Positions 1 through 64,000 of a DNA stretch of 64,000 nucleotides are shown piece by piece. The notes under the pieces are model-generated. The model searched no databases, was not told the DNA's origin, and saw only the letters and a program-made list of their open reading frames with translations. Position 1 is the first letter of the stretch. Each line of letters begins with the position of its first letter. The translations under genes and the position numbers were made by a program. Source of the stretch: Candidatus Cloacimonadota bacterium (GTDB lineage Bacteria; Cloacimonadota; Cloacimonadia; Cloacimonadales; Cloacimonadaceae); NCBI GenBank assembly GCA_029561955.1, contig JAKQWO010000070.1, forward strand, positions 1 through 64,000. The letters run 5' to 3'.

Positions 1-100
1 AGCAGGTTACACGTTTGGGCGGAGAAGGCGCTCAGAAAGTGGTGAACCTTTTCAAAAAGTCAAATATATCGATAATTTCTCGGTTTTTTACGGGGGATTT
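1..100 (+). repeat. Interspersed repeat R1, copy A (cut by window edge)
   Basis: The first 100 bases match the distal third of a roughly 300-bp repeat found in fuller form at 14668-14970, 32795-33100 (inverted) and 49953-50259. Shared blocks are GGTTACACGTTTGGG followed by GGTGAACCTTTTCAAAAAGT and then CTCGGTTTTT. The 5' part of this copy, including the hairpin seen in the other copies, lies outside the window. It is joined after about 20 bases to the separate hairpin element R2. Confidence 0.85.
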
Positions 101-119
101 ACCTCCTCACCACCCACCT

Positions 120-210
120 CGCCCTTGCTTACCCGCAGGGAGATGCCGTGCAGATACTCGGGTTTTTCCCGAGTGGCTCCGAGTAATCACCGGGCGGCTA
201 AGCAGGGGCG
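120..210 (+). repeat. Structured hairpin repeat R2, copy 1
   Basis: The two ends are complementary over 12 positions (120-131 with 199-210, one T:G wobble). The centre holds a perfect 7-bp hairpin (156-162 with 168-174) around a TTTTT loop. A second copy with the same 85-bp core is at 33191-33275, where the wobble becomes a normal pair and the loop reads AAAAA. It could be a MITE-like element, a REP-type palindrome or a structured RNA; no coding function is visible. Confidence 0.75.
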
Positions 211-232
211 ATTGCTGAACCACCCATGTACA

Positions 233-328
233 GTCGCTCGCTGAAGCGACCAATGTTGCAATACCACCGCAATAAAATACAGTTTGATTTTCCCGAGCAT
301 CCCAGCAAACGGCGGTTCGGCGACCGCC
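233..328. repeat. R3 short palindromes (two units)
   Basis: Two small dyads sit here: GTCGCT/AGCGAC (233-250, six-base spacer) and GGCGGT-TCGGCG-ACCGCC (311-328). They belong to a family of extragenic palindromes seen at about seven other places in the window, always outside genes. The rest of 329-537 is AT-rich and shows nothing else recognisable. Confidence 0.6.
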
Positions 329-537
329 CGTACAGGGCGCTAAGTAAGGCAGACAAAGGCACACCGGCTCTACTGCATCATTTAGTCTTTTACCCTACCT
401 TTCTGTTCGTTGTTTTCATTTCTAGCCTTTTCCTTTCATCCCCCTAATTAGATGCCAAGTGAGCTGTTAGTGAGCTGCATTTCTGCTCGCAAAACTACCT
501 GATTTGCATACAGTGCTACCTCTTTAAAAAAAAGTGA

Positions 538-543
538 TTGACA
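538..543 (+). promoter_or_regulatory. Probable -35 element of the tRNA-Ser promoter
   Basis: TTGACA ends 36 nt before the mature 5' end of the tRNA-Ser gene. The same hexamer sits 36-37 nt before tRNA-Arg and tRNA-Lys elsewhere in the window. No good TATAAT is seen at the expected spacing (TTCAAG at 561-566). Confidence 0.5.
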
Positions 544-578
544 AAAAAAGCCCCTCCAGTTTCAAGGACTGAACCGAT

Positions 579-664
579 GGAGGATTAGTCCTAACTGGTA
601 AGGCAGCGGTCTTGAAAACCGCCGGGTTCTGCCCTTGGGGGTTCGAATCCCTCATCCTCCGCCA
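579..664 (+). tRNA. tRNA-Ser (anticodon TGA)
   Basis: The acceptor arms GGAGGAT and ATCCTCC pair. The anticodon stem-loop GCGGT-CTTGAAA-ACCGC carries TGA, a long variable arm typical of Ser follows, the T-loop is GTTCGAATC, and CCA is encoded at 662-664. It is the first of four tRNA genes within about 470 bp. Confidence 0.95.
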
Positions 665-705
665 CAAGTTTTATTTCGTGCATAGTGTGATCCTTTGTTG
701 ATAAA

Positions 706-800
<95 letters not shown>

Positions 801-808
801 ATTGATGC

Positions 809-883
809 TGGGCAGTCGCCAAGCGGTAAGGCAGCGGGTTTTGGTCCCGCCATCCGGGGGTTCGAATCCTCCCTGCCCAGCCA
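809..883 (+). tRNA. tRNA-Gln (anticodon TTG)
   Basis: The acceptor arms TGGGCAG and CTGCCCA pair. The anticodon stem-loop GCGGG-TTTTGGT-CCCGC contains TTG, the T-arm is standard and CCA is encoded. The following gene (972-1046) is a close copy with anticodon CTG, so the two probably arose by duplication. Confidence 0.95.
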
Positions 884-971
884 TGTAAACCATCTTTGGA
901 GGCATTCGCATACAGCGTCTACAGTGGAGAATATTCTTGCATGGGGTCTTTTATTTTTGCCTTTGAGATGC

Positions 972-1046
972 TGGGTAGTCGCCAAGCGGTAAGGCAGCAG
1001 GTTCTGGCCCTGCCATCCGGGGGTTCGAATCCTCCCTACCCAGCCA
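972..1046 (+). tRNA. tRNA-Gln (anticodon CTG)
   Basis: The acceptor arms TGGGTAG and CTACCCA pair. The anticodon stem-loop GCAGG-TTCTGGC-CCTGC contains CTG, and CCA is encoded. The D-arm and T-arm are nearly identical to the TTG isoacceptor upstream. Acceptor and anticodon stems differ by paired changes, so both genes look functional. Confidence 0.95.
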
Positions 1047-1146
1047 TTTTTCTTAGTTGTGAGTTGCCAGTTTTGTGTAATGAGTAGCTGACACAAGTAT
1101 CGGGGAACGATTATTCTTTGCTACAATCCATGCAGTTTTAGGCTAT

Positions 1147-1353
1147 TTATACTTCCCACGAATTACACGAATTTGCACGGATTATGAAGTTAGCCAGCCT
1201 TAGCTTTTTGCCTGATAATTCATGGCTTTCCTTCTCAAAACACTTCATCCCAGCTACGTTTTGGCACTGCTCACAACCCACAACTGGCAAATGATCACTG
1301 GTTTTCGGTATTTCACTCCAGCAAAGAAAGAGACAATATTTGCACGATCTCAT
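1147..1353 (-). CDS. Possible small Cys-rich protein (68 aa)
   Basis: The family is not recognised. The ATG at 1353 is directly preceded by a purine-rich GGAGAAAGGAG stretch, a plausible ribosome binding site. The product has CKYC at residues 4-7 and CEQC near 27-30, plus further cysteines, a pattern that could bind zinc. The last 15 codons run into an AATTCGTG-type repeat (R4), so the 3' end may be incidental. It is isolated between the tRNA cluster and pgi. It may be a real small zinc-ribbon-like gene or a chance frame. Confidence 0.35.
   Translation of the reverse strand: MRSCKYCLFLCWSEIPKTSDHLPVVGCEQCQNVAGMKCFEKESHELSGKKLRLANFIIRANSCNSWEV
1157..1182. repeat. R4 AATTCGTG-type repeat
   Basis: On the minus strand this reads ATCCGTGCAAATTCGTG followed by TAATTCGTGG, repeats at about 10-base spacing. 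The same motif occurs three times at 46813-46839 and once in fragment form near 52744. Its role is unknown. Confidence 0.5.
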
Positions 1354-1537
1354 ATCTCCTTTCTCCCCAATCGGTTATAGAACTGAGTTTTTCACTTTTT
1401 CGTCATCACAGCAACATCGTCAGAGTATATTATAGAGGGATGTGTTTCTGCAGACGAAATTGGCCAGATTTCGGGAAGCAGGCCGAGGCCAAATACTCCA
1501 CAAAGAGTGTCAGATGGTGCTGGCTCAGGGCGTTGGT

Positions 1538-2869
1538 TTAGTCTATCTTCAAATCTGTCAGGTAGTTTTCGTAACCTTTTTTCCCCATCAGCATGTAGGT
1601 GGCGTTTTTGCCTGCTTCCACGCCGGGTTGGTCAAGCGGGTTGATGTGGAGCAGCTTGCCGGTGAAGACAGTCTGGATCATATACATCATGATGAATTCA
1701 CCCAGATGAAATTCGTCTACCTGCGGGAAGGAGATGGTGCAGTTGGGGCGTCCTGCGCTGGTGAGGGCGTAGCTGGTGGCAAGTGCCTCTGCATTAAGCA
1801 GTTGAGACAGCGTTTTGCCGCCCAAATAGTTCACCTCTTCCCTATCCAGATGCAGATTGGGAATAGTGTAGTCAACGGCGAAATGTTCCACTTTGAGGAA
1901 GGTAAACACTTTATCATTGGGGCCTTCCACGTAGAGCTGCACTTGGGAGTGCTGGTCTGTGCTGCCCAAGGCTTTCACGGGGGTTTGGCCCACGAAGATG
2001 TCTCGGCCCTTCAGGTCCTTGCGTTTGCCTAAACTCTCTGCCCACAACTGTCTATACCAATCCGCAAAGTCGTAGAGTGAATTGGCGTAAGGCATCATCA
2101 CACTGATGTTTTTGCCTTGCTTCATGTAGAGGTAGTGCAAAAGTCCATTGAGATAGGCGGGATTATTCATCAAATTGGCTTCTGCGCATCTCTTCCTCAT
2201 GGCGGCTGCACCTTTGAGCAGAGCCTTGATGTCGATGCCGGCAAAAGCGCTGGAAACCAAGCCAACATCGCTAAGCACGGAAAAACGCCCACCCACGTTG
2301 TCCGGTACGATGAAAGAGGCATAGCCGTGGTCATTTACCAACTTACGGAGGAAACCCTTTTCCCGGTCTGTGGTCACGATAATGCGGGCTATGTAGTCGT
2401 TCGGGAAGGCTTTGCGCAGCTTTTCTGCCACGATCATATAGCTGGCCATAGTCTCAGCGGTCGTGCCGCTTTTGGTGATTACGTTGAAAATGGTGCTACC
2501 CAGCGTGATTTCATCCAGGATTTCGTCCAGAAAAACGGGGTCTACGTTGTCATATACCAATACTTTACGCTTGAGCATGGATGCTGTTTTGAGAGCGGAA
2601 TAGAGGGCTTTGTTGCCCAAGGCGGAACCACCTATGCCCAAGACCACCATGGTGTCAAAGCGATCGCCAAGTGAATCGATGTAAGATGTGATGTGATCTA
2701 CGTTTTGATCGGGTAGGTCGTAAAAGCCTAAGATGTTTTGCTGGCGGTCTTGTTGGATCTCAGCGTGGGCAGTTTCGACAGCCTCTTGCATGAGGGTGAG
2801 TTGATCCGGCTCTATACCGGTGCGTATCTTGGTGCTGTGAAGTAAGTTCTTGTAGTCGAAGGAGATCAT
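1538..2869 (-). CDS. pgi: Glucose-6-phosphate isomerase
   Basis: This 443-aa cytoplasmic enzyme interconverts glucose-6-phosphate and fructose-6-phosphate in glycolysis and gluconeogenesis. The phosphate-binding LGIGGSALG motif lies at residues 77-85. A SIS-domain pattern (SGTTAET) follows, then GGRFSVLS and the region around GSTDQHSQVQ that is characteristic of the family. Length fits the shorter bacterial/archaeal-type Pgi. It is the last gene of a long minus-strand run, 13 bases after ptsI, which couples it to the PTS-type regulators. Confidence 0.96.
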   Translation of the reverse strand: MISFDYKNLLHSTKIRTGIEPDQLTLMQEAVETAHAEIQQDRQQNILGFYDLPDQNVDHITSYIDSLGDRFDTMVVLGIGGSALGNKALYSALKTASMLKRKVLVYDNVDPVFLDEILDEITLGSTIFNVITKSGTTAETMASYMIVAEKLRKAFPNDYIARIIVTTDREKGFLRKLVNDHGYASFIVPDNVGGRFSVLSDVGLVSSAFAGIDIKALLKGAAAMRKRCAEANLMNNPAYLNGLLHYLYMKQGKNISVMMPYANSLYDFADWYRQLWAESLGKRKDLKGRDIFVGQTPVKALGSTDQHSQVQLYVEGPNDKVFTFLKVEHFAVDYTIPNLHLDREEVNYLGGKTLSQLLNAEALATSYALTSAGRPNCTISFPQVDEFHLGEFIMMYMIQTVFTGKLLHINPLDQPGVEAGKNATYMLMGKKGYENYLTDLKID

Positions 2870-2882
2870 GGCAGGGTTCCTT

Positions 2883-4607
2883 TTAGTCTTGATAGTAGTT
2901 TTTGAGTTTATTATAGATGAGGTTTTCCACCTTGTTAAGATGATCTAAATCGCCATTTTGCACCATTTCTTCCAGATGGAGATCACACTTTCTCACGATG
3001 GACTTGATGGTAGCGATTTTGGCTGGCTGCACGCTCAAATCCTCCAAGCCCAAGCCAACCAACAGTGGCACATACTGGAGAATGGAGGCCATTTCACCGC
3101 AGACGCCCACGGTGATACCGGCTTTGCGAGCCGCTTTGAGCACCATCTGGATCAATCTCAACACAGATGGATGGTGCTGCGCATATTTATAGCTCAGGGT
3201 CTCGGAATTGCGGTCTACGGCCAAGGTGTATTGGGTGAGATCGTTGGTGCCGATGCTGAAGAAATCCGCTTCAGAAGCCAAGATGTCGGCACAAAGAGCT
3301 GCGGAAGGAATCTCAATCATCACTCCGATGGGGATGTCTGCTTTGTGCTTGATGCCTTGTTCTGCAAGTTCTGCTGAGCATTCGGCGACCAATTCCTTGG
3401 CCTCAAGCAGGTCTTCCACATCGTTGACCATGGGAAACATCAGTTGCAGATTGCCTTCCACTGCTGCCCGCATCACCGCTTTGATCTGAATCTTGAAGAT
3501 GTCGGGTCTGAAAAGGGAGAATCTCAAGCCTCTGCAGCCCAAGAAGGGATTTTCTTCCGGCTCAAAAGGGATGAGGTGCGAGAGTTTGTCGCCTCCGAGG
3601 TCAAAGGTGCGGATAGTGACTGGAAATGGAGCCATATCCTTGGCTACCGAGGAATAGATCTGAAACTGCTCTTCCTCATCCGGAAGGCTGCTGCGATCCA
3701 GATAGAGAAATTCGGTTCTAAAGAGGCCTATCCCCTCAGCGCCCATGGCTTTAAGGGCAGCTGCTTCTTCGGGAAGTTCAATGTTGACGTTGATGCGCAC
3801 CCTTCTGCCTGTGGAAGTGATGGCGGGCTCCAAAGCGCGGGCTTGATCTTTGAGGAGGGAGGCTTCCATGGCTTTTTTGAGCTTTTCATAGTGCTTAAGG
3901 GTAGCGGCATCGGGATTGACGATGAGTTCGCCCTGAGTGGCATCCACGATCACCTGCTGGCCGTCTTTGACCTTGAAAGCCAGCTCGGCAATGGAAGTGA
4001 TAGCCACGATGTTGAGTCCACGGGAAAGGATGGCTGCATGCGATGTATAGGCACCTTTTTGGCTCACCCAAGCGCCAATGCCTTTGGAGGCCATGCTGCT
4101 GATGAGCGTGGGGCTGGGTTCAAGACAGAAGAGCACTTCACCTGGTTGAAACGCAGCTAAGGGTTCTGAATGAACATCTAAAAGGATGTCCAAAAGCCTT
4201 TGCTGCACGTCTTTATAGTCTACTGCACGTGAGGCAAAGAAGTCGTTTTGCATCCCTTCAAAGTGGGTGATTACTTCGTCAAAGGCGATCTTTACTGCAC
4301 TGGGAGCGGTATTCAGTTCTTGTAACACCAGGTTTTCCAGCTTGAGCAGGATGTCTGGGTCTGCCAGAATCATCTCCTGTGTCTCGAAGATTTCCTTTTC
4401 CTGCCCGTCGTCTGGGAGAGTGGTCAATATCTGGCGCACCTGAACTAAGGCAACATCAATGGAGCTGGTTAGGTGTTCAAATTCAGCAACTGCTTCGTCT
4501 TCAGTCACATGGTCATGTTGAATGATGGGCGCTTTAGAGACTAAAAACCTTGCTTTGCCGATGTAGATACCGGGGTTGATGCTTTTAGCCTTGAAAACGT
4601 TCATCAT
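2883..4607 (-). CDS. ptsI: PTS enzyme I (phosphoenolpyruvate-protein phosphotransferase)
   Basis: It transfers phosphate from phosphoenolpyruvate to HPr. The phospho-histidine swivel motif is GAYTSHAAILSR near residue 190. The C-terminal PEP-binding TIM barrel shows GIGLFRTEFLY, FFSIGTNDLTQY and GVCGEMAS. I start it at the ATG at 4607 (next ATG at 4604), two bases after the ptsH stop. An upstream ATG at 4652 would overlap ptsH by more than 40 bases and add an unrelated N-terminus. The length (about 575 aa) is normal. No PTS permease is visible nearby, so its use may be regulatory. Confidence 0.95.
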   Translation of the reverse strand: MMNVFKAKSINPGIYIGKARFLVSKAPIIQHDHVTEDEAVAEFEHLTSSIDVALVQVRQILTTLPDDGQEKEIFETQEMILADPDILLKLENLVLQELNTAPSAVKIAFDEVITHFEGMQNDFFASRAVDYKDVQQRLLDILLDVHSEPLAAFQPGEVLFCLEPSPTLISSMASKGIGAWVSQKGAYTSHAAILSRGLNIVAITSIAELAFKVKDGQQVIVDATQGELIVNPDAATLKHYEKLKKAMEASLLKDQARALEPAITSTGRRVRINVNIELPEEAAALKAMGAEGIGLFRTEFLYLDRSSLPDEEEQFQIYSSVAKDMAPFPVTIRTFDLGGDKLSHLIPFEPEENPFLGCRGLRFSLFRPDIFKIQIKAVMRAAVEGNLQLMFPMVNDVEDLLEAKELVAECSAELAEQGIKHKADIPIGVMIEIPSAALCADILASEADFFSIGTNDLTQYTLAVDRNSETLSYKYAQHHPSVLRLIQMVLKAARKAGITVGVCGEMASILQYVPLLVGLGLEDLSVQPAKIATIKSIVRKCDLHLEEMVQNGDLDHLNKVENLIYNKLKNYYQD

Positions 4608-4608
4608 G

Positions 4609-4872
4609 TTATAACCTAAAACCGCCTTCGATGAGGGAAGAGACCTCCTCAATCAAGTATTCTGCATCCACTCCCTGGGCGATGAGCGTCAAGACAGCGC
4701 CATTCTCTGCTGCCAACATCATCACGCCCATGATGCTCTTGCCATTTACCTTTACGCCATCTCTTTCTATGTAAAACTCGCTGCGAAACTTGGTAGCCGC
4801 CTTCACTATCAAAGCGGCAGGACGTGCGTGTAAGCCGTGTTCACTATTTACTGTTACCGTCTTTTGGATCAT
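4609..4872 (-). CDS. ptsH: HPr phosphocarrier protein
   Basis: This 87-aa protein accepts phosphate from enzyme I at His15 (HGLHARPAA, residues 12-20). It also carries the regulatory Ser46 (VNGKSIMGVM), which is the target of HPr kinase/phosphorylase. Both residues fall at the canonical numbers. Its start overlaps the end of hprK by 29 bases and its stop is one base from ptsI, so kinase, substrate and enzyme I are translationally linked. Presence of Ser46 next to hprK implies dual phosphorylation control. Confidence 0.96.
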   Translation of the reverse strand: MIQKTVTVNSEHGLHARPAALIVKAATKFRSEFYIERDGVKVNGKSIMGVMMLAAENGAVLTLIAQGVDAEYLIEEVSSLIEGGFRL

Positions 4873-5830
4873 TTTCTGTTGCTTGCACCTTTTTAAACAG
4901 AGTCTGTTTGCGTATCTCTTCGTGTATCTTGCGGTTGAAGTCCTCAGCAGCGTCGTAGCCTGAGCCTTTAAGGATCTGGTTCATGGCCGCCACTTCCACT
5001 ATGACGGATACGTTTTTGCCCGGCGAAATCGGTAGATAAATCATGGGGAGCTTAACACCTAAGTGATCTACATAATTAGCTTTAAGACCTATTCTCTCAT
5101 ACTCTGTATTCTCTTGCCAAGGCATCAATTCGATCTGCAGATCAATGGTCTTCTCACGTCTAACTCTCTCTATACCAAACATTTTCTCCACGTTGACCAC
5201 GCCCACGCCTCTGATCTCCATAAAGTGGCCAAATTCACGTCCGCTGCGGCCTACGATCGTATCATTCAGGTTGCGCATGTTGATCATATCATCGCCCACC
5301 AAGCTGTGCCCTCGGGAGATCAGGTCAAGCGCACATTCGCTTTTGCCGATGCCGCTTTTGCCGGTGATCAGGATGCCCAAACCGAAGACATCGACCAAGG
5401 TGGCGTGGATGGTCTTTTCCAGGGCAAAAACGTCCATGAGATAGCGATTTATCTGCGAGATGAGCTGCACGGTGGAAAGCCTGCTGGAGAAGATGGGGAT
5501 GTTGAGATCGTTGGCCAGGTATTCGACAGAGGGAGGGAGGCTGAGACCTTTGGAGATGATCACGCAGGGAATATCCATCTTAAAGAGCTCCCTGAGCCGC
5601 TCCAGCATGGGTTGTTCCTTGAGGCTTTGCAGGTAGCGAACTTCTGCCTCGCCAAAGATTTGGATGCGTTCGGGAGTGAAGACCTCCAGCCAGCCTGCGA
5701 GAGCCAATCCCGGACGGTTGAAGTAGGGCGTGACTATCCTTTTGTTGATGGTATGGGGCTCGGTGACCAGCGAAAGAGCGAAGTCCTTGCGCTTGTCCTC
5801 AAAGAGTTGTTTAACTGTTAGTTCTCGCAT
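4844..5830 (-). CDS. hprK: HPr kinase/phosphorylase
   Basis: It phosphorylates and dephosphorylates HPr on Ser46 in response to metabolic state. The N-terminal domain is followed by the conserved His in TIHATLVDVFG, the Walker A GKSGIGKS near residue 157 and the family signature MEIRGVGVVNV near 205. The product is 328 aa from the ATG at 5830, which follows a GGGGGAAG purine run. A longer frame reaching 5920 adds 30 residues of poor quality and would run into hpf. The order hpf-hprK-ptsH-ptsI suggests one transcript. Confidence 0.95.
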   Translation of the reverse strand: MRELTVKQLFEDKRKDFALSLVTEPHTINKRIVTPYFNRPGLALAGWLEVFTPERIQIFGEAEVRYLQSLKEQPMLERLRELFKMDIPCVIISKGLSLPPSVEYLANDLNIPIFSSRLSTVQLISQINRYLMDVFALEKTIHATLVDVFGLGILITGKSGIGKSECALDLISRGHSLVGDDMINMRNLNDTIVGRSGREFGHFMEIRGVGVVNVEKMFGIERVRREKTIDLQIELMPWQENTEYERIGLKANYVDHLGVKLPMIYLPISPGKNVSVIVEVAAMNQILKGSGYDAAEDFNRKIHEEIRKQTLFKKVQATENDPKDGNSK

Positions 5831-5909
5831 ATGTCTTCCCCCACTTGGTTTAATCACACCCTCCGGCATGATGTCACACCGGAGGGTGCATAGATATGTG
5901 TTTTGGGAT

Positions 5910-6446
5910 TTATGGTTCAAACAGCTTGTAGTGTTCGTCGTCCTTCTTGACTAAGACGTTAAGGCGATCTGTCTCAACGTTTTTGAAGATGAGGAATTCC
6001 TCAGTCCCGGCGTCAATGGCTTCCATGGCCTCTTGGACGTCCATGATTTCCGGGACTACTCGTTTGGTTTTGACAGTTTTACGAGCCCTATCTTGCTGAT
6101 TAACCAGGATGTCTGAAGCTCTTGAGAAGGTCTGAAAATGCTCCTTCAGAGCTCTTTTCTGGTGGGTGGTCACACGGTCTTTGAGCTTTTTGATCTGCGT
6201 CTCGATCCTTTCCAAAGCCATGTCAATGGATAAATACATATCCATCGCTTCGGCTTGGCTTTGCAGGTTAAATCTGGATGCCTGCATGGATACTTCACAG
6301 ATGTTGCGGTTGTTTTCGAGGGCCAAAGTGACGTGCATGTGGATGATGTGGTCAAAATACTTAGTTACTTTGAGGCAAGCAGTTTCCACATAGTCGCGGA
6401 TGGCTTTGGTGAGTTCGAAGTGACGAGCAGTAATGGTAATCTGCAT
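5910..6446 (-). CDS. hpf: Ribosome hibernation-promoting factor, long form
   Basis: This 178-aa protein dimerises 70S ribosomes into 100S particles in stationary phase. The N-terminal HPF/RaiA domain starts MQITITARHFELT. A linker is followed by the C-terminal dimerisation domain (MDVQEAMEAIDAG to the KLFEP end), which defines the long form. It has a strong AAGGAGG site eight bases before the ATG. In many bacteria hpf follows rpoN; here lpdA has come between them. Confidence 0.95.
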   Translation of the reverse strand: MQITITARHFELTKAIRDYVETACLKVTKYFDHIIHMHVTLALENNRNICEVSMQASRFNLQSQAEAMDMYLSIDMALERIETQIKKLKDRVTTHQKRALKEHFQTFSRASDILVNQQDRARKTVKTKRVVPEIMDVQEAMEAIDAGTEEFLIFKNVETDRLNVLVKKDDEHYKLFEP

Positions 6447-6460
6447 GTGTGAAACCTCCT

Positions 6461-7861
6461 TTAGATTTTATGTATCGACATTTTTCGGATATCTTCGATT
6501 GATTCTTTGATGGATTCGCTGAGGGTGGGATGTGCGAAGACCACTTCTTCCACCATCTTAGCTTTTGCTCCCAAGGAGATGAATATGGCCCCTTGTCCGA
6601 TGAGCTCGGCTGCATTAGGGCCCAGGATGTGCATGCCCACCAGCGTCTCATCATCTGCACGGGCGATAGTCTTGACAAAGCCAGTGGTATCACCCATGGC
6701 CATTGCTTTTCCGCTGGCGGAGAAGGGGAACTTACCCACGATGATCTCGCCATACTTTTCCTTGGCCTCTGCTTCGGAAAGCCCCACCGAAGCCAGCTCG
6801 GGTGAGGTGAAGGTGCAACGGGGGATATTGGCATAATTGAGTGGCTGGATATGGCTTTCTTTGCCTTCAAATTCGTCCTTGATCAGCTCTGCCACCATCA
6901 AGCCCTGCTTGGATGCAGTGTGCGCCAAAGCCAGCTTTCCGGTCACGTCACCGATGGCAAAGATGCCCTTGAGGGAAGTGCGCATCTGGTCGTCAATGAC
7001 CACAGCGCCCTTTTCCATCTCGGGTGCTTCTGCAGGAAAGTCTATATCCAGGTTCGGTGCTCTGCCCACGCTCATCAGCACCTTTTCCACTGTCAAAGTG
7101 CTGTCGTTGGAAAGCCCCAGTTCCAAGCCTGCATCCGTCTTCTTGATGGATTGCAAGCCCACGTTGGTGCTGATCTTGATACCTTGTTTCTTGAGGGCGG
7201 GAGCCAAGCGTCTACACATTTCGTCGTCTTCCAGAGCCACGATGCGGGGCAGAAACTCGATGATATGCACCTCTACGCCAAAGCTATTCATGATGGAGGC
7301 AAATTCGCAACCGATCACGCCGCCACCGATCACAGCAAGGCTTTTGGGCAGCTTGTCTAAAGCTAAAATCCCAGTGGAAGACAGCACATCCACTTCATCT
7401 ATCGTGATGTTGGGCAAAGTTTTGGAGATGGAGCCGGTAGCAAGAATCACACGCTCGCCGCTCAGCTCTTCACCGGAATCCAGCATGATCTTCCATTTGT
7501 CTCCCAGAGGAGCAATAGCAGTGGCTCTCGCCTTGATCACTTCAATGGAGCGCTTTTTGAATAAAAACTCTATGCCGCCCACCAACTGCTCCACAATCTT
7601 GTTCTTGCGTTCAAACACCTGAGCATAATCCACGGGCAGATTGGCAGCAGGCAAGCCAAATCGATCAGCTTCTTTCATTTCACGATACAGCTCTGCGCTC
7701 TTCACCAGAGCTTTGGTGGGAATGCAACCACAATTGAGACACACACCACCCAAGCGCTGCGACTCCACCACAGCGCAAGAGATGCCATATTGAGCGAGAC
7801 GGATGGCCGTCTCATAACCACCAGGGCCTCCACCGATGATCACTACTTGATATTCTTTCAT
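6461..7861 (-). CDS. lpdA: Dihydrolipoamide dehydrogenase
   Basis: This FAD-dependent E3 enzyme reoxidises lipoamide for 2-oxoacid dehydrogenases or the glycine cleavage system. The FAD motif is GGGPGG (residues 10-15), the redox disulfide is C41-C46 within CLNCGCIPTK, and an NAD-binding GGGVIG motif follows. The catalytic HPTLSES lies near the C-terminus. The length of 466 aa is normal. An extra Cys44 sits between the redox pair. No other complex subunits are nearby, and its place between rpoN and hpf is unusual. Confidence 0.95.
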   Translation of the reverse strand: MKEYQVVIIGGGPGGYETAIRLAQYGISCAVVESQRLGGVCLNCGCIPTKALVKSAELYREMKEADRFGLPAANLPVDYAQVFERKNKIVEQLVGGIEFLFKKRSIEVIKARATAIAPLGDKWKIMLDSGEELSGERVILATGSISKTLPNITIDEVDVLSSTGILALDKLPKSLAVIGGGVIGCEFASIMNSFGVEVHIIEFLPRIVALEDDEMCRRLAPALKKQGIKISTNVGLQSIKKTDAGLELGLSNDSTLTVEKVLMSVGRAPNLDIDFPAEAPEMEKGAVVIDDQMRTSLKGIFAIGDVTGKLALAHTASKQGLMVAELIKDEFEGKESHIQPLNYANIPRCTFTSPELASVGLSEAEAKEKYGEIIVGKFPFSASGKAMAMGDTTGFVKTIARADDETLVGMHILGPNAAELIGQGAIFISLGAKAKMVEEVVFAHPTLSESIKESIEDIRKMSIHKI

Positions 7862-7870
7862 TTTGTTCTA

Positions 7871-9322
7871 TCAACTCCTTCTCAGACGGCTATTGAGAAT
7901 GCCAAGCTCCTGCCTATACTTGGCTACAATGCGTCTCGATACTGTAATTCCTTGTTCTTTGAGCTTATCCATGAGGTCTTGATCGCTCAAGGGCTGATCC
8001 TTATCTTCACATTCCACCATGAGGGTGATCTGGCTCTTAACGTGTTGACGTGAGATGCTTTCAAAGTTTTGATCCAAGCCGGCTGTGCTGGTAAAAAAGT
8101 CCTTCAACGGAAAGATTCCGTAGGGTGTTTCCGCATATTTGTGGCTGACAACCCTAGATATGGTGGATTCATTCACACCCACATCCTGCGCTATCACTGA
8201 GTAGGTGAGCGGTTTCAGGATGCCTGTGCCGGAGTAGAAAAAGTCCTTTTGATGCTTGATGATGGAGAGCGAGACCTTTTCTAAGGTGCGCATGCGCATG
8301 TGGATGGACTTGATCAAAAACTTGGCGGAATTGACTCTACTGCGGACGAAGCTCAGCGTCTCCCTATCCGAAAACCCTCTGGTAATCAGCTTTCTGTAGC
8401 GAGGGCTGATGATGATGTTGGGTGTGATTTGATCGTTGAGAATCACCACATATTCGCCATCCACCAGCTTCCATGTGAGATCTGGAAAGACGTAGCTGGC
8501 GTTGGATGGCTGGATGCGCAATCCGGGCTTGGGATCAAGGCGTGCAACCTGCTCTTTTGCCATGAGGATGGTCTCTTCTGAGACGCCAAAATGCGAAGCA
8601 AGCTTTTGATAGCGACGGTGGATGAGGTTGTCAAACTGATCTGTGACCAAGCCCACCAAGATGCGGTTCCCACGCTGCTCTTCAGACAACTGAGCCAGCA
8701 AGCTTTGTGAAATATCGAGGGCTGTGATGCCTTTCGGACTGAGATGCAGCATGAGCTGATGCAGCTCCTCAGCACGCCTGGGACAGAGCTTAAAGATTCT
8801 TCCTGCAGCAGCGATATCATAGCCTTGGGGCAAGAAGCCAAAGCTGTCGCAGCTATCCAGCAATTCGTTGCAGAAATCCAGCTCCGCCTCGCTCAGGTCA
8901 TAGGCGTTTAGCTGATCCAGGTAGTTGCTGCGTCCATCTTCCTCATAGACGATCTGCCGCTCCGGTTGCTCCACGTCATAATCCTCTCTTCTGGAGGTGT
9001 ATGAATAGTGATATTCGTTCCATTGATCAAGGATTTCCGTGAGCTCCTTGACCTCGTCTATGGTGTTTGACTCGCTGTCCAAGCCATCCTGATCTTCGAT
9101 GGAGGCAGCGTTTTCCCTGTTTTCCTTGAGCGTGGTTTCATCTGTAGTCTCCTCGTCCTTTTCTTCTCTGATCTCCAAAAGTGGGTTGCTTTCAAGCTCC
9201 TGTTTGATATAGCTTTCCAGCTCCAAAATGGGCAATGCCAACATTTTGAGAGATTGCAGCATCTTGGGCTTGAGAGCAAGCTCCTGCTTTTGACGTAGAC
9301 CGAGGTGTTGACTAAATTGCAT
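7871..9322 (-). CDS. rpoN: RNA polymerase sigma-54 factor
   Basis: This is the alternative sigma factor that needs AAA+ activators. The N-terminal glutamine/leucine region I (SQHLGLRQKQELALKPKMLQ), acidic region II, core-binding domain and a C-terminal RpoN box (VSRRIVAKYRQELGI) are all visible. I choose the ATG at 9322; a GTG at 9331 overlaps the lptB stop and would add three residues. It lies directly behind lptB, as in proteobacteria. No sigma-54 activator is in the window. Confidence 0.95.
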   Translation of the reverse strand: MQFSQHLGLRQKQELALKPKMLQSLKMLALPILELESYIKQELESNPLLEIREEKDEETTDETTLKENRENAASIEDQDGLDSESNTIDEVKELTEILDQWNEYHYSYTSRREDYDVEQPERQIVYEEDGRSNYLDQLNAYDLSEAELDFCNELLDSCDSFGFLPQGYDIAAAGRIFKLCPRRAEELHQLMLHLSPKGITALDISQSLLAQLSEEQRGNRILVGLVTDQFDNLIHRRYQKLASHFGVSEETILMAKEQVARLDPKPGLRIQPSNASYVFPDLTWKLVDGEYVVILNDQITPNIIISPRYRKLITRGFSDRETLSFVRSRVNSAKFLIKSIHMRMRTLEKVSLSIIKHQKDFFYSGTGILKPLTYSVIAQDVGVNESTISRVVSHKYAETPYGIFPLKDFFTSTAGLDQNFESISRQHVKSQITLMVECEDKDQPLSDQDLMDKLKEQGITVSRRIVAKYRQELGILNSRLRRS

Positions 9323-9327
9323 GATTA

Positions 9328-10068
9328 TCACTCAAAAGGGTTACTGAGAAAGCGTTCTCCCAGATACACTTGCCGAGCCTTTTCATCGTTGATAAGCTCA
9401 CGTGAAGATCCGGAGACGATCACCTTCCCTTCGAAAATAATATAAGCACGATTGACGATTTTCAAAGTCTCGATCACGTTATGATCCGTAATCATCACTC
9501 CGATGTTCTTATCTCTAAGCTTGCCAATGATATCCTGAATATCCGCCACAGCTATTGGATCCACACCCGCAAAAGGCTCATCCATGAAGATGAAAGCGGG
9601 CGAAGTCACCAGCGCACGGGTGATCTCCAGTTTCCTGCGTTCGCCACCCGAAAGCGTGTATGCCTTTTGTTTGGCAAGCTTTGTGAGACCAAGCTCGCTT
9701 AGAGCCTCTTCCAAACGACGCTTTTGCTCTGATTTGGGCAGCTTGAGCGTCTGCAAAATGGCCAGGATATTGTCCTGAACGCTCAATTTGGCAAAGATAG
9801 AGGGAGCTTGAGCCAGATAGCCCAGCCCCAACCGTGCACGCTTGTACATGGGAAGACGAGTGATTTCTTTATCATCCAGCATCACTTTGCCTCGATTGGG
9901 TTTAGCCAAGCCGATGATCATGTAAAACGTGGTAGTCTTTCCAGCCCCATTCGGCCCCAAAATAGCTACAACTTCACCTTGCTTGATCTCAAGGGAGAGA
10001 TCGTTGACCACGGTGCGCCGCCCGTAGATTTTCACCAAGTTGTGAGCTCTTATCGTTTGTGTCTTCAT
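9328..10068 (-). CDS. lptB: LPS export ABC transporter ATP-binding protein
   Basis: LptB powers extraction of lipopolysaccharide from the inner membrane. Walker A is GPNGAGKTT, the ABC signature is TLSGGERRKLEI and Walker B is FIFMDEPFAGVDP. The 246-aa size is standard, and the TLSGGERR plus NIGVMITDHNV pattern is typical of LptB. It sits between the LptA-like gene and rpoN. The membrane partners LptF/LptG are not in the window. Confidence 0.95.
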   Translation of the reverse strand: MKTQTIRAHNLVKIYGRRTVVNDLSLEIKQGEVVAILGPNGAGKTTTFYMIIGLAKPNRGKVMLDDKEITRLPMYKRARLGLGYLAQAPSIFAKLSVQDNILAILQTLKLPKSEQKRRLEEALSELGLTKLAKQKAYTLSGGERRKLEITRALVTSPAFIFMDEPFAGVDPIAVADIQDIIGKLRDKNIGVMITDHNVIETLKIVNRAYIIFEGKVIVSGSSRELINDEKARQVYLGERFLSNPFE

Positions 10069-10099
10069 ACCCTAAAATTTAGCTGGAATTCAGCCGTTG

Positions 10100-11185
10100 T
10101 CAAGGCTTGTTATAGAATTTGTAGCTGCCTCGAATGCCCTGACTCATCCTCATCAGCTCTAACTTGTTATCACTCGTAAACTTCGCCTCCAAAAACTCGC
10201 CTTTTGCCACGTTGAAAAACTCGTCTTCTTTTTCGCCTTCAGGCCGGTGGAAAGAGTAGCTCACCTTATTTGAAGCACTGAAGGATTCAATGCCATCATC
10301 CTGGAAAGCGAGGCTCACAAAGCCAGCCTCCACCACGTTTTCCTTCTCGCCGCCCCGTTCTTGGGAAAAGAACACCCTGCAGCTATCCTGCAGCTCTGCC
10401 CGCTGAAGCTTCCGTTCATCCAGATAGAGGTAAAATTCTTCTGCAGTGGCAATTGCGTAGTCCGAACTGAAAGACGGCTTCCCCGTGAAGACCACCTTTT
10501 CCTCATTGAGCAGGTAGATGAGGAAGTCGCTCTTGACCTGATAATCTACACTGCTGACGAAGGCATTGAAGGTGGCAATGATCTTGCGGTCTTCGTGATG
10601 ATATTCGATCTTGTCCGCCCGGATAAAGAGGCTATCCGGCGCATTGGACCTGATCTGAGGCTCTTCGATCATGTAGGCATAGCCAGCCTTTCTATCCCAA
10701 AACGCATAGCCACAACTGGCCAGAGCATCCTCATCCTTATCCCAAGCACGCACATCCTTCCACACGGTGAGCTGATCCAAATCCCGCCTGTAGACCCCAT
10801 AATCGCTCTCAAACCATCTAAAGGAGCCATCCTTACGCTGTTCAGTGATCCTCACTTTCCCACCCAAATTCAGCTCTTCCGAGTAGCGATAATAGGCCAC
10901 GCTATCCGCCACGATAGCCAAAGAATCGTTGCTAACCCTCACATTCCCATCCAAGCGCGCCACTTTGGAGGTATCAAAGAGATAAGCCCGATCGCTCTTA
11001 AACTCCGTATCTCCATAGAAGAAATGCACCTTACCGCTGAGCTCCAAGACCTGCTCATTGTGCATACGGTTCAGAAAAAGTTTGTCAGAATGGATGAGTT
11101 TGAAGCTTTCCTGCTTGGACGCCGGCTTAGCCCAAATGCAGAGTATCAGCAGCAAAAGCAGGCTACCAATTGAAATCCGCTTCAT
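10100..11185 (-). CDS. LptA/OstA-like periplasmic LPS transport protein
   Basis: From the ATG at 11185 the product is about 361 aa with a signal peptide (hydrophobic residues 5-20). An OstA-type repeat follows: KLIHSDKLFLNR, VLELSGKVHFFYGDTEFKSDRAYL and LDGNVRVSNDSL resemble LptA beta-jellyroll strands. It is longer than E. coli LptA and has a C-terminal extension of unclear role. It overlaps lptC by 23 bases and precedes lptB, so it probably forms the periplasmic bridge of the Lpt system. Confidence 0.8.
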   Translation of the reverse strand: MKRISIGSLLLLLILCIWAKPASKQESFKLIHSDKLFLNRMHNEQVLELSGKVHFFYGDTEFKSDRAYLFDTSKVARLDGNVRVSNDSLAIVADSVAYYRYSEELNLGGKVRITEQRKDGSFRWFESDYGVYRRDLDQLTVWKDVRAWDKDEDALASCGYAFWDRKAGYAYMIEEPQIRSNAPDSLFIRADKIEYHHEDRKIIATFNAFVSSVDYQVKSDFLIYLLNEEKVVFTGKPSFSSDYAIATAEEFYLYLDERKLQRAELQDSCRVFFSQERGGEKENVVEAGFVSLAFQDDGIESFSASNKVSYSFHRPEGEKEDEFFNVAKGEFLEAKFTSDNKLELMRMSQGIRGSYKFYNKP

Positions 11186-11732
11186 CAAACTTTCCATCTG
11201 CACTCACGATGTCCATATAGGCAAAATCCACCGCCGGATTGGTGCGTAAGCTTTCTCCCCTCAGAATGTTACCATCATTTTCCAGCGTCACTTTCCCTGG
11301 CACTGTGATCTCATCCGTATTCCTATCCCAGACCATAGAACCGCCATACACCTTACCTGAAGGCGAACTCAAGACCACATTCCCATAGGCAAAGATCATG
11401 TTTCTGGTATCATCCACGATGGTTGAATCTGCACTTAAATATGTGGGAAGCTTGGTCTTAGGATCCATTGATGTTATCCTCACATCAATTGCCTTGAGCA
11501 TCCTCTTTTCATACCAGCGGTCTATCTTTTTGGCGTAAAGCTCGTATTCCACGTGATCTCCCACATATTCCAGGATGGTCACTTTTTCGCTGGTTTCATC
11601 TGGCAAACTGAGGTCAGACCTTTCTGTAGCGATAGTTAAATCTTGCCCTTTACAGGAGATAAGAGCCAAGGCCCAGAAAAGCAAGAGGAGGCTAAGAAAT
11701 CCTCGCCAGATAAGCCTGAATCGCCTGCTCAT
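11163..11732 (-). CDS. lptC: LptC-like LPS export lipoprotein
   Basis: This 189-aa protein has an N-terminal hydrophobic segment ending ALALISCKG, which reads as a possible lipobox with Cys27. A beta-rich region with OstA-like features (MIFAYGNVVLSSPSGKVYGG, GKVTLENDGNILRGE) follows. LptC normally docks LptB2FG to LptA. The start overlaps kdsC by 41 bases and the stop overlaps the LptA-like gene. Assignment rests on size, topology and gene order. Confidence 0.75.
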   Translation of the reverse strand: MSRRFRLIWRGFLSLLLLFWALALISCKGQDLTIATERSDLSLPDETSEKVTILEYVGDHVEYELYAKKIDRWYEKRMLKAIDVRITSMDPKTKLPTYLSADSTIVDDTRNMIFAYGNVVLSSPSGKVYGGSMVWDRNTDEITVPGKVTLENDGNILRGESLRTNPAVDFAYMDIVSADGKFDEADFNW

Positions 11733-12246
11733 AAATTCCTTTCTTCTTGAGCACCATCTCGATGCACTCGCGCACTGCGCCTTCGCCGCCCTTGGCTTGT
11801 GTCACATAATCCACCAATTGCGGAATCCCAGCCGCAGCATCGGCAGGACAGACAGACACCGCCACGGCCTTCATCAGGGGAAAATCATTCCAGTCATCGC
11901 CCATAAACAGCATATTTTCAAAGCCCAAGCCCAGTTTTTTCAGCAGTTCTTCTGCGAGCTTGAGTTTATAGGGAATCTTCTGGTAGACATGATCAATCTT
12001 TAGGTCTTGACACCGGCGTGCCAACGCTTCAGAAGTGCGTCCCGTGATCACAGCCGTCTGAATATCCGTAGACCGCAGCATCATAAAGCCCAGTCCATCG
12101 CGGGCATCAAAATCCTTAAGTTCCTGCCCTTCATTGCCATAGATGATCCCACCCTGGGTGAGCACACCATCACAATCAAAGGCCAAAAGCTTTATCTTAT
12201 CCCAGTTCACAGCCGGTTTCCGGGGTTTCACAATCTCTTTAAACAC
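11692..12246 (-). CDS. kdsC: 3-deoxy-D-manno-octulosonate-8-phosphate phosphatase
   Basis: This HAD-family phosphatase releases KDO from KDO-8-phosphate. The catalytic motif is AFDCDGVLTQGG (nucleophile and acid Asp), with VITGRTS and FMGDDWNDFPLM further on. No cap domain is present, as in KdsC tetramers. Translation starts at GTG (12246) behind a GGGAGG site. It lies between kdsA and lptC, matching the KDO synthesis and LPS transport cluster of other diderms. Confidence 0.92.
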   Translation of the reverse strand: MFKEIVKPRKPAVNWDKIKLLAFDCDGVLTQGGIIYGNEGQELKDFDARDGLGFMMLRSTDIQTAVITGRTSEALARRCQDLKIDHVYQKIPYKLKLAEELLKKLGLGFENMLFMGDDWNDFPLMKAVAVSVCPADAAAGIPQLVDYVTQAKGGEGAVRECIEMVLKKKGIYEQAIQAYLARIS

Positions 12247-12262
12247 CTTTTCTTCACCTCCC

Positions 12263-13066
12263 TCAGATAAACGTCTCTTTCATCCTTTTAGCACGGATTA
12301 ACAAGGCTTCAAGCTCATTTAAAGGCAACATGCTGGCTGCATCGCTGAGCGCTTGCGCTGGATTGGGATGAGTCTCGATGAAAAGACCTTGCACGTATCC
12401 TGTTGCGATTGCAGCAGATGCCATCATGGACGCGTACTCCGGTGCTCCACCGGACACGTTGCCGATCGAGGGTCTTTGCAGCGAATGCGTCACGTCATAG
12501 ACTATCGGGAAGCCGCTTTCCGCCATGATGGGAAAGCTGCGGAAGTCCACCACCAGGTTGTGATAGCCAAAGCTTGCCCCGCGTTCGGTGAGCAAAATCT
12601 GTTCGTTCCCCGCACTACTGGCCTTCTTTGCCGCAGCGTGCATGTCTTCCGGCGCCATAAACTGTCCCTTCTTGATATTGATGATACGCGAAGTCTGCGC
12701 AGCCGCCTGAATCAGGAAAGTCTGCCGGGATAAAAAGGCCGGTATCTGCAATATATCACACACTTTAGCAGCCTTTTCCACCTCGTCACTTTCGTGCACA
12801 TCCGTGAGCACAGCAAAGCCATACTCGCCTTTTAGCCTCTGCAAGAGCTCCAAGCCCTCATCAATGCCCGGCCCAGAAGCAGAGGCCACCGAGCTGCGAT
12901 TTGCCTTGCTGTAAGAAGCCTTAAACACCAGAGGGATGCTCAGCTTCTCGCTCAGCTCGCACAGCTTTTCTGCCACCTCTTTCATGATGGCATATTCTTC
13001 CACCACGCAAGGCCCAGCGATCAAAAAGAAGGTCTGCGCCTGCTTTAACTTATTATATAGATTCAT
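12263..13066 (-). CDS. kdsA: 3-deoxy-8-phosphooctulonate synthase
   Basis: It condenses arabinose-5-phosphate with phosphoenolpyruvate to KDO-8-phosphate. The 267-aa TIM barrel shows LIAGPCVVE, VFKASYSKANRSS and GFPIVYDVTHSLQ motifs. The GPCVVE cysteine near the N-terminus is where metal-dependent KDO-8-P synthases carry a ligand, so this may be the metal-dependent type (inference). It lies ten bases after the metK stop. Confidence 0.95.
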   Translation of the reverse strand: MNLYNKLKQAQTFFLIAGPCVVEEYAIMKEVAEKLCELSEKLSIPLVFKASYSKANRSSVASASGPGIDEGLELLQRLKGEYGFAVLTDVHESDEVEKAAKVCDILQIPAFLSRQTFLIQAAAQTSRIINIKKGQFMAPEDMHAAAKKASSAGNEQILLTERGASFGYHNLVVDFRSFPIMAESGFPIVYDVTHSLQRPSIGNVSGGAPEYASMMASAAIATGYVQGLFIETHPNPAQALSDAASMLPLNELEALLIRAKRMKETFI

Positions 13067-13076
13067 AATTCTTGCC

Positions 13077-14249
13077 TTAAGATAGCTTGTGTATTCTCTC
13101 CCAGCTAAAGTCCTGATCCTCTCTACCGAAATGACCGTAGGACGCCGTGGGCAGATATATTGCTTTCTTAAGGTCGAGATATTCTATGATTCCCTTTACT
13201 GTCAAGTCAAAATTGCTTCTTATCAGCTTTTCTATCTCCGGATTGGGCATAACGCCGGTATCGAAGGTGTCTACCATCAAAGAGATAGGCTCATGATCAC
13301 CGATCACAAAAGAAATCTGGATCAGACATTCTTCTGCCAAACCCGAACCAACCACGCTTTTGGCGATATGCCGCGCCATGTAGGACGCACTGCGATCCAC
13401 CTTGCTGGGGTCTTTACCAGAAAAAGCACCGCCGCCATGTGGAGCCCAACCACCGTAGGTGTCTACGATGATTTTACGACCAGTGAGACCGCAATCCGCA
13501 GCCGGACCGCCATCTTCCCACATGCCCAAGGGATTGATTTTGATCTCGTAGTTGTTAGCCTTAACTGTCGTATGCTCATCGTCTTCCATCGCTTGGATGG
13601 TGGGATAGATCACCAGCTCGGTGATGGCTTCTTTGAGCTGGGCAAAGCCCTTTTCATCCAGAGGTTGATGGTTTGTGGAAATCACCAATGTTTCCAAAGA
13701 TGTGGCTTTATGACCACAAAAGCGCATACTGACCTGCGATTTGGCATCCGGAAGCAACTGCGGCAAGGTGCCGTCTTTACGAAGCGTACTGAGTTTAAGC
13801 AGCAGATCGTGAGCCATAGTGATGGGAATAGGCATCATCTGACGCGTCTGATTGCAGGCATAACCAAACATCAAGCCTTGGTCACCAGCACCTGTATTTC
13901 TGGCCAGATCGGCCTCTTGATTGTGCATGTAGTTTTGGATCTTGCAATTGAAGCCAAAACCCTTATCCGGGTAGATATAGCCTATATCTTTGATAACCTT
14001 GCGGGCTATGGATTCAAGGTCCAAATCCAATTTCTTGGTGCTGGAAGTTTCGCCAGCCATGATCAGAAGATTCTTGGTGCAGAGGGTCTCGCAAGCTACA
14101 CGGCTATTGGGATCCTGAGCTAAATACGCATCCAAAACAGCATCCGAAACTTGGTCACAAACCTTGTCCGGATGCCCCTCGCTCACGGATTCACTGGTGA
14201 AAACGTAAGCATTCTTGTCACAAGGGAGATTGGCATTAAGTGCACTCAT
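13077..14249 (-). CDS. metK: S-adenosylmethionine synthetase
   Basis: It makes S-adenosylmethionine from methionine and ATP. The 390-aa protein has the ATP-binding EGHPDKVCDQVSDA near residue 22, GAGDQGLMFGYAC and the P-loop-like GGGAFSGKDPSKVDRS. AdoMet would feed the radical-SAM enzyme KamA elsewhere in the window. The 5' region (14250-14400) has a hairpin but no riboswitch I can identify. Confidence 0.96.
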   Translation of the reverse strand: MSALNANLPCDKNAYVFTSESVSEGHPDKVCDQVSDAVLDAYLAQDPNSRVACETLCTKNLLIMAGETSSTKKLDLDLESIARKVIKDIGYIYPDKGFGFNCKIQNYMHNQEADLARNTGAGDQGLMFGYACNQTRQMMPIPITMAHDLLLKLSTLRKDGTLPQLLPDAKSQVSMRFCGHKATSLETLVISTNHQPLDEKGFAQLKEAITELVIYPTIQAMEDDEHTTVKANNYEIKINPLGMWEDGGPAADCGLTGRKIIVDTYGGWAPHGGGAFSGKDPSKVDRSASYMARHIAKSVVGSGLAEECLIQISFVIGDHEPISLMVDTFDTGVMPNPEIEKLIRSNFDLTVKGIIEYLDLKKAIYLPTASYGHFGREDQDFSWERIHKLS

Positions 14250-14304
14250 CTCTTTTCTCCTCTTAGGTTTATTGTTTTTTTATAAATAACCTGCCCAAAA
14301 GCAG

Positions 14305-14329
14305 ATGACCGGCTGCTAAAGCCGGTCAT
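14305..14329 (-). terminator. Hairpin between tRNA-Lys and metK
   Basis: ATGACCGGC and GCCGGTCAT form a perfect 9-bp stem around TGCTAAA. Read on the minus strand it follows tRNA-Lys and is trailed by CTGCTTTTG, so it may end the tRNA transcript; the T-run is short. Confidence 0.45.
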
Positions 14330-14404
14330 TCTTTAGAGAAGAAGCCGCACTTTAGCACATTTGTCACACGGAGCAAAGGGCAAATCACCGTGATTTTAAA
14401 AAGA

Positions 14405-14480
14405 TGGTACATCTCCGGGGATTCGAACCCCGGACCCACTGATTAAGAGTCAGTTGCTCTACCGACTGAGCTAGAGATGC
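14405..14480 (-). tRNA. tRNA-Lys (anticodon CTT)
   Basis: On the minus strand the acceptor GCATCTC pairs with GAGATGT (one wobble). The anticodon stem-loop ACTGA-CTCTTAA-TCAGT contains CTT, the T-arm is CCGGGG-TTCGAAT-CCCCGG and CCA is encoded. A TTGACA hexamer at 14522-14517 lies 37 nt before the mature end. Confidence 0.95.
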
Positions 14481-14516
14481 ACATACTTGAGAGCACTATT
14501 TTGTAGGTGCCTCATA

Positions 14517-14522
14517 TGTCAA
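14517..14522 (-). promoter_or_regulatory. Probable -35 element of tRNA-Lys
   Basis: TTGACA on the minus strand ends 37 nt upstream of the tRNA-Lys mature 5' end. AAATAG follows at a short (15-nt) spacing; the -10 element is weak. Confidence 0.5.
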
Positions 14523-14667
14523 GCGAAATGTAAAGAATTATGAATAAAAGGAGAGGTTTACTAACTTCATACCAATCAGTTATGCCTATTACGATTGCCC
14601 TTTTCAAAACCTTTCCCTTTTTCCTCCTCACCACCCTTTATGCAAACCGGATTCATTTTACTCTCGA

Positions 14668-14970
14668 AACACCTACTATTTTAGTAGGTGTTCATTTCCG
14701 CGCACGGGTGTCGGGAAAAGCAGGTCTTTCTGAAATATTTGACTGTCGGACGGAAAAAAGTAACAGGAAACGGCCTTTTTTGACCCACCTTAAAGCCGCT
14801 GTTTATGCGGCGTCCCTGCCCCGCCCCTGCTCGGCTCCTCCTCCATTGAGCAGGAATGGCATGGGATTGCAATAGGTTACACGTTTGGGAGGGGAAGGGC
14901 CAAGAAAGAAGGTGAACCTTTTCAAAAAGTCAAATGTTTTGATATATTCTCGGTTTTTCAGGGGTGATTA
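14668..14970 (+). repeat. Interspersed repeat R1, copy B
   Basis: This complete copy starts with an 11-bp perfect hairpin (AACACCTACTA, TTT loop, TAGTAGGTGTT; 14668-14692). It continues through GCCGC-TGTTTAT-GCGGC, then GGTTACACGTTTGGG and ends at CTCGGTTTTTCAGGGG. On the minus strand it carries an uninterrupted frame of about 63 codons (14681-14872), also open in copies C and D. The preceding stretch 14523-14667 shows no gene or other feature I can name. Confidence 0.85.
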
Positions 14971-14979
14971 AGGCCCAAA

Positions 14980-15130
14980 ATGGCACCCTGTACGGGCACT
15001 CGCTGCGCACCGAAGGTACCGGCGTTAGCCGCACCGCTGGATGTACAGAGGACCCCGTACGGGGACAGTCTGCACATGGTCGGTTCAGCGACCGACCCTA
15101 CATGCGGCGGTTCAGTGACCGCCCGTACAG
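14980..15130. repeat. R3 palindrome cluster
   Basis: Two clear dyads are GGTCGGT-TCAGCG-ACCGACC (15078-15097) and GGCGGT-TCAGTG-ACCGCC (15106-15123). GTAC-containing degenerate copies precede them from about 14985. The loops share TCAGNG while the arms differ by paired changes. Confidence 0.65.
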
Positions 15131-15196
15131 TTGTAGATGAGGGGAAGAAAAGCTCAACCATAGGGATAGAGCCGATTGCATAATTCAGGATAAGCA

Positions 15197-15224
15197 GAAA
15201 GCTGCCAATAAATTAGCAGCTTTC
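15197..15224 (-). terminator. Terminator-like hairpin after the C_GCAxxG_C_C gene
   Basis: GAAAGCTGC pairs with GCAGCTTTC (9 bp, 10-base loop), 33 bases past the stop at 15257 on the minus strand. The following bases are only moderately T-rich. Confidence 0.5.
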
Positions 15225-15256
15225 ATGTAGAATTTATACCGGAAAAACTTGGTGAT

Positions 15257-15703
15257 TTATTTAGCAGCTTTTGCGGCTATCATTTCATCCACGATCTCAA
15301 TTACCGTATTGATTGCCAGCTTGCATTGTTTTGCCATAATTCCTTTACTGGCGGCCACTTCCCTTTCTTCCGGGATGTTTACGTTGTAGCCTATGATGTC
15401 CAAGCAGTCGGCATGTCCCATTGTTTCCAAGAAGCGGCGGGTCAGCTCTCTGGCCGGCTCATCAGCGAGGGTGTTACAGCTTGGGTCTGCACTTGCCAAA
15501 TTCTGTCCCAGAGCCATAATACCGGCGGTAAGAGCTCCGCAAACGTTCCCCGTTTTCATGCCGCCGCCAAATCCGGCGCAAATCTTGGTGGCATACTCTT
15601 CATGGGCGGGGTCGACAAACTGCTTTAGGACGCTTTGGGCGCAGTTTAGACCTGCATCGCGCTCTTTTGCGGCTGCCTGTTGCTTTTCCTGAGTAGTTTT
15701 CAT
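15257..15703 (-). CDS. C_GCAxxG_C_C family protein
   Basis: This 148-aa protein matches the C_GCAxxG_C_C pattern. GLNCAQSV near residue 20 is followed by CAGFGGGM, then VCGALTAGIMALG, and single cysteines near residues 92 and 113. The family is thought to be redox-active and is often near oxidoreductases; its reaction is not established. The start ATG at 15703 has a GAGG site upstream. It precedes no obvious partner here; the neighbouring 2-hydroxyacid dehydrogenase lies upstream on the same strand. Confidence 0.85.
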   Translation of the reverse strand: MKTTQEKQQAAAKERDAGLNCAQSVLKQFVDPAHEEYATKICAGFGGGMKTGNVCGALTAGIMALGQNLASADPSCNTLADEPARELTRRFLETMGHADCLDIIGYNVNIPEEREVAASKGIMAKQCKLAINTVIEIVDEMIAAKAAK

Positions 15704-15761
15704 ACGTATTCCTCTCGTATCGTATTTATTTTTATGGGGTTACAATATATAGTGACATGGG

Positions 15762-16715
15762 CTAATTCACTCTCGCCAGCGGCTCTTTTTCCTTGATCAC
15801 CGCGATGGCGTTTTTGGCGGCCATGATCGCCATTTCTGTTCTGGTTTCAATGCTGGCGGAGCCGATATGTGGAAGCAGCACAACATTTTTGAGCTCCATC
15901 AGCTCTTTGGGGATGTAAGGTTCCTGCTCGTAGACGTCAAAGCCGGCTCCTGCGATTCTTTCCTGCTTGAGCAGCCGGATGAGGGCGGTTTCGTCTACCA
16001 CAGCTCCTCTGGCGGTGTTGATCAGGATGGCGTTTCTCTTCATCATTCTAAGTTCTTTTTCACCAAGCAGATGGTGTGTTTCGTCGGTGAGCGGCAGATG
16101 CAGGCTCACGAAGTCGGATTCCTGCAGTAGGGTGGGTAGGTCTACCTGTTGCCAGAGCTCTTTTTCCTCTGCTTTCTGGGGGCTGCGATTGTAGCCAAGC
16201 ACCTTCATATTGAAGCCTTTAGCACGTCTGGCGACCGCAAGTCCTATCCTGCCCATGCCCACGATGCCGAGGGTTTTGTTGTGAACATCCTGTCCCAGCA
16301 TCAACATCGGCTCCCAGCCTTTGAAGTGGGAGGCTCGGGTGAATCTGTCGCTTTCCACGATTCTTCTGGCGCAGCTCATGATCAGAGCCCAAGCGAGGTC
16401 TGCCGTGGATTCCGTGAGCACGCCGGGTGTGTTGCAAACCACTATGCCATTGGAAGTTGCGTATTCAACATCGATGTTGTTGTAACCGACGGCGTAGTTG
16501 GAAATGCACTTGAGGCGGGGTGCGGAGTCGATCACGCTGCGGTCGATAACATCTGTCAAAAGACAGATAAGCGCATCCGCATCTTTAGTGTGCTCAATGA
16601 GTTCCGATCTTCTAAGATCGCGATCAAAGGGGTTTACACTCACAGAAAAGGTGGGCGACAAGAGGTCTAAACCTGCTTGGGGGATCTTGCGGGTAACGAA
16701 GATATTGAATGGCAT
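15762..16715 (-). CDS. D-2-hydroxyacid dehydrogenase (glyoxylate/hydroxypyruvate reductase-like)
   Basis: This NAD(P)-dependent enzyme reduces 2-oxoacids. The Rossmann motif GIVGMGRIGLAVARR is central. Catalytic Arg (INTARGAVVDE), Glu (within AGAGFDVYEQEP) and His (LLPHIGSAS) are all present. I start at the ATG at 16715 (MPFNIFVTRKIP), because the 24 residues added by the upstream ATG at 16787 are unlike the family. That gives about 317 aa, close to GyaR-type reductases. Substrate is not decided by the sequence. Confidence 0.88.
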   Translation of the reverse strand: MPFNIFVTRKIPQAGLDLLSPTFSVSVNPFDRDLRRSELIEHTKDADALICLLTDVIDRSVIDSAPRLKCISNYAVGYNNIDVEYATSNGIVVCNTPGVLTESTADLAWALIMSCARRIVESDRFTRASHFKGWEPMLMLGQDVHNKTLGIVGMGRIGLAVARRAKGFNMKVLGYNRSPQKAEEKELWQQVDLPTLLQESDFVSLHLPLTDETHHLLGEKELRMMKRNAILINTARGAVVDETALIRLLKQERIAGAGFDVYEQEPYIPKELMELKNVVLLPHIGSASIETRTEMAIMAAKNAIAVIKEKEPLARVN

Positions 16716-16829
16716 ATTGGGCTCCAAGGAGTGTTTTTTCTCGTCCCGCTCCGTGATAAAATCAGGGCGGAGAATGACTGAGGCCAAAGTTTGCGAAGCT
16801 CTCTTTTATGTCAAGAGCATATTGCGTGA

Positions 16830-18713
16830 TTAACTAATAAGATCGGCTCTGCAATAGCCTTTGAGGGGATCGACTTGAGTGAGCACCAGCTTGACCTCTT
16901 CGTCTGGATGCGGTAGATTGTCGCATTCCACCACGATTCTGAAGCCCCAAGGGACAAGCTCAAGTAGGCAGCCACGTACAAAACTGCGCACCATGATTGC
17001 GTTGATGGGGATATTCATCCAGTTAGACTGAAGATACCTGAGCAACCAGTATCTTTCGCTTTGACGCTGCGTCTCCCGCTGCAACCTGAGTCGCTTTTCT
17101 ATCCTTGGAATGAGCATCTCCAGATCGGCCTGGCTATAGGGGTCTGGTTCACTCTTTAGCCATGCAACAAATTGGGCTTGGTTGATGAGATCAACAGCAC
17201 GTCTAATCGGTGATGTGGCATGCAGATAAGCCTTCACACCTATACCGTTGTGATATTTGGGTTCGGGAGAAAGATATACCTGCGCCCTGACTGGGGAAGT
17301 GTTGTTACTACAAGGGGTTTGCGCTTCGCTGGTCTCGACATTTCGATAGATCAATTTGAGCAGATTGTCACTTGCAGCGGAGGCAAAAAGCCGGTTGTAG
17401 AGGATCATCAGCTCTTCCATCATCAGGCGGGCAGGACTGTGTAAATCGGTGCGCACCATGCGGATCTGGCTTCCTTCCACCTTGAGTTGATAGAGAAACT
17501 TGGCCTTGGGGATGGTGAAATCCCGCTCTGAATGCAGTTTATCGGCAAAAAGCTTTAGTTTATTCCACGGCGTTGTGGTGATGAGCGGATCCGCTTCCTT
17601 GTAGCAGAGGTTGGCCTTCACCTTGAGGCTTTCCAGCTTAAAGTGCCAAGCACCAATGTGTTGCTGGCTGTCGATCTCGCAGTAAAGAGAGAGCACGGGA
17701 CGGGTCTGAGTGGCTTTGAGGCTGCATTTGTCCTCACATAAGAAGGTGGGCAGCATGTTGATCTTGGTATGCGCCAGATACATGGAAGAAGCTCTGGTAA
17801 TGGCATCAGTAAAGGCGGGACTACCTTGAAGCAAGACCGAAGCGACATCAGAAACATGCACGCCCAAAAGCCAGCAATCCTCCTTGGGTGTAAGGCTGAT
17901 GGCATCGTCAAAATCTTGGGTACCGACGTCATCTATGCTGAAAGCCTCCACCTCAGCTAAGGATCTATCTGTTACTATACCAAACTCTTGGCTCCAGATA
18001 AAGTCCGAGTGTAGCAAGGGAAGTCCGGAGGCATCCAAGACCGGATCTTCTTGGGGTGGCAAATCGCCCAAGCTGCGACGCAGGGCGATGAGCTGCTCTG
18101 GCTGATGGGATAAGCGCTTCTTGAGCAAAACGGTAAGGTCGTGATGGACGTCCTCTTGTTGCAGGTCTCTAAGTTCTTGCGCCAGTTGGAATTTGGTGCC
18201 GGCATCCAGAGCCGTTTCAGGCTTTGAGAGCCATTCTTTCACCTGAGCTAAGAAGTCTTGCCTCGCCTGCTTTTCCCGCAACAGCGCTTCCGCTTCCTGC
18301 TGCTGAGTGGGCGTCAAGAGATGGAACACACCCTTTCTGTGGGAAAAAACAGTTGGGAGACAGGAAAGTTGATAGAAGGCTGAGAAGAGCTGCACATCGG
18401 AGCTGGGATTGAGTTGCTCTATGATTTGGTCGAAGCTGCGCCCTTGGTGATCCTGCATCAACTCTTTGATATGACAGAGGATATCTGCCTCCTGCTGCAT
18501 CTGGTTTTGAAACTTCTGGAGTTGAGCGAGGGGGTCTTTAGTATCGAATGTTTCCGAGCTGTTCAGGCAAATTCTGGAGTGAGGAAACTGGTGCTTTTGC
18601 CCATTCGTATCGGTGAGAGCGAGCACATTATCGTGCACGGCAGTCACGAGCCCAAGCTGCAGCTCTGAGCGGTGGTAAAAGAAGGCCATCTGGCCGGGCA
18701 GAAGCTTTTCCAT
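16830..18713 (-). CDS. RNB-domain exoribonuclease (RNase II/R family)
   Basis: This 627-aa protein has a divergent N-terminal third and a central RNB catalytic domain. The four metal-binding aspartates sit in SIDDVGTQDFDDAIS, with ASSMYLAHTKINMLPT and YLHATSPIRRAVDLINQ as further family motifs. No clear C-terminal S1 domain is seen; the end is a short beta-rich tail. It begins only 22 bases after tRNA-Arg on the same strand with no terminator, so the two may be cotranscribed. Whether it acts on mRNA or tRNA 3' ends is unknown. Confidence 0.85.
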   Translation of the reverse strand: MEKLLPGQMAFFYHRSELQLGLVTAVHDNVLALTDTNGQKHQFPHSRICLNSSETFDTKDPLAQLQKFQNQMQQEADILCHIKELMQDHQGRSFDQIIEQLNPSSDVQLFSAFYQLSCLPTVFSHRKGVFHLLTPTQQQEAEALLREKQARQDFLAQVKEWLSKPETALDAGTKFQLAQELRDLQQEDVHHDLTVLLKKRLSHQPEQLIALRRSLGDLPPQEDPVLDASGLPLLHSDFIWSQEFGIVTDRSLAEVEAFSIDDVGTQDFDDAISLTPKEDCWLLGVHVSDVASVLLQGSPAFTDAITRASSMYLAHTKINMLPTFLCEDKCSLKATQTRPVLSLYCEIDSQQHIGAWHFKLESLKVKANLCYKEADPLITTTPWNKLKLFADKLHSERDFTIPKAKFLYQLKVEGSQIRMVRTDLHSPARLMMEELMILYNRLFASAASDNLLKLIYRNVETSEAQTPCSNNTSPVRAQVYLSPEPKYHNGIGVKAYLHATSPIRRAVDLINQAQFVAWLKSEPDPYSQADLEMLIPRIEKRLRLQRETQRQSERYWLLRYLQSNWMNIPINAIMVRSFVRGCLLELVPWGFRIVVECDNLPHPDEEVKLVLTQVDPLKGYCRADLIS

Positions 18714-18735
18714 CTAAATCCCTTATAAATTAAGA

Positions 18736-18811
18736 TGGCGCCCCAAGGATGAATCGAACATCCGACCAACGGTTTAGGAAACCGCTGCTCTATCCCCTGA
18801 GCTACTGGGGC
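18736..18811 (-). tRNA. tRNA-Arg (anticodon CCT)
   Basis: On the minus strand the acceptor GCCCCAG pairs with TTGGGGC (with a G:T). The anticodon loop TTCCTAA carries CCT, the D-arm and T-arm are normal and CCA is encoded. It lies directly upstream of the RNB gene. Confidence 0.93.
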
Positions 18812-18843
18812 GCAATCTCGTTCCAGAAAAGTGAAGAGCCGAT

Positions 18844-18869
18844 TTTTGTCAAGTTTTGCCTTGACAAAA
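18844..18869. promoter_or_regulatory. Back-to-back TTGACA palindrome between tRNA-Arg and asd
   Basis: TTTTGTCAAG and CTTGACAAAA form a perfect 10-bp inverted repeat with a TTTTGC spacer. Each arm supplies a TTGACA hexamer: the minus-strand one ends 36 nt from tRNA-Arg, and the plus-strand one points to asd (ATG at 18927). It can be read as divergent -35 boxes or as an operator. Confidence 0.5.
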
Positions 18870-18926
18870 GTGACGTATAAGCGAAATAGGTCATTGAAAG
18901 AATACGCATATACGAGGATAGTATAT

Positions 18927-19901
18927 ATGAAGATAGCCATTGTTGGTGCCACGGGAGAAGTTGGCAGAATGATGATCCGAAACTTGGTAGAATTTGAAGT
19001 TCCTGTCAGCCAACTGGATCTCTATGCCTCCAAACGCTCTGCCGGAAGCACCCTCTACTACATGGACAGTGCCATACAGGTGATGGAACTCACTGCCGCA
19101 GCGTGGGATAAGTCCTACGATTACATCTTGTTTTCTGCCGGAAGTGGCATAGCAAAGGCACAAGCGCCGGAGGCAACGAAAGCCTGTCAACTCGTGATAG
19201 ACAACTCATCCGCCTTTCGCAAAGACGAGGGCATCCCGCTGGTGGTTCCAGAGATAAACGGCTCTCTGCTCAAGGGTTACAAGGGCATTGTGGCCAATCC
19301 CAACTGCTCAACCATTCAGATGGTACTACCTTTAGCAGTATTGGATAAGCTGTTTGGTCTGCGAAAAGTTGTGGTGAGCACCTATCAATCCGTATCCGGT
19401 AGTGGACACAAGGGCTTAGCCACCTTGCAGGCGCAGCGGGAAGGTAGTGATGATTTGGGAGATTATCCAGCGGTGATAGATTTGAATCTGATCCCACAGA
19501 TCGGAGCCTGGCTGGATGATGGCTACTGTGCCGAAGAGGAAAAGATGCACAGTGAGACCTGTAAGATTTTGGCAAATGAAAAGATACATGTATGCGCCAC
19601 CACGGTGAGAGTGCCGGTGATGTATGGGCACAGCATCAGCGTTTATGCGGAGTTTGAGCAGAAGGTGGTCTTGGCTTTGGCAGAAGAGAAGCTGAGCCAA
19701 GCTGAAGCTATCAGCTTTTCTGCCAATACTTTCACCACGCCGCTGGACTTGGGTTCCTCAAACGAGAGCCACGTTTCCAGATTGCGCCATGGCGGAGATG
19801 ATTATAGCCTCGCCTTCTGGAATGTGGCTCACAACATCCGCCTGGGCGCTGCTACTAACGCTGTTAGGATTATGCTAAAGCACGCTGGATATGAGGCTTA
19901 A
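18927..19901 (+). CDS. asd: Aspartate-semialdehyde dehydrogenase
   Basis: It reduces aspartyl phosphate to the semialdehyde for lysine, threonine, methionine and diaminopimelate synthesis. The product is 324 aa from ATG 18927 (KIAIVGATGEVGRMM), which follows a GAGG site. The longer frame from 18831 overlaps promoter DNA. NADPH-binding GATGEVG, catalytic Cys in NPNCSTIQM, and QSVSGSGHKG near the middle are conserved. It is followed after two bases by an M20 amidohydrolase. Confidence 0.94.
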   Translation: MKIAIVGATGEVGRMMIRNLVEFEVPVSQLDLYASKRSAGSTLYYMDSAIQVMELTAAAWDKSYDYILFSAGSGIAKAQAPEATKACQLVIDNSSAFRKDEGIPLVVPEINGSLLKGYKGIVANPNCSTIQMVLPLAVLDKLFGLRKVVVSTYQSVSGSGHKGLATLQAQREGSDDLGDYPAVIDLNLIPQIGAWLDDGYCAEEEKMHSETCKILANEKIHVCATTVRVPVMYGHSISVYAEFEQKVVLALAEEKLSQAEAISFSANTFTTPLDLGSSNESHVSRLRHGGDDYSLAFWNVAHNIRLGAATNAVRIMLKHAGYEA

Positions 19902-19903
19902 AG

Positions 19904-21028
19904 ATGAAAGATTTATATGAGCTGAGGAAAAACCTGCATCAAAACCCGGAGCTGGCTTTTGAGGAACATGAGACGGCTGCCCTGCTGATGGACTTTTTGG
20001 AAAAACAGATGCAAGCGCACCCGCAGAATGCCTCCAAATTCAAGATTCACCGCTTTAAAAACAGTTTGGGCATCTTGGTGGAATACAGCTCGGGCGAGGG
20101 TGATTACCGGTTTTTTCGAGCAGATATGGACGCCCTGCCCATCCTAGAAGACACTGGCTGCGACTTTGCTTCTTTGACTCCCGGACGCATGCATGCCTGC
20201 GGGCATGACGTGCATATGACTGTGCTGATGGGTTTGATTTGCAGATGTTTAATTCATGCACCGAAGCAGAACCTGCTCTTCCTCTTCCAACCTGCGGAAG
20301 AGGGCAAAGGCGGCGCGATGAGCATTCTGAATGAGGGCATTATCCAAAGATATGAGATTGAAGCAGCTACCGCTCTTCACATAGCCAGCGATCTGCCCGT
20401 GGGAACCGTCAGCAGCAGGGCGGGCGTGTTCTTCGGCATTCCGCAGGAGTTTGATGTGAAATTCTGGGGTAAAAGTGCGCATGTAGCCTTCCCGGAAAAG
20501 GGAAAAGACGCCATCGCCTCGGCCATCGCTTTTGCACAGATGATGCGGGACGACATCGCTCAATTGGCCAAAGATGAACGAGTTATCTATCATATTGGCA
20601 AAATCGATGGCGGCAGCATCCGCAACGTGATCGCCGAATCCTGCAGCTTGGAAGGCACGCACCGCAGCATCAAGCGCGAGAGCAGAGACAGGATGAACCA
20701 GCTCACCCTGGAGAATGCAAGAGAGGCTGCAGCGCTGACGGATTCTACCTTTCAGGTGGATTTCCTCTGCAGCTATGATGCGGTAGTCAATGATGCTAAA
20801 TTGGTCAAGCAGCTTGTGCACGCTTGTGAAGCTGTGGGAGTTACCTATCAGGAAGCGGAGATCGCCATGACGGGAGAGGATTTTGGCTTCTTTACCACCC
20901 TGTATCCCGGCTTGCTGTTTTGGCTGGGTTCGGATTGCCCGCAACCGCTTCATTCGCCACGTTTTCTGCCCTCAGAGAAAAGCATAGATGTAGGCATTGA
21001 GCTCATGTGGCATCTGGCTCAATCATAA
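19904..21028 (+). CDS. M20-family amidohydrolase
   Basis: This 374-aa zinc peptidase/deacylase has the M20D pattern RKNLHQNPELAFEE at the start. It also has GRMHACGHDVHMT near residue 90, LFQPAEEGKGG near 128 and a dimerisation domain. Related enzymes cleave N-acyl amino acids, hippurate or N-acetyl-diaminopimelate. Position directly after asd makes N-acetyl-LL-diaminopimelate deacetylase a fair guess, but the sequence alone does not fix the substrate. Confidence 0.88.
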   Translation: MKDLYELRKNLHQNPELAFEEHETAALLMDFLEKQMQAHPQNASKFKIHRFKNSLGILVEYSSGEGDYRFFRADMDALPILEDTGCDFASLTPGRMHACGHDVHMTVLMGLICRCLIHAPKQNLLFLFQPAEEGKGGAMSILNEGIIQRYEIEAATALHIASDLPVGTVSSRAGVFFGIPQEFDVKFWGKSAHVAFPEKGKDAIASAIAFAQMMRDDIAQLAKDERVIYHIGKIDGGSIRNVIAESCSLEGTHRSIKRESRDRMNQLTLENAREAAALTDSTFQVDFLCSYDAVVNDAKLVKQLVHACEAVGVTYQEAEIAMTGEDFGFFTTLYPGLLFWLGSDCPQPLHSPRFLPSEKSIDVGIELMWHLAQS

Positions 21029-21050
21029 AGCTTTTTAAGCCCGATTAAGA

Positions 21051-21083
21051 GAACCGGCAACACCAATGAGGTATTGCCGGTTT
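21051..21083. terminator. Bidirectional terminator hairpin
   Basis: GAACCGGCAA pairs with TTGCCGGTTTC around a 13-base loop and runs into TTTCTTTATGTTT. It lies between the converging M20 gene and the large lipoprotein gene. Confidence 0.65.
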
Positions 21084-21108
21084 CTTTATGTTTGTTAGGG
21101 CAATCGGT

Positions 21109-23520
21109 TTAGATTTCGCTAAGAACTTTGTTCATCATGGCTTTGGCGTGAGGCCCATACATGAAGGAGAGCGGGAATCCATACATCCAGGTGCGACCAC
21201 CTTGGACATTTATATGACGGATGCCAACGGCCTTGTTATTGTATAGCTCATACTCCGCCTGCGTGGGTGGCTTTATTCCCCAATCTGTCGGCTTGCATCC
21301 CAGTCTGTAAACCACACTGGTGCCAGGTAGCAACAGATTTGGAACCGTAGGGGTTGATTCCTTGAAATATGAGACCGTGGAAAGGCCCTGGTTGGTTTCG
21401 ATTAAGCGTAAGAAGCTTGCGCTGTCGGTCAAAGCTGAGCATTGCAACATGATATCAGGATAGCTTTCCTGTCCCTTTGCCTTATGCATGTAGGGCTTAA
21501 TGGTGAGGTTGCTGCTCAGATATTCAGCCGGATTGCCGATGAAAGGCAAGCCAAAGTAACCCAGGAAGCTTTTGTGGTTACTCTTGGCGAAGTCCTCCAA
21601 CTCCTCAGACAGCTTGGTCGTAGAAGAAACTAAGAAGTTCCCTCCCCTACTCAAGTAGAGATAGATACCATCATGTTCTGCCTTAAAGTTGCCCTTCTGG
21701 GCAGGACGATCTGAGTGATAGACTACCAGTTTGTATTTCTGCATCTCAGAGGGAGCCAGGAAGCGTCCTCTATGGTCAAGTAGGTCAAATTCTATAGCAT
21801 CGGGACGCTTTTGGAAGTCTACCCTTCCGGTATAATCAGAGAGCATATAGGCATATCTAGCATCTACCAAGGCATCCGGTGAGTCTGGGCCATTGGGATC
21901 GTCATCAACGACCAATACGCCATTACGTTGGTTGGGTGGGACGAAATCTTCCAGAGTAAACGTGAATGACTCTGGGTTTGGATCAACTTCGCCCTGGAGG
22001 TCAACGCAGCGGACCTCAAAGGTATGCTCGCCTGCAGTGGTTCTGGGGAAAGTAAGCACCACAGTCTGACCAATGGGAGAATGCAGCGGGATGCGCAGCC
22101 ATCTCGTGCCATCGGAGTCGGTTACATGGCGGCTGGGATCGTTTGCATAAGGCGCATACTCATACTCATCGCCATCATAACGTAGGTCAAAGTGAGTGAT
22201 TTCGCTGTAGTAGTTTTCACCATTGCTATCCAGCACATCGTCGATCTTCTTGTCGTATGGATTGTCTGTATGGCTGACAGCACCGGATTCTTCCACCTTG
22301 CCATACTCTCCTTTCCACCCCCATCTGATCCAAATCTTCATGTTGGTACTGGTGACAGCGGTTCTATTTCCACCAAAGCCGCGGAAGAAGCTGGTGGCAA
22401 AGCGTTGGTGTCCGCCCACGATAGTGAAGGGATAGATCTCAGGGCTGTTTTCATCGGTGTAATCTACAAAATGGTAATCTCCCAAGGCATAGACCTTTTG
22501 TTCATAGATCAGAGTCTTAGGTGCAAAGCCTGACTTGACGGCAAAGTGAATACTGTCCACTTTGGCAGATACCACACCAGCCAAATCGTAAACCCTGGCA
22601 ATGACCTTGGTATATGTCGCCTGACTTTCGTCATCCGAGATTGTGTCATAGCTTAGCGCTGGGTCTGTGTAGCGCGTGAGCAGATACTCGTTGATCGCAG
22701 GGTCTTCAGGCTTAACGGTGTTAATCCAGTCTGTTTGTGTGCCTGGGATGATGGTTTCAGTATAGCCGCTTGCCGTTGCTTGTTTTTTGATCTTCATCAT
22801 CTTAAACTCATACCTGTGAGGCACGGCAGAGATGAAGGGATCAAAGTCTTCCATAGTAAATGCAAGCTTGATACCACTGCCCACTTCATCACCATTGGGG
22901 TTGCCTTTGGAAGTGGAAAGGTGAACCTTGGGACGTGCGGAATCAGCATTGAACTTTCTCCAAGCTGCTTCTTGAGTAACTTCGCCACGGTTGTCTATGG
23001 CAATAACTTCAAATTTGCTCAAGGTAACGACGGGCTCACCATTTTGGTCAGCAGCAGGGAAGTTGATCACTGCATACTTTTGGGATGTCCAGATAGAGCG
23101 TCTCGCCTCAGGGTTGTCCAGAGGGATATCTTGGTTGGCGTTGGGCAGATAGTGCATCACCCAGCCGGGACCGAATCTATCGAGGACGTTTTTAGGCGTT
23201 ATTGCACCGGTTGCATCGATAAAATCGTTTCCTGGAGTGGCTATAGGGTTGTCGTTTGCATCCAATACCCTATAGGCAAAGCCGGCAATCACCCCATCGG
23301 GGTCTGTGGCGTTCCAATAGATCTTCTGTTGAAACGAAAATGTCGTATTGGCGTAAGGAGCCAACAGGGCGCTGTCATCAAATCCTTCGTAGGATGTGAT
23401 AGTAATAGTGGGGGCGATATTGGCCCTCTTGGTACCGGATTTGCCACAACCGCCTGCTATTAAGGCGAGTAAAAGCAGCGGCACCAACAGCACAAGGATA
23501 TGTATCCTCTTACTTTGCAT
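21109..23520 (-). CDS. Large exported lipoprotein, unknown function (803 aa)
   Basis: The N-terminus is a lipoprotein signal (hydrophobic core, then LIAGGC with Cys25), so it is probably anchored in the outer or inner membrane facing the periplasm or surface. Several beta-rich modules follow (KIYWNATDPDG, FTFTLEDFVPP). A C-terminal part starts VLVVDDDPNG and contains YKLVVYHSDRP and LSRGGNFLVSS, resembling the ThuA/glutamine-amidotransferase-like fold found in secreted proteins (inference). A strong GGGAGG site precedes the ATG. It is the last gene behind folD. Confidence 0.75.
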   Translation of the reverse strand: MQSKRIHILVLLVPLLLLALIAGGCGKSGTKRANIAPTITITSYEGFDDSALLAPYANTTFSFQQKIYWNATDPDGVIAGFAYRVLDANDNPIATPGNDFIDATGAITPKNVLDRFGPGWVMHYLPNANQDIPLDNPEARRSIWTSQKYAVINFPAADQNGEPVVTLSKFEVIAIDNRGEVTQEAAWRKFNADSARPKVHLSTSKGNPNGDEVGSGIKLAFTMEDFDPFISAVPHRYEFKMMKIKKQATASGYTETIIPGTQTDWINTVKPEDPAINEYLLTRYTDPALSYDTISDDESQATYTKVIARVYDLAGVVSAKVDSIHFAVKSGFAPKTLIYEQKVYALGDYHFVDYTDENSPEIYPFTIVGGHQRFATSFFRGFGGNRTAVTSTNMKIWIRWGWKGEYGKVEESGAVSHTDNPYDKKIDDVLDSNGENYYSEITHFDLRYDGDEYEYAPYANDPSRHVTDSDGTRWLRIPLHSPIGQTVVLTFPRTTAGEHTFEVRCVDLQGEVDPNPESFTFTLEDFVPPNQRNGVLVVDDDPNGPDSPDALVDARYAYMLSDYTGRVDFQKRPDAIEFDLLDHRGRFLAPSEMQKYKLVVYHSDRPAQKGNFKAEHDGIYLYLSRGGNFLVSSTTKLSEELEDFAKSNHKSFLGYFGLPFIGNPAEYLSSNLTIKPYMHKAKGQESYPDIMLQCSALTDSASFLRLIETNQGLSTVSYFKESTPTVPNLLLPGTSVVYRLGCKPTDWGIKPPTQAEYELYNNKAVGIRHINVQGGRTWMYGFPLSFMYGPHAKAMMNKVLSEI

Positions 23521-23546
23521 TATTCCTCCCAGTTAAGTTCGGTTTA

Positions 23547-24467
23547 TTATTCATCATGGTTTCCAACAAAAATAAGAGTAAGAAAGTCGTCAATAGTTTT
23601 GTTGTCTTTTTGAACTCCTTTCACTGCTCTCAGTAGATTTAAGAATAAGATAGCTGAGGTGATAGTGCCTATTCCTCCGGGGACAGGCGTGATAGCTAAG
23701 GCTTTGCCTACACAAGCATTGAAGTCTACGTCACCCACGAAACTGACCTTACCCTCAGCGTCTATTTGTTCGTTTATTCCCACATCGATTATTACAGTAT
23801 TTTCTCCAATCATATCCTCGGTAACGAAGCCGGCCCGTCCTACCGCAGCCACCAAAATGTCTGCTTGACGTGTTAACTCCTTTAGCTGGCTGCTTCTACT
23901 ATGCAATACAGTCACGGTAGCATCCGCAAATTCAGCTTTACGCAGTAGCATATTGGCCAGCGGTTTGCCCACCACATCGCTGCGTCCGATGATCGCCACA
24001 TGTTCACCCTGAGTGGGGATTTTGTAATATCTCAGCGTGGCAAAAACGGCAGTAGGGGTGCAGGGCGTAAGTGAATTGATGCCCATCATGATGTGACCCA
24101 TATTCACGGGATTGAGGGCATCGATATCCTTACAGGGATCGATGGCAGCGTTCACCTTAAGAACGTCCATGTGTTTGGGCAATGGTTCTTGAATCATGAT
24201 GCCGTGCACGCTGGGGTCTGTATTGGCATCATGGATGATCTCCAGCAGCTCTTGCGTGGTAGAATCTTCTTCTAACTCTACCAGCTCTACGACAGCACCC
24301 AACTTTTTGCCGTTTCGGATGATATTTTGCACATAGTAGCTTGAAGCGGGGTCTCCTTTCACTTGGATGAGCTTCATCTTGGCTGGTGTTTCCAAGGTCT
24401 GAAATTGTTCCTTTAGATAGGCTTTGATCTTGTCTGCAACGGGTTTCCCGTTTAAAAGCAAACTCAT
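23547..24467 (-). CDS. folD: Methylenetetrahydrofolate dehydrogenase/cyclohydrolase
   Basis: This bifunctional enzyme interconverts 5,10-methylene-THF and 10-formyl-THF. The family motifs SYYVQNIIRNGKKLGA (with the catalytic Lys position), PLPKHMD, IGRSDVVGKPLANMLL and TPVPGGIGTITSAI are present. I use the ATG at 24467, which overlaps the ymdB stop (ATGA); the longer frame adds 27 unsupported residues. The product is about 306 aa, slightly longer than usual. Confidence 0.95.
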   Translation of the reverse strand: MSLLLNGKPVADKIKAYLKEQFQTLETPAKMKLIQVKGDPASSYYVQNIIRNGKKLGAVVELVELEEDSTTQELLEIIHDANTDPSVHGIMIQEPLPKHMDVLKVNAAIDPCKDIDALNPVNMGHIMMGINSLTPCTPTAVFATLRYYKIPTQGEHVAIIGRSDVVGKPLANMLLRKAEFADATVTVLHSRSSQLKELTRQADILVAAVGRAGFVTEDMIGENTVIIDVGINEQIDAEGKVSFVGDVDFNACVGKALAITPVPGGIGTITSAILFLNLLRAVKGVQKDNKTIDDFLTLIFVGNHDE

Positions 24468-25258
24468 ATTTTCTCCCGAGGGCTTACAATTTGTCTTATT
24501 CTCGTGATCTTGGTGGCACGCCTGGTTTGCGGATCCATATCCACACACACAGCGTTGATCTGGTTGCCACGATCTGAGGCTTCATACCTGATGGGTATGC
24601 CGGTGCTCATCTTTTCCAGAATGATGCTTTTACGCATGCCGATCACGCTGTCATGCGGCCCTGTCATTCCCACATCGGTGATATATGCCGTTCCGGATGG
24701 TAAAATCTCTTCATCTGCCGTCTGGATATGCGTGTGAGTACCCACCATCGCGGAAACCCGGCCATCCACATACCAGCCAAAGGCTCTCTTTTCAGCGGTG
24801 GATTCCGCATGAAAATCCAGCAAGATGCAGGAGTCCTTATCCATAAAGTCATCGTACCAGCGATCAAAGATGGCAAAAGGTGAATCGCAGGGCGGCATGT
24901 ATACTTGCCCACAGAGGTTGATCACCGTGAGCTTAAAATCTCCCTTCTCGATCGTGTAATAGACGCTTCCAGGCGCCTGGGTGGGGTAGTTCATGGGCTT
25001 GACGATCTTGGGTGTGATGCGGATGTATTCCAGCGACTCCGCCCTATCCCAAAGGTGGTTTCCACCCGTCACAGCATCAACTCCCAGCCGGAGCAGAGGA
25101 TTGAGCGTCTTCTCGGTGAGTCCTTTACCATCGGCAAGGTTTTCACCGTTGATGATGATGAAGTCTGGCTGATAGTCTTTGATAATGCGATCCATATTCT
25201 GGGTCAGCGTCTGCCGACCAGACTTACCGAACACATCACCAAAGAATATCGTGCGCAT
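24464..25258 (-). CDS. ymdB: YmdB-family metallophosphoesterase
   Basis: The family hydrolyses 2',3'-cyclic nucleotides. The 264-aa protein starts MRTIFFGDVFGKSGR. It has metal-binding residues in IINGENLADGKG, TGGNHLWD, LDFHAESTAEK and VGTHTHIQTADE. It lies one base after rny, the same pairing as in Firmicutes, where both affect RNA turnover. The ATGA overlap with folD indicates coupled translation. Confidence 0.92.
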   Translation of the reverse strand: MRTIFFGDVFGKSGRQTLTQNMDRIIKDYQPDFIIINGENLADGKGLTEKTLNPLLRLGVDAVTGGNHLWDRAESLEYIRITPKIVKPMNYPTQAPGSVYYTIEKGDFKLTVINLCGQVYMPPCDSPFAIFDRWYDDFMDKDSCILLDFHAESTAEKRAFGWYVDGRVSAMVGTHTHIQTADEEILPSGTAYITDVGMTGPHDSVIGMRKSIILEKMSTGIPIRYEASDRGNQINAVCVDMDPQTRRATKITRIRQIVSPREKI

Positions 25259-26824
25259 CTACTTAGCCATTGCCATCTGACGTGTTTCGCGGATCACGGT
25301 CACCTTGATCTGACCGGGGTATTGGACTTCCCGCTCGATGGAAGCAGCAATCTCGCTGGCCAAAAGAGCCGTCTGAGAGTCTTCCACCAAGGTGGGCTCC
25401 ACGATGATGCGCAGCTCTCTGCCTGCCTGGATGGCGTAGGAGTTGTTGACACCTTCCACGGAGTTGGCGATCTGCTCCAGCTTTGCGAGGCGCTGCATAT
25501 AGGTTTCCAGCATTTCACGTCTGGCTCCCGGTCTCGCTCCTGAAATGGCATCAGAAGCTTGAGTTAGCCCCGCATAGACGCTGATAGCCTCCACCTCTTC
25601 GTGGTGAGCTTCGATGGCGTTTACTATCAGCTTCCCTTCACCGTTCTTACGCGCCAGATTGGCTCCGATGATGGCGTGAGTCCCGTCAAATTCATGATCC
25701 ACCGCTTTGCCGATGTCATGCAAAAGACCTGCTCGGCGGGCGATTTCTTGATCCAAACCCAGTTCAGCAGCCAAGATACCGCAGACCCAAGCCGCTTCGA
25801 TGGAATGCTGCAACACGTTTTGCCCATAACTGGTGCGATAGTGCAGCTTTCCCAGCGTCTTGATCAGGTTGGGCGAGATGTTGTGGATATTGGTTTCCAG
25901 CACGGCCTTTTCACCCAGTTTCATGAGGGTTTCATCCATCTCTTTAGCGGTTTTAGCCACCACTTCCTCGATGCGACCGGGATGGATGCGCCCATCTGCA
26001 ACCAGCTTTTCCAAAGCCAGCTTACCGATCTCACGCCTCACGGGATCAAAGCAGGAAAGCACCACCGCTTCCGGGGTGTCGTCAATGATCAAATCCACTC
26101 CGGATGCCTTTTCAAAGGTGCGGATATTTCTGCCTTCACGGCCGATGATCCTGCCTTTCATCTCATCCGAGGGCAAAGACACCACAGACACCGTGGTTTC
26201 GGACACGTGATCAACAGCCATACGCTGAATCGCCGTGGAGAGGATTTCTGACACCTTCTTCTGGGTATCCATCTTGATCTGATCGATGGTTTGTTTGGCA
26301 TCATTGGCCGCAACCTGACGTGCCTGCGAAATCAGCTCATCACGCATCAATTGGATGGCTTCTTCTCTGGTGAGTCCGCTGATTTCCGCCAAGCGTTCCT
26401 GCTGTTTTGCCACGATGGCGTCCACCTCGGAATTGCGCTTCTTGAGCTCTTCTTCCTTGTTTTTCAGCTTGCGTTCCTGGTCGCTGAGATTGCTCTCTTT
26501 TTTATCCAGGGAATCGAGGCGTTTATCCAGCGTGCTGAGGCGGTCGTTATACTTCTTTTCCTGCACCCTCAGCTCTTTTTGCCGGTCACGGATCTCATCT
26601 TCCATGCTAGCCTTTTGTTTAAACCACTTCTCCCTACCTTCCAAAGCCGCTTGTTTCTTGATGGTTTCAGCCTCGACGATGGCTTTTTCTTCGATCTCTT
26701 TGGCATTGGCGATCAGCTTAAACGTGGTATTTCTACGCACGAAGTAGATGATCAGCGCTATGGCGAAACCAATGGCAATACCAATGCCAGCCGAGAGCAA
26801 TGTATCGTTACTTAGTGTAAGCAT
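25259..26824 (-). CDS. rny: Ribonuclease Y
   Basis: This membrane-anchored endoribonuclease is 521 aa. An N-terminal transmembrane helix (AGIGIAIGFAIALIIYF) is followed by a long coiled coil (residues 35-200), a KH domain (GRIIGREGRNIRTFE) and an HD domain (RRAGLLHDIGKAVDHE) with the catalytic His-Asp. It probably initiates mRNA decay. It lies directly downstream of a 6S-like RNA and zapA, and upstream of ymdB. Confidence 0.96.
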   Translation of the reverse strand: MLTLSNDTLLSAGIGIAIGFAIALIIYFVRRNTTFKLIANAKEIEEKAIVEAETIKKQAALEGREKWFKQKASMEDEIRDRQKELRVQEKKYNDRLSTLDKRLDSLDKKESNLSDQERKLKNKEEELKKRNSEVDAIVAKQQERLAEISGLTREEAIQLMRDELISQARQVAANDAKQTIDQIKMDTQKKVSEILSTAIQRMAVDHVSETTVSVVSLPSDEMKGRIIGREGRNIRTFEKASGVDLIIDDTPEAVVLSCFDPVRREIGKLALEKLVADGRIHPGRIEEVVAKTAKEMDETLMKLGEKAVLETNIHNISPNLIKTLGKLHYRTSYGQNVLQHSIEAAWVCGILAAELGLDQEIARRAGLLHDIGKAVDHEFDGTHAIIGANLARKNGEGKLIVNAIEAHHEEVEAISVYAGLTQASDAISGARPGARREMLETYMQRLAKLEQIANSVEGVNNSYAIQAGRELRIIVEPTLVEDSQTALLASEIAASIEREVQYPGQIKVTVIRETRQMAMAK

Positions 26825-26850
26825 TTATATATCCTTTTAAATCTATTTAA

Positions 26851-26876
26851 TGCAGGGCGAAAGATGCCGCCCCTGC
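26851..26876 (-). terminator. Hairpin between the 6S-like RNA and rny
   Basis: TGCAGGGCG pairs with CGCCCCTGCA (one bulged C) around AAAGATGC. On the minus strand an AT-rich tract follows before the rny start. It may end the upstream RNA or protect the rny 5' end. Confidence 0.45.
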
Positions 26877-26879
26877 ACG

Positions 26880-27030
26880 GTTAAATAATACAAGGCCCGC
26901 GTGAACCGTGTATGCTTGTTTCATGAAAAAGCCAAGCATCAGGTGGGCACCTACCTTGTGGGCTTTATGGATCCGGAACTTGCCGGCATGCACGCCACCC
27001 ATGGCTCGGTTCCCTTATTTTTCGTAGCTT
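26880..27030 (-). ncRNA. Candidate 6S-like RNA (ssrS) between zapA and rny
   Basis: This roughly 245-bp gap without a reading frame can fold into one long hairpin on the minus strand. AAATAAGG (27020-27013) pairs with CCTTGTATT near 26890. GAACCG pairs with CGGTTC, and GTGCATGC pairs with GCATACAC with one mismatch. An apical GGTAGGTGCCCACCT dyad follows. A long interrupted hairpin next to zapA is the typical setting of 6S RNA. Ends are approximate. SRP RNA was considered, but its GGAAGGAAGC loop is absent. Confidence 0.5.
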
Positions 27031-27070
27031 TTATGCAATCCATATCACGAATTCCGCAGGCATAAAAGGG

Positions 27071-27340
27071 TCAGCCGTCCGAGATGATCTGGCCGATCAT
27101 CTGGTTCAGCTTCTCAAGTTCTTTGTTTAGATTTTGGTTCTTTTTGTCAAGCTCAAATATATCATTTTGCATTTGCAGTATAGCCAGCAGCAGCAATTTG
27201 TAATAATCGAGCATCTGATAACGCTCCTGTAACTCTTTCAGCCGGCTATCGATAGCCCTTGCTACCGCCCTGGTCTGTACTGGGTCATCCGTGCGCAAGC
27301 GATGTTTGCGTCCCAGGATTTCCACTTCTACGGATTGCAT
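27071..27340 (-). CDS. zapA: Cell division protein ZapA
   Basis: This small (89 aa) FtsZ-ring stabiliser begins MQSVEVEILGRKHRLRTDDP, the conserved ZapA beta-strand region. An alpha-helical coiled-coil tail (KKNQNLNKELEKLNQM) drives dimerisation. It lies four bases after a second small coiled-coil gene and just before the 6S-like RNA. Confidence 0.85.
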   Translation of the reverse strand: MQSVEVEILGRKHRLRTDDPVQTRAVARAIDSRLKELQERYQMLDYYKLLLLAILQMQNDIFELDKKNQNLNKELEKLNQMIGQIISDG

Positions 27341-27343
27341 GAC

Positions 27344-27667
27344 TTATGCTTCTTCGTCCAGATCGGGGAAAAGGCTATCTATCTGAGCGATGGCATCATT
27401 GGCAATGGAGCTGAAGCCCTGGACGTTGTTTTGCATTTCGGCCAGTTTTGCCTCCAGTTCTTTGACTTTGGCTTCCAAGAGCTGATTGGTCTCGCTCAGT
27501 TGGGTAGTGGAATCTTTTGAATTGGTTATCTGACTGATGAGCTGTATGTTTTCTTCAGTGAGCCCTTTGACCTTTGCCTCCAGCTCCTCCACTCTTTGTT
27601 TGGTGCTGGTGTATTGATCTATCAGTTTCTGTATCTTGTCTTGTAAATTGATGGCTTGTATTTCCAT
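27344..27667 (-). CDS. Small coiled-coil protein, possible division partner
   Basis: This 107-aa protein is almost wholly heptad coiled coil (KQRVEELEAKVKGLTEENI, LLEAKVKELEAKLAEMQ) with an acidic tail ending LFPDLDEEA. It is not recognised as a named family. Its place between pheT and zapA, three bases from zapA, resembles the small coiled-coil or ZapB-like genes paired with zapA in other phyla, so a role at the Z-ring is a guess. Confidence 0.6.
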   Translation of the reverse strand: MEIQAINLQDKIQKLIDQYTSTKQRVEELEAKVKGLTEENIQLISQITNSKDSTTQLSETNQLLEAKVKELEAKLAEMQNNVQGFSSIANDAIAQIDSLFPDLDEEA

Positions 27668-27674
27668 TTTATCG

Positions 27675-30149
27675 TTACCTCATTTGGATATTGCATTGTT
27701 TGGTGAGCACTTCGATCACCGATGCAACGATTTGTTCTATGCGTTCTTCTGTCAATGTCTTTTCTTCATCTTGCAGTTTAAAACGGATATGCAGGCTTCT
27801 AAAACCTTGTGGGACTTGCTTTCCTCGATATTGATCCAAGAGCTGAACACCCGAGATCAGCTCCGGCTCAACGCTCTTCACATATTCGCTGATGGCCAAC
27901 CACTTTTCGCTCTCCGGTACGAGGAAGGAAAGGTCTCGATACACCGCTGGGAAACGTGGTAAGTCACGATAGGTAAGCTCTACATTTCGTGTGAGTTCTA
28001 TCAGCCTGTGCAGGTCTATATCTATCATCCAGAGCTGCTGATCCAGAGTGCCCAAGTCTATGCCAAACTTTTCACACACTTCCGCATCCATCAAGCCCAT
28101 CAACAACACCGGCTCATCCTTCACATACCAAGCCAGCGAATTGGCCTGCATCAGCCAGGGAGCACGGTATTCAGCGACTTTATCCACCTGCAAATCCAGC
28201 AACTCCACCAAAGACTCCATAATTCCTTTGACGATGCTAAAATCCAGCGCATTAGTCTTGTATTTCCAGTGAGTTTCGCCTTTATTGCCAGTCAGGAGCG
28301 CGGTGCATCTAAGCGGCTCTGTTTCATGATCTTCGGGGTAAATCCTGGCCAGTTCAAACAGCTTTAGATCACGTTCATAGTGGTTGAGGTTGTAGCGGAT
28401 ATTTTCCAGCAGGCCAGGCAGCAGCGACACTCTCATGATGCTTTGATTGCTGCTTTGTGGATTGATAAGCTTTTGCGTGTTTATCTCTGGATCCATCCCC
28501 AAATCCTGCAAGGAAGCGGGATCATTGAAAGAATAGTTCAGCACTTCAAAAAAGCCCTGTGAAACGAAGTGACGTGACACGATCTCTTGGATGCGGTTGG
28601 CATGATGATCCATGATGCGTGAAGGCGGCGTCTTCATCGGGATTTTGTCGTAACCATCCAAGCGAGCCAACTCTTCAATGAGATCAGCTTCACGAACCAA
28701 ATCCACCCGATTCTGCGGCACTTTAAACCACAGCGCTGCAGGCTTATCTGCTGTAACCGCCGGGATTTGAGCCGCATCCTCCAAAGCATCTTTTTGCCAG
28801 GCACCTTCCTTAATAAATTTGCAGCCCAAGCGCGTTAGATAGCTCTTGATCTGCTGTGTGTCCATAGGATAGCCGATCAGCCGCTCAAAATTGGCCGGCC
28901 TCAGCGCCAAATACTTGACCCTGTCTACCAGAGGATAAGGATCCATCAGCTCTGATGCGACCTTTGCCTGCGCATATTTTATCAGCATTTCAGTGGCACG
29001 CAGACTGGTCACTATCGTGCACTCAGGGCTCAAGTGACGCTCGAAGCGATAGGAAGAATCGGAGCTAATCTTATGATGATAAGAGGTGCGCCGGATGCTG
29101 CTGGGATTGAAAGCTGCAGATTCCAACACTATCCTTGTGGTTCCGGAACTGATGGCAGAATCGCTCGAACCCATCACCCCGGCTAAGGCAGACGGATTTT
29201 GCCCATCCGCAATCACCAAATCTATGTCTCTGAGCTGATAATCCTTCTTGTTGAGAGCATGGAAGCTCTCAAGTGGCTTGGCTTTACGCACGATGACCGC
29301 AGGGCCCTCATCGCCGGCATTCTCTTTTTGCAATTTATCATAATCAAAAGCGTGCAAGGGATGTCCCTGTTCCAGCATAACAAAGTTTGTGATGTCCACC
29401 ACATTGCTGATGGGACGCAGGCCGGACTTGATCAGATCGACCTGCAGCCACAGCGGCGAGGCTTTGATAACCACATCCGAAAACAGCCTGGCCGTATAGC
29501 GAGGGCAAAGCTCCGGCTCGTCTATCCTGAGTTTGAGGGGCAAAGTCTCTTTCGCAAACTCCGTTATCTCTTTGATCTCAGGCAGCTTAAGCGGCAGCCC
29601 CAAGTTTGCACTCAGGTCTCTGGCGATGCCAATGTAGCCCAAAAGATCAGACCTGTTGGGCGTGATTTCCAGCTCAAATACGGTATCCGGCAGCCCGAAA
29701 AGCTCGTTGGCACTCACTCCTATGGGTGTATCGGCTGGTAGTTCAATGATGCCGCCATGTTCTTCCGAGAGACCTATCTCCCGCTCTGAACAGAGCATGC
29801 CGAAGGATTCCACCCCGCGCAGCTTGGCCTTTTTAATGGTGAGATCACCCAAGACCGCACCAATACGAGCCAAAACCACCATCATGCCGGAACGGCAATT
29901 GGCAGCTCCACATACCACTTGCAGCAGACCAGCCGGATCATTGGCATCCACCTGGCAGACCTTTAGATGGTCGCTACCTTCGATGGCGGAAGCAGTTACC
30001 ACTTTTGCACTGATCAATTCTTCCGGCAGGCGAGGCATCACCTGCGTGGCCTCTACTTCGATGCCGGAGAAGGTGAGCGCTCTATTGAGCTGATTGTCAC
30101 TCAGATCGTGCGTTAAATAGTGTGACAGCCAGTTTTTGGATATCTTCAT
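27675..30149 (-). CDS. pheT: Phenylalanyl-tRNA synthetase beta subunit
   Basis: This 824-aa subunit has the N-terminal EMAP/tRNA-binding-like fold (GSDHLKVCQVDAN). The B3/B4 editing region and B5 follow (RPISNVVDITNFVMLEQGHPLHAFD marks the editing domain). The catalytic-like core (SLLPGLLENIRYN) and a C-terminal anticodon-binding FDX-ACB domain (RFPAVYRDLSFLVPE) complete it. It overlaps the end of pheS by four bases. Confidence 0.96.
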   Translation of the reverse strand: MKISKNWLSHYLTHDLSDNQLNRALTFSGIEVEATQVMPRLPEELISAKVVTASAIEGSDHLKVCQVDANDPAGLLQVVCGAANCRSGMMVVLARIGAVLGDLTIKKAKLRGVESFGMLCSEREIGLSEEHGGIIELPADTPIGVSANELFGLPDTVFELEITPNRSDLLGYIGIARDLSANLGLPLKLPEIKEITEFAKETLPLKLRIDEPELCPRYTARLFSDVVIKASPLWLQVDLIKSGLRPISNVVDITNFVMLEQGHPLHAFDYDKLQKENAGDEGPAVIVRKAKPLESFHALNKKDYQLRDIDLVIADGQNPSALAGVMGSSDSAISSGTTRIVLESAAFNPSSIRRTSYHHKISSDSSYRFERHLSPECTIVTSLRATEMLIKYAQAKVASELMDPYPLVDRVKYLALRPANFERLIGYPMDTQQIKSYLTRLGCKFIKEGAWQKDALEDAAQIPAVTADKPAALWFKVPQNRVDLVREADLIEELARLDGYDKIPMKTPPSRIMDHHANRIQEIVSRHFVSQGFFEVLNYSFNDPASLQDLGMDPEINTQKLINPQSSNQSIMRVSLLPGLLENIRYNLNHYERDLKLFELARIYPEDHETEPLRCTALLTGNKGETHWKYKTNALDFSIVKGIMESLVELLDLQVDKVAEYRAPWLMQANSLAWYVKDEPVLLMGLMDAEVCEKFGIDLGTLDQQLWMIDIDLHRLIELTRNVELTYRDLPRFPAVYRDLSFLVPESEKWLAISEYVKSVEPELISGVQLLDQYRGKQVPQGFRSLHIRFKLQDEEKTLTEERIEQIVASVIEVLTKQCNIQMR

Positions 30150-31177
30150 AGCGATTCTCCTCTAAACTGGCGCAGCATCCTCACGTCATTTTCAAAGAGA
30201 ATGCGCATGTCACCGATATTGTATTTGAGCATGGCGATGCGTTCAATACCCAATCCAAAGGCAAAACCGCTGTAGATTTCCGGATCGATGCCCACCATTT
30301 CCAGCACGGCAGGATCGACCATCCCCGCTCCACCCATTTCCAGCCAGCCGGACTGCTTGCAGACGCGGCAGCCTTCGCCCGCACAGCTCACGCAACTGAT
30401 ATCCATCTCTGCGCTGGGCTCTGTAAAGGGAAAGAAGTGGGGTCTGATGCGAGATTTGACATCTACACCAAACATGGCGGTAGCGAAGTTTTGCAAACTA
30501 TCTTTGAGATCACTCATGCTGATGCCTTTATCCACCCAAAGAGCTTCAACCTGTTGGAATACAGGTGAATGCGATGGGTCTGGCTTATCGTTTCGATAGC
30601 AGCGTCCGGGCGAGATGATCTTGATGGGCGGTTTATACTTTTCCATCACCCTGATCTGCACGGTGGAAGTCTGAGTGCGCAGCAATTTGCCGTTTTGCAG
30701 ATAGAATGTATCGGCAAGATTGCGTGAAGGGTGGTCTTGCGGCGTATTGAGAGCATCAAAATTGTGATATTCGTCCTCAATTTCCGGCCCTTGAGCCACT
30801 TCAAAACCCATGCTCATAAACACCGCTTCTATCTTTCTGCGCACGATCGTCACCGGATGCAAAGACCCAAAAGGGCTCATCCAGCCGGGCATGCCCAAGT
30901 CCAGCTCCTGCTGAACCTGCTGCGCTCGAATAGCATTTTTGATCTCTTTATCCTGAGCAGCAATCAGGGTCTCAATCTTGGCCCTGGCTTCGTTGATCAA
31001 CTGCCCAAAAGCAGGACGCTCCTCGGGTGCCAGTTCTCTGAGCCGAGCGTATAAACCATTGAGCACACTCTTCTTGCCCAAGTAGGCAGCGCGGGCGTCC
31101 AAGATGTCATTTGGAGTGCGGCAAGCGGCGATGTTTTCTTCCGCTTTGGCAACCAGTTCTTCAAGTTGTGTATGCAA
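30146..31177 (-). CDS. pheS: Phenylalanyl-tRNA synthetase alpha subunit
   Basis: This 343-aa class II catalytic subunit has an N-terminal coiled coil. Motif 2 lies around SPGRCYRNDKPDPSHSP and motif 3 is GFAFGLGIERIAMLKYNIGDMR. A CVSCAGEGCRVCKQSGW segment with four cysteines is inserted near residue 273, typical of some bacterial PheS proteins. It sits downstream of rplT, as in the common infC-rpmI-rplT-pheST order. Confidence 0.96.
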   Translation of the reverse strand: MHTQLEELVAKAEENIAACRTPNDILDARAAYLGKKSVLNGLYARLRELAPEERPAFGQLINEARAKIETLIAAQDKEIKNAIRAQQVQQELDLGMPGWMSPFGSLHPVTIVRRKIEAVFMSMGFEVAQGPEIEDEYHNFDALNTPQDHPSRNLADTFYLQNGKLLRTQTSTVQIRVMEKYKPPIKIISPGRCYRNDKPDPSHSPVFQQVEALWVDKGISMSDLKDSLQNFATAMFGVDVKSRIRPHFFPFTEPSAEMDISCVSCAGEGCRVCKQSGWLEMGGAGMVDPAVLEMVGIDPEIYSGFAFGLGIERIAMLKYNIGDMRILFENDVRMLRQFRGESL

Positions 31178-31224
31178 AAGTTAAGTCCTTTGGTTTAGGG
31201 GTATTAACGCTTTGTTGGATTGGT

Positions 31225-31572
31225 TTAGTTGCGGGTCAGCTCCACCAATTTGGCAAAGGCTTCACTATCGTGCCAGGCCAAATGGGCGAGAGTCTTGCGA
31301 TTGAGGTTGATGTTGGCTTTGTGAAGGCCACCCATGAATTTGCTGTAGGAAATGTTGTTCAAACGGCAAGCTGCGTTGATGCGGATGATCCACAATTTGC
31401 GAAATTCTCTTTTCTTTTGCTTGCGATGGGCAAAGGCAAAGACCATACCACGTTCAATTGTCTGACGTGCAGTACGATAGCTGGTTCCACGATGGCCAAA
31501 GAATCCTCTGGCTTTCAGCAAGTATTTTTTCTTTCTGCGGTGTGCTGCTACATTATTAGTTGCTCTTGGCAT
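31225..31572 (-). CDS. rplT: 50S ribosomal protein L20
   Basis: This 115-aa basic protein has the L20 pattern (ARGFFGHRGTSYRTARQ, KKREFRKLWIIRINAA, YSKFMGGL). It is needed for early 50S assembly and in other bacteria represses its own operon by binding the leader. It follows rpmI after 12 bases. Confidence 0.97.
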   Translation of the reverse strand: MPRATNNVAAHRRKKKYLLKARGFFGHRGTSYRTARQTIERGMVFAFAHRKQKKREFRKLWIIRINAACRLNNISYSKFMGGLHKANINLNRKTLAHLAWHDSEAFAKLVELTRN

Positions 31573-31584
31573 TTTTCTTCTCCT

Positions 31585-31779
31585 TTACAAGCCCAACATG
31601 ATCCTGATTCTGCGTTGATCGTCTTTGTGGACGATAGCACTGTCTCGCAGATTGCGTTTCAATTTGGGTGTCTTTTTGGTTTTGATATGTGCGCTTTTTG
31701 CATGATGGCGTTTGATCTTACCTGTTCCCGTCACCTTGAAGCGCTTGGCGGCGGCACGGCGTGTTTTGATCTTTGGCAT
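31585..31779 (-). CDS. rpmI: 50S ribosomal protein L35
   Basis: This 64-aa basic protein begins [20 protein letters not shown], the L35 signature. The 86-base gap to infC contains a GGCCAT/ATGGCC-type dyad that could be an L20-binding element; this is not proven. Confidence 0.97.
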
Positions 31780-31865
31780 CTTTATCTCCTTAGTTTAGTA
31801 TAAAATCTTTAGTCTATTGTCCCCGGCCACATGGCATCAGCCTCATGGCCAGAAACAGGTTGTAT

Positions 31866-32474
31866 CTACTTTGAGTCCTCAGTCCCTTCCTGTTCGGCTT
31901 TAACTGCCTGAGCCAGGATCTTTTCAACGTCCTTTTTGGGACTCATGATCATGGAAAGCGTGTTCCGATCAGAAACAGGCTCCGAATCTACGTCTGCGAT
32001 GTGGCCCAACTCGGCCTTGATCCGCTCTAACAGATTGTAGCCTAAGTCCTTATGGGCCATTTGGCGTCCACGAAAACGAATCGTGAACTTGACTTTGTTT
32101 TGTTGTTTAAAAAACCTGATTGCGTTGTTCTTTTTGAAGTTGTAATCGTGCTCTTCAGTGTTGGGACCATACTTGATCTCTTTGATCTCCACTTCGTGCT
32201 GACGCTTACGCGCTTCTTTGGCTCTCTTCTCTTTTTGGAAATAATACTTGCTAAAATCAAGGATACGACAAACCGGCGGCTCCGCATTTGGCGAAATCTC
32301 CACCAAATCAAGACCCGCTTCCTCTGCATGGCGCAGACCTTCGCGGACTGACACGACGCCAACCTGGCGACCATCTGAACCGATCAAACGGATCTTATCC
32401 GCCGTGATCTGCTCGTTTATCCGTTCCCTGGGCACCACCTCTTTGGCGTGTGCTCTTCCTCTTGTTCTCCGGAT
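31866..32474 (-). CDS. infC: Translation initiation factor IF-3 with a probable AUC/AUA start
   Basis: IF-3 blocks subunit joining and proofreads start codons. The N-terminal domain (PRERINEQITADKIRLIG), a linker helix and the C-terminal domain (KFTIRFRGRQMAHKDLG) are complete. I place the start at ATC 32474 (or in-frame ATA 32477), eight (or five) bases after a perfect AAGGAGG. The first GTG (32438) lacks a site and would drop the basic IRRTRGRAHAKE segment. infC genes classically use AUU-type codons for self-repression. Confidence 0.9.
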   Translation of the reverse strand: MRRTRGRAHAKEVVPRERINEQITADKIRLIGSDGRQVGVVSVREGLRHAEEAGLDLVEISPNAEPPVCRILDFSKYYFQKEKRAKEARKRQHEVEIKEIKYGPNTEEHDYNFKKNNAIRFFKQQNKVKFTIRFRGRQMAHKDLGYNLLERIKAELGHIADVDSEPVSDRNTLSMIMSPKKDVEKILAQAVKAEQEGTEDSK

Positions 32475-32496
32475 TATAAGAACCTCCTTCTTACCG

Positions 32497-32531
32497 GAAA
32501 TGAAAAAGGCGAAACCGAAATGGCTTCGCCT
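32497..32531 (-). promoter_or_regulatory. Attenuator-like hairpin in the infC leader
   Basis: AGGCGAA-GCC pairs with GGT-TTCGCCT (10-bp stem, one wobble) and is followed by TTTTTCATTT, all within 60 bases of the infC ribosome binding site. It looks like a factor-independent terminator ahead of the infC-rpmI-rplT operon. Confidence 0.55.
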
Positions 32532-32542
32532 GCTTCACAGTA

Positions 32543-32548
32543 ATTATA
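32543..32548 (-). promoter_or_regulatory. Possible infC promoter -10 box
   Basis: A perfect TATAAT on the minus strand lies about 70 bases before the infC start, but its -35 region is weak. A TTGACA at 32654-32649 lies roughly 100 bases further upstream and could mark a second promoter. Confidence 0.4.
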
Positions 32549-32794
32549 CTAGATATTTGCTTATTAACCATGGCCTTACGCACAGATTTGTGGCAAGGCA
32601 GAAGCAGACTACTTCATTTTGAGGCAGCGTTTTTGAAACGCCCGAATTTGTCAATAACAAAATGAGTTTTATCCCACTTGGCTCTGATATTAACCGTTTT
32701 TTCACACTTTCATCTCCTGCAGCGGCAAGAGAGAGAAGCAAAAATCCACACCTCCTCTCCCACTTTTTTCTCAACAAAAGCGAGCATTCCCCAC

Positions 32795-33100
32795 CCCTAA
32801 TTTCCCCTGAAAAGCCGAGAATATATCGAAACATTTGACTTTTTGAAAAGGTTCACCTCTTTCTGAGCGCCTACTCCGCCCAAACGTGTAACCTGTTGCA
32901 ATCCTATGCCATTCCTGCTCGACGGAGCAAGAGCCAAGCAAGGGCGGGGCAGGGACGCCGCATAAACAGAGGCTTTGAGGAGGGTCAAAAAAGGCGTTTT
33001 CCTGTTACTTTTCCCCGTGCTGGGGTCAAATATTTCAGCAGAGCCCACTTTTTTAGGTGTCGGTGTCGAGAAATGAACACCCACTATTTTGGTAGGTGTT
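32795..33100 (-). repeat. Interspersed repeat R1, copy C (inverted)
   Basis: This full-length copy lies in reverse orientation to A, B and D. Its hairpin (33076-33100) has one mismatch and one wobble, so it is slightly decayed. The internal frame (32896-33111, plus strand) is open, and no insertions or deletions are seen relative to B and D over the roughly 200 bases compared. It lies upstream of infC; the intervening 32655-32794 shows nothing else recognisable. Confidence 0.85.
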
Positions 33101-33190
33101 TGACAGGATAATTGAGCCACGACTTATACTTGAATAATACACTAAACTCTTTCCCTTAGTTGAGCTTTTTTACCTCGTCACCCGCTTGGC

Positions 33191-33275
33191 CCTTGCTTAC
33201 CCGAAGGGAGATGCCGTGGTGATACTCGGGAAAAACCCGAGAGGCTCCGAGTAATCACTGGGCGGCTAAGCAAGG
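33191..33275 (+). repeat. Structured hairpin repeat R2, copy 2
   Basis: CCTTGCTTA (33191-33199) pairs with TAAGCAAGG (33267-33275). The internal CTCGGG-AAAAA-CCCGAG hairpin is at 33225-33241. It is about 90% identical by eye to copy 1 at 120-210, and both copies sit within about 100 bases of an R1 repeat. Confidence 0.75.
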
Positions 33276-33353
33276 AAGTGACAGGAAAGATCACACTGGA
33301 GCCACTGCATTATTTGGGGTTGAGCAATGTATATCAACCGACCTCCAAACACC

Positions 33354-33382
33354 AAAAAAGGCCAGCATCATGCCGGCCTTTT
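33354..33382 (-). terminator. Terminator after the secreted paralogue array
   Basis: AAGGCCGGC and GCTGGCCTT pair around ATGAT and are followed on the minus strand by six Ts, 46 bases beyond the last paralogue stop. It probably ends the transcript of the array. Confidence 0.75.
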
Positions 33383-33427
33383 CTCTCTCCAACTCGCTTA
33401 TAGATATGAGCTGTTAACTCTTTGGCT

Positions 33428-34810
33428 TTATTTCAATACCGTCACCTTCTTGCTCACCTCACCGCTGTTGGTCTTGATGCGGATGAGATAGACTCCGGCA
33501 GGAACGGAACGGCTATTAGAATCTCTGCAGTCCCAGTTGTAGAGATACCGGTCACTGCTTTTATCATTGACTTCCAGGCTGCGCACTAACTGTCCCTTGA
33601 TGTTGTATATTTTGGCCTCCACGGGAGATCTGACATCTCTCTTGCTCAGGCTGATATTCATCATCCCCTTGGCGGGATTGGGATAAGCAGAGAGCATAGC
33701 GGGAGGAACTGCTACGGGATCGTCGTTGGGAGTGGGGCCATAATACTCCCAAGTGCAGGTGTGAGTGTCAGCTTGGGGACTGAACCAATATGGGGAACGA
33801 ACTACTCCTCTGGTCAACAGCCAGTTGTCATCGTAAGTGAAGGTATCATTGTAAACGGTATCGTCATCACTACCAAATTTACTAACAGACGCCTTATGAT
33901 AGTCATCGGAGTAGAAAAAGTTCATCGTAAAGGTTGATGTAGGCACGAAAGGTGCATCCAAACTGCTTACTAGTCCGATGAACCTGTTTTGCATCAGCGG
34001 AAAGTGCATCTGATGAGCGGTTATGTAGGAATAGTAGGTGTCAGTTCTTTCCCACCGGTCTTGGCTCCGGTTCTTCCACACCTTGGATAGATACCTCACC
34101 TCATTGCTATCGAAGAAGTTCTGCTGGATAGTAATATAATATCCATCCCTGGTGTAAGTGCTATCCGGTAAAGAGTGATTGCCCCAGGTCTGCCAGTCCT
34201 CAAACACCGTGTTTCCAACCCTTACCGTCTGCGAGTGAATTTGCCGGTTTTGAGCATCATAATCATAGGTGGTAGCCTCATAAGGTTCGGCATCAGTCCA
34301 ACTTTGGTAGATTTCCATCAGGACCACATTGCCTTTTTCATCATATCCGTATACAAACCTTTGAGTGCCACTTTCGGTGCCATCTTCCTCGAAAGAGACT
34401 GTCTCCCGCTCAAGTAGCTTGTCCTGCAAGTTGTAGGTATAAGTTGTAGTATATTGAAGCACATAACCATCTTCCTCCCAATAATTTTCCCAACCCTTGA
34501 AGTATTCGTTTTCAATCACCTGGCGATAATCAGCAAAGTCATGATACTCGTAAATGAGTTTTGAAAAGGTAGTAAAGTCAATGTTATCATGACATGATTG
34601 GATCAGAGTCAGACGATCCGGGATTTCCTCATCATAATAGTAATGATAACTGGTGTTTGAATAAAAGTAAGGGGTGGAGTTCTCTCTGCGGTCATATGTT
34701 TTTCTAAACTGTCCCATGGGCGTGGGCCCGATGTACTCATCGCCGAGGTTGACGATGGCACCGAGGCTGATAGCCAGGGTCAAAATTAGTAGAACAGTTG
34801 CTTGCCTCAT
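33428..34810 (-). CDS. Secreted YD-repeat-like protein with T9SS sorting domain, paralogue 4
   Basis: This 460-aa exported protein has a signal peptide (VLLILTLAISLGAIVNLG). The array-wide DEYIGPTPMGQFRK motif follows. The middle region carries YD-like repeats such as VYGYDEKGNVVLM and YDYDAQNRQ. A C-terminal domain of about 80 residues (SAYPNPAKGMMNIS ... GVYLIRIKTNSGE-VSKKVTVLK) matches the type A sorting signal used by T9SS. It is the last of four tandem paralogues. The function is unknown; cell-surface attachment or release is inferred. Confidence 0.8.
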   Translation of the reverse strand: MRQATVLLILTLAISLGAIVNLGDEYIGPTPMGQFRKTYDRRENSTPYFYSNTSYHYYYDEEIPDRLTLIQSCHDNIDFTTFSKLIYEYHDFADYRQVIENEYFKGWENYWEEDGYVLQYTTTYTYNLQDKLLERETVSFEEDGTESGTQRFVYGYDEKGNVVLMEIYQSWTDAEPYEATTYDYDAQNRQIHSQTVRVGNTVFEDWQTWGNHSLPDSTYTRDGYYITIQQNFFDSNEVRYLSKVWKNRSQDRWERTDTYYSYITAHQMHFPLMQNRFIGLVSSLDAPFVPTSTFTMNFFYSDDYHKASVSKFGSDDDTVYNDTFTYDDNWLLTRGVVRSPYWFSPQADTHTCTWEYYGPTPNDDPVAVPPAMLSAYPNPAKGMMNISLSKRDVRSPVEAKIYNIKGQLVRSLEVNDKSSDRYLYNWDCRDSNSRSVPAGVYLIRIKTNSGEVSKKVTVLK

Positions 34811-34847
34811 TTCTCTTCTCCTTTCATCAACGGCTGTTCATGGTAGA

Positions 34848-36227
34848 TTATTTGAGCACCGTCACCTTCTTGCTGACCTCGCCGCAACTGGTTTTGATGC
34901 GGATGAGATAGATTCCGGCGGGTACGGCACGGCTATGAGAATCTTTGCAATCCCAATTGTAGAAATACTGGTCACTGCTCTTGTCGCTAACTTGCAGGCT
35001 ACGCACCAATTGCCCCTTGATGTTGTAGACTTTTGCCTCCACAGGAGCTCTGACATCTCTCTTGCTCAGGCTGATGTTTACCATGCCTCTTGCGGGGTTG
35101 GGATAGGCAGAGAGCGTAGCGGGAGGAACTGCAGTGAGGTCGTCGTTGGCAGAGGTCCCATAATAATCCCAAGTAGTGGTTTTTGTATAAGGCACAACAC
35201 CATCGCCATAGTTCTGAGAATAGTTAGTCAACAGCCAATTGCTGTCGTAGGTGTATTCTTGGGTGTTTTCATACTCAGGAATGGATAGGGTTATCGAATG
35301 ATAATCGTCACTGTAATCATAGCTTCTCACGCTAACTGATACTGGCACATAAGCGTCATTGGGATCACTTACAAAGCTGGTGGCCACATAGACAGCGGTG
35401 GGAAATGCTCTCCCATCCACAAGCGTGTAAACAGTGTGTCGATCCACTCTTTCCCACATAACTTCCTCATCATCATTAAAGGGACGATATCTGTAAAACG
35501 TGGCAGAGTGATGGTTTTCCCCATTGTCATCATAATAGTTGCGGATAATGATCTCTTGCAAAGAGTTGTATGGGCAATTCAGGATACGGGTACTATCCGG
35601 CTTGGGATGATTGCTCCATGTATTCCATCTGGTCTGACTCACGGCCTGATATTGAGTAATTTGGCGATATATCTCACGATTCTGCGCATCATACTCGTAG
35701 GTGGTCACATCACGAGGAGTGTCTGCATCTTCATAAACATTGTATTCCCTTTTAAGTATCAGATTTCCATTTGCATCATAATCGTAAATTGCCTTATTGA
35801 TGCCACCGTAGTAGCCTTTTGGCAGGCAAAACTCAAGCAGCCTGTCTTGATAATCATACTTGTAATAGCCAGATATCGCAGGATCATTACCGCCGCTGGC
35901 ATACCAGGAATAACCACTCACGGTTTTCTGGTAATAATCATCAAACTCCGTGTAATCATAATAAAACCTGATGCCTTGTCCAATGTCATTTGACAGATAG
36001 CAGTGTAAAGAGTCAATACGAGTGGGCACGGAATCGTTGTAATAGTAGTAAAACCAGGTTTCCCCAAAGAGCCGGTAGTAATCGTAATCATCGTGGTGAG
36101 AGTAGTACTCAGTCTCCTTTCTAAACTCTCCCATAGGTGTAAAGCCGATATACTCATCGCCTATATTGACAATAGCACTCAGGCTGATGGCCAAGGCCAA
36201 GAGTAGTAGAATAGTTGCGTGTTTCAT
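34848..36227 (-). CDS. Secreted YD-repeat-like protein with T9SS sorting domain, paralogue 3
   Basis: This 459-aa protein has the same plan: signal peptide (LLALAISLSAIVNIG), DEYIGFTPMGEFRK, repeats such as IYDYDANGNLILK and YEYDAQNREIYR, a variable tyrosine- and aspartate-rich middle, then the sorting domain with AYPNPARGMVNIS and GIYLIRIKTSCGEVSKK. The variable part differs strongly from its neighbours while both ends are nearly constant, which suggests diversification between fixed export modules. Confidence 0.8.
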   Translation of the reverse strand: MKHATILLLLALAISLSAIVNIGDEYIGFTPMGEFRKETEYYSHHDDYDYYRLFGETWFYYYYNDSVPTRIDSLHCYLSNDIGQGIRFYYDYTEFDDYYQKTVSGYSWYASGGNDPAISGYYKYDYQDRLLEFCLPKGYYGGINKAIYDYDANGNLILKREYNVYEDADTPRDVTTYEYDAQNREIYRQITQYQAVSQTRWNTWSNHPKPDSTRILNCPYNSLQEIIIRNYYDDNGENHHSATFYRYRPFNDDEEVMWERVDRHTVYTLVDGRAFPTAVYVATSFVSDPNDAYVPVSVSVRSYDYSDDYHSITLSIPEYENTQEYTYDSNWLLTNYSQNYGDGVVPYTKTTTWDYYGTSANDDLTAVPPATLSAYPNPARGMVNISLSKRDVRAPVEAKVYNIKGQLVRSLQVSDKSSDQYFYNWDCKDSHSRAVPAGIYLIRIKTSCGEVSKKVTVLK

Positions 36228-36264
36228 GGTTTTTCTCCTTTAAGAATAGGTTGTTTTTGATGGT

Positions 36265-37629
36265 TTACTGTAGCACCGTCACCTTCTTGCTGACCTCGCC
36301 GCTGCTGGTTTTGATGCGGATGAGATAGATTCCTGCAGGGACGGCACGGCTGTGAGAATCTTTGCAGTCCCAGTTGTAGTGGTATTGGTCGCTGCTCATC
36401 TGGCTAATATCCAGGCTGCGCACCAGTTGTCCCTTGAGGTTGTAGATTCTGGCTTCCACGGGGGCGGGTGCATCTCTTTTGCTTAGGCTGACATTGACCA
36501 TACCTTTGGCAGGATTTGGATAGGCGGAAACCATAGTTGGAGGAACAGCTACGGGGTCGTCGTTGAATGCCGCGCCATAGTATTCCCATGTATTGTAGTA
36601 ATGGTGATGCTCATAAAGAACGTGATCGACATCATATTCATGCCCGGTCAACAGCCAGTCGGCATTATAATAATACATCTCGTTATAAATCTCGCTCTCG
36701 CTCGGAGTTACGGACACGGTACGATAGTCGTTGGAATAAGTATAATTCACTACAGTGCTTGTGTCTTGGGTATAAAAGGGGCCACCAGCTTCTGTTGACC
36801 AGCCTTTGATTTTTAAGATCTGAATTGGGAAGTGGACTTGATGAACAGTTACATACAGATAGCTGTAATCAGACCTGCTCCAGACAGTTGCAGTGGATTG
36901 CTTAAACCACGTTTGCCTGTGGTGCCTCTGCCCATTTTCATCAAAGAAGTTTTTCTCTACTTTCACTGTGGCACTTTGCCAAGTGTAAGTGCTGTCCGGC
37001 AAGGAGTGATTGCCCCATTTCTGCCAGACCTCAGACTTTCTCACCCCATAATCTGTGAACAGTTTGTGAGTCAGCCGGTTTTGAGCATCATAAGCATAGG
37101 TAATCACTCGGGTAGGCTCTGTCCCCTCGCTCCAATTCCTGTAAAGAGATTCTTGAATCAAGTTGCCACTGTCGTCGTATTCGTAGATGGTTCTATCAGC
37201 ATTACCACTGGTAACGGAGACGGAAATGTATTCAAGCAGCTTATCCTGCAGATCATAGATGTAAGTTGACTCGTTTATATGCTCATATCCGCTATAACCC
37301 TCATTCCAAGCATCCCAGCAGTCGAGATAGTAGCTTACGATCATTTCGCGGTGATCGTCTAACTCTTGATATTGATACAACCATTTTTTAAGCTCATGCT
37401 CATGATACTCCGGATTGGAATATGAGCTCTCGACCCTGATCAAACGAGTTGGGATGTCTTCATCATAGTAGTAATTAGTATGGGATTCCGTCATGCCTCG
37501 GAAACTTCCTTTTGAGATCTTTCTAAACTCTCCCATCGGCGTAGAGCCAATATACTCATCGCCGATATTGACAATCGCACCGAGGCTGATAGCGATGGCT
37601 AAGAGTAGCATAATAGTTGCTCGTTTCAT
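36265..37629 (-). CDS. Secreted YD-repeat-like protein with T9SS sorting domain, paralogue 2
   Basis: This 454-aa protein has signal peptide, DEYIGSTPMGEFRK, YEYDDSGNLIQESLY and AYDAQNRLTHK repeats, and the conserved C-terminal sorting domain ending VSKKVTVLQ. The spacing to the flanking paralogues (37 and 52 bases) and common strand suggest one transcript. No catalytic motif is visible. Confidence 0.8.
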   Translation of the reverse strand: MKRATIMLLLAIAISLGAIVNIGDEYIGSTPMGEFRKISKGSFRGMTESHTNYYYDEDIPTRLIRVESSYSNPEYHEHELKKWLYQYQELDDHREMIVSYYLDCWDAWNEGYSGYEHINESTYIYDLQDKLLEYISVSVTSGNADRTIYEYDDSGNLIQESLYRNWSEGTEPTRVITYAYDAQNRLTHKLFTDYGVRKSEVWQKWGNHSLPDSTYTWQSATVKVEKNFFDENGQRHHRQTWFKQSTATVWSRSDYSYLYVTVHQVHFPIQILKIKGWSTEAGGPFYTQDTSTVVNYTYSNDYRTVSVTPSESEIYNEMYYYNADWLLTGHEYDVDHVLYEHHHYYNTWEYYGAAFNDDPVAVPPTMVSAYPNPAKGMVNVSLSKRDAPAPVEARIYNLKGQLVRSLDISQMSSDQYHYNWDCKDSHSRAVPAGIYLIRIKTSSGEVSKKVTVLQ

Positions 37630-37681
37630 GTCTCTTCTCCCGATAACTTGTTGTCCTCGATATGTTCTACCTCATTTTAAA

Positions 37682-39007
37682 TCATTTTAATACCGTCACC
37701 TTCTTGCTGATCTCACCACTCTGGGTTTTGATGCGGATGAGATAGATTCCGGCGGGGACGGCGTTGTTTCGCTGATCTTTGCAATCCCAGTTGTAGAGGT
37801 ATTGGTCGCTGCTCATCTGGCTAATATCCAGGCTGCGCACCAATTGTCCCTTGAGGTTGTAGATTCTGGCCGCTGTGGGAGCATTGGCACTGCTCTTGTT
37901 CAGGCTGATGTTTACCATGCCCCTTGCAGGGTTGGGGTAGGCGGAAACCATCACCTGTGGGACAGCTACGGGGTCGTCATTGGGGGTGGCGTATTGTTCC
38001 CAAGTGTAGGTAATAGTTTCTTCCACAAGATTGCCGTAAGCCCTCTGACGCTCAGCTAACAGCCAATTATCATCGTAGACATAGGTGTAGTCACCAAAAG
38101 TCACCCGATGATAATCATCCGAGTAGATATAGTTATCCACCTCGTTTGACAATTCCTCGACTGATCCATCCTCATATACCCTTGAAAAGACGGTAGTTGT
38201 CTGAGTAGGAAAGTATATTTGGTGAGCGGTCACATATTGGTAGTAAGTATCAAGCCTGTCCCAGGGGGCACCATTCCAATATTTGATGCAATATTCGTGG
38301 TGGAAAACCTGCTCGTTGGCGTCAAAGAAGTTTCTCTGGATACTCTCCCAGTCTTCTCCCAGGGTGTAAATGCTATCCGGTTGAGAGTGATTGGTCCAGG
38401 TCTGCCAGGTCTCAATCGTCTCATATATCCCAATCTCTCGATTGTAAATCAGCCGATTCTGACCATCATAACCAGAAGTAATCGCTTGGTAAGGCACGGT
38501 GTCACTATAGAGACTGACATACGTGGTTTCTTGAACCAAGTTGCCGCGATCATCATATTCATACACTGTTCTCTCACTGCAACTATCGCGGTAATACTCC
38601 ATAATGCGTTCAAGCAGCTTGTCTTGCAAGTCATATTTGTAGGTAGTCTGAATCTCGAGCAGATAGCCATCAGGATATTGGTTCCACTGATCATCAAAGA
38701 CATATATGCTTTCGATTTTCTGGCGATAATCGTCAAACTCAAGGTACTCATACACGGTTTCCGTATGACCGCCATCAGGTTCGTCAAAGGTATATACGAT
38801 CTTGACCAAGCGGACAGGATCGTCTACATCATAATGGTAGCAAATCCTGCTCACCACATCATAATCCTGGCCGATGTAGGAATAGGTTTCAAGTGTCTTT
38901 CTAAAAGGCCCCATAGGCGTAGAGCCAATATACTCATCGCCGATATTGACAATCGCACCGAGGCTGATTGCCAGCGTTAATAAAAGCAGAAAAGCACTTT
39001 GTTTCAT
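37682..39007 (-). CDS. Secreted YD-repeat-like protein with T9SS sorting domain, paralogue 1
   Basis: From the ATG at 39007 the product is 441 aa, starting with signal peptide KQSAFLLLLTLAISLGAIV. A longer frame reaching 39067 lacks a signal peptide and is unlikely. It has DEYIGSTPMGPFRK, YEYDDRGNLVQETTY and a sorting domain with AYPNPARGMVNIS and GIYLIRIKTQSGEISKK. It is the promoter-proximal member of the array. Confidence 0.8.
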   Translation of the reverse strand: MKQSAFLLLLTLAISLGAIVNIGDEYIGSTPMGPFRKTLETYSYIGQDYDVVSRICYHYDVDDPVRLVKIVYTFDEPDGGHTETVYEYLEFDDYRQKIESIYVFDDQWNQYPDGYLLEIQTTYKYDLQDKLLERIMEYYRDSCSERTVYEYDDRGNLVQETTYVSLYSDTVPYQAITSGYDGQNRLIYNREIGIYETIETWQTWTNHSQPDSIYTLGEDWESIQRNFFDANEQVFHHEYCIKYWNGAPWDRLDTYYQYVTAHQIYFPTQTTTVFSRVYEDGSVEELSNEVDNYIYSDDYHRVTFGDYTYVYDDNWLLAERQRAYGNLVEETITYTWEQYATPNDDPVAVPQVMVSAYPNPARGMVNISLNKSSANAPTAARIYNLKGQLVRSLDISQMSSDQYLYNWDCKDQRNNAVPAGIYLIRIKTQSGEISKKVTVLK

Positions 39008-39223
39008 CGTCTCATCTCCCATACATTTTTGGGATCGTACGACGTGCATGATATGTTCCAAATTCATAACTATTTAGTCTTATCCGGAAGAATAATGTTC
39101 CTGCTATGAGTGGAAAAGGGGCAAAGAGCTTTTCTGGAAGCGATTGTAAAGCCTCAGGGCCACACATATTTCAGCAAAGAGCACACGAAACATGGAAGCC
39201 AGCGCAGCGGCTCATTACTACCT

Positions 39224-39243
39224 GGTCGCTTCGGCGAGCGACC
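39224..39243. repeat. R3 short palindrome
   Basis: GGTCGCT-TCGGCG-AGCGACC forms a perfect 7-bp dyad between the secreted array and the M23 peptidase gene. Its arms differ from other R3 units by a paired G/C exchange. The remaining gap 39008-39294 has no gene seen. Confidence 0.65.
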
Positions 39244-39294
39244 ATACTGGGGCAGTTCGGGATAAACCCCTACCCATAGTATTGTAAACGATGT

Positions 39295-40524
39295 TTACAT
39301 ATACTTCTGCAGCATGTCAAGTATCTTCTGTTTCTGCTGGTGAAAGTCCTTGAGCTCGATCACGGTAAGTTCACGAGTAGCAACCATGTTGAGATTGGTG
39401 GGATTGATCCATACGCCATTTTTCATCAGGCCAAAGTGCAGATGCGCACCGGTGGATTTCCCGGTAGAGCCCACCAAGCCTACCACCTGACCTTTGCTCA
39501 CCTTCTGCCCCACTCTCACCTTGATGGAGCTGAGGTGGGCGTGTTGGGTAATGAGTCCGTTGGGATGCTTGATTCTCACCTGGTTTCCCCAGCCACCGGA
39601 GTAGGATGCGGCAATCACGGTTCCATCGCTCACGGCGTAGGTTTTGGTGCCGGTGGAAGCCTTGTAGTCTATGCCCTGATGCATAGCCCAGCCGCCATAA
39701 ACGGGATCGATGCGGCGACCGAACTTGCTGCGCACGTGCATGGAAGCCAGCGGGAATCCCACTCCCGAGCCGGAGGAGCGCACGATCTTGCCATCGGGGC
39801 CGTAGAGTCCGGTGAGCACGGATTTGGGGCTGGGGTCTTCGTATCTAAACAGCTCATGACTGCCGGCACTTTTGCCCTTGTAGCTCACATAATACACCTT
39901 GCCGCCGGGGATTAGCTTGCCTTCAAAGTATCTGAGCTCCGCCAAAACCTGGAATTCATCCTCGGTTTTGGCATTGCGCCTGAAATTGATCTTGGTTTCC
40001 AGCGCATTGATGATCTGCTGCGCAGATTGTATTGGCAGCCCTATCTCTTGCAGGGAATGGCTCAGCGTGCCGGAAAGGTTGCCCTTCAGCAGCTTGGTCA
40101 CCACCTTGACGGGGAGCTGTTCTTCCTTGTAGATGAGGCTATCCGGTGTGACGGTAAAGAGATGCCTGAGAGTGGGTTCTTGGACGAAGGTCATCTCCTT
40201 GATCTTCTGCTTATCGTCTGTGAGTTTGAGCTTGAGCGTGTCTCCGGGTTGGATGGTGGTGACGTCGATAAAGTCGCCAAACTGGAAGGTAACGCGTGCG
40301 ATTTCAGGCAACGGGATGCCGTTCTTTTCCATCAGGCCATAGAGGCTGCCGTTGGGAGGCACCACTTCGATGATCCACTCGTCTTTGGGAATGGCCTGGG
40401 CTACCAATAGTGTATCTATCTGACTTTTATTGTGTGAACGATGGGGAGTGATGATTCCTAAAAGGGTAAAAGCGATCAAGACTAGGATCACAATGCCCAA
40501 AGTGATATTTCTTCCGGTAAACAT
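39295..40524 (-). CDS. M23-family peptidoglycan endopeptidase
   Basis: This 409-aa envelope protein has an N-terminal membrane anchor (residues 8-25), a linker domain (GSLYGLMEKNGIPLPEIAR) and a C-terminal M23 domain. The zinc ligands sit in AMHQGIDYKA (HxxxD) and GAHLHFG, with QHAHL between them. It probably cuts cross-links in the murein sacculus. It is on the same strand as, and 21 bases after, the CDF transporter gene. Confidence 0.9.
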   Translation of the reverse strand: MFTGRNITLGIVILVLIAFTLLGIITPHRSHNKSQIDTLLVAQAIPKDEWIIEVVPPNGSLYGLMEKNGIPLPEIARVTFQFGDFIDVTTIQPGDTLKLKLTDDKQKIKEMTFVQEPTLRHLFTVTPDSLIYKEEQLPVKVVTKLLKGNLSGTLSHSLQEIGLPIQSAQQIINALETKINFRRNAKTEDEFQVLAELRYFEGKLIPGGKVYYVSYKGKSAGSHELFRYEDPSPKSVLTGLYGPDGKIVRSSGSGVGFPLASMHVRSKFGRRIDPVYGGWAMHQGIDYKASTGTKTYAVSDGTVIAASYSGGWGNQVRIKHPNGLITQHAHLSSIKVRVGQKVSKGQVVGLVGSTGKSTGAHLHFGLMKNGVWINPTNLNMVATRELTVIELKDFHQQKQKILDMLQKYM

Positions 40525-40545
40525 AGATGTATGAACTCCTTTGAT

Positions 40546-41442
40546 TTATCCCGTGTCAATCTCCACGGGATGATAGTGTATATGCACGGCGCGCAGAGAG
40601 CCCTCAAACTCTTTCATGAGCACCTTTTCCACGGCATCAGAGATGCGATGCCCTTCTTCGATGGTGAGATGCCCGTCTACGGCGATGGTCATATTGATGT
40701 TGTAATATGGCCCAAGCCTATGCACGCCAAGCTCTTCGATGCGGCGCACTCCCTCCACGCCCATGGTGAGGCGGCGCAGTTGCAAGGCAAACTTGTCGTC
40801 CGGCATGCTGTCCATCAGCTCATGCGAGGAGTCGATGATGATCTCCACACCGGTTTTGGCGATGTAGACAGCCACGATGCCGCCCGCCGCCGGGTCCATC
40901 CACAAATAGCCCAAACGCCCCATCACCACGCCAACAATCACGGCGATGGTGGCCATGATGTCGTTCAGATGGTCGTTTACTAACGCTCGAATGGTGGGGC
41001 TGTGCACCTGTTTATTGATCTTTTTGGTGTAAAAATAGAGGAATAGCTTGAGCAGTAAAGTGGCGATGGCAGCGTAAAGCGCAAAGGAGGAGACTGCCGA
41101 TCCGGACTCAGCCGAGGTAAAGTAGTCGATAATCTTGTTGATCGCATCCCAGAAAATGGCGATGGCAGTGGTGAGGATGAAGGCGCCCACCACGATGGCA
41201 GCAACGCTTTCCAACTGCCTATGCCCATAGGGATGTTCTTTATCCGCAGGCTTTTTGGCCTGATACATGAAAATCTTCACGGCGATGTAGTAGACCACAT
41301 CTGAGGTGGAGTTGATTCCATCTGCCAATAGCGCTGATGAATGCCCCAGAATGCCGATCACTGTCTTCATCACCGAGAGCAGCACGTTGCTGATCAGGCC
41401 GAGGTTTACGCTTCGGGTGGTGAGGGCGTCCCTATCCTGCAC
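40546..41442 (-). CDS. Cation diffusion facilitator (CDF) metal transporter
   Basis: This 298-aa inner-membrane efflux pump has transmembrane metal-site motifs LLADGINSTSDV (helix II) and NDHLNDIMA (helix V). A C-terminal cytoplasmic domain with VHRLGPYYNINMTIAVDG follows. It probably exports Zn, Fe or Mn. It overlaps the preceding P-loop gene by 11 bases, so it is translated with the lysine-fermentation cluster, although a functional link is not obvious. Confidence 0.92.
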   Translation of the reverse strand: MQDRDALTTRSVNLGLISNVLLSVMKTVIGILGHSSALLADGINSTSDVVYYIAVKIFMYQAKKPADKEHPYGHRQLESVAAIVVGAFILTTAIAIFWDAINKIIDYFTSAESGSAVSSFALYAAIATLLLKLFLYFYTKKINKQVHSPTIRALVNDHLNDIMATIAVIVGVVMGRLGYLWMDPAAGGIVAVYIAKTGVEIIIDSSHELMDSMPDDKFALQLRRLTMGVEGVRRIEELGVHRLGPYYNINMTIAVDGHLTIEEGHRISDAVEKVLMKEFEGSLRAVHIHYHPVEIDTG

Positions 41443-42448
41443 GGTTCACCTCCATGATGTCTATCAAATTCAACTGTGGGAAAGCCGTTCTCAGCCGCTC
41501 TCGAAACAGGTCTGCATCCTGGCATTTGTGTCCCATAGCTTCGCTGTTGATGATGTATTCTTTGATTTTAAAGGGGATGAGACACTTGAGATTGTGCTTC
41601 TGCTTAAGCTCTAAGAGCTGATGCACGTTGAGCTTGAGGCAATCCGGATGACGCACCAAGACCAAGGCTCCTGCTTCAGGGAGCATACTGTAGAGGGTGT
41701 TTAAACTTTTGGGTGTAACGGAGCCGGGAATGTAGATGCCCTGCAGTTCTGGCTGGGCTTGAGCTACCTTGATCAGCGTCTGTGGGTCTGCATTGAGCGA
41801 TGCGCATCCGCTGTCCTGCCAGAGTGTGCCATCATAAAACTTCAGCTCTCCGGCAGGCTCAAGCAGGACAAAGGATTGTGCATCAGTATCATAGACGCTC
41901 AGACTCCGGAGAACGCTCAGGCGTTTGAGCTCCAATTCCAGCTCGTTCAGATTACCAAAGGAAGCACCCAACACCAGGGCGATGGCATCGATCTTGGGGC
42001 TCAAGGCGATGGACTTCCGATCCAAAGAACCATCCACCAACACCTTATCCGCTCCCAGCTCCAACATGCGCTGAGCCAGATCCACCTGTGCCGATGCTGT
42101 AGCAGGGCCGGTGATCATGCTCTTGATCAGTCCCAGACTTTTGGCGATGAATAGTTCGCGTCCCGGCTCTGCGAGGGAAGCCAGGATCTCCACCCTGCTT
42201 CCCAAATCTCGCAAAGCGTTTGAATCACAACAAAATAGGCTGCCAGCATAAAGTTGCACCGCTGGCTTGGGCTTGAGGAAGATGGCGTCCTCTTTTTCTC
42301 CATCGATGCCTGTGGAAAACACACCAAAAGCCAGCTTTTGCTTACTCCACAGGAGGTGGTTCAAAAGAGACGTCTTCCCTGCATTTTTACTGGTTCCGAC
42401 GATGGCGATGACCTTCACCCCCTCGTCGGTAATCCACTTAAATTGCAT
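41432..42448 (-). CDS. P-loop protein, candidate KamB-like aminomutase reactivase subunit
   Basis: This 338-aa protein has a Walker A motif GTSKNAGKT at residues 18-26. Little else is recognisable beyond a likely GTPase/dethiobiotin-synthetase-like core. It follows kamA after only six bases. In lysine-fermenting Fusobacterium and Clostridium, genes annotated kamB/kamC lie next to kamA and kdd and are believed to reactivate lysine 5,6-aminomutase. Size and position fit KamB. KamC, KamD and KamE are not in the window, so this is a context-based suggestion. Confidence 0.5.
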   Translation of the reverse strand: MQFKWITDEGVKVIAIVGTSKNAGKTSLLNHLLWSKQKLAFGVFSTGIDGEKEDAIFLKPKPAVQLYAGSLFCCDSNALRDLGSRVEILASLAEPGRELFIAKSLGLIKSMITGPATASAQVDLAQRMLELGADKVLVDGSLDRKSIALSPKIDAIALVLGASFGNLNELELELKRLSVLRSLSVYDTDAQSFVLLEPAGELKFYDGTLWQDSGCASLNADPQTLIKVAQAQPELQGIYIPGSVTPKSLNTLYSMLPEAGALVLVRHPDCLKLNVHQLLELKQKHNLKCLIPFKIKEYIINSEAMGHKCQDADLFRERLRTAFPQLNLIDIMEVNRAG

Positions 42449-42454
42449 CCAGCC

Positions 42455-43723
42455 TCAGTTGATTTTACGTTTATTTCTCCTCGTATCGGAGGGCCCCATG
42501 GATACTTTCTTGCCGCGGATCAAGCTCATCACGCCTTCAGTGGAGCGCCTTTCATCCTTGAGAGTGCTAACGTATTTGGCGGGGTCTTGAGCCTGATATT
42601 CCGGCTCGGTATAAGAGGTGATGAATCCTTCATAGTTACGCAGGATCACACGTCCCGGGGCTTGGGAAATCACGTAGTTTGGCATCACGGGAATCTTGCC
42701 ACCGCCACCGGGAGCATCTACCACGTAGGTAGGAATGCAGAGTCCGGAGGTGTGGCCGCGCAGGGACTCCATGATTTCTATGCCTTTGGCGACCGGCGTG
42801 CGGAAGTGGCTGATGCCTTCAGAGAGGTCGCATTGATAGATGTAGTAAGGACGGACTCGATTGCGCACCAAACCGTGCACCAGCTCTTTCATCACGTCCA
42901 CCTGGTCGTTGATGCCTTTGAGCAATACACTTTGGTTGCTCACCACAACGCCGCTTTCCGAGATTCTGGCCAGAGCGGCTCTAGAATCCGGGCAAAGCTC
43001 GTTGATGTGGTTGAAGTGCGTATTGAGCCAGAGGCGTTTGTATTTCTTGAGCACATTAAGCAGGCTGTCTGTAAAGCGTTGCGGCAACACCACCGGTGTG
43101 CGGGTGCCCAAGCGAACGATGTCCACATGTTCGATCGCCATCAGCTTGCCCAAAATCTCGTCCAGACGCTCATCACCCAAGGTGAGCGGATCACCGCCGC
43201 TGAGGATGACGTCACGGATTTCCTTGTGTTCACGGATGTATTCGATCGCCTTTTCCACGTTTTCACGGGGCATGGGTGCATCGTGTTCTCCGGCTTTCCT
43301 TCTGCGGGTGCAATGACGACAATACATGGCGCATTGGTCGGTGAGCAGCAGCAGCACACGATCCGGATAGCGGTGCGTCATTCCCGGCACGGGCGCATCT
43401 TCATCTTCGCTGAGCGGGTCTGCCATATCCACGCGTGAGATAAGGCTTTCTGCAATCCTGGGGATGGCTTGCAAGCGCACCGGATCATTGGGATTGCTGG
43501 GGTCGATCAAGGAAAGATAGTGAGGTGTGATAGCCATGCGGAAGCTGAAGGAGTCGCTCTTGGCCACCGCTTCCTCTTCCGGAAGCAGCTCTATATATTG
43601 GCGCAGTGTGTCAAAGTCGGTGATGCGATGGCGCAGTTGCCAGTGCCAATCGTTCCACTCTTCTGCTGTGCCCATGCTGCGGATGGGCTTGATTTCCAGT
43701 TTTTTAGCTTGGATGGGGTTCAT
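42455..43723 (-). CDS. kamA: L-lysine 2,3-aminomutase
   Basis: This radical-SAM, PLP-dependent enzyme converts L-lysine to L-beta-lysine, the first step of lysine fermentation. The 422-aa protein has the iron-sulfur cysteines C131, C135 and C138 (CAMYCRHC). The PLP lysine is in GGGGKIPVMPNYV and a family tail with VILRNYEGFITSY follows. It lies 12 bases after kdd. Confidence 0.95.
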   Translation of the reverse strand: MNPIQAKKLEIKPIRSMGTAEEWNDWHWQLRHRITDFDTLRQYIELLPEEEAVAKSDSFSFRMAITPHYLSLIDPSNPNDPVRLQAIPRIAESLISRVDMADPLSEDEDAPVPGMTHRYPDRVLLLLTDQCAMYCRHCTRRRKAGEHDAPMPRENVEKAIEYIREHKEIRDVILSGGDPLTLGDERLDEILGKLMAIEHVDIVRLGTRTPVVLPQRFTDSLLNVLKKYKRLWLNTHFNHINELCPDSRAALARISESGVVVSNQSVLLKGINDQVDVMKELVHGLVRNRVRPYYIYQCDLSEGISHFRTPVAKGIEIMESLRGHTSGLCIPTYVVDAPGGGGKIPVMPNYVISQAPGRVILRNYEGFITSYTEPEYQAQDPAKYVSTLKDERRSTEGVMSLIRGKKVSMGPSDTRRNKRKIN

Positions 43724-43735
43724 TTTTCCTCCCTC

Positions 43736-44794
43736 TTAGTCTATGTAACGCTCTTTAAAGAGCTTCATGAGTACGGGGTTACGACGCAGGAGATCAAGCG
43801 AAATCATGGCATGATTTCTGGCGTATCCATTGCCCAAGATCATGTCTACATCAGCTCCGATGCCTTCTGCGCCCAAGGCGGCTTTGGTGAAGGAAGTGGC
43901 CATGGAGAAGAAATAGACCAAACCACGGTCTTTGCAGGCCATGATGCTGGGCAGCTCGGTATCTTCGATGTTGACCACATTGATCACCACGTCTGCCATC
44001 TTGCCATTTGTGAGGCGGGAAACCTCTCTCTGGATGGTGATGGCGTCGTTTGCCTGTGCCAGGATCATCTCATCGCAACCGGTGGCCATAAGTGTCTCAC
44101 GGTAGTTGTGGTTACGCACCACACCGATCACCTTTCCGCTCACGCCGGCACGCTCCTTGGCCACGGCGTTGCAGAGGATACCGCTTTTGCCATTGGCGCC
44201 GATGATTACGACTGTATCTCCGGATTTGACCAAACGCTCCGTCTGAGCAGGCGCACCGGCAACGTCCAAGACGCTGAGGGCGAGGTTTTCATCCATGTCA
44301 TCCGGCAGCTTGGCATAGATACCGCTGCTGAAGAGCACCGCCTGCCCTTCGATCTCCACCTGATCCTTTTCCAAGAGCACTTTGTTGACCTTGTTGATCT
44401 TGAGTGGTGTCAGGGAAAGCGAAACCAGGGAAGCGATCTTGTCGCCCACTTTGATCTCGTCCTTCATCTCAAATTTGGGGCCGATCTTGGCCACACGTCC
44501 GATCAACATTCCGCCGGAGCCGGTGTCTTCATTTTTGTGTTTACCGGTGCGGTCGGTAAGCTCGATGGCATGCTCGGCAAAGGCTTTTTCTATATCCTTG
44601 TGCCCCTGAGCGATGAGCTTGTTTTTGATCTGATGAAAGGATGCACTGTCCACATTGAGCCGGATCACGTCGATCAGCAGCTCGTTATCCCAAATCTGGG
44701 TAAAATCGTTGTTCAAAATCTTAGCCGGTTGGGGTAAAACTCCCTGTGGCTCGACTACACGATGTGTTCCATAACGGCAACCGCCTGTCTTCAT
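43736..44794 (-). CDS. kdd: L-erythro-3,5-diaminohexanoate dehydrogenase
   Basis: It oxidises 3,5-diaminohexanoate to 5-amino-3-oxohexanoate, the step after the two aminomutases in lysine fermentation. The 352-aa protein has a Rossmann segment VVIIGANGKSGILCNAV and family landmarks RYGTHRVVEPQGVLPQ and DVILGNGYARNHA. Its place next to kamA supports the assignment. The ATG has a GGAGG site; TTGACA at 44883-44878 and TATAAT at 44864-44859 lie upstream, but only 13 bases apart. Confidence 0.92.
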   Translation of the reverse strand: MKTGGCRYGTHRVVEPQGVLPQPAKILNNDFTQIWDNELLIDVIRLNVDSASFHQIKNKLIAQGHKDIEKAFAEHAIELTDRTGKHKNEDTGSGGMLIGRVAKIGPKFEMKDEIKVGDKIASLVSLSLTPLKINKVNKVLLEKDQVEIEGQAVLFSSGIYAKLPDDMDENLALSVLDVAGAPAQTERLVKSGDTVVIIGANGKSGILCNAVAKERAGVSGKVIGVVRNHNYRETLMATGCDEMILAQANDAITIQREVSRLTNGKMADVVINVVNIEDTELPSIMACKDRGLVYFFSMATSFTKAALGAEGIGADVDMILGNGYARNHAMISLDLLRRNPVLMKLFKERYID

Positions 44795-44931
44795 TTGGAA
44801 CCTCCATATTTATCTTATTTTTATATAGTTTAAAGGATACTCCGCTCCGCATACCAAGATTATAGACAGCAGGCTTTTGTCAATTGTTATCTGTTTTTGA
44901 CGCCCGCAAATGTGCTCTGACTGCGCTAAAT

Positions 44932-45363
44932 CTACTTTTTGAAAAACTCCTGATTGCCGTGCAGCTTCCACTCAAAACCGTCATAATAGAAAAAGCTGAG
45001 GTCGCCATGGTCTTCCGGTTCTCGGCTGACGACGCTTTCTTCGCTGGAAATCAGCGACATCTTGAAGCCGGCAATGGCATAAACGCCATCAAAAGACACC
45101 ATTACTTCCCTGATTTCCATCAGCGGATAGCGCCCCATCCTGTCCAGCCACAATTGCCGCAAATGCATCCTCTGCATGCCGTTATGCCGATAATCCATTG
45201 AGGCATACTCCATCATGTCGTCGATTTCACCCCAGTTGTAGTGGCGGCTGATATTGTAAAGGATGTCCTTGATTTCACGTGAGATAATCTCCTCCGGCGT
45301 CTCCCTGTCACAGGAGGCACAGAGCAACAAAATAGGTATAAGTAAGCAGATTAAAGCTTTCAT
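44932..45363 (-). CDS. Small exported lipoprotein
   Basis: The product is about 143 aa from the ATG at 45363 (AAGGAG six bases upstream; an earlier ATG at 45369 abuts that site). The signal peptide ends LLLCASC, a lipobox. The mature part has a SnoaL/NTF2-like feel (IKDILYNISRHYNWGEIDDMMEYAS) but no catalytic residues I can assign. It almost touches the end of rlmD, so it is coupled with it. Confidence 0.65.
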   Translation of the reverse strand: MKALICLLIPILLLCASCDRETPEEIISREIKDILYNISRHYNWGEIDDMMEYASMDYRHNGMQRMHLRQLWLDRMGRYPLMEIREVMVSFDGVYAIAGFKMSLISSEESVVSREPEDHGDLSFFYYDGFEWKLHGNQEFFKK

Positions 45364-45365
45364 TT

Positions 45366-46733
45366 TCATCTCCTTTCCAAGATGGCCAAACTCTCGATGT
45401 GCCAGGTTTGAGGAAACATATCAAAGGCAGACACATGCTTGAGCTGAAAACCACCTTCACCAATGAGGACTTGCAAATCCCGTACCAAAGTGATGGGATA
45501 ACAGCTCATATAGATCACTTTCTTTGCAGGCGAGGCGATAATGGCATCCAAAACCTCTCTCTGCGCTCCGGTGCGCGGCGGATCCAGCACCACATTCAAC
45601 CTTGAGGATTCAGACAGTGTCTCCTCAACCAAAATAGGCAGTGCATCCGCACAATCCGCATTGATGAAGCTGATGTTGTCCACCCCGTTTAGCTGCGCAT
45701 TATACTCCGCATCCTCGGTGGCTGCGAAATTTGATTCTATGCAAATGGTTTGATGAGTCTTCTCTGCACAGACGATGCCGATGCTACCACTGCCGCTGTA
45801 GGCATCCACCAAGGTGCAGCCTTCATCCACCTCGCTTTTGATCCGAGCGAGCAGCAACTCCGCCACCCTGCTATTCGCCTGCCAAAAGCTCTGATAGTGC
45901 ACTCTGAACTGTTTATCCAACAGCTCATCCACCAAATAGGGCTGACCGTAAAGCAGCCTCTCCTCCTCGCCCAAGATCACATTGGTGACTTCCCGATTGA
46001 TGTTTTGCACGATGCCCACCAGATTCGGGAATTCAGCCGTCAGCTTTTTGACCAACAGCCCGCTGAAAGGCAGCTTGGCAATGCGCGTCACCAAGATCAA
46101 CAGCAACTGGCTCTCGTCTTTACTGATGCGGATGCCGATGTGACGCAGATGCCCCGTATGCGAAGCCTCATCATAGGCGGTTACCTTGGCTTTTTCACAC
46201 AGCTCAATCACACGCATAGCCAGGCGATCAAAGACGGGTGCATGGATACGACAATGCTCGTGCGTCACCACCTGATGCGTTCCGGGCTTAAAGATGCCAA
46301 AGCTCAGCCCTGCATCGGTTTGAGTGATAGGCATAAACACCTTATTGCGATAGTGAAACTCCAGCGGTGAGGGCTTAATCTCCTCAGGGATGACCTGCAT
46401 GCCTTTGCCTCTGAAAAGCTCCTGCAACAGCTCCAGCTTGTATTTGAGCTGCGAAGCATAGCTCAGGTCCTGCCAATCACAGCCTCCACAGGCTTTTTCA
46501 GCTCCAAAAGAGGGGCAAAGCTCCTCTGGCACCGGTTCCCCTCTGGAGACGTAGTTTTGCACCTCGGCAAAGGCGTGATCTTTGCGAGATTTGGTGATGC
46601 TCACATCCACCACATCGCCGGGATGAGCGTAGGGCACAAAGATGGCCAAACCGTCCTCAAAACCGAGACCGTAGCCGCCTAAGGCATGCTTTTCAATCCG
46701 GAGCCCTTTGATTTCCTTACTTGTATTCTTCAT
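45366..46733 (-). CDS. rlmD: 23S rRNA (uracil-C5)-methyltransferase, RlmD/TrmA family
   Basis: This 455-aa SAM-dependent RNA methyltransferase has an N-terminal TRAM-like domain. Iron-sulfur cysteines are C73, C82 and C85 (ACGGCDW) plus a later one. The SAM motif is VDAYSGSGSIGI, with LDPPRTGAQREV and the catalytic Cys in YMSCYPITLVRDL. It forms 5-methyluridine in 23S rRNA; RlmD versus the related RlmC/TrmA is a best guess. Confidence 0.88.
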   Translation of the reverse strand: MKNTSKEIKGLRIEKHALGGYGLGFEDGLAIFVPYAHPGDVVDVSITKSRKDHAFAEVQNYVSRGEPVPEELCPSFGAEKACGGCDWQDLSYASQLKYKLELLQELFRGKGMQVIPEEIKPSPLEFHYRNKVFMPITQTDAGLSFGIFKPGTHQVVTHEHCRIHAPVFDRLAMRVIELCEKAKVTAYDEASHTGHLRHIGIRISKDESQLLLILVTRIAKLPFSGLLVKKLTAEFPNLVGIVQNINREVTNVILGEEERLLYGQPYLVDELLDKQFRVHYQSFWQANSRVAELLLARIKSEVDEGCTLVDAYSGSGSIGIVCAEKTHQTICIESNFAATEDAEYNAQLNGVDNISFINADCADALPILVEETLSESSRLNVVLDPPRTGAQREVLDAIIASPAKKVIYMSCYPITLVRDLQVLIGEGGFQLKHVSAFDMFPQTWHIESLAILERR

Positions 46734-46758
46734 TTTGTCGTAATAAAGTCCTGTTTCT

Positions 46759-46803
46759 GGTCGGTCCGGCGACCGACCCTACCAACGGCGGTTCAGCGAC
46801 CGT
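46759..46803. repeat. R3 palindromes (two units)
   Basis: GGTCGGTC-CGGC-GACCGACC (46759-46778) is a perfect 8-bp dyad. A second unit, CGGCGGT-TCAGCG-ACCG, follows within 10 bases. They lie between rlmD and htpX. Confidence 0.65.
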
Positions 46804-46812
46804 ACATCCCAA

Positions 46813-46839
46813 AATTCGTGACAATTCGTGCAATTCGTG
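46813..46839. repeat. R4 AATTCGTG triplet
   Basis: AATTCGTG occurs at 46813, 46823 and 46832, i.e. at 9-10 base steps, followed by a degenerate ATCCGTGG. The same motif in opposite orientation is at 1157-1182. Confidence 0.55.
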
Positions 46840-46926
46840 GACTTTCATTCTTCATCCGTGGAAAAGTAAAAACCCCGAAGCAAGCGCAGCAACTGAAAAC
46901 TGACGACTGACAACTTGCCGTAGGCC

Positions 46927-47811
46927 CTACAGCATCTTTTCCAAAGCCTTGATCCTATCCTCAATCGAAGGATGGGTGGAATAGAGCGAAACCTTGCGCT
47001 TGTTATTGATCATAGCCATATTTGCTGCCGCTTGTTGATTGGTTTCAGGCTTAAGCGGTACATCAAGAGCCCTCAGTGCCGAGATCATCGCCCGCGGGCT
47101 CACCATTTCAGCAGCTCCTTTATCCGCACGGTATTCTCGCTGGCGGCTATAGTAAGAGATCGGTATATAGGCCAGCAGAAGCAACACATTTTGCAATATC
47201 GTATACACTATCCTATAACCGAAGAATCCCAAGCCTCCGCGTCCCCTTTTATCTCTCAGAGCCGCATCCAAAGCCCGCGCCACGATGTATGACAAAAACA
47301 TCACAAAGGTGTTGACCACGCCGATAATCAGGCTCATCGTCACCATATCGCCTTTAAGGATGTGAGTCATTTCATGACCGGCGACCGCTGCCAATTCATC
47401 CTCGGACAGTGAATTTACCAAGCTGCTGGAAAAGGCGACCAGAGCGCTGTTCTTAGTGGCTCCTGTGGCAAAAGCGTTCGGTGAAGTAGCATCGAATATC
47501 CCCACCTCCGGCATCCGGATCTGATGTTGCGATGCCATCTTGCGCACTGCATTGAGGACAAAAAGCTCTCTGCCACTTGCCGTGTTCGGGTCTATCAACT
47601 GCACCTTATATCTTCTCTTGGCAACGCCTTTGCTCATCCAAAGCGAGATGAACGAGCCTCCAAAGCCAAAAACGAGACTGACAACCAAATAATATCCTGC
47701 GCCATCAATTCTAAAGCCAAGATAGCTCAACACAAAGATGACGACAGAGACCATCACCATCACCAAGAAGTTGATGAACAGCAAGAGGCCTATTCTTCTG
47801 AGTAGAGACAT
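46927..47811 (-). CDS. htpX: HtpX-like zinc metalloprotease
   Basis: This 294-aa inner-membrane protease has the zinc site AVAGHEMTHILKGD near residue 142 and a third ligand Glu in DKGAAEMVSP. Four hydrophobic segments are visible (two N-terminal, two central). It probably degrades misfolded membrane proteins. The 5' gap of 340 bases (47812-48151) separates it from the divergent SurA-like gene. Confidence 0.93.
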   Translation of the reverse strand: MSLLRRIGLLLFINFLVMVMVSVVIFVLSYLGFRIDGAGYYLVVSLVFGFGGSFISLWMSKGVAKRRYKVQLIDPNTASGRELFVLNAVRKMASQHQIRMPEVGIFDATSPNAFATGATKNSALVAFSSSLVNSLSEDELAAVAGHEMTHILKGDMVTMSLIIGVVNTFVMFLSYIVARALDAALRDKRGRGGLGFFGYRIVYTILQNVLLLLAYIPISYYSRQREYRADKGAAEMVSPRAMISALRALDVPLKPETNQQAAANMAMINNKRKVSLYSTHPSIEDRIKALEKML

Positions 47812-48151
47812 TTTCTTTCACTCCCATAATTATGTATCTGAGGCCAGAATAATTCAAGGCGGTTTTTTAGGCAAGAAGTTTTTGCGGCTGCGCAGCTACG
47901 ACTGCCTCTGAATCACGCTTGCCCAGCCTGAGCACAGCCCCAGGCAGGATTTGGGCTACCGCTTGTCCATCTCCGGCAGTTTAGCAACCGCCCCTACCAA
48001 AAAGCCCTTGACCTCAATCGCATCTACAGAATCATGGTTCAAACTTTCTGCGATGGCTCGGCGACCGACCGTGCCAAACTGCAGGATTTTGTCCCAAACC
48101 TTGTATATTAGGATAGAATGCCTCACTACTACTATTAGGAGTTTGAAGATA
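47812..48151. other. Intergenic region with degenerate R3-like sequence
   Basis: No gene is seen between the divergent htpX and SurA-like genes. A decayed R3 unit (GGCTCGGCGACCGACCG) lies near 48054-48070 and a GGGCTACCGC motif near 47951. A long frame here continues into the SurA-like gene but does not look coding. Confidence 0.5.
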
Positions 48152-49906
48152 ATGAAACGCTTAATACTACTTGCACTTATGCTTACCGGTCTGCTCTGGG
48201 CTCAGAACATGGATCCCAAGGCCACGCTGGTGAGAATAAACGAAAAGACCTATACAGTTGCGGAATACGACAAGATTTTGACCGACTATTTCAAGCACTA
48301 TAAGCCCAAGACCGTGGAGGAAGAAGCCAAATATAACGACCAGTGTTTTGAAGAGCTGATCGGCCGCTACGTCTATGACAAAGCTATCAAAGCGGGTAAG
48401 AGCAAGCTCACCGATGCCCAGGTCTTGGCCGAGGCAAAGCGAAATGTGCCCGCTGCGGTGAAGGGAATCCCAGATTTGCAGACCAACGGCAAGTTTGATA
48501 AAAAGAAGTTTGAAGATGCGCTCAAGACCGCTCCGCCTTTCAAGAAAATGGTGATCGAACATGTGCGCGGCTATTATCAATACACCAAGCTCTTGGACGA
48601 CATCAAAGCGGAAGTGGAAGTGGACGCCGATAGCGTTAAAACGCAGTGGATCAAGGACAACGACTCCCTGGATGCCTCCATCATCTTTTTTGACTACAAC
48701 CGCATGCACAATGTCAACGCCTCTGAAGAAGAGGCACGCACTTTCTACGCTGAACACCGTGAGGAATATCGCCGTGAAGACGGACGTGACTTGCGTTATG
48801 TAAAGTTTTCCTCCGCACCCTCAGCCGCCGACTCCCTGGCAGCCAAAGCCAAAGCGGACAGCGTCTATGAACAACTCATGGCAGGTGCAGACTTTGCCGA
48901 AATGGCCGCAAACTACTCCGATGATACCTCCAATGCGCAAAGTGGCGGCGAACTGGGCTGGTTTGGCAAAGGCAGAATGGTGCCACCCTTTGAAGAGGCA
49001 GCTTTCAACACCCCCGTGGGCAGCATCAGCAGACCTGCGGAAAGCGGCTTCGGCTGGCACATCATCAAAGTAACCGGCGAGCGTGAAGGCACACAAGGCC
49101 CCGAAATCGAGGCAGCCCACATCCTCATTCGCCCCTTCGCCAGCAAAGAGAGCCTGCAAGCACTGAAAGCCAATAGCGCTGCCCTCCATGAGCTTGCCCA
49201 AGAAAAAGGCCTGATCGAAGCCGCAGAAAGCCTCGGCTACGAGCTGCAGACCACTCCCGTCTTCTTTGCCCAAGATGGTTTTATCCCCCAGATTGGCCGT
49301 GACTCAGTCCTGCTCAATTTTGCCTTCAAAAACCCACCCAACAGCTTGGCAAACATCTTTTTCTCGCCCTCAGGCGATGCCTACGTGATCGAGACCGCCA
49401 ATGAATACCCAGAGTGGTATCCCACCTTTGAAGAGCAAAAGCAGTCCTTCATCGCCCGCGCTACCAGTGCCAAGAGAATGTATCACACCCACCAGATGGC
49501 AAAAAACTACCTCAACAACCTCGAGCCATCCATGTATCTTGCTCAGGCCGAGAGAGATAGCCTGAATATCATCGAGATCACAGACCACCATCTCGACAAG
49601 CCCATCTCCATGATTGGCAAGATCGACGAGCTCAACCAGGCCCTCTTTGAGACAGCAGAAGGCGAGTTCACCGGCTTGGTCGAGCACAACAACCGCTGGT
49701 TCCTGGCCCGCATCAATAAACGCACCCGGCCCGATCTGACCGTGTGGGATAAGCAAAAGACCCAGATTATCAAGGAAGCCAATGACAAATACAAACAAGA
49801 CCACCTCAACAAGTGGTATCTCAACGAACGCAAACAGCTTAACATCATTGATAACCGCGCAGACCAATACGATCTGAGCTCGCTGAGGAAGGCGATCCGC
49901 TTGTAA
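48152..49906 (+). CDS. SurA/PpiD-like peptidyl-prolyl isomerase chaperone
   Basis: The product is 584 aa from ATG 48152 with a signal peptide (LILLALMLTGLLWAQ). An N-terminal SurA-like chaperone region is followed by a parvulin (PPIC) domain at about residues 205-310, with NAQSGGELGWFGKGRM and VGSISRPAESGFGWHIIKV. The remaining 270 residues are helical with a second degenerate isomerase-like part. It probably escorts outer-membrane proteins in the periplasm. The longer upstream frame has no signal peptide and is rejected. Confidence 0.85.
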   Translation: MKRLILLALMLTGLLWAQNMDPKATLVRINEKTYTVAEYDKILTDYFKHYKPKTVEEEAKYNDQCFEELIGRYVYDKAIKAGKSKLTDAQVLAEAKRNVPAAVKGIPDLQTNGKFDKKKFEDALKTAPPFKKMVIEHVRGYYQYTKLLDDIKAEVEVDADSVKTQWIKDNDSLDASIIFFDYNRMHNVNASEEEARTFYAEHREEYRREDGRDLRYVKFSSAPSAADSLAAKAKADSVYEQLMAGADFAEMAANYSDDTSNAQSGGELGWFGKGRMVPPFEEAAFNTPVGSISRPAESGFGWHIIKVTGEREGTQGPEIEAAHILIRPFASKESLQALKANSAALHELAQEKGLIEAAESLGYELQTTPVFFAQDGFIPQIGRDSVLLNFAFKNPPNSLANIFFSPSGDAYVIETANEYPEWYPTFEEQKQSFIARATSAKRMYHTHQMAKNYLNNLEPSMYLAQAERDSLNIIEITDHHLDKPISMIGKIDELNQALFETAEGEFTGLVEHNNRWFLARINKRTRPDLTVWDKQKTQIIKEANDKYKQDHLNKWYLNERKQLNIIDNRADQYDLSSLRKAIRL

Positions 49907-49952
49907 ATCCCCGCCCCAAAACCTACCAATATCTTTAAGCTCGAAAGACCTT

Positions 49953-50259
49953 GAATGCCTACTAATTTAGTAGGCATTCGTTTCTGAGCACCGCCACCGG
50001 AAAAAGCCGGGCTTTCTGAAATATTTGCCCCTCGCACGAGAAAAAGTAACAGGAAAACGCCATTTTTGATACCCATCAAAGCCGCTGTTTATGCGGCCTC
50101 CCAATACCGCTCCTGCTCGGCCCCTGCTCCGTGGAGCAAGAACCACGTAGGATTGCAGTAGGTTACACGTTTGGGCGGGGAAGATCCAAGAAAGTAGGTG
50201 AACCTTTTCAAAAAGTCAAATGTTTCGTAAATTTCTCGGATTTCCGGGTGAAATTAGGT
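49953..50259 (+). repeat. Interspersed repeat R1, copy D
   Basis: The 5' hairpin is GAATGCCTACTA-ATT-TAGTAGGCATTC (12 perfect pairs, 49953-49979). Relative to copy B, two base pairs have changed on both sides (C:G to T:A and A:T to G:C), so pairing is preserved. The minus-strand frame is open over the same 63 codons as in B. It borders the GTPase pair. Confidence 0.85.
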
Positions 50260-50299
50260 ACCCAAATGGACTATGTTTTGGGGTGAGAGGAATGGTAAA

Positions 50300-50410
50300 A
50301 TGAAAAAGGACTTGACTAAAATCATTAGAACAAAAACAATGCGACCTGTCGGCAAAGCTTACACCAATTACGACCAAAGAGGTATATTGAATGCACTCAA
50401 ACTACAGTGA
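50300..50410 (+). CDS. Possible 36-aa small protein upstream of the GTPase pair
   Basis: ATG 50300 follows GAGAGG at about 9 bases. The product would be basic (MKKDLTKIIRTKTM ... ALKLQ) and matches nothing I know. It lies between repeat D and the first GTPase gene, in the same AT-rich style. It could be a remnant of a longer gene or a chance frame. Confidence 0.25.
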   Translation: MKKDLTKIIRTKTMRPVGKAYTNYDQRGILNALKLQ

Positions 50411-50472
50411 AGACAATGTCTTGAAAATGTACAGATGCCTTAGGCTTAACAGTATCGCATGGAGGGTGTAAG

Positions 50473-51564
50473 GTGAATGAGCAAAAGATGATCTCCTCAA
50501 TTGAAGATTTTCAATTAGTATACGATGAAGAGTTAAAATCGTTAAAAAGGCCTACAGTTCTCATTTGTGGCTATACCGGTACCGGGAAAACAACATTGAT
50601 CCAGAAAATTTGCGGTGAAGATATGGTTCCAGAAGACGAAATTGCACATGATGCACCCGGAACTAAGGTATTCAAGGAGTATACCACACCTCTTATTAGG
50701 TTTTGGGATTCCCGGGGCTTGGAACCCGGAGATGAGGAAGAAGAGTTCTTGTCACGAACTAGGGATTTTGTTAGGAATGTGCAACGGAGTGAGTCTGTTG
50801 ATGACCATATACATATAGTGTGGTATTGCATTCAAGGGCCAGGTGCGCGGGTAACGAAATCTGATGAAAGGCTCATCAATGAGATTTTTGGAAAAGAAAA
50901 CACTTTGGTTCTTATCACAAAGAACGATATAACCAAACCCATCCAGAGAGATAGTATAACCAGTTATCTGATTAGTAAAGGTGTTCCTGAAGATATGATC
51001 ATCCCTGTCTCTGAAGATGATCCTGATTCTCTGAATATGGTTGTGCAAATAACCCATAAATTACTACCTGAAGCCTATAAAGATGCTTTTATCTCTGCTC
51101 AGATACTATCCATTGTAGAAAAAAAAGAATTGGCCAGTACTATTATTGACTCAGCGTCAACCTTAGCATTGACATCCGGATGGGTTCCATTACCAAATAC
51201 GAATGCGCCAATCATATCGGTAATACAGGCAAAAATGATATCAAACTTGGCTATGCTATACGGATTTGATAAAAAGGAGTTGATGACTATATTGGCTCCG
51301 ACTCTTGGAAGGTTGGTAGGAAAACAGCTCGCATCATCCTTAGCAAAACTCATACCGGGACTTGGAAATATGATAAGTGGAGGGCATGCTTCTATCATCA
51401 CTAGAGCTCTAGGTCGGCAAGTCCAGAGTTATCTGGAAAAAGCGGCTATAGATAGTTTGGAAGGTAAACCCAAAGACAGTTTCAAGTTTGAATGGAGTGA
51501 GTTCGAAAATATATTTCAAGTTCTCATTAAGTCTTATAAGGAAGGAATTAACATTTTTAAATAG
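50473..51564 (+). CDS. Dynamin/IRG-like GTPase with DUF697-type tail, copy 1
   Basis: This 363-aa protein starts at GTG 50473 after GGAGGG. GTP-binding motifs are G1 GYTGTGKTT (33-41), G3 WDSRG (78-82) and G4 TKND (149-152). The C-terminal half is hydrophobic and glycine-rich (VGKQLASSLAKLIPGLGNM), resembling the YcjF/DUF697-type region of bacterial GTPases. The base composition is more AT-rich than that of surrounding genes. Its cell role is unknown; related genes often sit on islands. Confidence 0.75.
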   Translation: MNEQKMISSIEDFQLVYDEELKSLKRPTVLICGYTGTGKTTLIQKICGEDMVPEDEIAHDAPGTKVFKEYTTPLIRFWDSRGLEPGDEEEEFLSRTRDFVRNVQRSESVDDHIHIVWYCIQGPGARVTKSDERLINEIFGKENTLVLITKNDITKPIQRDSITSYLISKGVPEDMIIPVSEDDPDSLNMVVQITHKLLPEAYKDAFISAQILSIVEKKELASTIIDSASTLALTSGWVPLPNTNAPIISVIQAKMISNLAMLYGFDKKELMTILAPTLGRLVGKQLASSLAKLIPGLGNMISGGHASIITRALGRQVQSYLEKAAIDSLEGKPKDSFKFEWSEFENIFQVLIKSYKEGINIFK

Positions 51565-51610
51565 ACAATTCATATAATGTGCGGCAAATACATCAGCAAG
51601 GAGATTGAAC

Positions 51611-52687
51611 ATGTACGATCAAGATGGAAATGGCTTTTACGAGGAGTTTGAAAAAGCATACCAAGAAGAAATCAAGTCACTAAAGAGACCCACTGTTCTT
51701 ATCTGTGGCTATACAGGTACTGGGAAAACCACTATAATCCAGAAAATATGTGGTAAGGAGATGGTCCCAGATCACGAGATTGCACATGATGCACCAGGGA
51801 CTAAATTATTCAAAGAGTATTCATCACCCCTTATCAGATTCTGGGATTCACGTGGTTTGGAGCCTGGAAATCAAGAAGAAAGGTTTTTATCTGAAACCAG
51901 AGATTTCGTCAAGAATGTACAACGAAGTGCGTCTGTCGATGATCACATCCATATAGTGTGGTATTGCATTCAGGGTGCGGGTGCTCGTGTAACACCTTCT
52001 GACGAAAGGCTCATAAACGAGATTTTTGGCAAAGATAAAACTCTGGTTCTAATCACTAAAAACGATGTAACTAAACCTATCCAAAGAGAGAGTATAACCA
52101 ACTATCTGATTAGTAAAGGTGTGTCCGAGGATATGATTATCCCCGTTGCTGAAGATGACCATAATTCCCTAAGGGTAGTTATTCAGAAAACCCATGAATT
52201 GCTACCTGAAGCCTATAAGGACGCATTCATCTCTGCCCAGATACTCTCTGTGGAAGATAAAGAAAAGAAGGCACATACTATTATTCATACAGCAGCAGCG
52301 TCAGCAGCAGCAACAGGAGCACTTCCTGTACCAGGGCCAGATGCGCCAATAATAACAGGAATTCAATTTACCATGGTAGCGGGACTCGCTGTTCTATACG
52401 GGTTCAATATAGATATGATTAAAGGTATGATAGGCCCAGCCTTGGCAAAATTGGTGGGGAAACAGCTCGCATCTTCACTGACAAAACTCATACCCGTTTT
52501 GGGAAGCGTGATAAATGCTGCTGTTGCCGCAGCAATTACTGAAGCTTTAGGTTGGCAAGTACAAGGCTATCTTAAGAAAGCAGCTATCAACAGGATAGAT
52601 GGCAAGCCCATTGAAGGTTTCACATTTGACTGGCGTAGTTTTGAAAAGCTATTCCAAATTATATTAGACGGAAAGAGGGAATCCTGA
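51611..52687 (+). CDS. Dynamin/IRG-like GTPase with DUF697-type tail, copy 2
   Basis: This 358-aa paralogue of the preceding gene starts 46 bases after it; ATG 51611 has AAGGAG seven bases upstream. It shares LKRPTVLICGYTGTGKTT, WDSRGLEPG, HIHIVWYCIQG and ITKND with copy 1. The C-terminal hydrophobic part is less similar (GPALAKLVGKQLASSLTKL kept). High N-domain identity with a diverged tail suggests duplication followed by change of membrane or partner specificity. Confidence 0.75.
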   Translation: MYDQDGNGFYEEFEKAYQEEIKSLKRPTVLICGYTGTGKTTIIQKICGKEMVPDHEIAHDAPGTKLFKEYSSPLIRFWDSRGLEPGNQEERFLSETRDFVKNVQRSASVDDHIHIVWYCIQGAGARVTPSDERLINEIFGKDKTLVLITKNDVTKPIQRESITNYLISKGVSEDMIIPVAEDDHNSLRVVIQKTHELLPEAYKDAFISAQILSVEDKEKKAHTIIHTAAASAAATGALPVPGPDAPIITGIQFTMVAGLAVLYGFNIDMIKGMIGPALAKLVGKQLASSLTKLIPVLGSVINAAVAAAITEALGWQVQGYLKKAAINRIDGKPIEGFTFDWRSFEKLFQIILDGKRES

Positions 52688-52780
52688 CATGCAACAATAA
52701 CCTTGACAAAAGAGACAATCTCATAATACCGCCGCCCGCAGGAATTACACGAATGGAGCCAGCAATCTGGCAATTGTGAG

Positions 52781-52808
52781 GTAGGGTCGGTCGCCGGACC
52801 GACCCTAC
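52781..52808. repeat. R3 palindrome overlapping the macro gene stop
   Basis: GTAGGGTCGGTC-GCCG-GACCGACCCTAC forms a perfect 12-bp stem. It contains the macro-domain gene's TAG stop (minus strand), so it may also act in 3' end formation. Confidence 0.65.
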
Positions 52809-53296
52809 AGCAACTGCTGATACAGCCGATAGTTCTCATCATCAAAGCAATAAAACCACACCTCCAGCTCCGGATGCTCGCTCAGGAATTCTTTCACCGT
52901 CTGCACAGCGATTTGGCCAGCTTCCTGCTTGGGATAGCCATAGACGCCGGTGGAGATATTGGGGAAGGCGATGCTTTTGACATCGTGCTGTAGAGCCAGT
53001 TTGAGGCTGTTGGCATAGCAGCTTTTCAAGGCTTCAGCTTCGCCATGGTTACCGTCACGGTAGATGGGGCCAACGGTGTGGATGATGTATTTACAGGGCA
53101 GTTTGTAGGCTTGGGTAAGTTTGGCTTCGCCGGTGGGGCAACCGCCCAGGGTACGGCATTCTTGCAGTAGTTCGGGCCCGGCGGCACGGTGAATGGCTCC
53201 GTCCACCCCACCTCCGCCCAAGAGGCTGGAATTGGCTGCGTTGACGATCGCATCTCCCTCAAATTTGGTGATATCACCTTGGATTAAGTGTATCAT
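52805..53296 (-). CDS. Macro-domain ADP-ribose hydrolase
   Basis: This 163-aa protein binds ADP-ribose and probably removes O-acetyl-ADP-ribose or ADP-ribosyl groups. Motifs are [18 protein letters not shown] near residue 20, the pre-catalytic GGCPTGEA and the [10 protein letters not shown] loop. It is close to the MacroD/YmdB type. It is a stand-alone gene; the 290-base gap to yggS holds an 8-G run (53509-53516) and AT-rich promoter-like DNA. Confidence 0.92.
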
Positions 53297-53588
53297 GGTG
53301 TGCTCCTTTGTCTGTGTTTATAGGTGGTCAAAGTGACCGGAGCTATTGTTCTAAACTTGGGTTTGGCTGTCAAATACTTTCTGTCCATGGAAGCGGGAGA
53401 GCTGCAGGACTTTGACGAGGTCGCACTTTTCCCTTGACAGCTTAAGCCTTTGTAATTGTTTGAGAAAATGCTCTATTATTCTGATGATGAAAGCCTTAGG
53501 GGGGGGTGAGTCTCGCCTTTAATGACCGGAAGATTGGCAGTGGTAATAGGGCTAAGTGACTAAATATAGTGATTTTTAAGGAGAATAG

Positions 53589-54299
53589 ATGCCCACAATT
53601 GTGGAAAACGTGAAAGCGGTGCAAGCATCGCTGAAAGAAAAGCTGGCGCAGATCGGCAGAGAGGCGGACGAGGTGTTGGTGGTTGCAGTCACCAAGACGC
53701 ATCCCGTGGAGATGATTGAATCTGCACTGAGAGCGGGAATCAAGCACTTTGGTGAAAACAAGGTTCAGGAGGCGCGGCGCAAGTTACCCTTCATTTCTGA
53801 GCCTTACGAGGGTTTTCACTACATTGGCAGGCTGCAGACTAATAAGATCAATGCCCTATTGGAACTGGAGCCGGTGCTGATTCACAGCATAGACAGTATG
53901 GATTTGGCTTGGAATCTGAATAAGCGCTGCGAGGCCAGAGGCCGGGTGCAGGACATATTAGTGCAGGTGAATACCACGGATGAGCAATCCAAGAGCGGCT
54001 GCGAGCCGGAAGAGACGATCGAATTGGTGCAGCAGATCAGCATTTTGCCCAATTTGAGGGTAAAGGGCTTGATGACGATTGGTTTGATGAGCGATACTAC
54101 AGAAGGGATGCGTCCCAGTTTCAGGCTGTTGAAAGAGCTTTTTGATGAATTGAAGGCCAGAGAAGACGCAGGCTACGAGATGCGTTGGCTCTCCATGGGT
54201 ATGAGTGGAGATTATCTGACAGCAATCGAAGAGGGGGCCAATATCGTGAGATTGGGTTCCGTGCTCTTTGGTGAACGCGATTACGGAGGGATGAAGTAA
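53589..54299 (+). CDS. YggS-family PLP-binding protein
   Basis: This 236-aa protein holds pyridoxal phosphate on Lys36 (VVAVTKTHPVEMI). It has HFGENKVQEA and HYIGRLQTNKIN as further family marks, and WLSMGMSGDY near the end. The family keeps the PLP and amino-acid balance in the cell. The stop overlaps the next start (TAATG). PLP balance fits an organism using KamA-type enzymes, but that link is inference. Confidence 0.93.
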   Translation: MPTIVENVKAVQASLKEKLAQIGREADEVLVVAVTKTHPVEMIESALRAGIKHFGENKVQEARRKLPFISEPYEGFHYIGRLQTNKINALLELEPVLIHSIDSMDLAWNLNKRCEARGRVQDILVQVNTTDEQSKSGCEPEETIELVQQISILPNLRVKGLMTIGLMSDTTEGMRPSFRLLKELFDELKAREDAGYEMRWLSMGMSGDYLTAIEEGANIVRLGSVLFGERDYGGMK

Positions 54300-54943
54300 T
54301 GATCTATCTGCTTGCCATCGGTATATTTATCCTGGCCTACATGTATGGCTGCTTCTCTACGGCGCGAGTGGTAGCCAAGAGCTTCCGTTCGCTGAATATC
54401 TATAAGGTGGGCAGCGGTTTGGCGGATACGGAGAACATCTTCAGCAATATCAGCAAGCCTTTGGGCGTGTTGGTGGGTGCTTTGGACGCCGCAAAAGCGT
54501 ATCTGTTTTTGGTGACCGTCAAGTTTCTCTTGGACTTGCTTGCCAGCACCGGCTGGATGCCCGGCGTGGAGGTAATCGCCAAGCCCAACTTCCTTTTGAT
54601 CTATGGCCTGGGGATGTTGATCGGACACTGTCTACCCATCACGCACAGGTTTAAGGGTGGGCGTGGCATCCTCACCTTTACGGGATTCATGGCTTTCTTT
54701 GCACCCGTGCCTATGGCCATCACCATCGTCGTGGCCTTCATCCTGATCACCAAATACAAGCAGATCCGCTTTGCGCAGTATCTATTGGTGATCCTGCCGG
54801 TGTTTTTGGAACTGGTACTCTACTCCTTTATCCCTCATTTTCGCAAAGAACAGCCACCCTATTTCTTGGGGATGATGGTGGGCATAGCCTTGTTTATGGG
54901 TGTGTTGAACTTCCTGGTATCAAAGAAATTGGGTGAGCTGTAA
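54299..54943 (+). CDS. PlsY-like glycerol-3-phosphate acyltransferase, divergent
   Basis: This 214-aa membrane protein has about five hydrophobic segments. HRFKGGRGILTFTG matches the PlsY glycine/lysine motif and HCLPITHRF precedes it. The first PlsY motif, usually GSGNxGATN, is here GSGLADTEN, so catalysis is not certain. It may acylate glycerol-3-phosphate or be a relative with a changed role. It is coupled with yggS by an overlap. Confidence 0.75.
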   Translation: MIYLLAIGIFILAYMYGCFSTARVVAKSFRSLNIYKVGSGLADTENIFSNISKPLGVLVGALDAAKAYLFLVTVKFLLDLLASTGWMPGVEVIAKPNFLLIYGLGMLIGHCLPITHRFKGGRGILTFTGFMAFFAPVPMAITIVVAFILITKYKQIRFAQYLLVILPVFLELVLYSFIPHFRKEQPPYFLGMMVGIALFMGVLNFLVSKKLGEL

Positions 54944-54983
54944 GCAATAGATAAACCCTTTCAAATCAAGGAGAATAAAGATT

Positions 54984-56102
54984 ATGATCCAGATCAAGAA
55001 AGTGAAAAGCTCCAAAGACGTCAAAGCCTTTATCATGCTTCCTTTCAGGCTTTACAAGGATGATCCGAATTGGGTGCCGAACCTGATCGGGGATGAGAAA
55101 AAACATCTTTCGCCCAAGCACAATCCTTTCTTCCAGTATGCTGAGGCCGAGCTGTTTCTGGCACTCAAAGACGGGAAGGTTGTGGGCAGAATCTCAGCGC
55201 ATACCAATCCCCGCCACAACGCTAAGCATAACGACAATGCCGGCTTCTTCGGCTTTTTTGAGTGCATAGACGATGTGGAGGTGGCGCGGGCACTGCTGGA
55301 TGAAGCGATCCGCTGGAACAAGGCAAAAGGACGGGATAAGATCCTGGGGCCGTTCAGCTTTACAATCAATGACGAATGCGGTTTGTTGGTGGATGGATTT
55401 GATACGCCACCCATGCTCCTGAACACGCATGCACGCCCCTATTATCAGAGACTGCTGGAAGAGGCAGGCTTTACCAAAGCCATGGATATGTATGCCTATT
55501 TGAGCGAAAAGACGGAGATGCCGGAGCGGATTGAGCGGATGGCGGCGGCGATCGAGAGACGCACGGGCGTGAAGATCAAGACTCTGAGCGCCAATAAGAA
55601 GCAGAGGGCGGAAGACATCAAGAGGATCTTCAAGGTCTATGAAAAGGCTTGGGAAGACAACTGGGGCAACGTGCCGCTCACGCAAAAGGAGCTGGAGAAT
55701 CTCACCGCACAGCTTTTGCCTTTGGCCGATCCGGAGCTGGTTCTCTTGGCTGAAATCGATGATGAGCCGGTGGGATTTAGCCTGGCGATGCCCAACTTTA
55801 ACGAGGTGCTAAAGGTGATGCACGGACGGGTCAACCCCATCACCATCATCAAAGCCCTGATCGCCAAAAGCAGGATCAGCACTGCCAGAGTGATCACCAT
55901 GGGTGTGATCGATGGCTTCCGTCAAAAGGGTATAGACACAGTTTTCTACTACCGTTCCTATAAACATGGACTCGCCAAGGGTTACTTCAGGGGCGAATTT
56001 TCCTGGGTGTTGGAAACCAATACGATGATGAACCGGGTGGCGGAGATGTTAGACGCCGTCAGATATAAGACTTACAGGATTTATGAAAAGCAAATCGACT
56101 AA
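54984..56102 (+). CDS. GNAT-like acyltransferase family protein
   Basis: This 372-aa soluble protein has two GNAT-like halves. LVLLAEIDDEPVGFSLAMP near residue 252 is a typical acyl-CoA-binding beta strand. The N-terminus has LFLALKDGKVVGRISAHTN. The family occurs widely in bacteria without a known substrate. Its 3' end overlaps the PAP2 gene by 20 bases, so it may work on a lipid-related substrate (inference). Confidence 0.7.
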   Translation: MIQIKKVKSSKDVKAFIMLPFRLYKDDPNWVPNLIGDEKKHLSPKHNPFFQYAEAELFLALKDGKVVGRISAHTNPRHNAKHNDNAGFFGFFECIDDVEVARALLDEAIRWNKAKGRDKILGPFSFTINDECGLLVDGFDTPPMLLNTHARPYYQRLLEEAGFTKAMDMYAYLSEKTEMPERIERMAAAIERRTGVKIKTLSANKKQRAEDIKRIFKVYEKAWEDNWGNVPLTQKELENLTAQLLPLADPELVLLAEIDDEPVGFSLAMPNFNEVLKVMHGRVNPITIIKALIAKSRISTARVITMGVIDGFRQKGIDTVFYYRSYKHGLAKGYFRGEFSWVLETNTMMNRVAEMLDAVRYKTYRIYEKQID

Positions 56103-56988
56103 GATCAGGCTTTTGAGCCCTATTGATGTGATCACCTTGATCTTCACCGCCTGGATCATGGTCTATATGGCGGTGGGATACAAGCGGGTAGAGGGCTTTG
56201 GCTTTCACTTTGCCTGCTACCTCAGCATCTTTGCGGGCGTGATCCTCAGCGCCTATCTGGAGCGGCTTTGGGAGGGCAGAGAAGGCCGGTTTTACTGCGT
56301 CTATCGCTTCCTAAGGGGTTTGTATCCGGTGCTGCTCTTTGGCTATTTTTACACTTCAAATCATAGCTTCAACCGGGTGTTGATCACCACTTGGCAGGAT
56401 CCGCTTTTTATCGAGGCAGATCGGGCGATCTTTGGCTATCTGCCTTCCCTGGTCTGGGGTGTGAAGTATAATCATTGGCTGATCTCGGAGCTCTTTCACT
56501 TTGCCTACTTTTGCTATTATCCGATGATCGTGGGTCTGCCGGTGTATCTGTGGCTCAAGGATAGGAAAGCCTTTGAAGAGCTGATCTTTGTGCTCTCCTT
56601 CAGCTTTTATATCTTTTACTTTATCTATAGCCTCTTCCCCACCATCGGTGGACGCTATTTTGATGAGGCTCTGATACGAACCAAGCTCTACCGCGCTGGG
56701 CCTTTCACCCATATCATGGCCTTTATCTACAACAACAGCAAGCATTGGGGCGGTGCTTTCCCTTCCTCGCATCTGGGCATAGCCGTTGTGCTCACCGTCG
56801 CTGCTCTGGCTCATCCCCATACCAGAAAGATGGGTTATGTCTTTGCAGCGGTGTCGCTTATCATGTCCTTTTCCATCGCCTATTGCCATTATCATTGGTT
56901 TGTGGATGCTTTGGGAGGCATTGCGGTGGGAATCGGCAGCTTCTTTTTGGGGAGATGGACATACAAGAAAATGTTGGAGAACAGATGA
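56083..56988 (+). CDS. PAP2-superfamily membrane phosphatase/transferase
   Basis: This 301-aa protein has six or more transmembrane helices. The active-site motifs are GGAFPSSHLGIAVV and CHYHWFVDALGG (catalytic His and Asp). The arrangement, with a wide N-terminal domain, is like Aur1/inositol-phosphorylceramide-synthase relatives. It could dephosphorylate lipid phosphates or transfer head groups. It is coupled on both sides by overlapping start and stop codons. Confidence 0.88.
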   Translation: MKSKSTKIRLLSPIDVITLIFTAWIMVYMAVGYKRVEGFGFHFACYLSIFAGVILSAYLERLWEGREGRFYCVYRFLRGLYPVLLFGYFYTSNHSFNRVLITTWQDPLFIEADRAIFGYLPSLVWGVKYNHWLISELFHFAYFCYYPMIVGLPVYLWLKDRKAFEELIFVLSFSFYIFYFIYSLFPTIGGRYFDEALIRTKLYRAGPFTHIMAFIYNNSKHWGGAFPSSHLGIAVVLTVAALAHPHTRKMGYVFAAVSLIMSFSIAYCHYHWFVDALGGIAVGIGSFFLGRWTYKKMLENR

Positions 56989-58025
56989 AATTTAAGCTTA
57001 TCATGATCTTGCTGGGAGTGGGTCTCTTGTGGGCACAGCAGTATCCGCTGCCCATCACGCAATATGATTACGCTACAGCGGAAAACAACGTCTCGCCCAT
57101 CGCTATCGGTGTGGGAGGCATGAATTTGACGCTGGATAACGATCCCTATTGCAGTTACAGCAATCCCGCGCTGCTGGCACATATGCGTAAGGCCCAGATT
57201 TTCACCTCCTTCAGATTGACCAGCGACAAGCCGATGAGCATATTGGAGGTGAGTTCGCTCTCCAATGCCTTGAAATCTAAGCAGTTTAAATACTTTGGAC
57301 TCAGCACCAAGCAGATGGGATTTGTCTATCAACCGATGAGCCGCATCAACATCAGCGAGATCACCAACGATGGCCGTAACCTCTACTATGACTATGCTTT
57401 GGACAAGGTGCAGCTCTCCATTGCCGCCAGCGATGAAAATCATGCCAGCTTCAGCGGCGGCTTGAGCTTCAAATATCTGAGCGGCAGGCTGGTGTATCTC
57501 AAAGAGCGGCGCTCCGGCCCTACTGTCTTTGTGCGCGAGGCTTTTATCGACAACAAGGTGAAGGGCTTTTCCACCGACCTTGGGCTCATGTTGGAAACGG
57601 GCGATTTCCGCTTTGGTGCGGTGGCCTATGATCTGCTCTCCAGGCTCTTTTGGGAGAGCTATCCTTCCCGCTCCATCAGCACCAGATTGGCCTTTTCCAG
57701 CACTTATGTAAAGGATAACCTGAGCATGACTGTGGGCGTGATGGGCAAGCTGAGAAAGCAGACCGATAGCACGATTCACCTGGGCTTGCAAAACAACTGG
57801 AACTGGGGAGCTGGACAAACCACTTCCGGAGCCACAATCCAGCACAATATCCCGCTGCGGATCGGCCTCTATTCCAAAGACTTTTATGGCACCAATAACA
57901 TCAACTTCACCTTCGGCAGCGGCTACAGCTACAATATGATCCTCTTTGACTTCTCCATCAACAGCCCGGGACTGAAGCTGCGCGACAGTGAATACCTCTT
58001 CTCCATCGGAGTAGGCTTACCCTAA
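56985..58025 (+). CDS. PorV-like outer-membrane beta-barrel protein
   Basis: From ATG 56985, overlapping the PAP2 stop, the product is 346 aa with a signal peptide (LIMILLGVGLLWAQ). A PorV/FadL-like start (SPIAIGVGGMNLTLDND, YSNPALLA) is followed by alternating amphipathic strands and a terminal strand ending FSIGVGLP. PorV shuttles T9SS cargo at the outer membrane; here it could serve the secreted array, but this is a family-level inference. The longer upstream frame lies inside PAP2 and is rejected. Confidence 0.7.
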   Translation: MKFKLIMILLGVGLLWAQQYPLPITQYDYATAENNVSPIAIGVGGMNLTLDNDPYCSYSNPALLAHMRKAQIFTSFRLTSDKPMSILEVSSLSNALKSKQFKYFGLSTKQMGFVYQPMSRINISEITNDGRNLYYDYALDKVQLSIAASDENHASFSGGLSFKYLSGRLVYLKERRSGPTVFVREAFIDNKVKGFSTDLGLMLETGDFRFGAVAYDLLSRLFWESYPSRSISTRLAFSSTYVKDNLSMTVGVMGKLRKQTDSTIHLGLQNNWNWGAGQTTSGATIQHNIPLRIGLYSKDFYGTNNINFTFGSGYSYNMILFDFSINSPGLKLRDSEYLFSIGVGLP

Positions 58026-58028
58026 AAG

Positions 58029-59978
58029 ATGATCCAGATCAGCTTCCTGCATAGTAGCCTGCTGTTCTTTACGGCGACGACGCTTCTGCCGCTCATCGTG
58101 TGGCTGATTGCCAAGCGCAAACCGCCTAAGGTGGTGATTCCGTCTTTGCGGTTTGTGAAGCAGAGCCAGGAGGAGCAGAAGAAGCGGAGTCAGCTCAAAA
58201 ACATCCTCTTGCTCATCATCCGCATGCTGATCATCCTGCTGATCACTCTGGCGATAGCACGTCCGCAGGTGTATTCGTCGCGGCTCAAAGACAGCTCCAA
58301 ACACCCACCCACAGCGATAGGCATCGTGCTGGACAATTCCTTCAGCATGGACTACTTTCACGAGGGTAAAAGCAATCTGGAGCGCGCCAAGGAGGCTATC
58401 GGGAAGATAAATGGCCTCTGTAAGTCTGGAGATAAAGTGCTGCTGATCAGCCTGGATGAAAGCTGGAACATGCTGCACAGTCAGGTCTTTGCGGGCAAGC
58501 TGCCGCAGGATTTGATCTCGCAGATTCAGATCACGCACAATCCCATCAGCATCTCGAACGCACTCAAGCAGGCCAAAGACAAGCTTGCACTCAGCGGTCT
58601 GCCCAATAGGGAACTGTATCTGCTCACGGACAGGCAGGCGACCGACTACCCCAAAAGCTTTGAGATGGATGTGCATTTGATCCCGCTGGAGCTGGATAAG
58701 GCAAATGAAAACATCAGCATCAGTGAGCTTAAGCCCCGAAGCCAGTTGGTGGATAAGACACGCCGGCAGAGCCTGGATTTTAGCATCATCAACCACGGCT
58801 CGGAGGATGTGAAAGACCTGCTGATCCGGGCGATACTCAAGGATCAGAGGGTGAGCGAGAAGTTTATCGACCTGCCGGCGGGACAGCAGCGGCAGGAAAG
58901 CATCACTATCGAGCTGATGGAAGATGGCTGGCAGACCGGCTATGTGGAGATCGTGGAAGAGCGGCTGCTGCACGATAACCGCAGTTACTTTGCCTTCCCG
59001 CACAGCCTTTCACCCAAGTTAGCGGTAGTTTCCACCCAGAATGTGCTGCCTTTCTATCTGGATAGTGCGCTCAGCGTCTTTGCCGGTGGGACGGGACGGT
59101 ATAAGCTCATCCATCCGGATGCTTTGAGATTGGCGGATGCGGAGGTTTATTCTCACTTTGTCTTTTATGATCTGGGCTCTTCCGCTGCCAAGATTCAGGA
59201 TTTCTTCACTGCGCTCAAAGGGCAAAATCAGGGTGCCTTAGTGATACTCAATGAACACATGTCCGCCAGCGTCAGAAACATGTGGGAGAGCATCTTCAGT
59301 TGCAAGATCAGCGCATTTCATACGGGTTATAAAGATTTGAGCAGTTTTAACAGCCATCACTATGTGAGCTCGTTGATCGGCAATAAAGACTTGGCAAACA
59401 GGAAAAGCAGTCACTTCTTCCCGCTCAAAGCCAATCAGGCAGTGGCGCTGGTATCTTCTGGAAGCGAGGCTTTGGTCTTGAGTAAAGATAAGAACGTGCT
59501 CTTCAGCTTTGATCCAGCCAAGCAGATGAACAACCTCTTTTTGGGGCCTATCTTCCCGTTGCTGAGCTATCGGGCTCTGGAATACAGCAGTCAGAGCAGC
59601 GCGGAGGGGAATAAGCTTAAAATCGGCGATCTGATCGAAGGAGAAGAGCTCACTTTGCCGGATGGAAGCAAGATCAAAAGCGGCAATCGTAGCCATCGAA
59701 TCAACAGCCCCGGCATCTACTTCAGCTCTCAAGGCGCTTCTACAAATGCCTATGCTGTGGATGCGGACGCCATTGAGAGCCGTAATGACAAGCAAGACTT
59801 TAGCAAATTGAAATACATCAAAACCATGAAAAAAGACTGGACAAAACAGATATTCCTCTCCAGATTGGGTCATGACATCTGGAAATACCTTTTGATGGCG
59901 GCCTTGATCCTCTTTTTGATCGAGATCATCATCATCAAAAGCTCGGAATTTAAAGCTGCTGACCAGCAAGGACAATGA
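58029..59978 (+). CDS. BatA/VWA-domain membrane protein
   Basis: This 649-aa protein begins with a BatA-type membrane region (FLHSSLLFFTATTLLPLIVW and a second helix near residue 65). A VWA domain follows, with the metal-site motif VLDNSFSMDYF and LYLLTDRQATDYP. A long periplasmic middle and a C-terminal helix (LLMAALILFLIEIIIIKSS) complete it. Related proteins are linked to aerotolerance and envelope integrity. It is four bases upstream of dxs and three after the PorV-like gene. Confidence 0.82.
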   Translation: MIQISFLHSSLLFFTATTLLPLIVWLIAKRKPPKVVIPSLRFVKQSQEEQKKRSQLKNILLLIIRMLIILLITLAIARPQVYSSRLKDSSKHPPTAIGIVLDNSFSMDYFHEGKSNLERAKEAIGKINGLCKSGDKVLLISLDESWNMLHSQVFAGKLPQDLISQIQITHNPISISNALKQAKDKLALSGLPNRELYLLTDRQATDYPKSFEMDVHLIPLELDKANENISISELKPRSQLVDKTRRQSLDFSIINHGSEDVKDLLIRAILKDQRVSEKFIDLPAGQQRQESITIELMEDGWQTGYVEIVEERLLHDNRSYFAFPHSLSPKLAVVSTQNVLPFYLDSALSVFAGGTGRYKLIHPDALRLADAEVYSHFVFYDLGSSAAKIQDFFTALKGQNQGALVILNEHMSASVRNMWESIFSCKISAFHTGYKDLSSFNSHHYVSSLIGNKDLANRKSSHFFPLKANQAVALVSSGSEALVLSKDKNVLFSFDPAKQMNNLFLGPIFPLLSYRALEYSSQSSAEGNKLKIGDLIEGEELTLPDGSKIKSGNRSHRINSPGIYFSSQGASTNAYAVDADAIESRNDKQDFSKLKYIKTMKKDWTKQIFLSRLGHDIWKYLLMAALILFLIEIIIIKSSEFKAADQQGQ

Positions 59979-59982
59979 TAAC

Positions 59983-61845
59983 ATGTTAGAATATATAAAC
60001 GATCCCCGGCAAATCAAGGAGCTGAAGCTCGCCGAACTGAAGCGGCTGGCCTCGGACGTGCGCAAACGCATGATTGGGGTGGTGTCTCAGACGGGTGGGC
60101 ATATAGCGCCAAGCTTGGGAGCTGTGGAACTCACCATCTCGCTGCTCTACACCTTTGATCCCTTAGTGGACAGGATAGTGTGGGATGTGGGGCATCAAAG
60201 CTATGCCTGGAAGATACTTACCGATCGGAACGAGCGCTTTGATACGCTGCGCAGTTTGGGCGGCATCAGCGGCTTTACCAATCGGGATGAAAGCCCTTAT
60301 GATGCCTTCACAACGGGACATAGCAGCACCTCCGTCTCGGCTGCTTTGGGACTAGCCTGTGCAGCGGAACTGAAGGGCGAAGAGGATGCACATCACATCG
60401 CAGTGATTGGGGATGGCGCCCTCACCGGAGGGATAAGTTTCGAGGCGCTGAACCACACCGGACATCTGCAGATGGATCGCTTTATCGTGGTGCTCAACGA
60501 TAACGCCATGAGCATTAGCAAAAACGTGGGCGGACTGCAGAAACACATGGCGCACCTGATGGCTTCCCGCTCCTATAACGCACTCAAGCAGCAGATTTGG
60601 GATTTGAGCGGCACCTTGCCTGATTCCATCCGCCGCCGCTTTATCTACGGAGCGCAAAAGCTGGAAGAATCCATGATGAACATCCTCGTGCCCAACATCA
60701 TCTTTGAAGACTTGGGCTTCAAATATGTGGGGCCAATCGACGGACACGATCTCAAACAGCTCAATTCCATCTTCAAAAGAGTGAGAGACAACATGGTGGG
60801 GCCGGTTTTGGTGCATATCGTCACGCAGAAAGGCAAGGGTTACAAGCCCGCGGAACAGGATGCCGCGCTCTTCCATGGCGTAGGGCCCTTTGAATCCAAA
60901 AGCGGTAAGCCGGCCAGCCACAATGAAAAAGGCTGGAACGAGGTCTTTGGCGAGCAGCTCTGTCACCTGGCGGTGAAGAATCAGGACATCGTGGCCATCA
61001 CGGCGGCGATGAGTGCGGGCACGGGCTTGAGTAAATTTGAAGAGCAGTATCCAGAGCGATTCTATGACGTGGGCATCGCAGAGCAGCATGCCGTCACTTT
61101 GGCAGCAGGAATGGCCTGCAAAGGGATCAAACCCTTCGTAGCGATCTACAGCACCTTCCTGCAGAGAGCCCTGGATCAGGTGATCCATGATGTGGCACTG
61201 CCTCACTTGCCGGTGGTCTTTTGCATCGACAGAGCCGGCATTGTGGGCGAAGATGGCGCCACGCATCAGGGCGCTTTTGACATCGCCTATCTCTTGAGTG
61301 TGCCAAATCTGGTGATGCTTGCACCTTCCAGCGCGGAAGAGCTGAAAAGCATGATGAATTGGGCTGCCATGTATAAACAGGGCCCGGTGAGCATCCGCTA
61401 CCCGAGGGGTATGGTGCATTGCGATCACGAAGCTATCACACCCTACAAGCCAGGCAAGGCGCATGTCTTGGAGTCAGAAGGAGATATTGCGCTGATCTCG
61501 GTGGGCGATACACTCACCATGGTATGGCAAATCCACGAAACTTTGGCTGAGAACAAGGTCAAAGCCCGCATCATAGACCTGCGCAGCATCAAGCCCATGG
61601 ACGAAGAGCTGCTTTACACTCTGGCGGATGAATGCACGCATCTCTTCACTTTCGAGACGGGAGCCGTGATCGGTGGAGCAGGCTCCAGAATCACTCAGCT
61701 CTTGAGCGATAAAGCCTGCAAAGTGATCAATTTCGGCTATCCGGATCGGTTCATCCCGCATGGCAAGGTCGAGCTGCTCAACCAAGAGATAGGCTTTACC
61801 GCAGAAGCACTCAGCAAGAGGATATTAGATACGATAAAGCCATGA
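59983..61845 (+). CDS. dxs: 1-deoxy-D-xylulose-5-phosphate synthase
   Basis: This thiamine-dependent enzyme makes DXP from pyruvate and glyceraldehyde-3-phosphate, the first step of the MEP isoprenoid pathway. The 620-aa protein has WDVGHQSYAWKIL, the ThDP motif GDGALTGGISFEALNHTG with VLNDNAMSIS, and YDVGIAEQHAVTLAAG. It overlaps mnmE by four bases (ATGA). Confidence 0.96.
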   Translation: MLEYINDPRQIKELKLAELKRLASDVRKRMIGVVSQTGGHIAPSLGAVELTISLLYTFDPLVDRIVWDVGHQSYAWKILTDRNERFDTLRSLGGISGFTNRDESPYDAFTTGHSSTSVSAALGLACAAELKGEEDAHHIAVIGDGALTGGISFEALNHTGHLQMDRFIVVLNDNAMSISKNVGGLQKHMAHLMASRSYNALKQQIWDLSGTLPDSIRRRFIYGAQKLEESMMNILVPNIIFEDLGFKYVGPIDGHDLKQLNSIFKRVRDNMVGPVLVHIVTQKGKGYKPAEQDAALFHGVGPFESKSGKPASHNEKGWNEVFGEQLCHLAVKNQDIVAITAAMSAGTGLSKFEEQYPERFYDVGIAEQHAVTLAAGMACKGIKPFVAIYSTFLQRALDQVIHDVALPHLPVVFCIDRAGIVGEDGATHQGAFDIAYLLSVPNLVMLAPSSAEELKSMMNWAAMYKQGPVSIRYPRGMVHCDHEAITPYKPGKAHVLESEGDIALISVGDTLTMVWQIHETLAENKVKARIIDLRSIKPMDEELLYTLADECTHLFTFETGAVIGGAGSRITQLLSDKACKVINFGYPDRFIPHGKVELLNQEIGFTAEALSKRILDTIKP

Positions 61846-63200
61846 GCTACAGCCTCATTGAGCCAATCGTGGCTCAGATCACACCTCCCGGCACGGCCGC
61901 CATTGCCGTGATCCGCATCAGCGGTAAGGATTGCATCCCGCTGGTAGCCAAGCACTTTAGCCAAGCGGAGAAGCTCATCGCAGCACCTGGCAATACCATC
62001 CTGCACGGCTATTTCAGGGATGAAGAGGGTGAGGCGATAGATGAGGTGCTGCTCTACGTCTTCAGAGCACCCAAGAGCTATACGGGTGACGACACGGTGG
62101 AGCTTTCCTGCCATGGCAACCCTCGCTTGGCCGCACGCATCCTCAAGACACTGCTGCTGGGTGTGCGCCTGGCTAAGCCTGGTGAATTCACACTCCGAGC
62201 CCTGCACAATGGCAAGCTGGACTTGATCCAGGCAGAAGCCGTGAACGACTTAATCAATGCCCCCACCCGCAAGAGCGAAGCAGCCGCATTATCGCAGCTC
62301 CAAGGCGGGCTTTCCGACACCATCAATGAGCTTTTGGAGCAGATCATCAACCTGAGGATGCGCTGTGAGATGGGCATAGACTTTGCGGATCAAGACCTTC
62401 CGCCTATTGATGAGCAGGCGTTGGCGCAGGACTTGTCTTCATTGCTGGATAGATTAGGACAGATGATCGCTTCCGCAGAGCATGGGCGCCTCATCCGGGA
62501 AGGCTTTCGCATCTGCCTTGCCGGCGCACCCAACAGCGGTAAAAGCTCTCTTTTCAACTCCTTCCTCAAGCAAAACCGTGCCATCGTCACCCCGCATCCC
62601 GGAACCACCAGAGACTATCTGGAAGAAAGCATCTCCCTGGAAGGCTATTGGATCATCCTCTTCGATACCGCCGGCCTCAGAGACAGCGCTGATCTGATCG
62701 AACAGGAAGGGATAAAGCTGAGCAAGAAGCTGATGAGCGAGGCAAATTTGGTCTTATATCTCGTGGACGCAAGCAGCTATGAAGCCCTACCAGAGCTGGA
62801 CAACAAGGATAAAACCCTGATCGTGCTCAGCAAGGCGGACTTGGTGAGTCCACAGAACTTAGAAGAGCTAAAGAGCCAGGTAGCTCGTGATGTGGTAGCC
62901 GCAAGCGTGATGGCAGAAGGCGGGCTGGACGAGCTTTACGCCACAATCCTTTCCCGTTTGGAACACAATAAAGAAGACAGCGATACACCTTTGGTAACCA
63001 ACACGCGTCACTTGGCCGCTTTGCAGGTATGTGCAGAGTCGCTCAGCAACGCCCAAGCAGCTCTCAAGCAACAGATGGGCTTTGAGTTTGTGGCATTTGA
63101 CCTGATCGCCGCCAGTGCCGCTTTGGAAGAAATCATCGGACTGGTGAGTCCGGACAACCTTTTAAACCGCATATTTTCAAACTTTTGCATAGGCAAATAA
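61842..63200 (+). CDS. mnmE: tRNA uridine-34 modification GTPase MnmE
   Basis: This 452-aa protein works with MnmG to form cmnm5U34 in tRNA. The N-terminal formyl-THF-binding domain begins SYSLIEPIVAQITPPGTAA. A central G domain has GAPNSGKSSLFN, DTAGL and SKAD. The C-terminus FCIGK carries the conserved cysteine. The three tRNA families TTG-Gln, TGA-Ser and Lys in this window include possible substrates. Confidence 0.96.
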   Translation: MSYSLIEPIVAQITPPGTAAIAVIRISGKDCIPLVAKHFSQAEKLIAAPGNTILHGYFRDEEGEAIDEVLLYVFRAPKSYTGDDTVELSCHGNPRLAARILKTLLLGVRLAKPGEFTLRALHNGKLDLIQAEAVNDLINAPTRKSEAAALSQLQGGLSDTINELLEQIINLRMRCEMGIDFADQDLPPIDEQALAQDLSSLLDRLGQMIASAEHGRLIREGFRICLAGAPNSGKSSLFNSFLKQNRAIVTPHPGTTRDYLEESISLEGYWIILFDTAGLRDSADLIEQEGIKLSKKLMSEANLVLYLVDASSYEALPELDNKDKTLIVLSKADLVSPQNLEELKSQVARDVVAASVMAEGGLDELYATILSRLEHNKEDSDTPLVTNTRHLAALQVCAESLSNAQAALKQQMGFEFVAFDLIAASAALEEIIGLVSPDNLLNRIFSNFCIGK

Positions 63201-63213
63201 GGGAGGTACCCCG

Positions 63214-63981
63214 ATGAGCCCTTGGATTTATTCAAAAGATGGACGCAATGTAGGCCCCTTGAACAGCAAGAAGATAGCCAACAAGGTATTGGAGCAGGAG
63301 CTGGAGCTGGACGACTATGTGCTCTGCACCAAGACGCAGCTCTGGAAGCGTATCCGTGAGATCAAGGAAATCATGGACTTGGTGCATAGTCCCGTGCAAG
63401 GACGCTACTTTAAAGACATCGACATCCAGCAGTTTGAAGACGAGCTGGGCATTCAGATGATGAACGAGCAGAAGCCCTTTCTCCACTTTACCGTAGCTGA
63501 GCTGATCTTTTGGCAGTTTATCACCCTGGGGATGTTTGGTTCCTATTGGTTGGTGATACAAAACCGCTATCTATACCAGATGGTGTACCCCGACAGCAGC
63601 AAATACAAGTCGCTCAAACGCTTTGTTTTGGGCCCGATACACCCCATTCTGAGCGTGATCCAGGGAATAGAGAACCACAAGACGCTAAACCAGGCTCTGG
63701 TGCCCTCCAACTCATTAGTAGGCATTTTCGTCCTCTGGACCATCCTGGTTTTGACTGCCCTGTTGATGGTGTTTATCACGCTCACCAGCCTCATTTTCCA
63801 CACTTTGTTTGCCGCATCAATCAGCTTTATGGTGGTGATGATCCCCACCCAGCTATACATCAACCACTGCCACAAAAAGCTGAATATCCCGCGCACCAAG
63901 CGAACCATCGGCTTCTACCTGTGGATGATCTTCCTGACAACCGTAGCTTGGCTCTTCCTAATTTTTATGATGAGATTATAG
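63214..63981 (+). CDS. GYF_2-like membrane protein, unknown function
   Basis: This 255-aa protein has an N-terminal GYF_2-like segment (PWIYSKDGRNVGPLNSKKI), common in bacterial membrane proteins. About four hydrophobic helices follow (ELIFWQFITLGMFGSYWLV; IFVLWTILVLTALLMVF; a third; LWMIFLTTVAWLFLIF). A GGGAGG site precedes the ATG. It is the last gene before the window end; function is not known. Confidence 0.65.
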   Translation: MSPWIYSKDGRNVGPLNSKKIANKVLEQELELDDYVLCTKTQLWKRIREIKEIMDLVHSPVQGRYFKDIDIQQFEDELGIQMMNEQKPFLHFTVAELIFWQFITLGMFGSYWLVIQNRYLYQMVYPDSSKYKSLKRFVLGPIHPILSVIQGIENHKTLNQALVPSNSLVGIFVLWTILVLTALLMVFITLTSLIFHTLFAASISFMVVMIPTQLYINHCHKKLNIPRTKRTIGFYLWMIFLTTVAWLFLIFMMRL

Positions 63982-64000
63982 AAAGGCACCCTTCAGATAA

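Follow-up and report, generated by a model that had tools for sequence, protein, structure and literature searches.

What is R1, the repeat of about 300 bp that recurs in this DNA from the Cloacimonadota, an uncultivated but abundant phylum? The window (the whole stretch of 64,000 nucleotides analysed here) was found to hold three complete copies and one 3' fragment, with pairwise identities of 78-84%, well above chance. This agrees with the preliminary description, which had read R1 as a repeat of several copies opened by a covarying hairpin, and had seen in it a functional RNA or DNA element, perhaps an ncRNA or the end of a mobile element. The complete copies were matched at 14668-14970 (+), 32798-33100 (-) and 49954-50256 (+). 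The copies as whole elements and the parts of copy B are the following.

1..102, plus strand: R1 copy A, 3' part only; the contig begins here.
14668..14980, plus strand: R1 copy B, complete, with 5' palindrome, variable spacer, phased core and 3' arm.
14668..14692, no strand: 5' palindrome AACACCTACTATTTTAGTAGGTGTT of copy B, with the inverted half-sites CCTACT (14672) and AGTAGG (14683), 11 bp apart.
14738..14743, plus strand: TTTGAC motif in the 5' arm of copy B, forming an imperfect inverted repeat with the 3' arm.
14814..14879, no strand: core array of copy B in 11-bp register, three forward and then three reversed half-sites.
14929..14935, plus strand: GTCAAAT motif in the 3' arm of copy B, 133 nt past the core anchor.
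32790..33100, minus strand: R1 copy C, complete and inverted, with its palindrome at 33100-33076 and its array at 32954-32889.
49954..50266, plus strand: R1 copy D, complete, with its palindrome at 49954-49978 and its array at 50100-50165.

All complete window copies opened with the palindrome AACACCTACTA-WWW-TAGTAGGNGTT, and the hairpin-like start reported earlier was thus borne out as sequence. In copy B the core register reads CCCTGCCCCGC CCCTGCTCGGC TCCTCCTCCAT in the forward half-sites and TGAGCAGGAAT GGCATGGGATT GCAATAGGTTA in the reversed ones. An ORF of 111 aa at 14540-14875 of the window extends into this copy; its frame is lost in most other copies, and it is probably spurious.

A sequence-only profile detected 55 R1 copies in the genome of the window (G000) and 86 and 76 copies in two sister species (G001 and G005, respectively), all three genomes being draft MAGs; a DNA search of G000 gave at least 40 copies. 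The profile search did not find the R1 sequence in three further species of the genus (G002-G004) or in 101 further genomes of the order. The strict palindrome pattern occurred 37, 21 and 16 times in the three R1 genomes and was absent from 23 other genomes of the family. When 84,980 species were scanned with a pattern, matches were observed only in two Cloacimonadota MAGs, UBA3900 and JPNG_metabat.107. A plasmid or phage origin was dropped, because R1 had no match in the collections of either.

The R1 copies were intergenic and their geometry was fixed. R1 does not stem from segmental duplication of part of a gene, the alternative named at the outset. In G000 the distance from the core anchor to the 3' GTCAA was 133 nt for 45 of 46 copies; in G005 it was 143 nt for 60 of 63, and G001 mostly had 132 nt. 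The stretch between palindrome and core anchor measured 124 nt in G000 and G005, within 1 nt for most copies, and most copies of G001 had 113 nt there. This geometry was constant despite the variable sequence between palindrome and core, which was 71% identical within G000 against a background of 56%. In the three species, 43, 39 and 30 copies carried the palindrome at their 5' end. In most of 12 other copies it took an alternative place, 48-49 nt past the 3' GTCAA anchor, and both places were occupied in one copy only. Across the copies the palindrome centre was seen both ways round, TATTTTA and TAAAATA, as if it were inverting or templated from either strand.

The core is laid out in 11-bp steps, with three forward half-sites followed by three reversed ones. 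Lag 11 gave the top autocorrelation of the cores in all three species, and all of the 142 cores tested for 11-bp phasing lay above the 99th percentile of shuffles. The R1 cores belong to a class of 11-bp phased arrays. The 5' palindrome, too, is a pair of inverted CCTACT half-sites at a distance of 11 bp. Its half-site is 143 bp (13 x 11) from the first half-site of the core, and the G001 spacer is shorter by 11, which is suggestive of a common register for palindrome and core.

Arrays of this class were also found outside R1. In G003, a genome of the R1 genus that is without R1, the dominant dispersed repeat had the same architecture in unrelated sequence: three CACCCTTGT units in 11-bp steps and then three in reversed orientation. 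A de novo array scan was set up on 11-bp repetition plus dyad symmetry, with score cut-offs of 45-46. Since the scan was devised after the repeats of G003 and of G006 (a closed genome of 2,246,820 bp from another genus) had been seen, its yield of 13 arrays in 194 kb of G003 and 20 arrays in 400 kb of G006 is descriptive; R1, G017 and E. coli provided the independent test. The scan detected 13 arrays in 160 kb of G017, again of several families, and none in 200 kb of E. coli. No array was observed in the shuffled controls at score 46 (G006) or 45 (G017). The G006 arrays fell into three sequence-unrelated families, with the units GCTTACCCATT, CCGTAACACTT and ATTCCCATATC. The signal was specific to period 11, apart from about 155 matches at each of the periods 7-9 in G003, which were taken to be runs of N; under the scoring rule, a run of N cannot exceed 44 at period 11, where the cut-off is 46. 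A 62-kb sample of G038 gave no arrays, and small samples of G020 and G022 gave few or none. Among the R1-lacking species of the R1 genus (G002-G004), the scan covered G003. Dyad symmetry was weaker in the R1 arrays (14-19 of 33) than in those of G003 or G006. Changes in the array arms were mostly one-sided (87 versus 9 both-sided, 5 of those 9 compensatory), which fits protein half-sites on DNA, unlike RNA stems.

R1 copies keep apart from each other. In the three species, 123 intervals between R1 neighbours had a minimum of 9.4 kb, and 3 of them were below 10 kb against 44 expected. The same was observed in each species: 58 intervals in G005 (minimum 9.8 kb, 2 below 10 kb versus 20 expected), 50 in G001 (minimum 9.4 kb, 1 versus 18 expected, CV 0.39) and 15 in G000 (minimum 13.6 kb, 0 versus 5.8 expected, CV 0.28). 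Interval medians were near 17-23 kb, with a floor of about 9-10 kb; for R1 the floor was equal for same- and opposite-orientation neighbours. Arrays were present on all large contigs. The main features of R1 are this genome-wide spacing and the 11-bp phased core.

The exclusion also operates across families. Pattern searches over the whole G006 chromosome gave 101 arrays (44 alpha, 44 beta and 13 gamma), whose families interleave with a smallest interval of 9,257 bp. No interval was below 9 kb, compared with 33.5 expected and 20 in the lowest of 5000 simulations. Between families the count below 9 kb was 0 of 66, where a family-rotation null had a mean of 23.4 and a minimum of 6. Three pattern matches were left out of these counts, being unlike the array unit and as frequent as matches in the reversed-pattern control (2+2); with them included, 2 of 104 intervals were below 9 kb against 35 expected. 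As unrelated families are under one spacing rule, neither family-specific target immunity nor recombination between repeats can explain it.

Long stretches without arrays were also found, up to 112 kb in G005 and 98 kb in G006 (G005 C14 3.4-115.6 kb, G005 C4 54-142 kb and G006 931-1029 kb). Missed copies within the long G005 gaps were ruled out by a second profile built from the G005 core, which returned the same 76 sites and none extra, long gaps included. The core matches were bimodal: all 76 scored at least 90 bits, and no other match exceeded 24.3 bits. These stretches could be acquired DNA or the home of a further array family, and their existence means that strict regularity is not required everywhere.

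Positions of R1 were partly conserved between species, and the core sequence was species-specific. Nineteen pairs of G000 and G005 copies lay between orthologous flanking genes, with the same orientation in 16; copy C of the window matches a G005 copy in position and orientation (pair W32798/L140). The pairs at orthologous positions were 7 same and 3 flipped for G000/G001, and 10 same and 1 flipped for G001/G005. Core identity was 0.716 to the ortholog versus 0.708 to cross-species non-orthologs, and 0.85-0.87 within species. That the sites are conserved and their sequence homogenised suggests either gene conversion or in-place replacement within each genome. When exact positional homology was examined between G003 arrays and R1 copies, they had no more than neighbouring genes in common, with sites 1-3 kb apart.

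We consider it likely that R1 locally represents a class of intergenic DNA elements, regularly spaced and putatively protein-bound, that organise or segregate the chromosome. We infer both the binding protein and the organising function. A multimeric DNA-binding protein would read the array along one face of the helix, in steps of 11 bp. The bound array may then serve as a landmark on the chromosome or anchor it for looping, compaction or segregation, perhaps as a loop anchor or domain border, and each stretch of roughly 10-20 kb would need or tolerate only one array. With array and reader co-evolving, the sequence would turn over and the architecture and spacing would stay, and the copies within a genome may be homogenised through gene conversion or replacement.

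The prevailing view divides bacterial chromosomes into topological domains on a scale of about 10 kb, and we know of no sequence-defined, evenly spaced boundary or anchor elements found in bacteria so far. On balance, we lean towards a broader proposal, in which the Cloacimonadota chromosome is split into units of about 10-30 kb marked by phased palindromic arrays. Several sequence-unrelated families would coexist on a chromosome, be equivalent in function and share one exclusion distance, and their sequence would turn over between species as architecture, spacing and many positions persist; this would be a previously undescribed organising system. In the open-access literature, no published description of such arrays was found. 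Arrays with a hard spacing rule of about 9-10 kb that holds across unrelated families would make domain organisation directly testable by sequence, Hi-C and protein pull-down, and they offer an uncommon example of site sequence that turns over rapidly while its geometry stays constant.

R1 could instead be a non-autonomous, MITE-like transposable element, with target immunity of its mobility machinery barring a landing within about 10 kb. Such an element would account for the high copy number, the restriction to one genus and a young G000 subfamily, whose members are 91-94% identical and have common flanks. The three flipped G000/G005 pairs, formed by recent-looking G000 copies with 87-93% identity to the window copy, are in line with it. 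We nevertheless regard this origin as unlikely. To our knowledge, transposition target immunity is family-specific, and here the exclusion reaches across families of unrelated sequence within one genome. Scars of transposition were absent: the target-site duplications that the preliminary description had proposed to look for were not found in 115 copies, with no direct repeat above background at k=5-8 and a best k=4 signal of 12/115. No decayed R1 relics or fragments were detected in G005, where no match fell between 24.3 and 90 bits. The length stayed fixed despite about 36% divergence between species at four-fold degenerate sites of the flanking genes, and orientation was kept at 16 of the 19 shared positions.

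The R1 arms are imperfect inverted repeats, and searches for Y1_Tnp and RVT_1 did not reveal an autonomous partner element. Mobilisation by a RAYT or a reverse transcriptase was rejected, since a Y1_Tnp (RAYT) match is absent from G000 and RVT_1, in G000 a single protein of 848 aa, is present too in genomes without R1. The 848-aa open frame, at L177 (G000 C34:15515-16093), contains the reverse transcriptase domain, and its N-terminal part looks Cas6/RAMP-like by eye.

The arrays might also belong to a large regulon as its gene-regulatory sites (operators, terminators or promoters). Regulators can bind to palindromic arrays, and the G006 arrays were intergenic in 19 of 20 cases, the exception being within an ORF of 111 aa. 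The gene context offered little for this idea, which seems rather improbable to us. With ORFs called by a simple longest-ORF rule, the genes next to R1 were divergent in 48, tandem in 65 and convergent in 30 cases, and those next to the G006 arrays in 5, 8 and 6 cases, with no strong preference in either set. R1 had no fixed relation to the neighbouring genes, the distances to which varied widely, and a regulon would not impose an exclusion of 9-10 kb. Spacing ignores sequence family, orientation and neighbouring genes, and placement follows chromosomal position rather than gene context, as for sites of the matS/SlmA type.

That R1 is a family of structured small RNA genes, as the covarying hairpin had seemed to indicate, is very improbable. 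Hairpins can be drawn, and concerted evolution is seen in multicopy RNA genes too. Copies B and D do differ in the letters reported (CA/TG versus TG/CA). In an alignment of 38 G000 copies, a standard pair was present in 10 at stem pair 4 and in 30 at pair 3, leaving the two supposedly covarying pairs unpaired in 28 and 8 copies. A.A was the commonest combination at pair 4, and pairs 5-9 hardly varied. Stem changes are thus unpaired in many copies, which overturns the covariation. In G000 the TTTGAC/GTCAAA arms paired no better within a copy than across copies (permutation p 0.96, with 0.025 for G005), and mutual information over 59 ungapped copies of two species gave no nested helix. Apparent cross-species covariation at columns 61/65 and 129/134 was set aside as a lineage difference and not a sign of nested helices. 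Both strands of R1 fold about equally well, with no strand preference, and an Rfam scan returned only tRNAs at gathering thresholds, which left R1 without a family. Neither 11-bp phasing nor exclusion on the kilobase scale is a property of RNA. Pair counts, arm-duplex permutations and mutual information together excluded a covarying RNA hairpin. What R1 keeps is the palindrome sequence, the fixed geometry and the phased core; conservation of structure through covariation was not supported. Of the functions first proposed, a functional element stands, given the intergenic location and fixed geometry, and an ncRNA or mobile-element end is not supported.

Finally, the over-dispersion is most unlikely to come solely from recombinational purging of nearby direct repeats, with arrays devoid of an organising role: homologous recombination between such repeats can delete the genes between them, but the exclusion was alike for same- and opposite-orientation neighbours, it held for sequence-unrelated families, which cannot recombine, and same-family intervals were not clearly longer than cross-family ones (medians 17.8 and 16.5 kb).

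We then compared these putative organising elements with known systems. In parS sites and plasmid iteron arrays, a DNA-binding protein recognises half-sites that are phased or inverted, and in this they resemble the arrays. They are confined to a single cluster or a few, close to an origin, whereas the arrays number about 80-100 per chromosome and are spaced. MatP/matS and SlmA appear to be closest by function, and we would not file the arrays as a member of either. The matS site has 13 bp and 23 copies, in Ter only, and the SlmA site has 12 bp and 50 copies, excluded from Ter and mainly in coding regions (PMC3116907). Like the arrays, both comprise many dispersed sequence-specific sites with palindromic motifs, placed by position and not by gene. 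Unlike the arrays, which are 3+3 helically phased and intergenic, they are single short motifs with a macrodomain bias; a hard minimum spacing, several unrelated families per genome and presence on all large contigs set the arrays apart.

MITEs and the enterobacterial RU repeats are noncoding interspersed intergenic repeats of 100-300 bp (PMC2759123). R1 resembles these and ERIC in such features, and differs in having no target-site duplication or relics and in a spacing floor common to unrelated families. REPs are short, clustered and accompanied by a RAYT gene (PMC2817692). REP/BIME elements are, like R1, intergenic, palindromic and present in many copies per genome; unlike R1 they are short, clustered and RAYT-linked, and G000 has no Y1_Tnp match. 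The REP description is fitted by R3, REP-like palindromic repeats of the TGTACGGGCGGTCGCTGAACCGCC type that adjoin R1 (window 14990-15140, 46758-46802 and 282-326). In G001 and G005, R3-type repeats were seen around genes for RAYT-like Y1 transposases of 224 aa.

Several minor observations were made around the R1 loci. A further palindromic repeat of intergenic DNA, R2 (CTTACTTACCCGCAGGGCGATGCCGTGGTGATACTCGGG...CCGAGTAATCACCGGGCGGCTAAGTAAGG), often adjoins R1; it was located at 105-207 and 33173-33275 of the window and in the flanks of many R1 loci. Within the young G000 subfamily, L002, L003, L005-L010 and L013 have a common 5' extension of about 49 nt, GCTCAAGTTCAATTAGGGTGGATAGAAGCAAAGACACAAGAAGCGTTCA, and L003, L005 and L006 also have about 200 nt of 3' flank in common. 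Some members of this subfamily are flipped relative to their orthologs. On the minus strand of the window, 33428-39067 contains four tandem paralogous genes of about 460 aa each, with a period of about 1.4 kb and 75-84% DNA identity over the best block.
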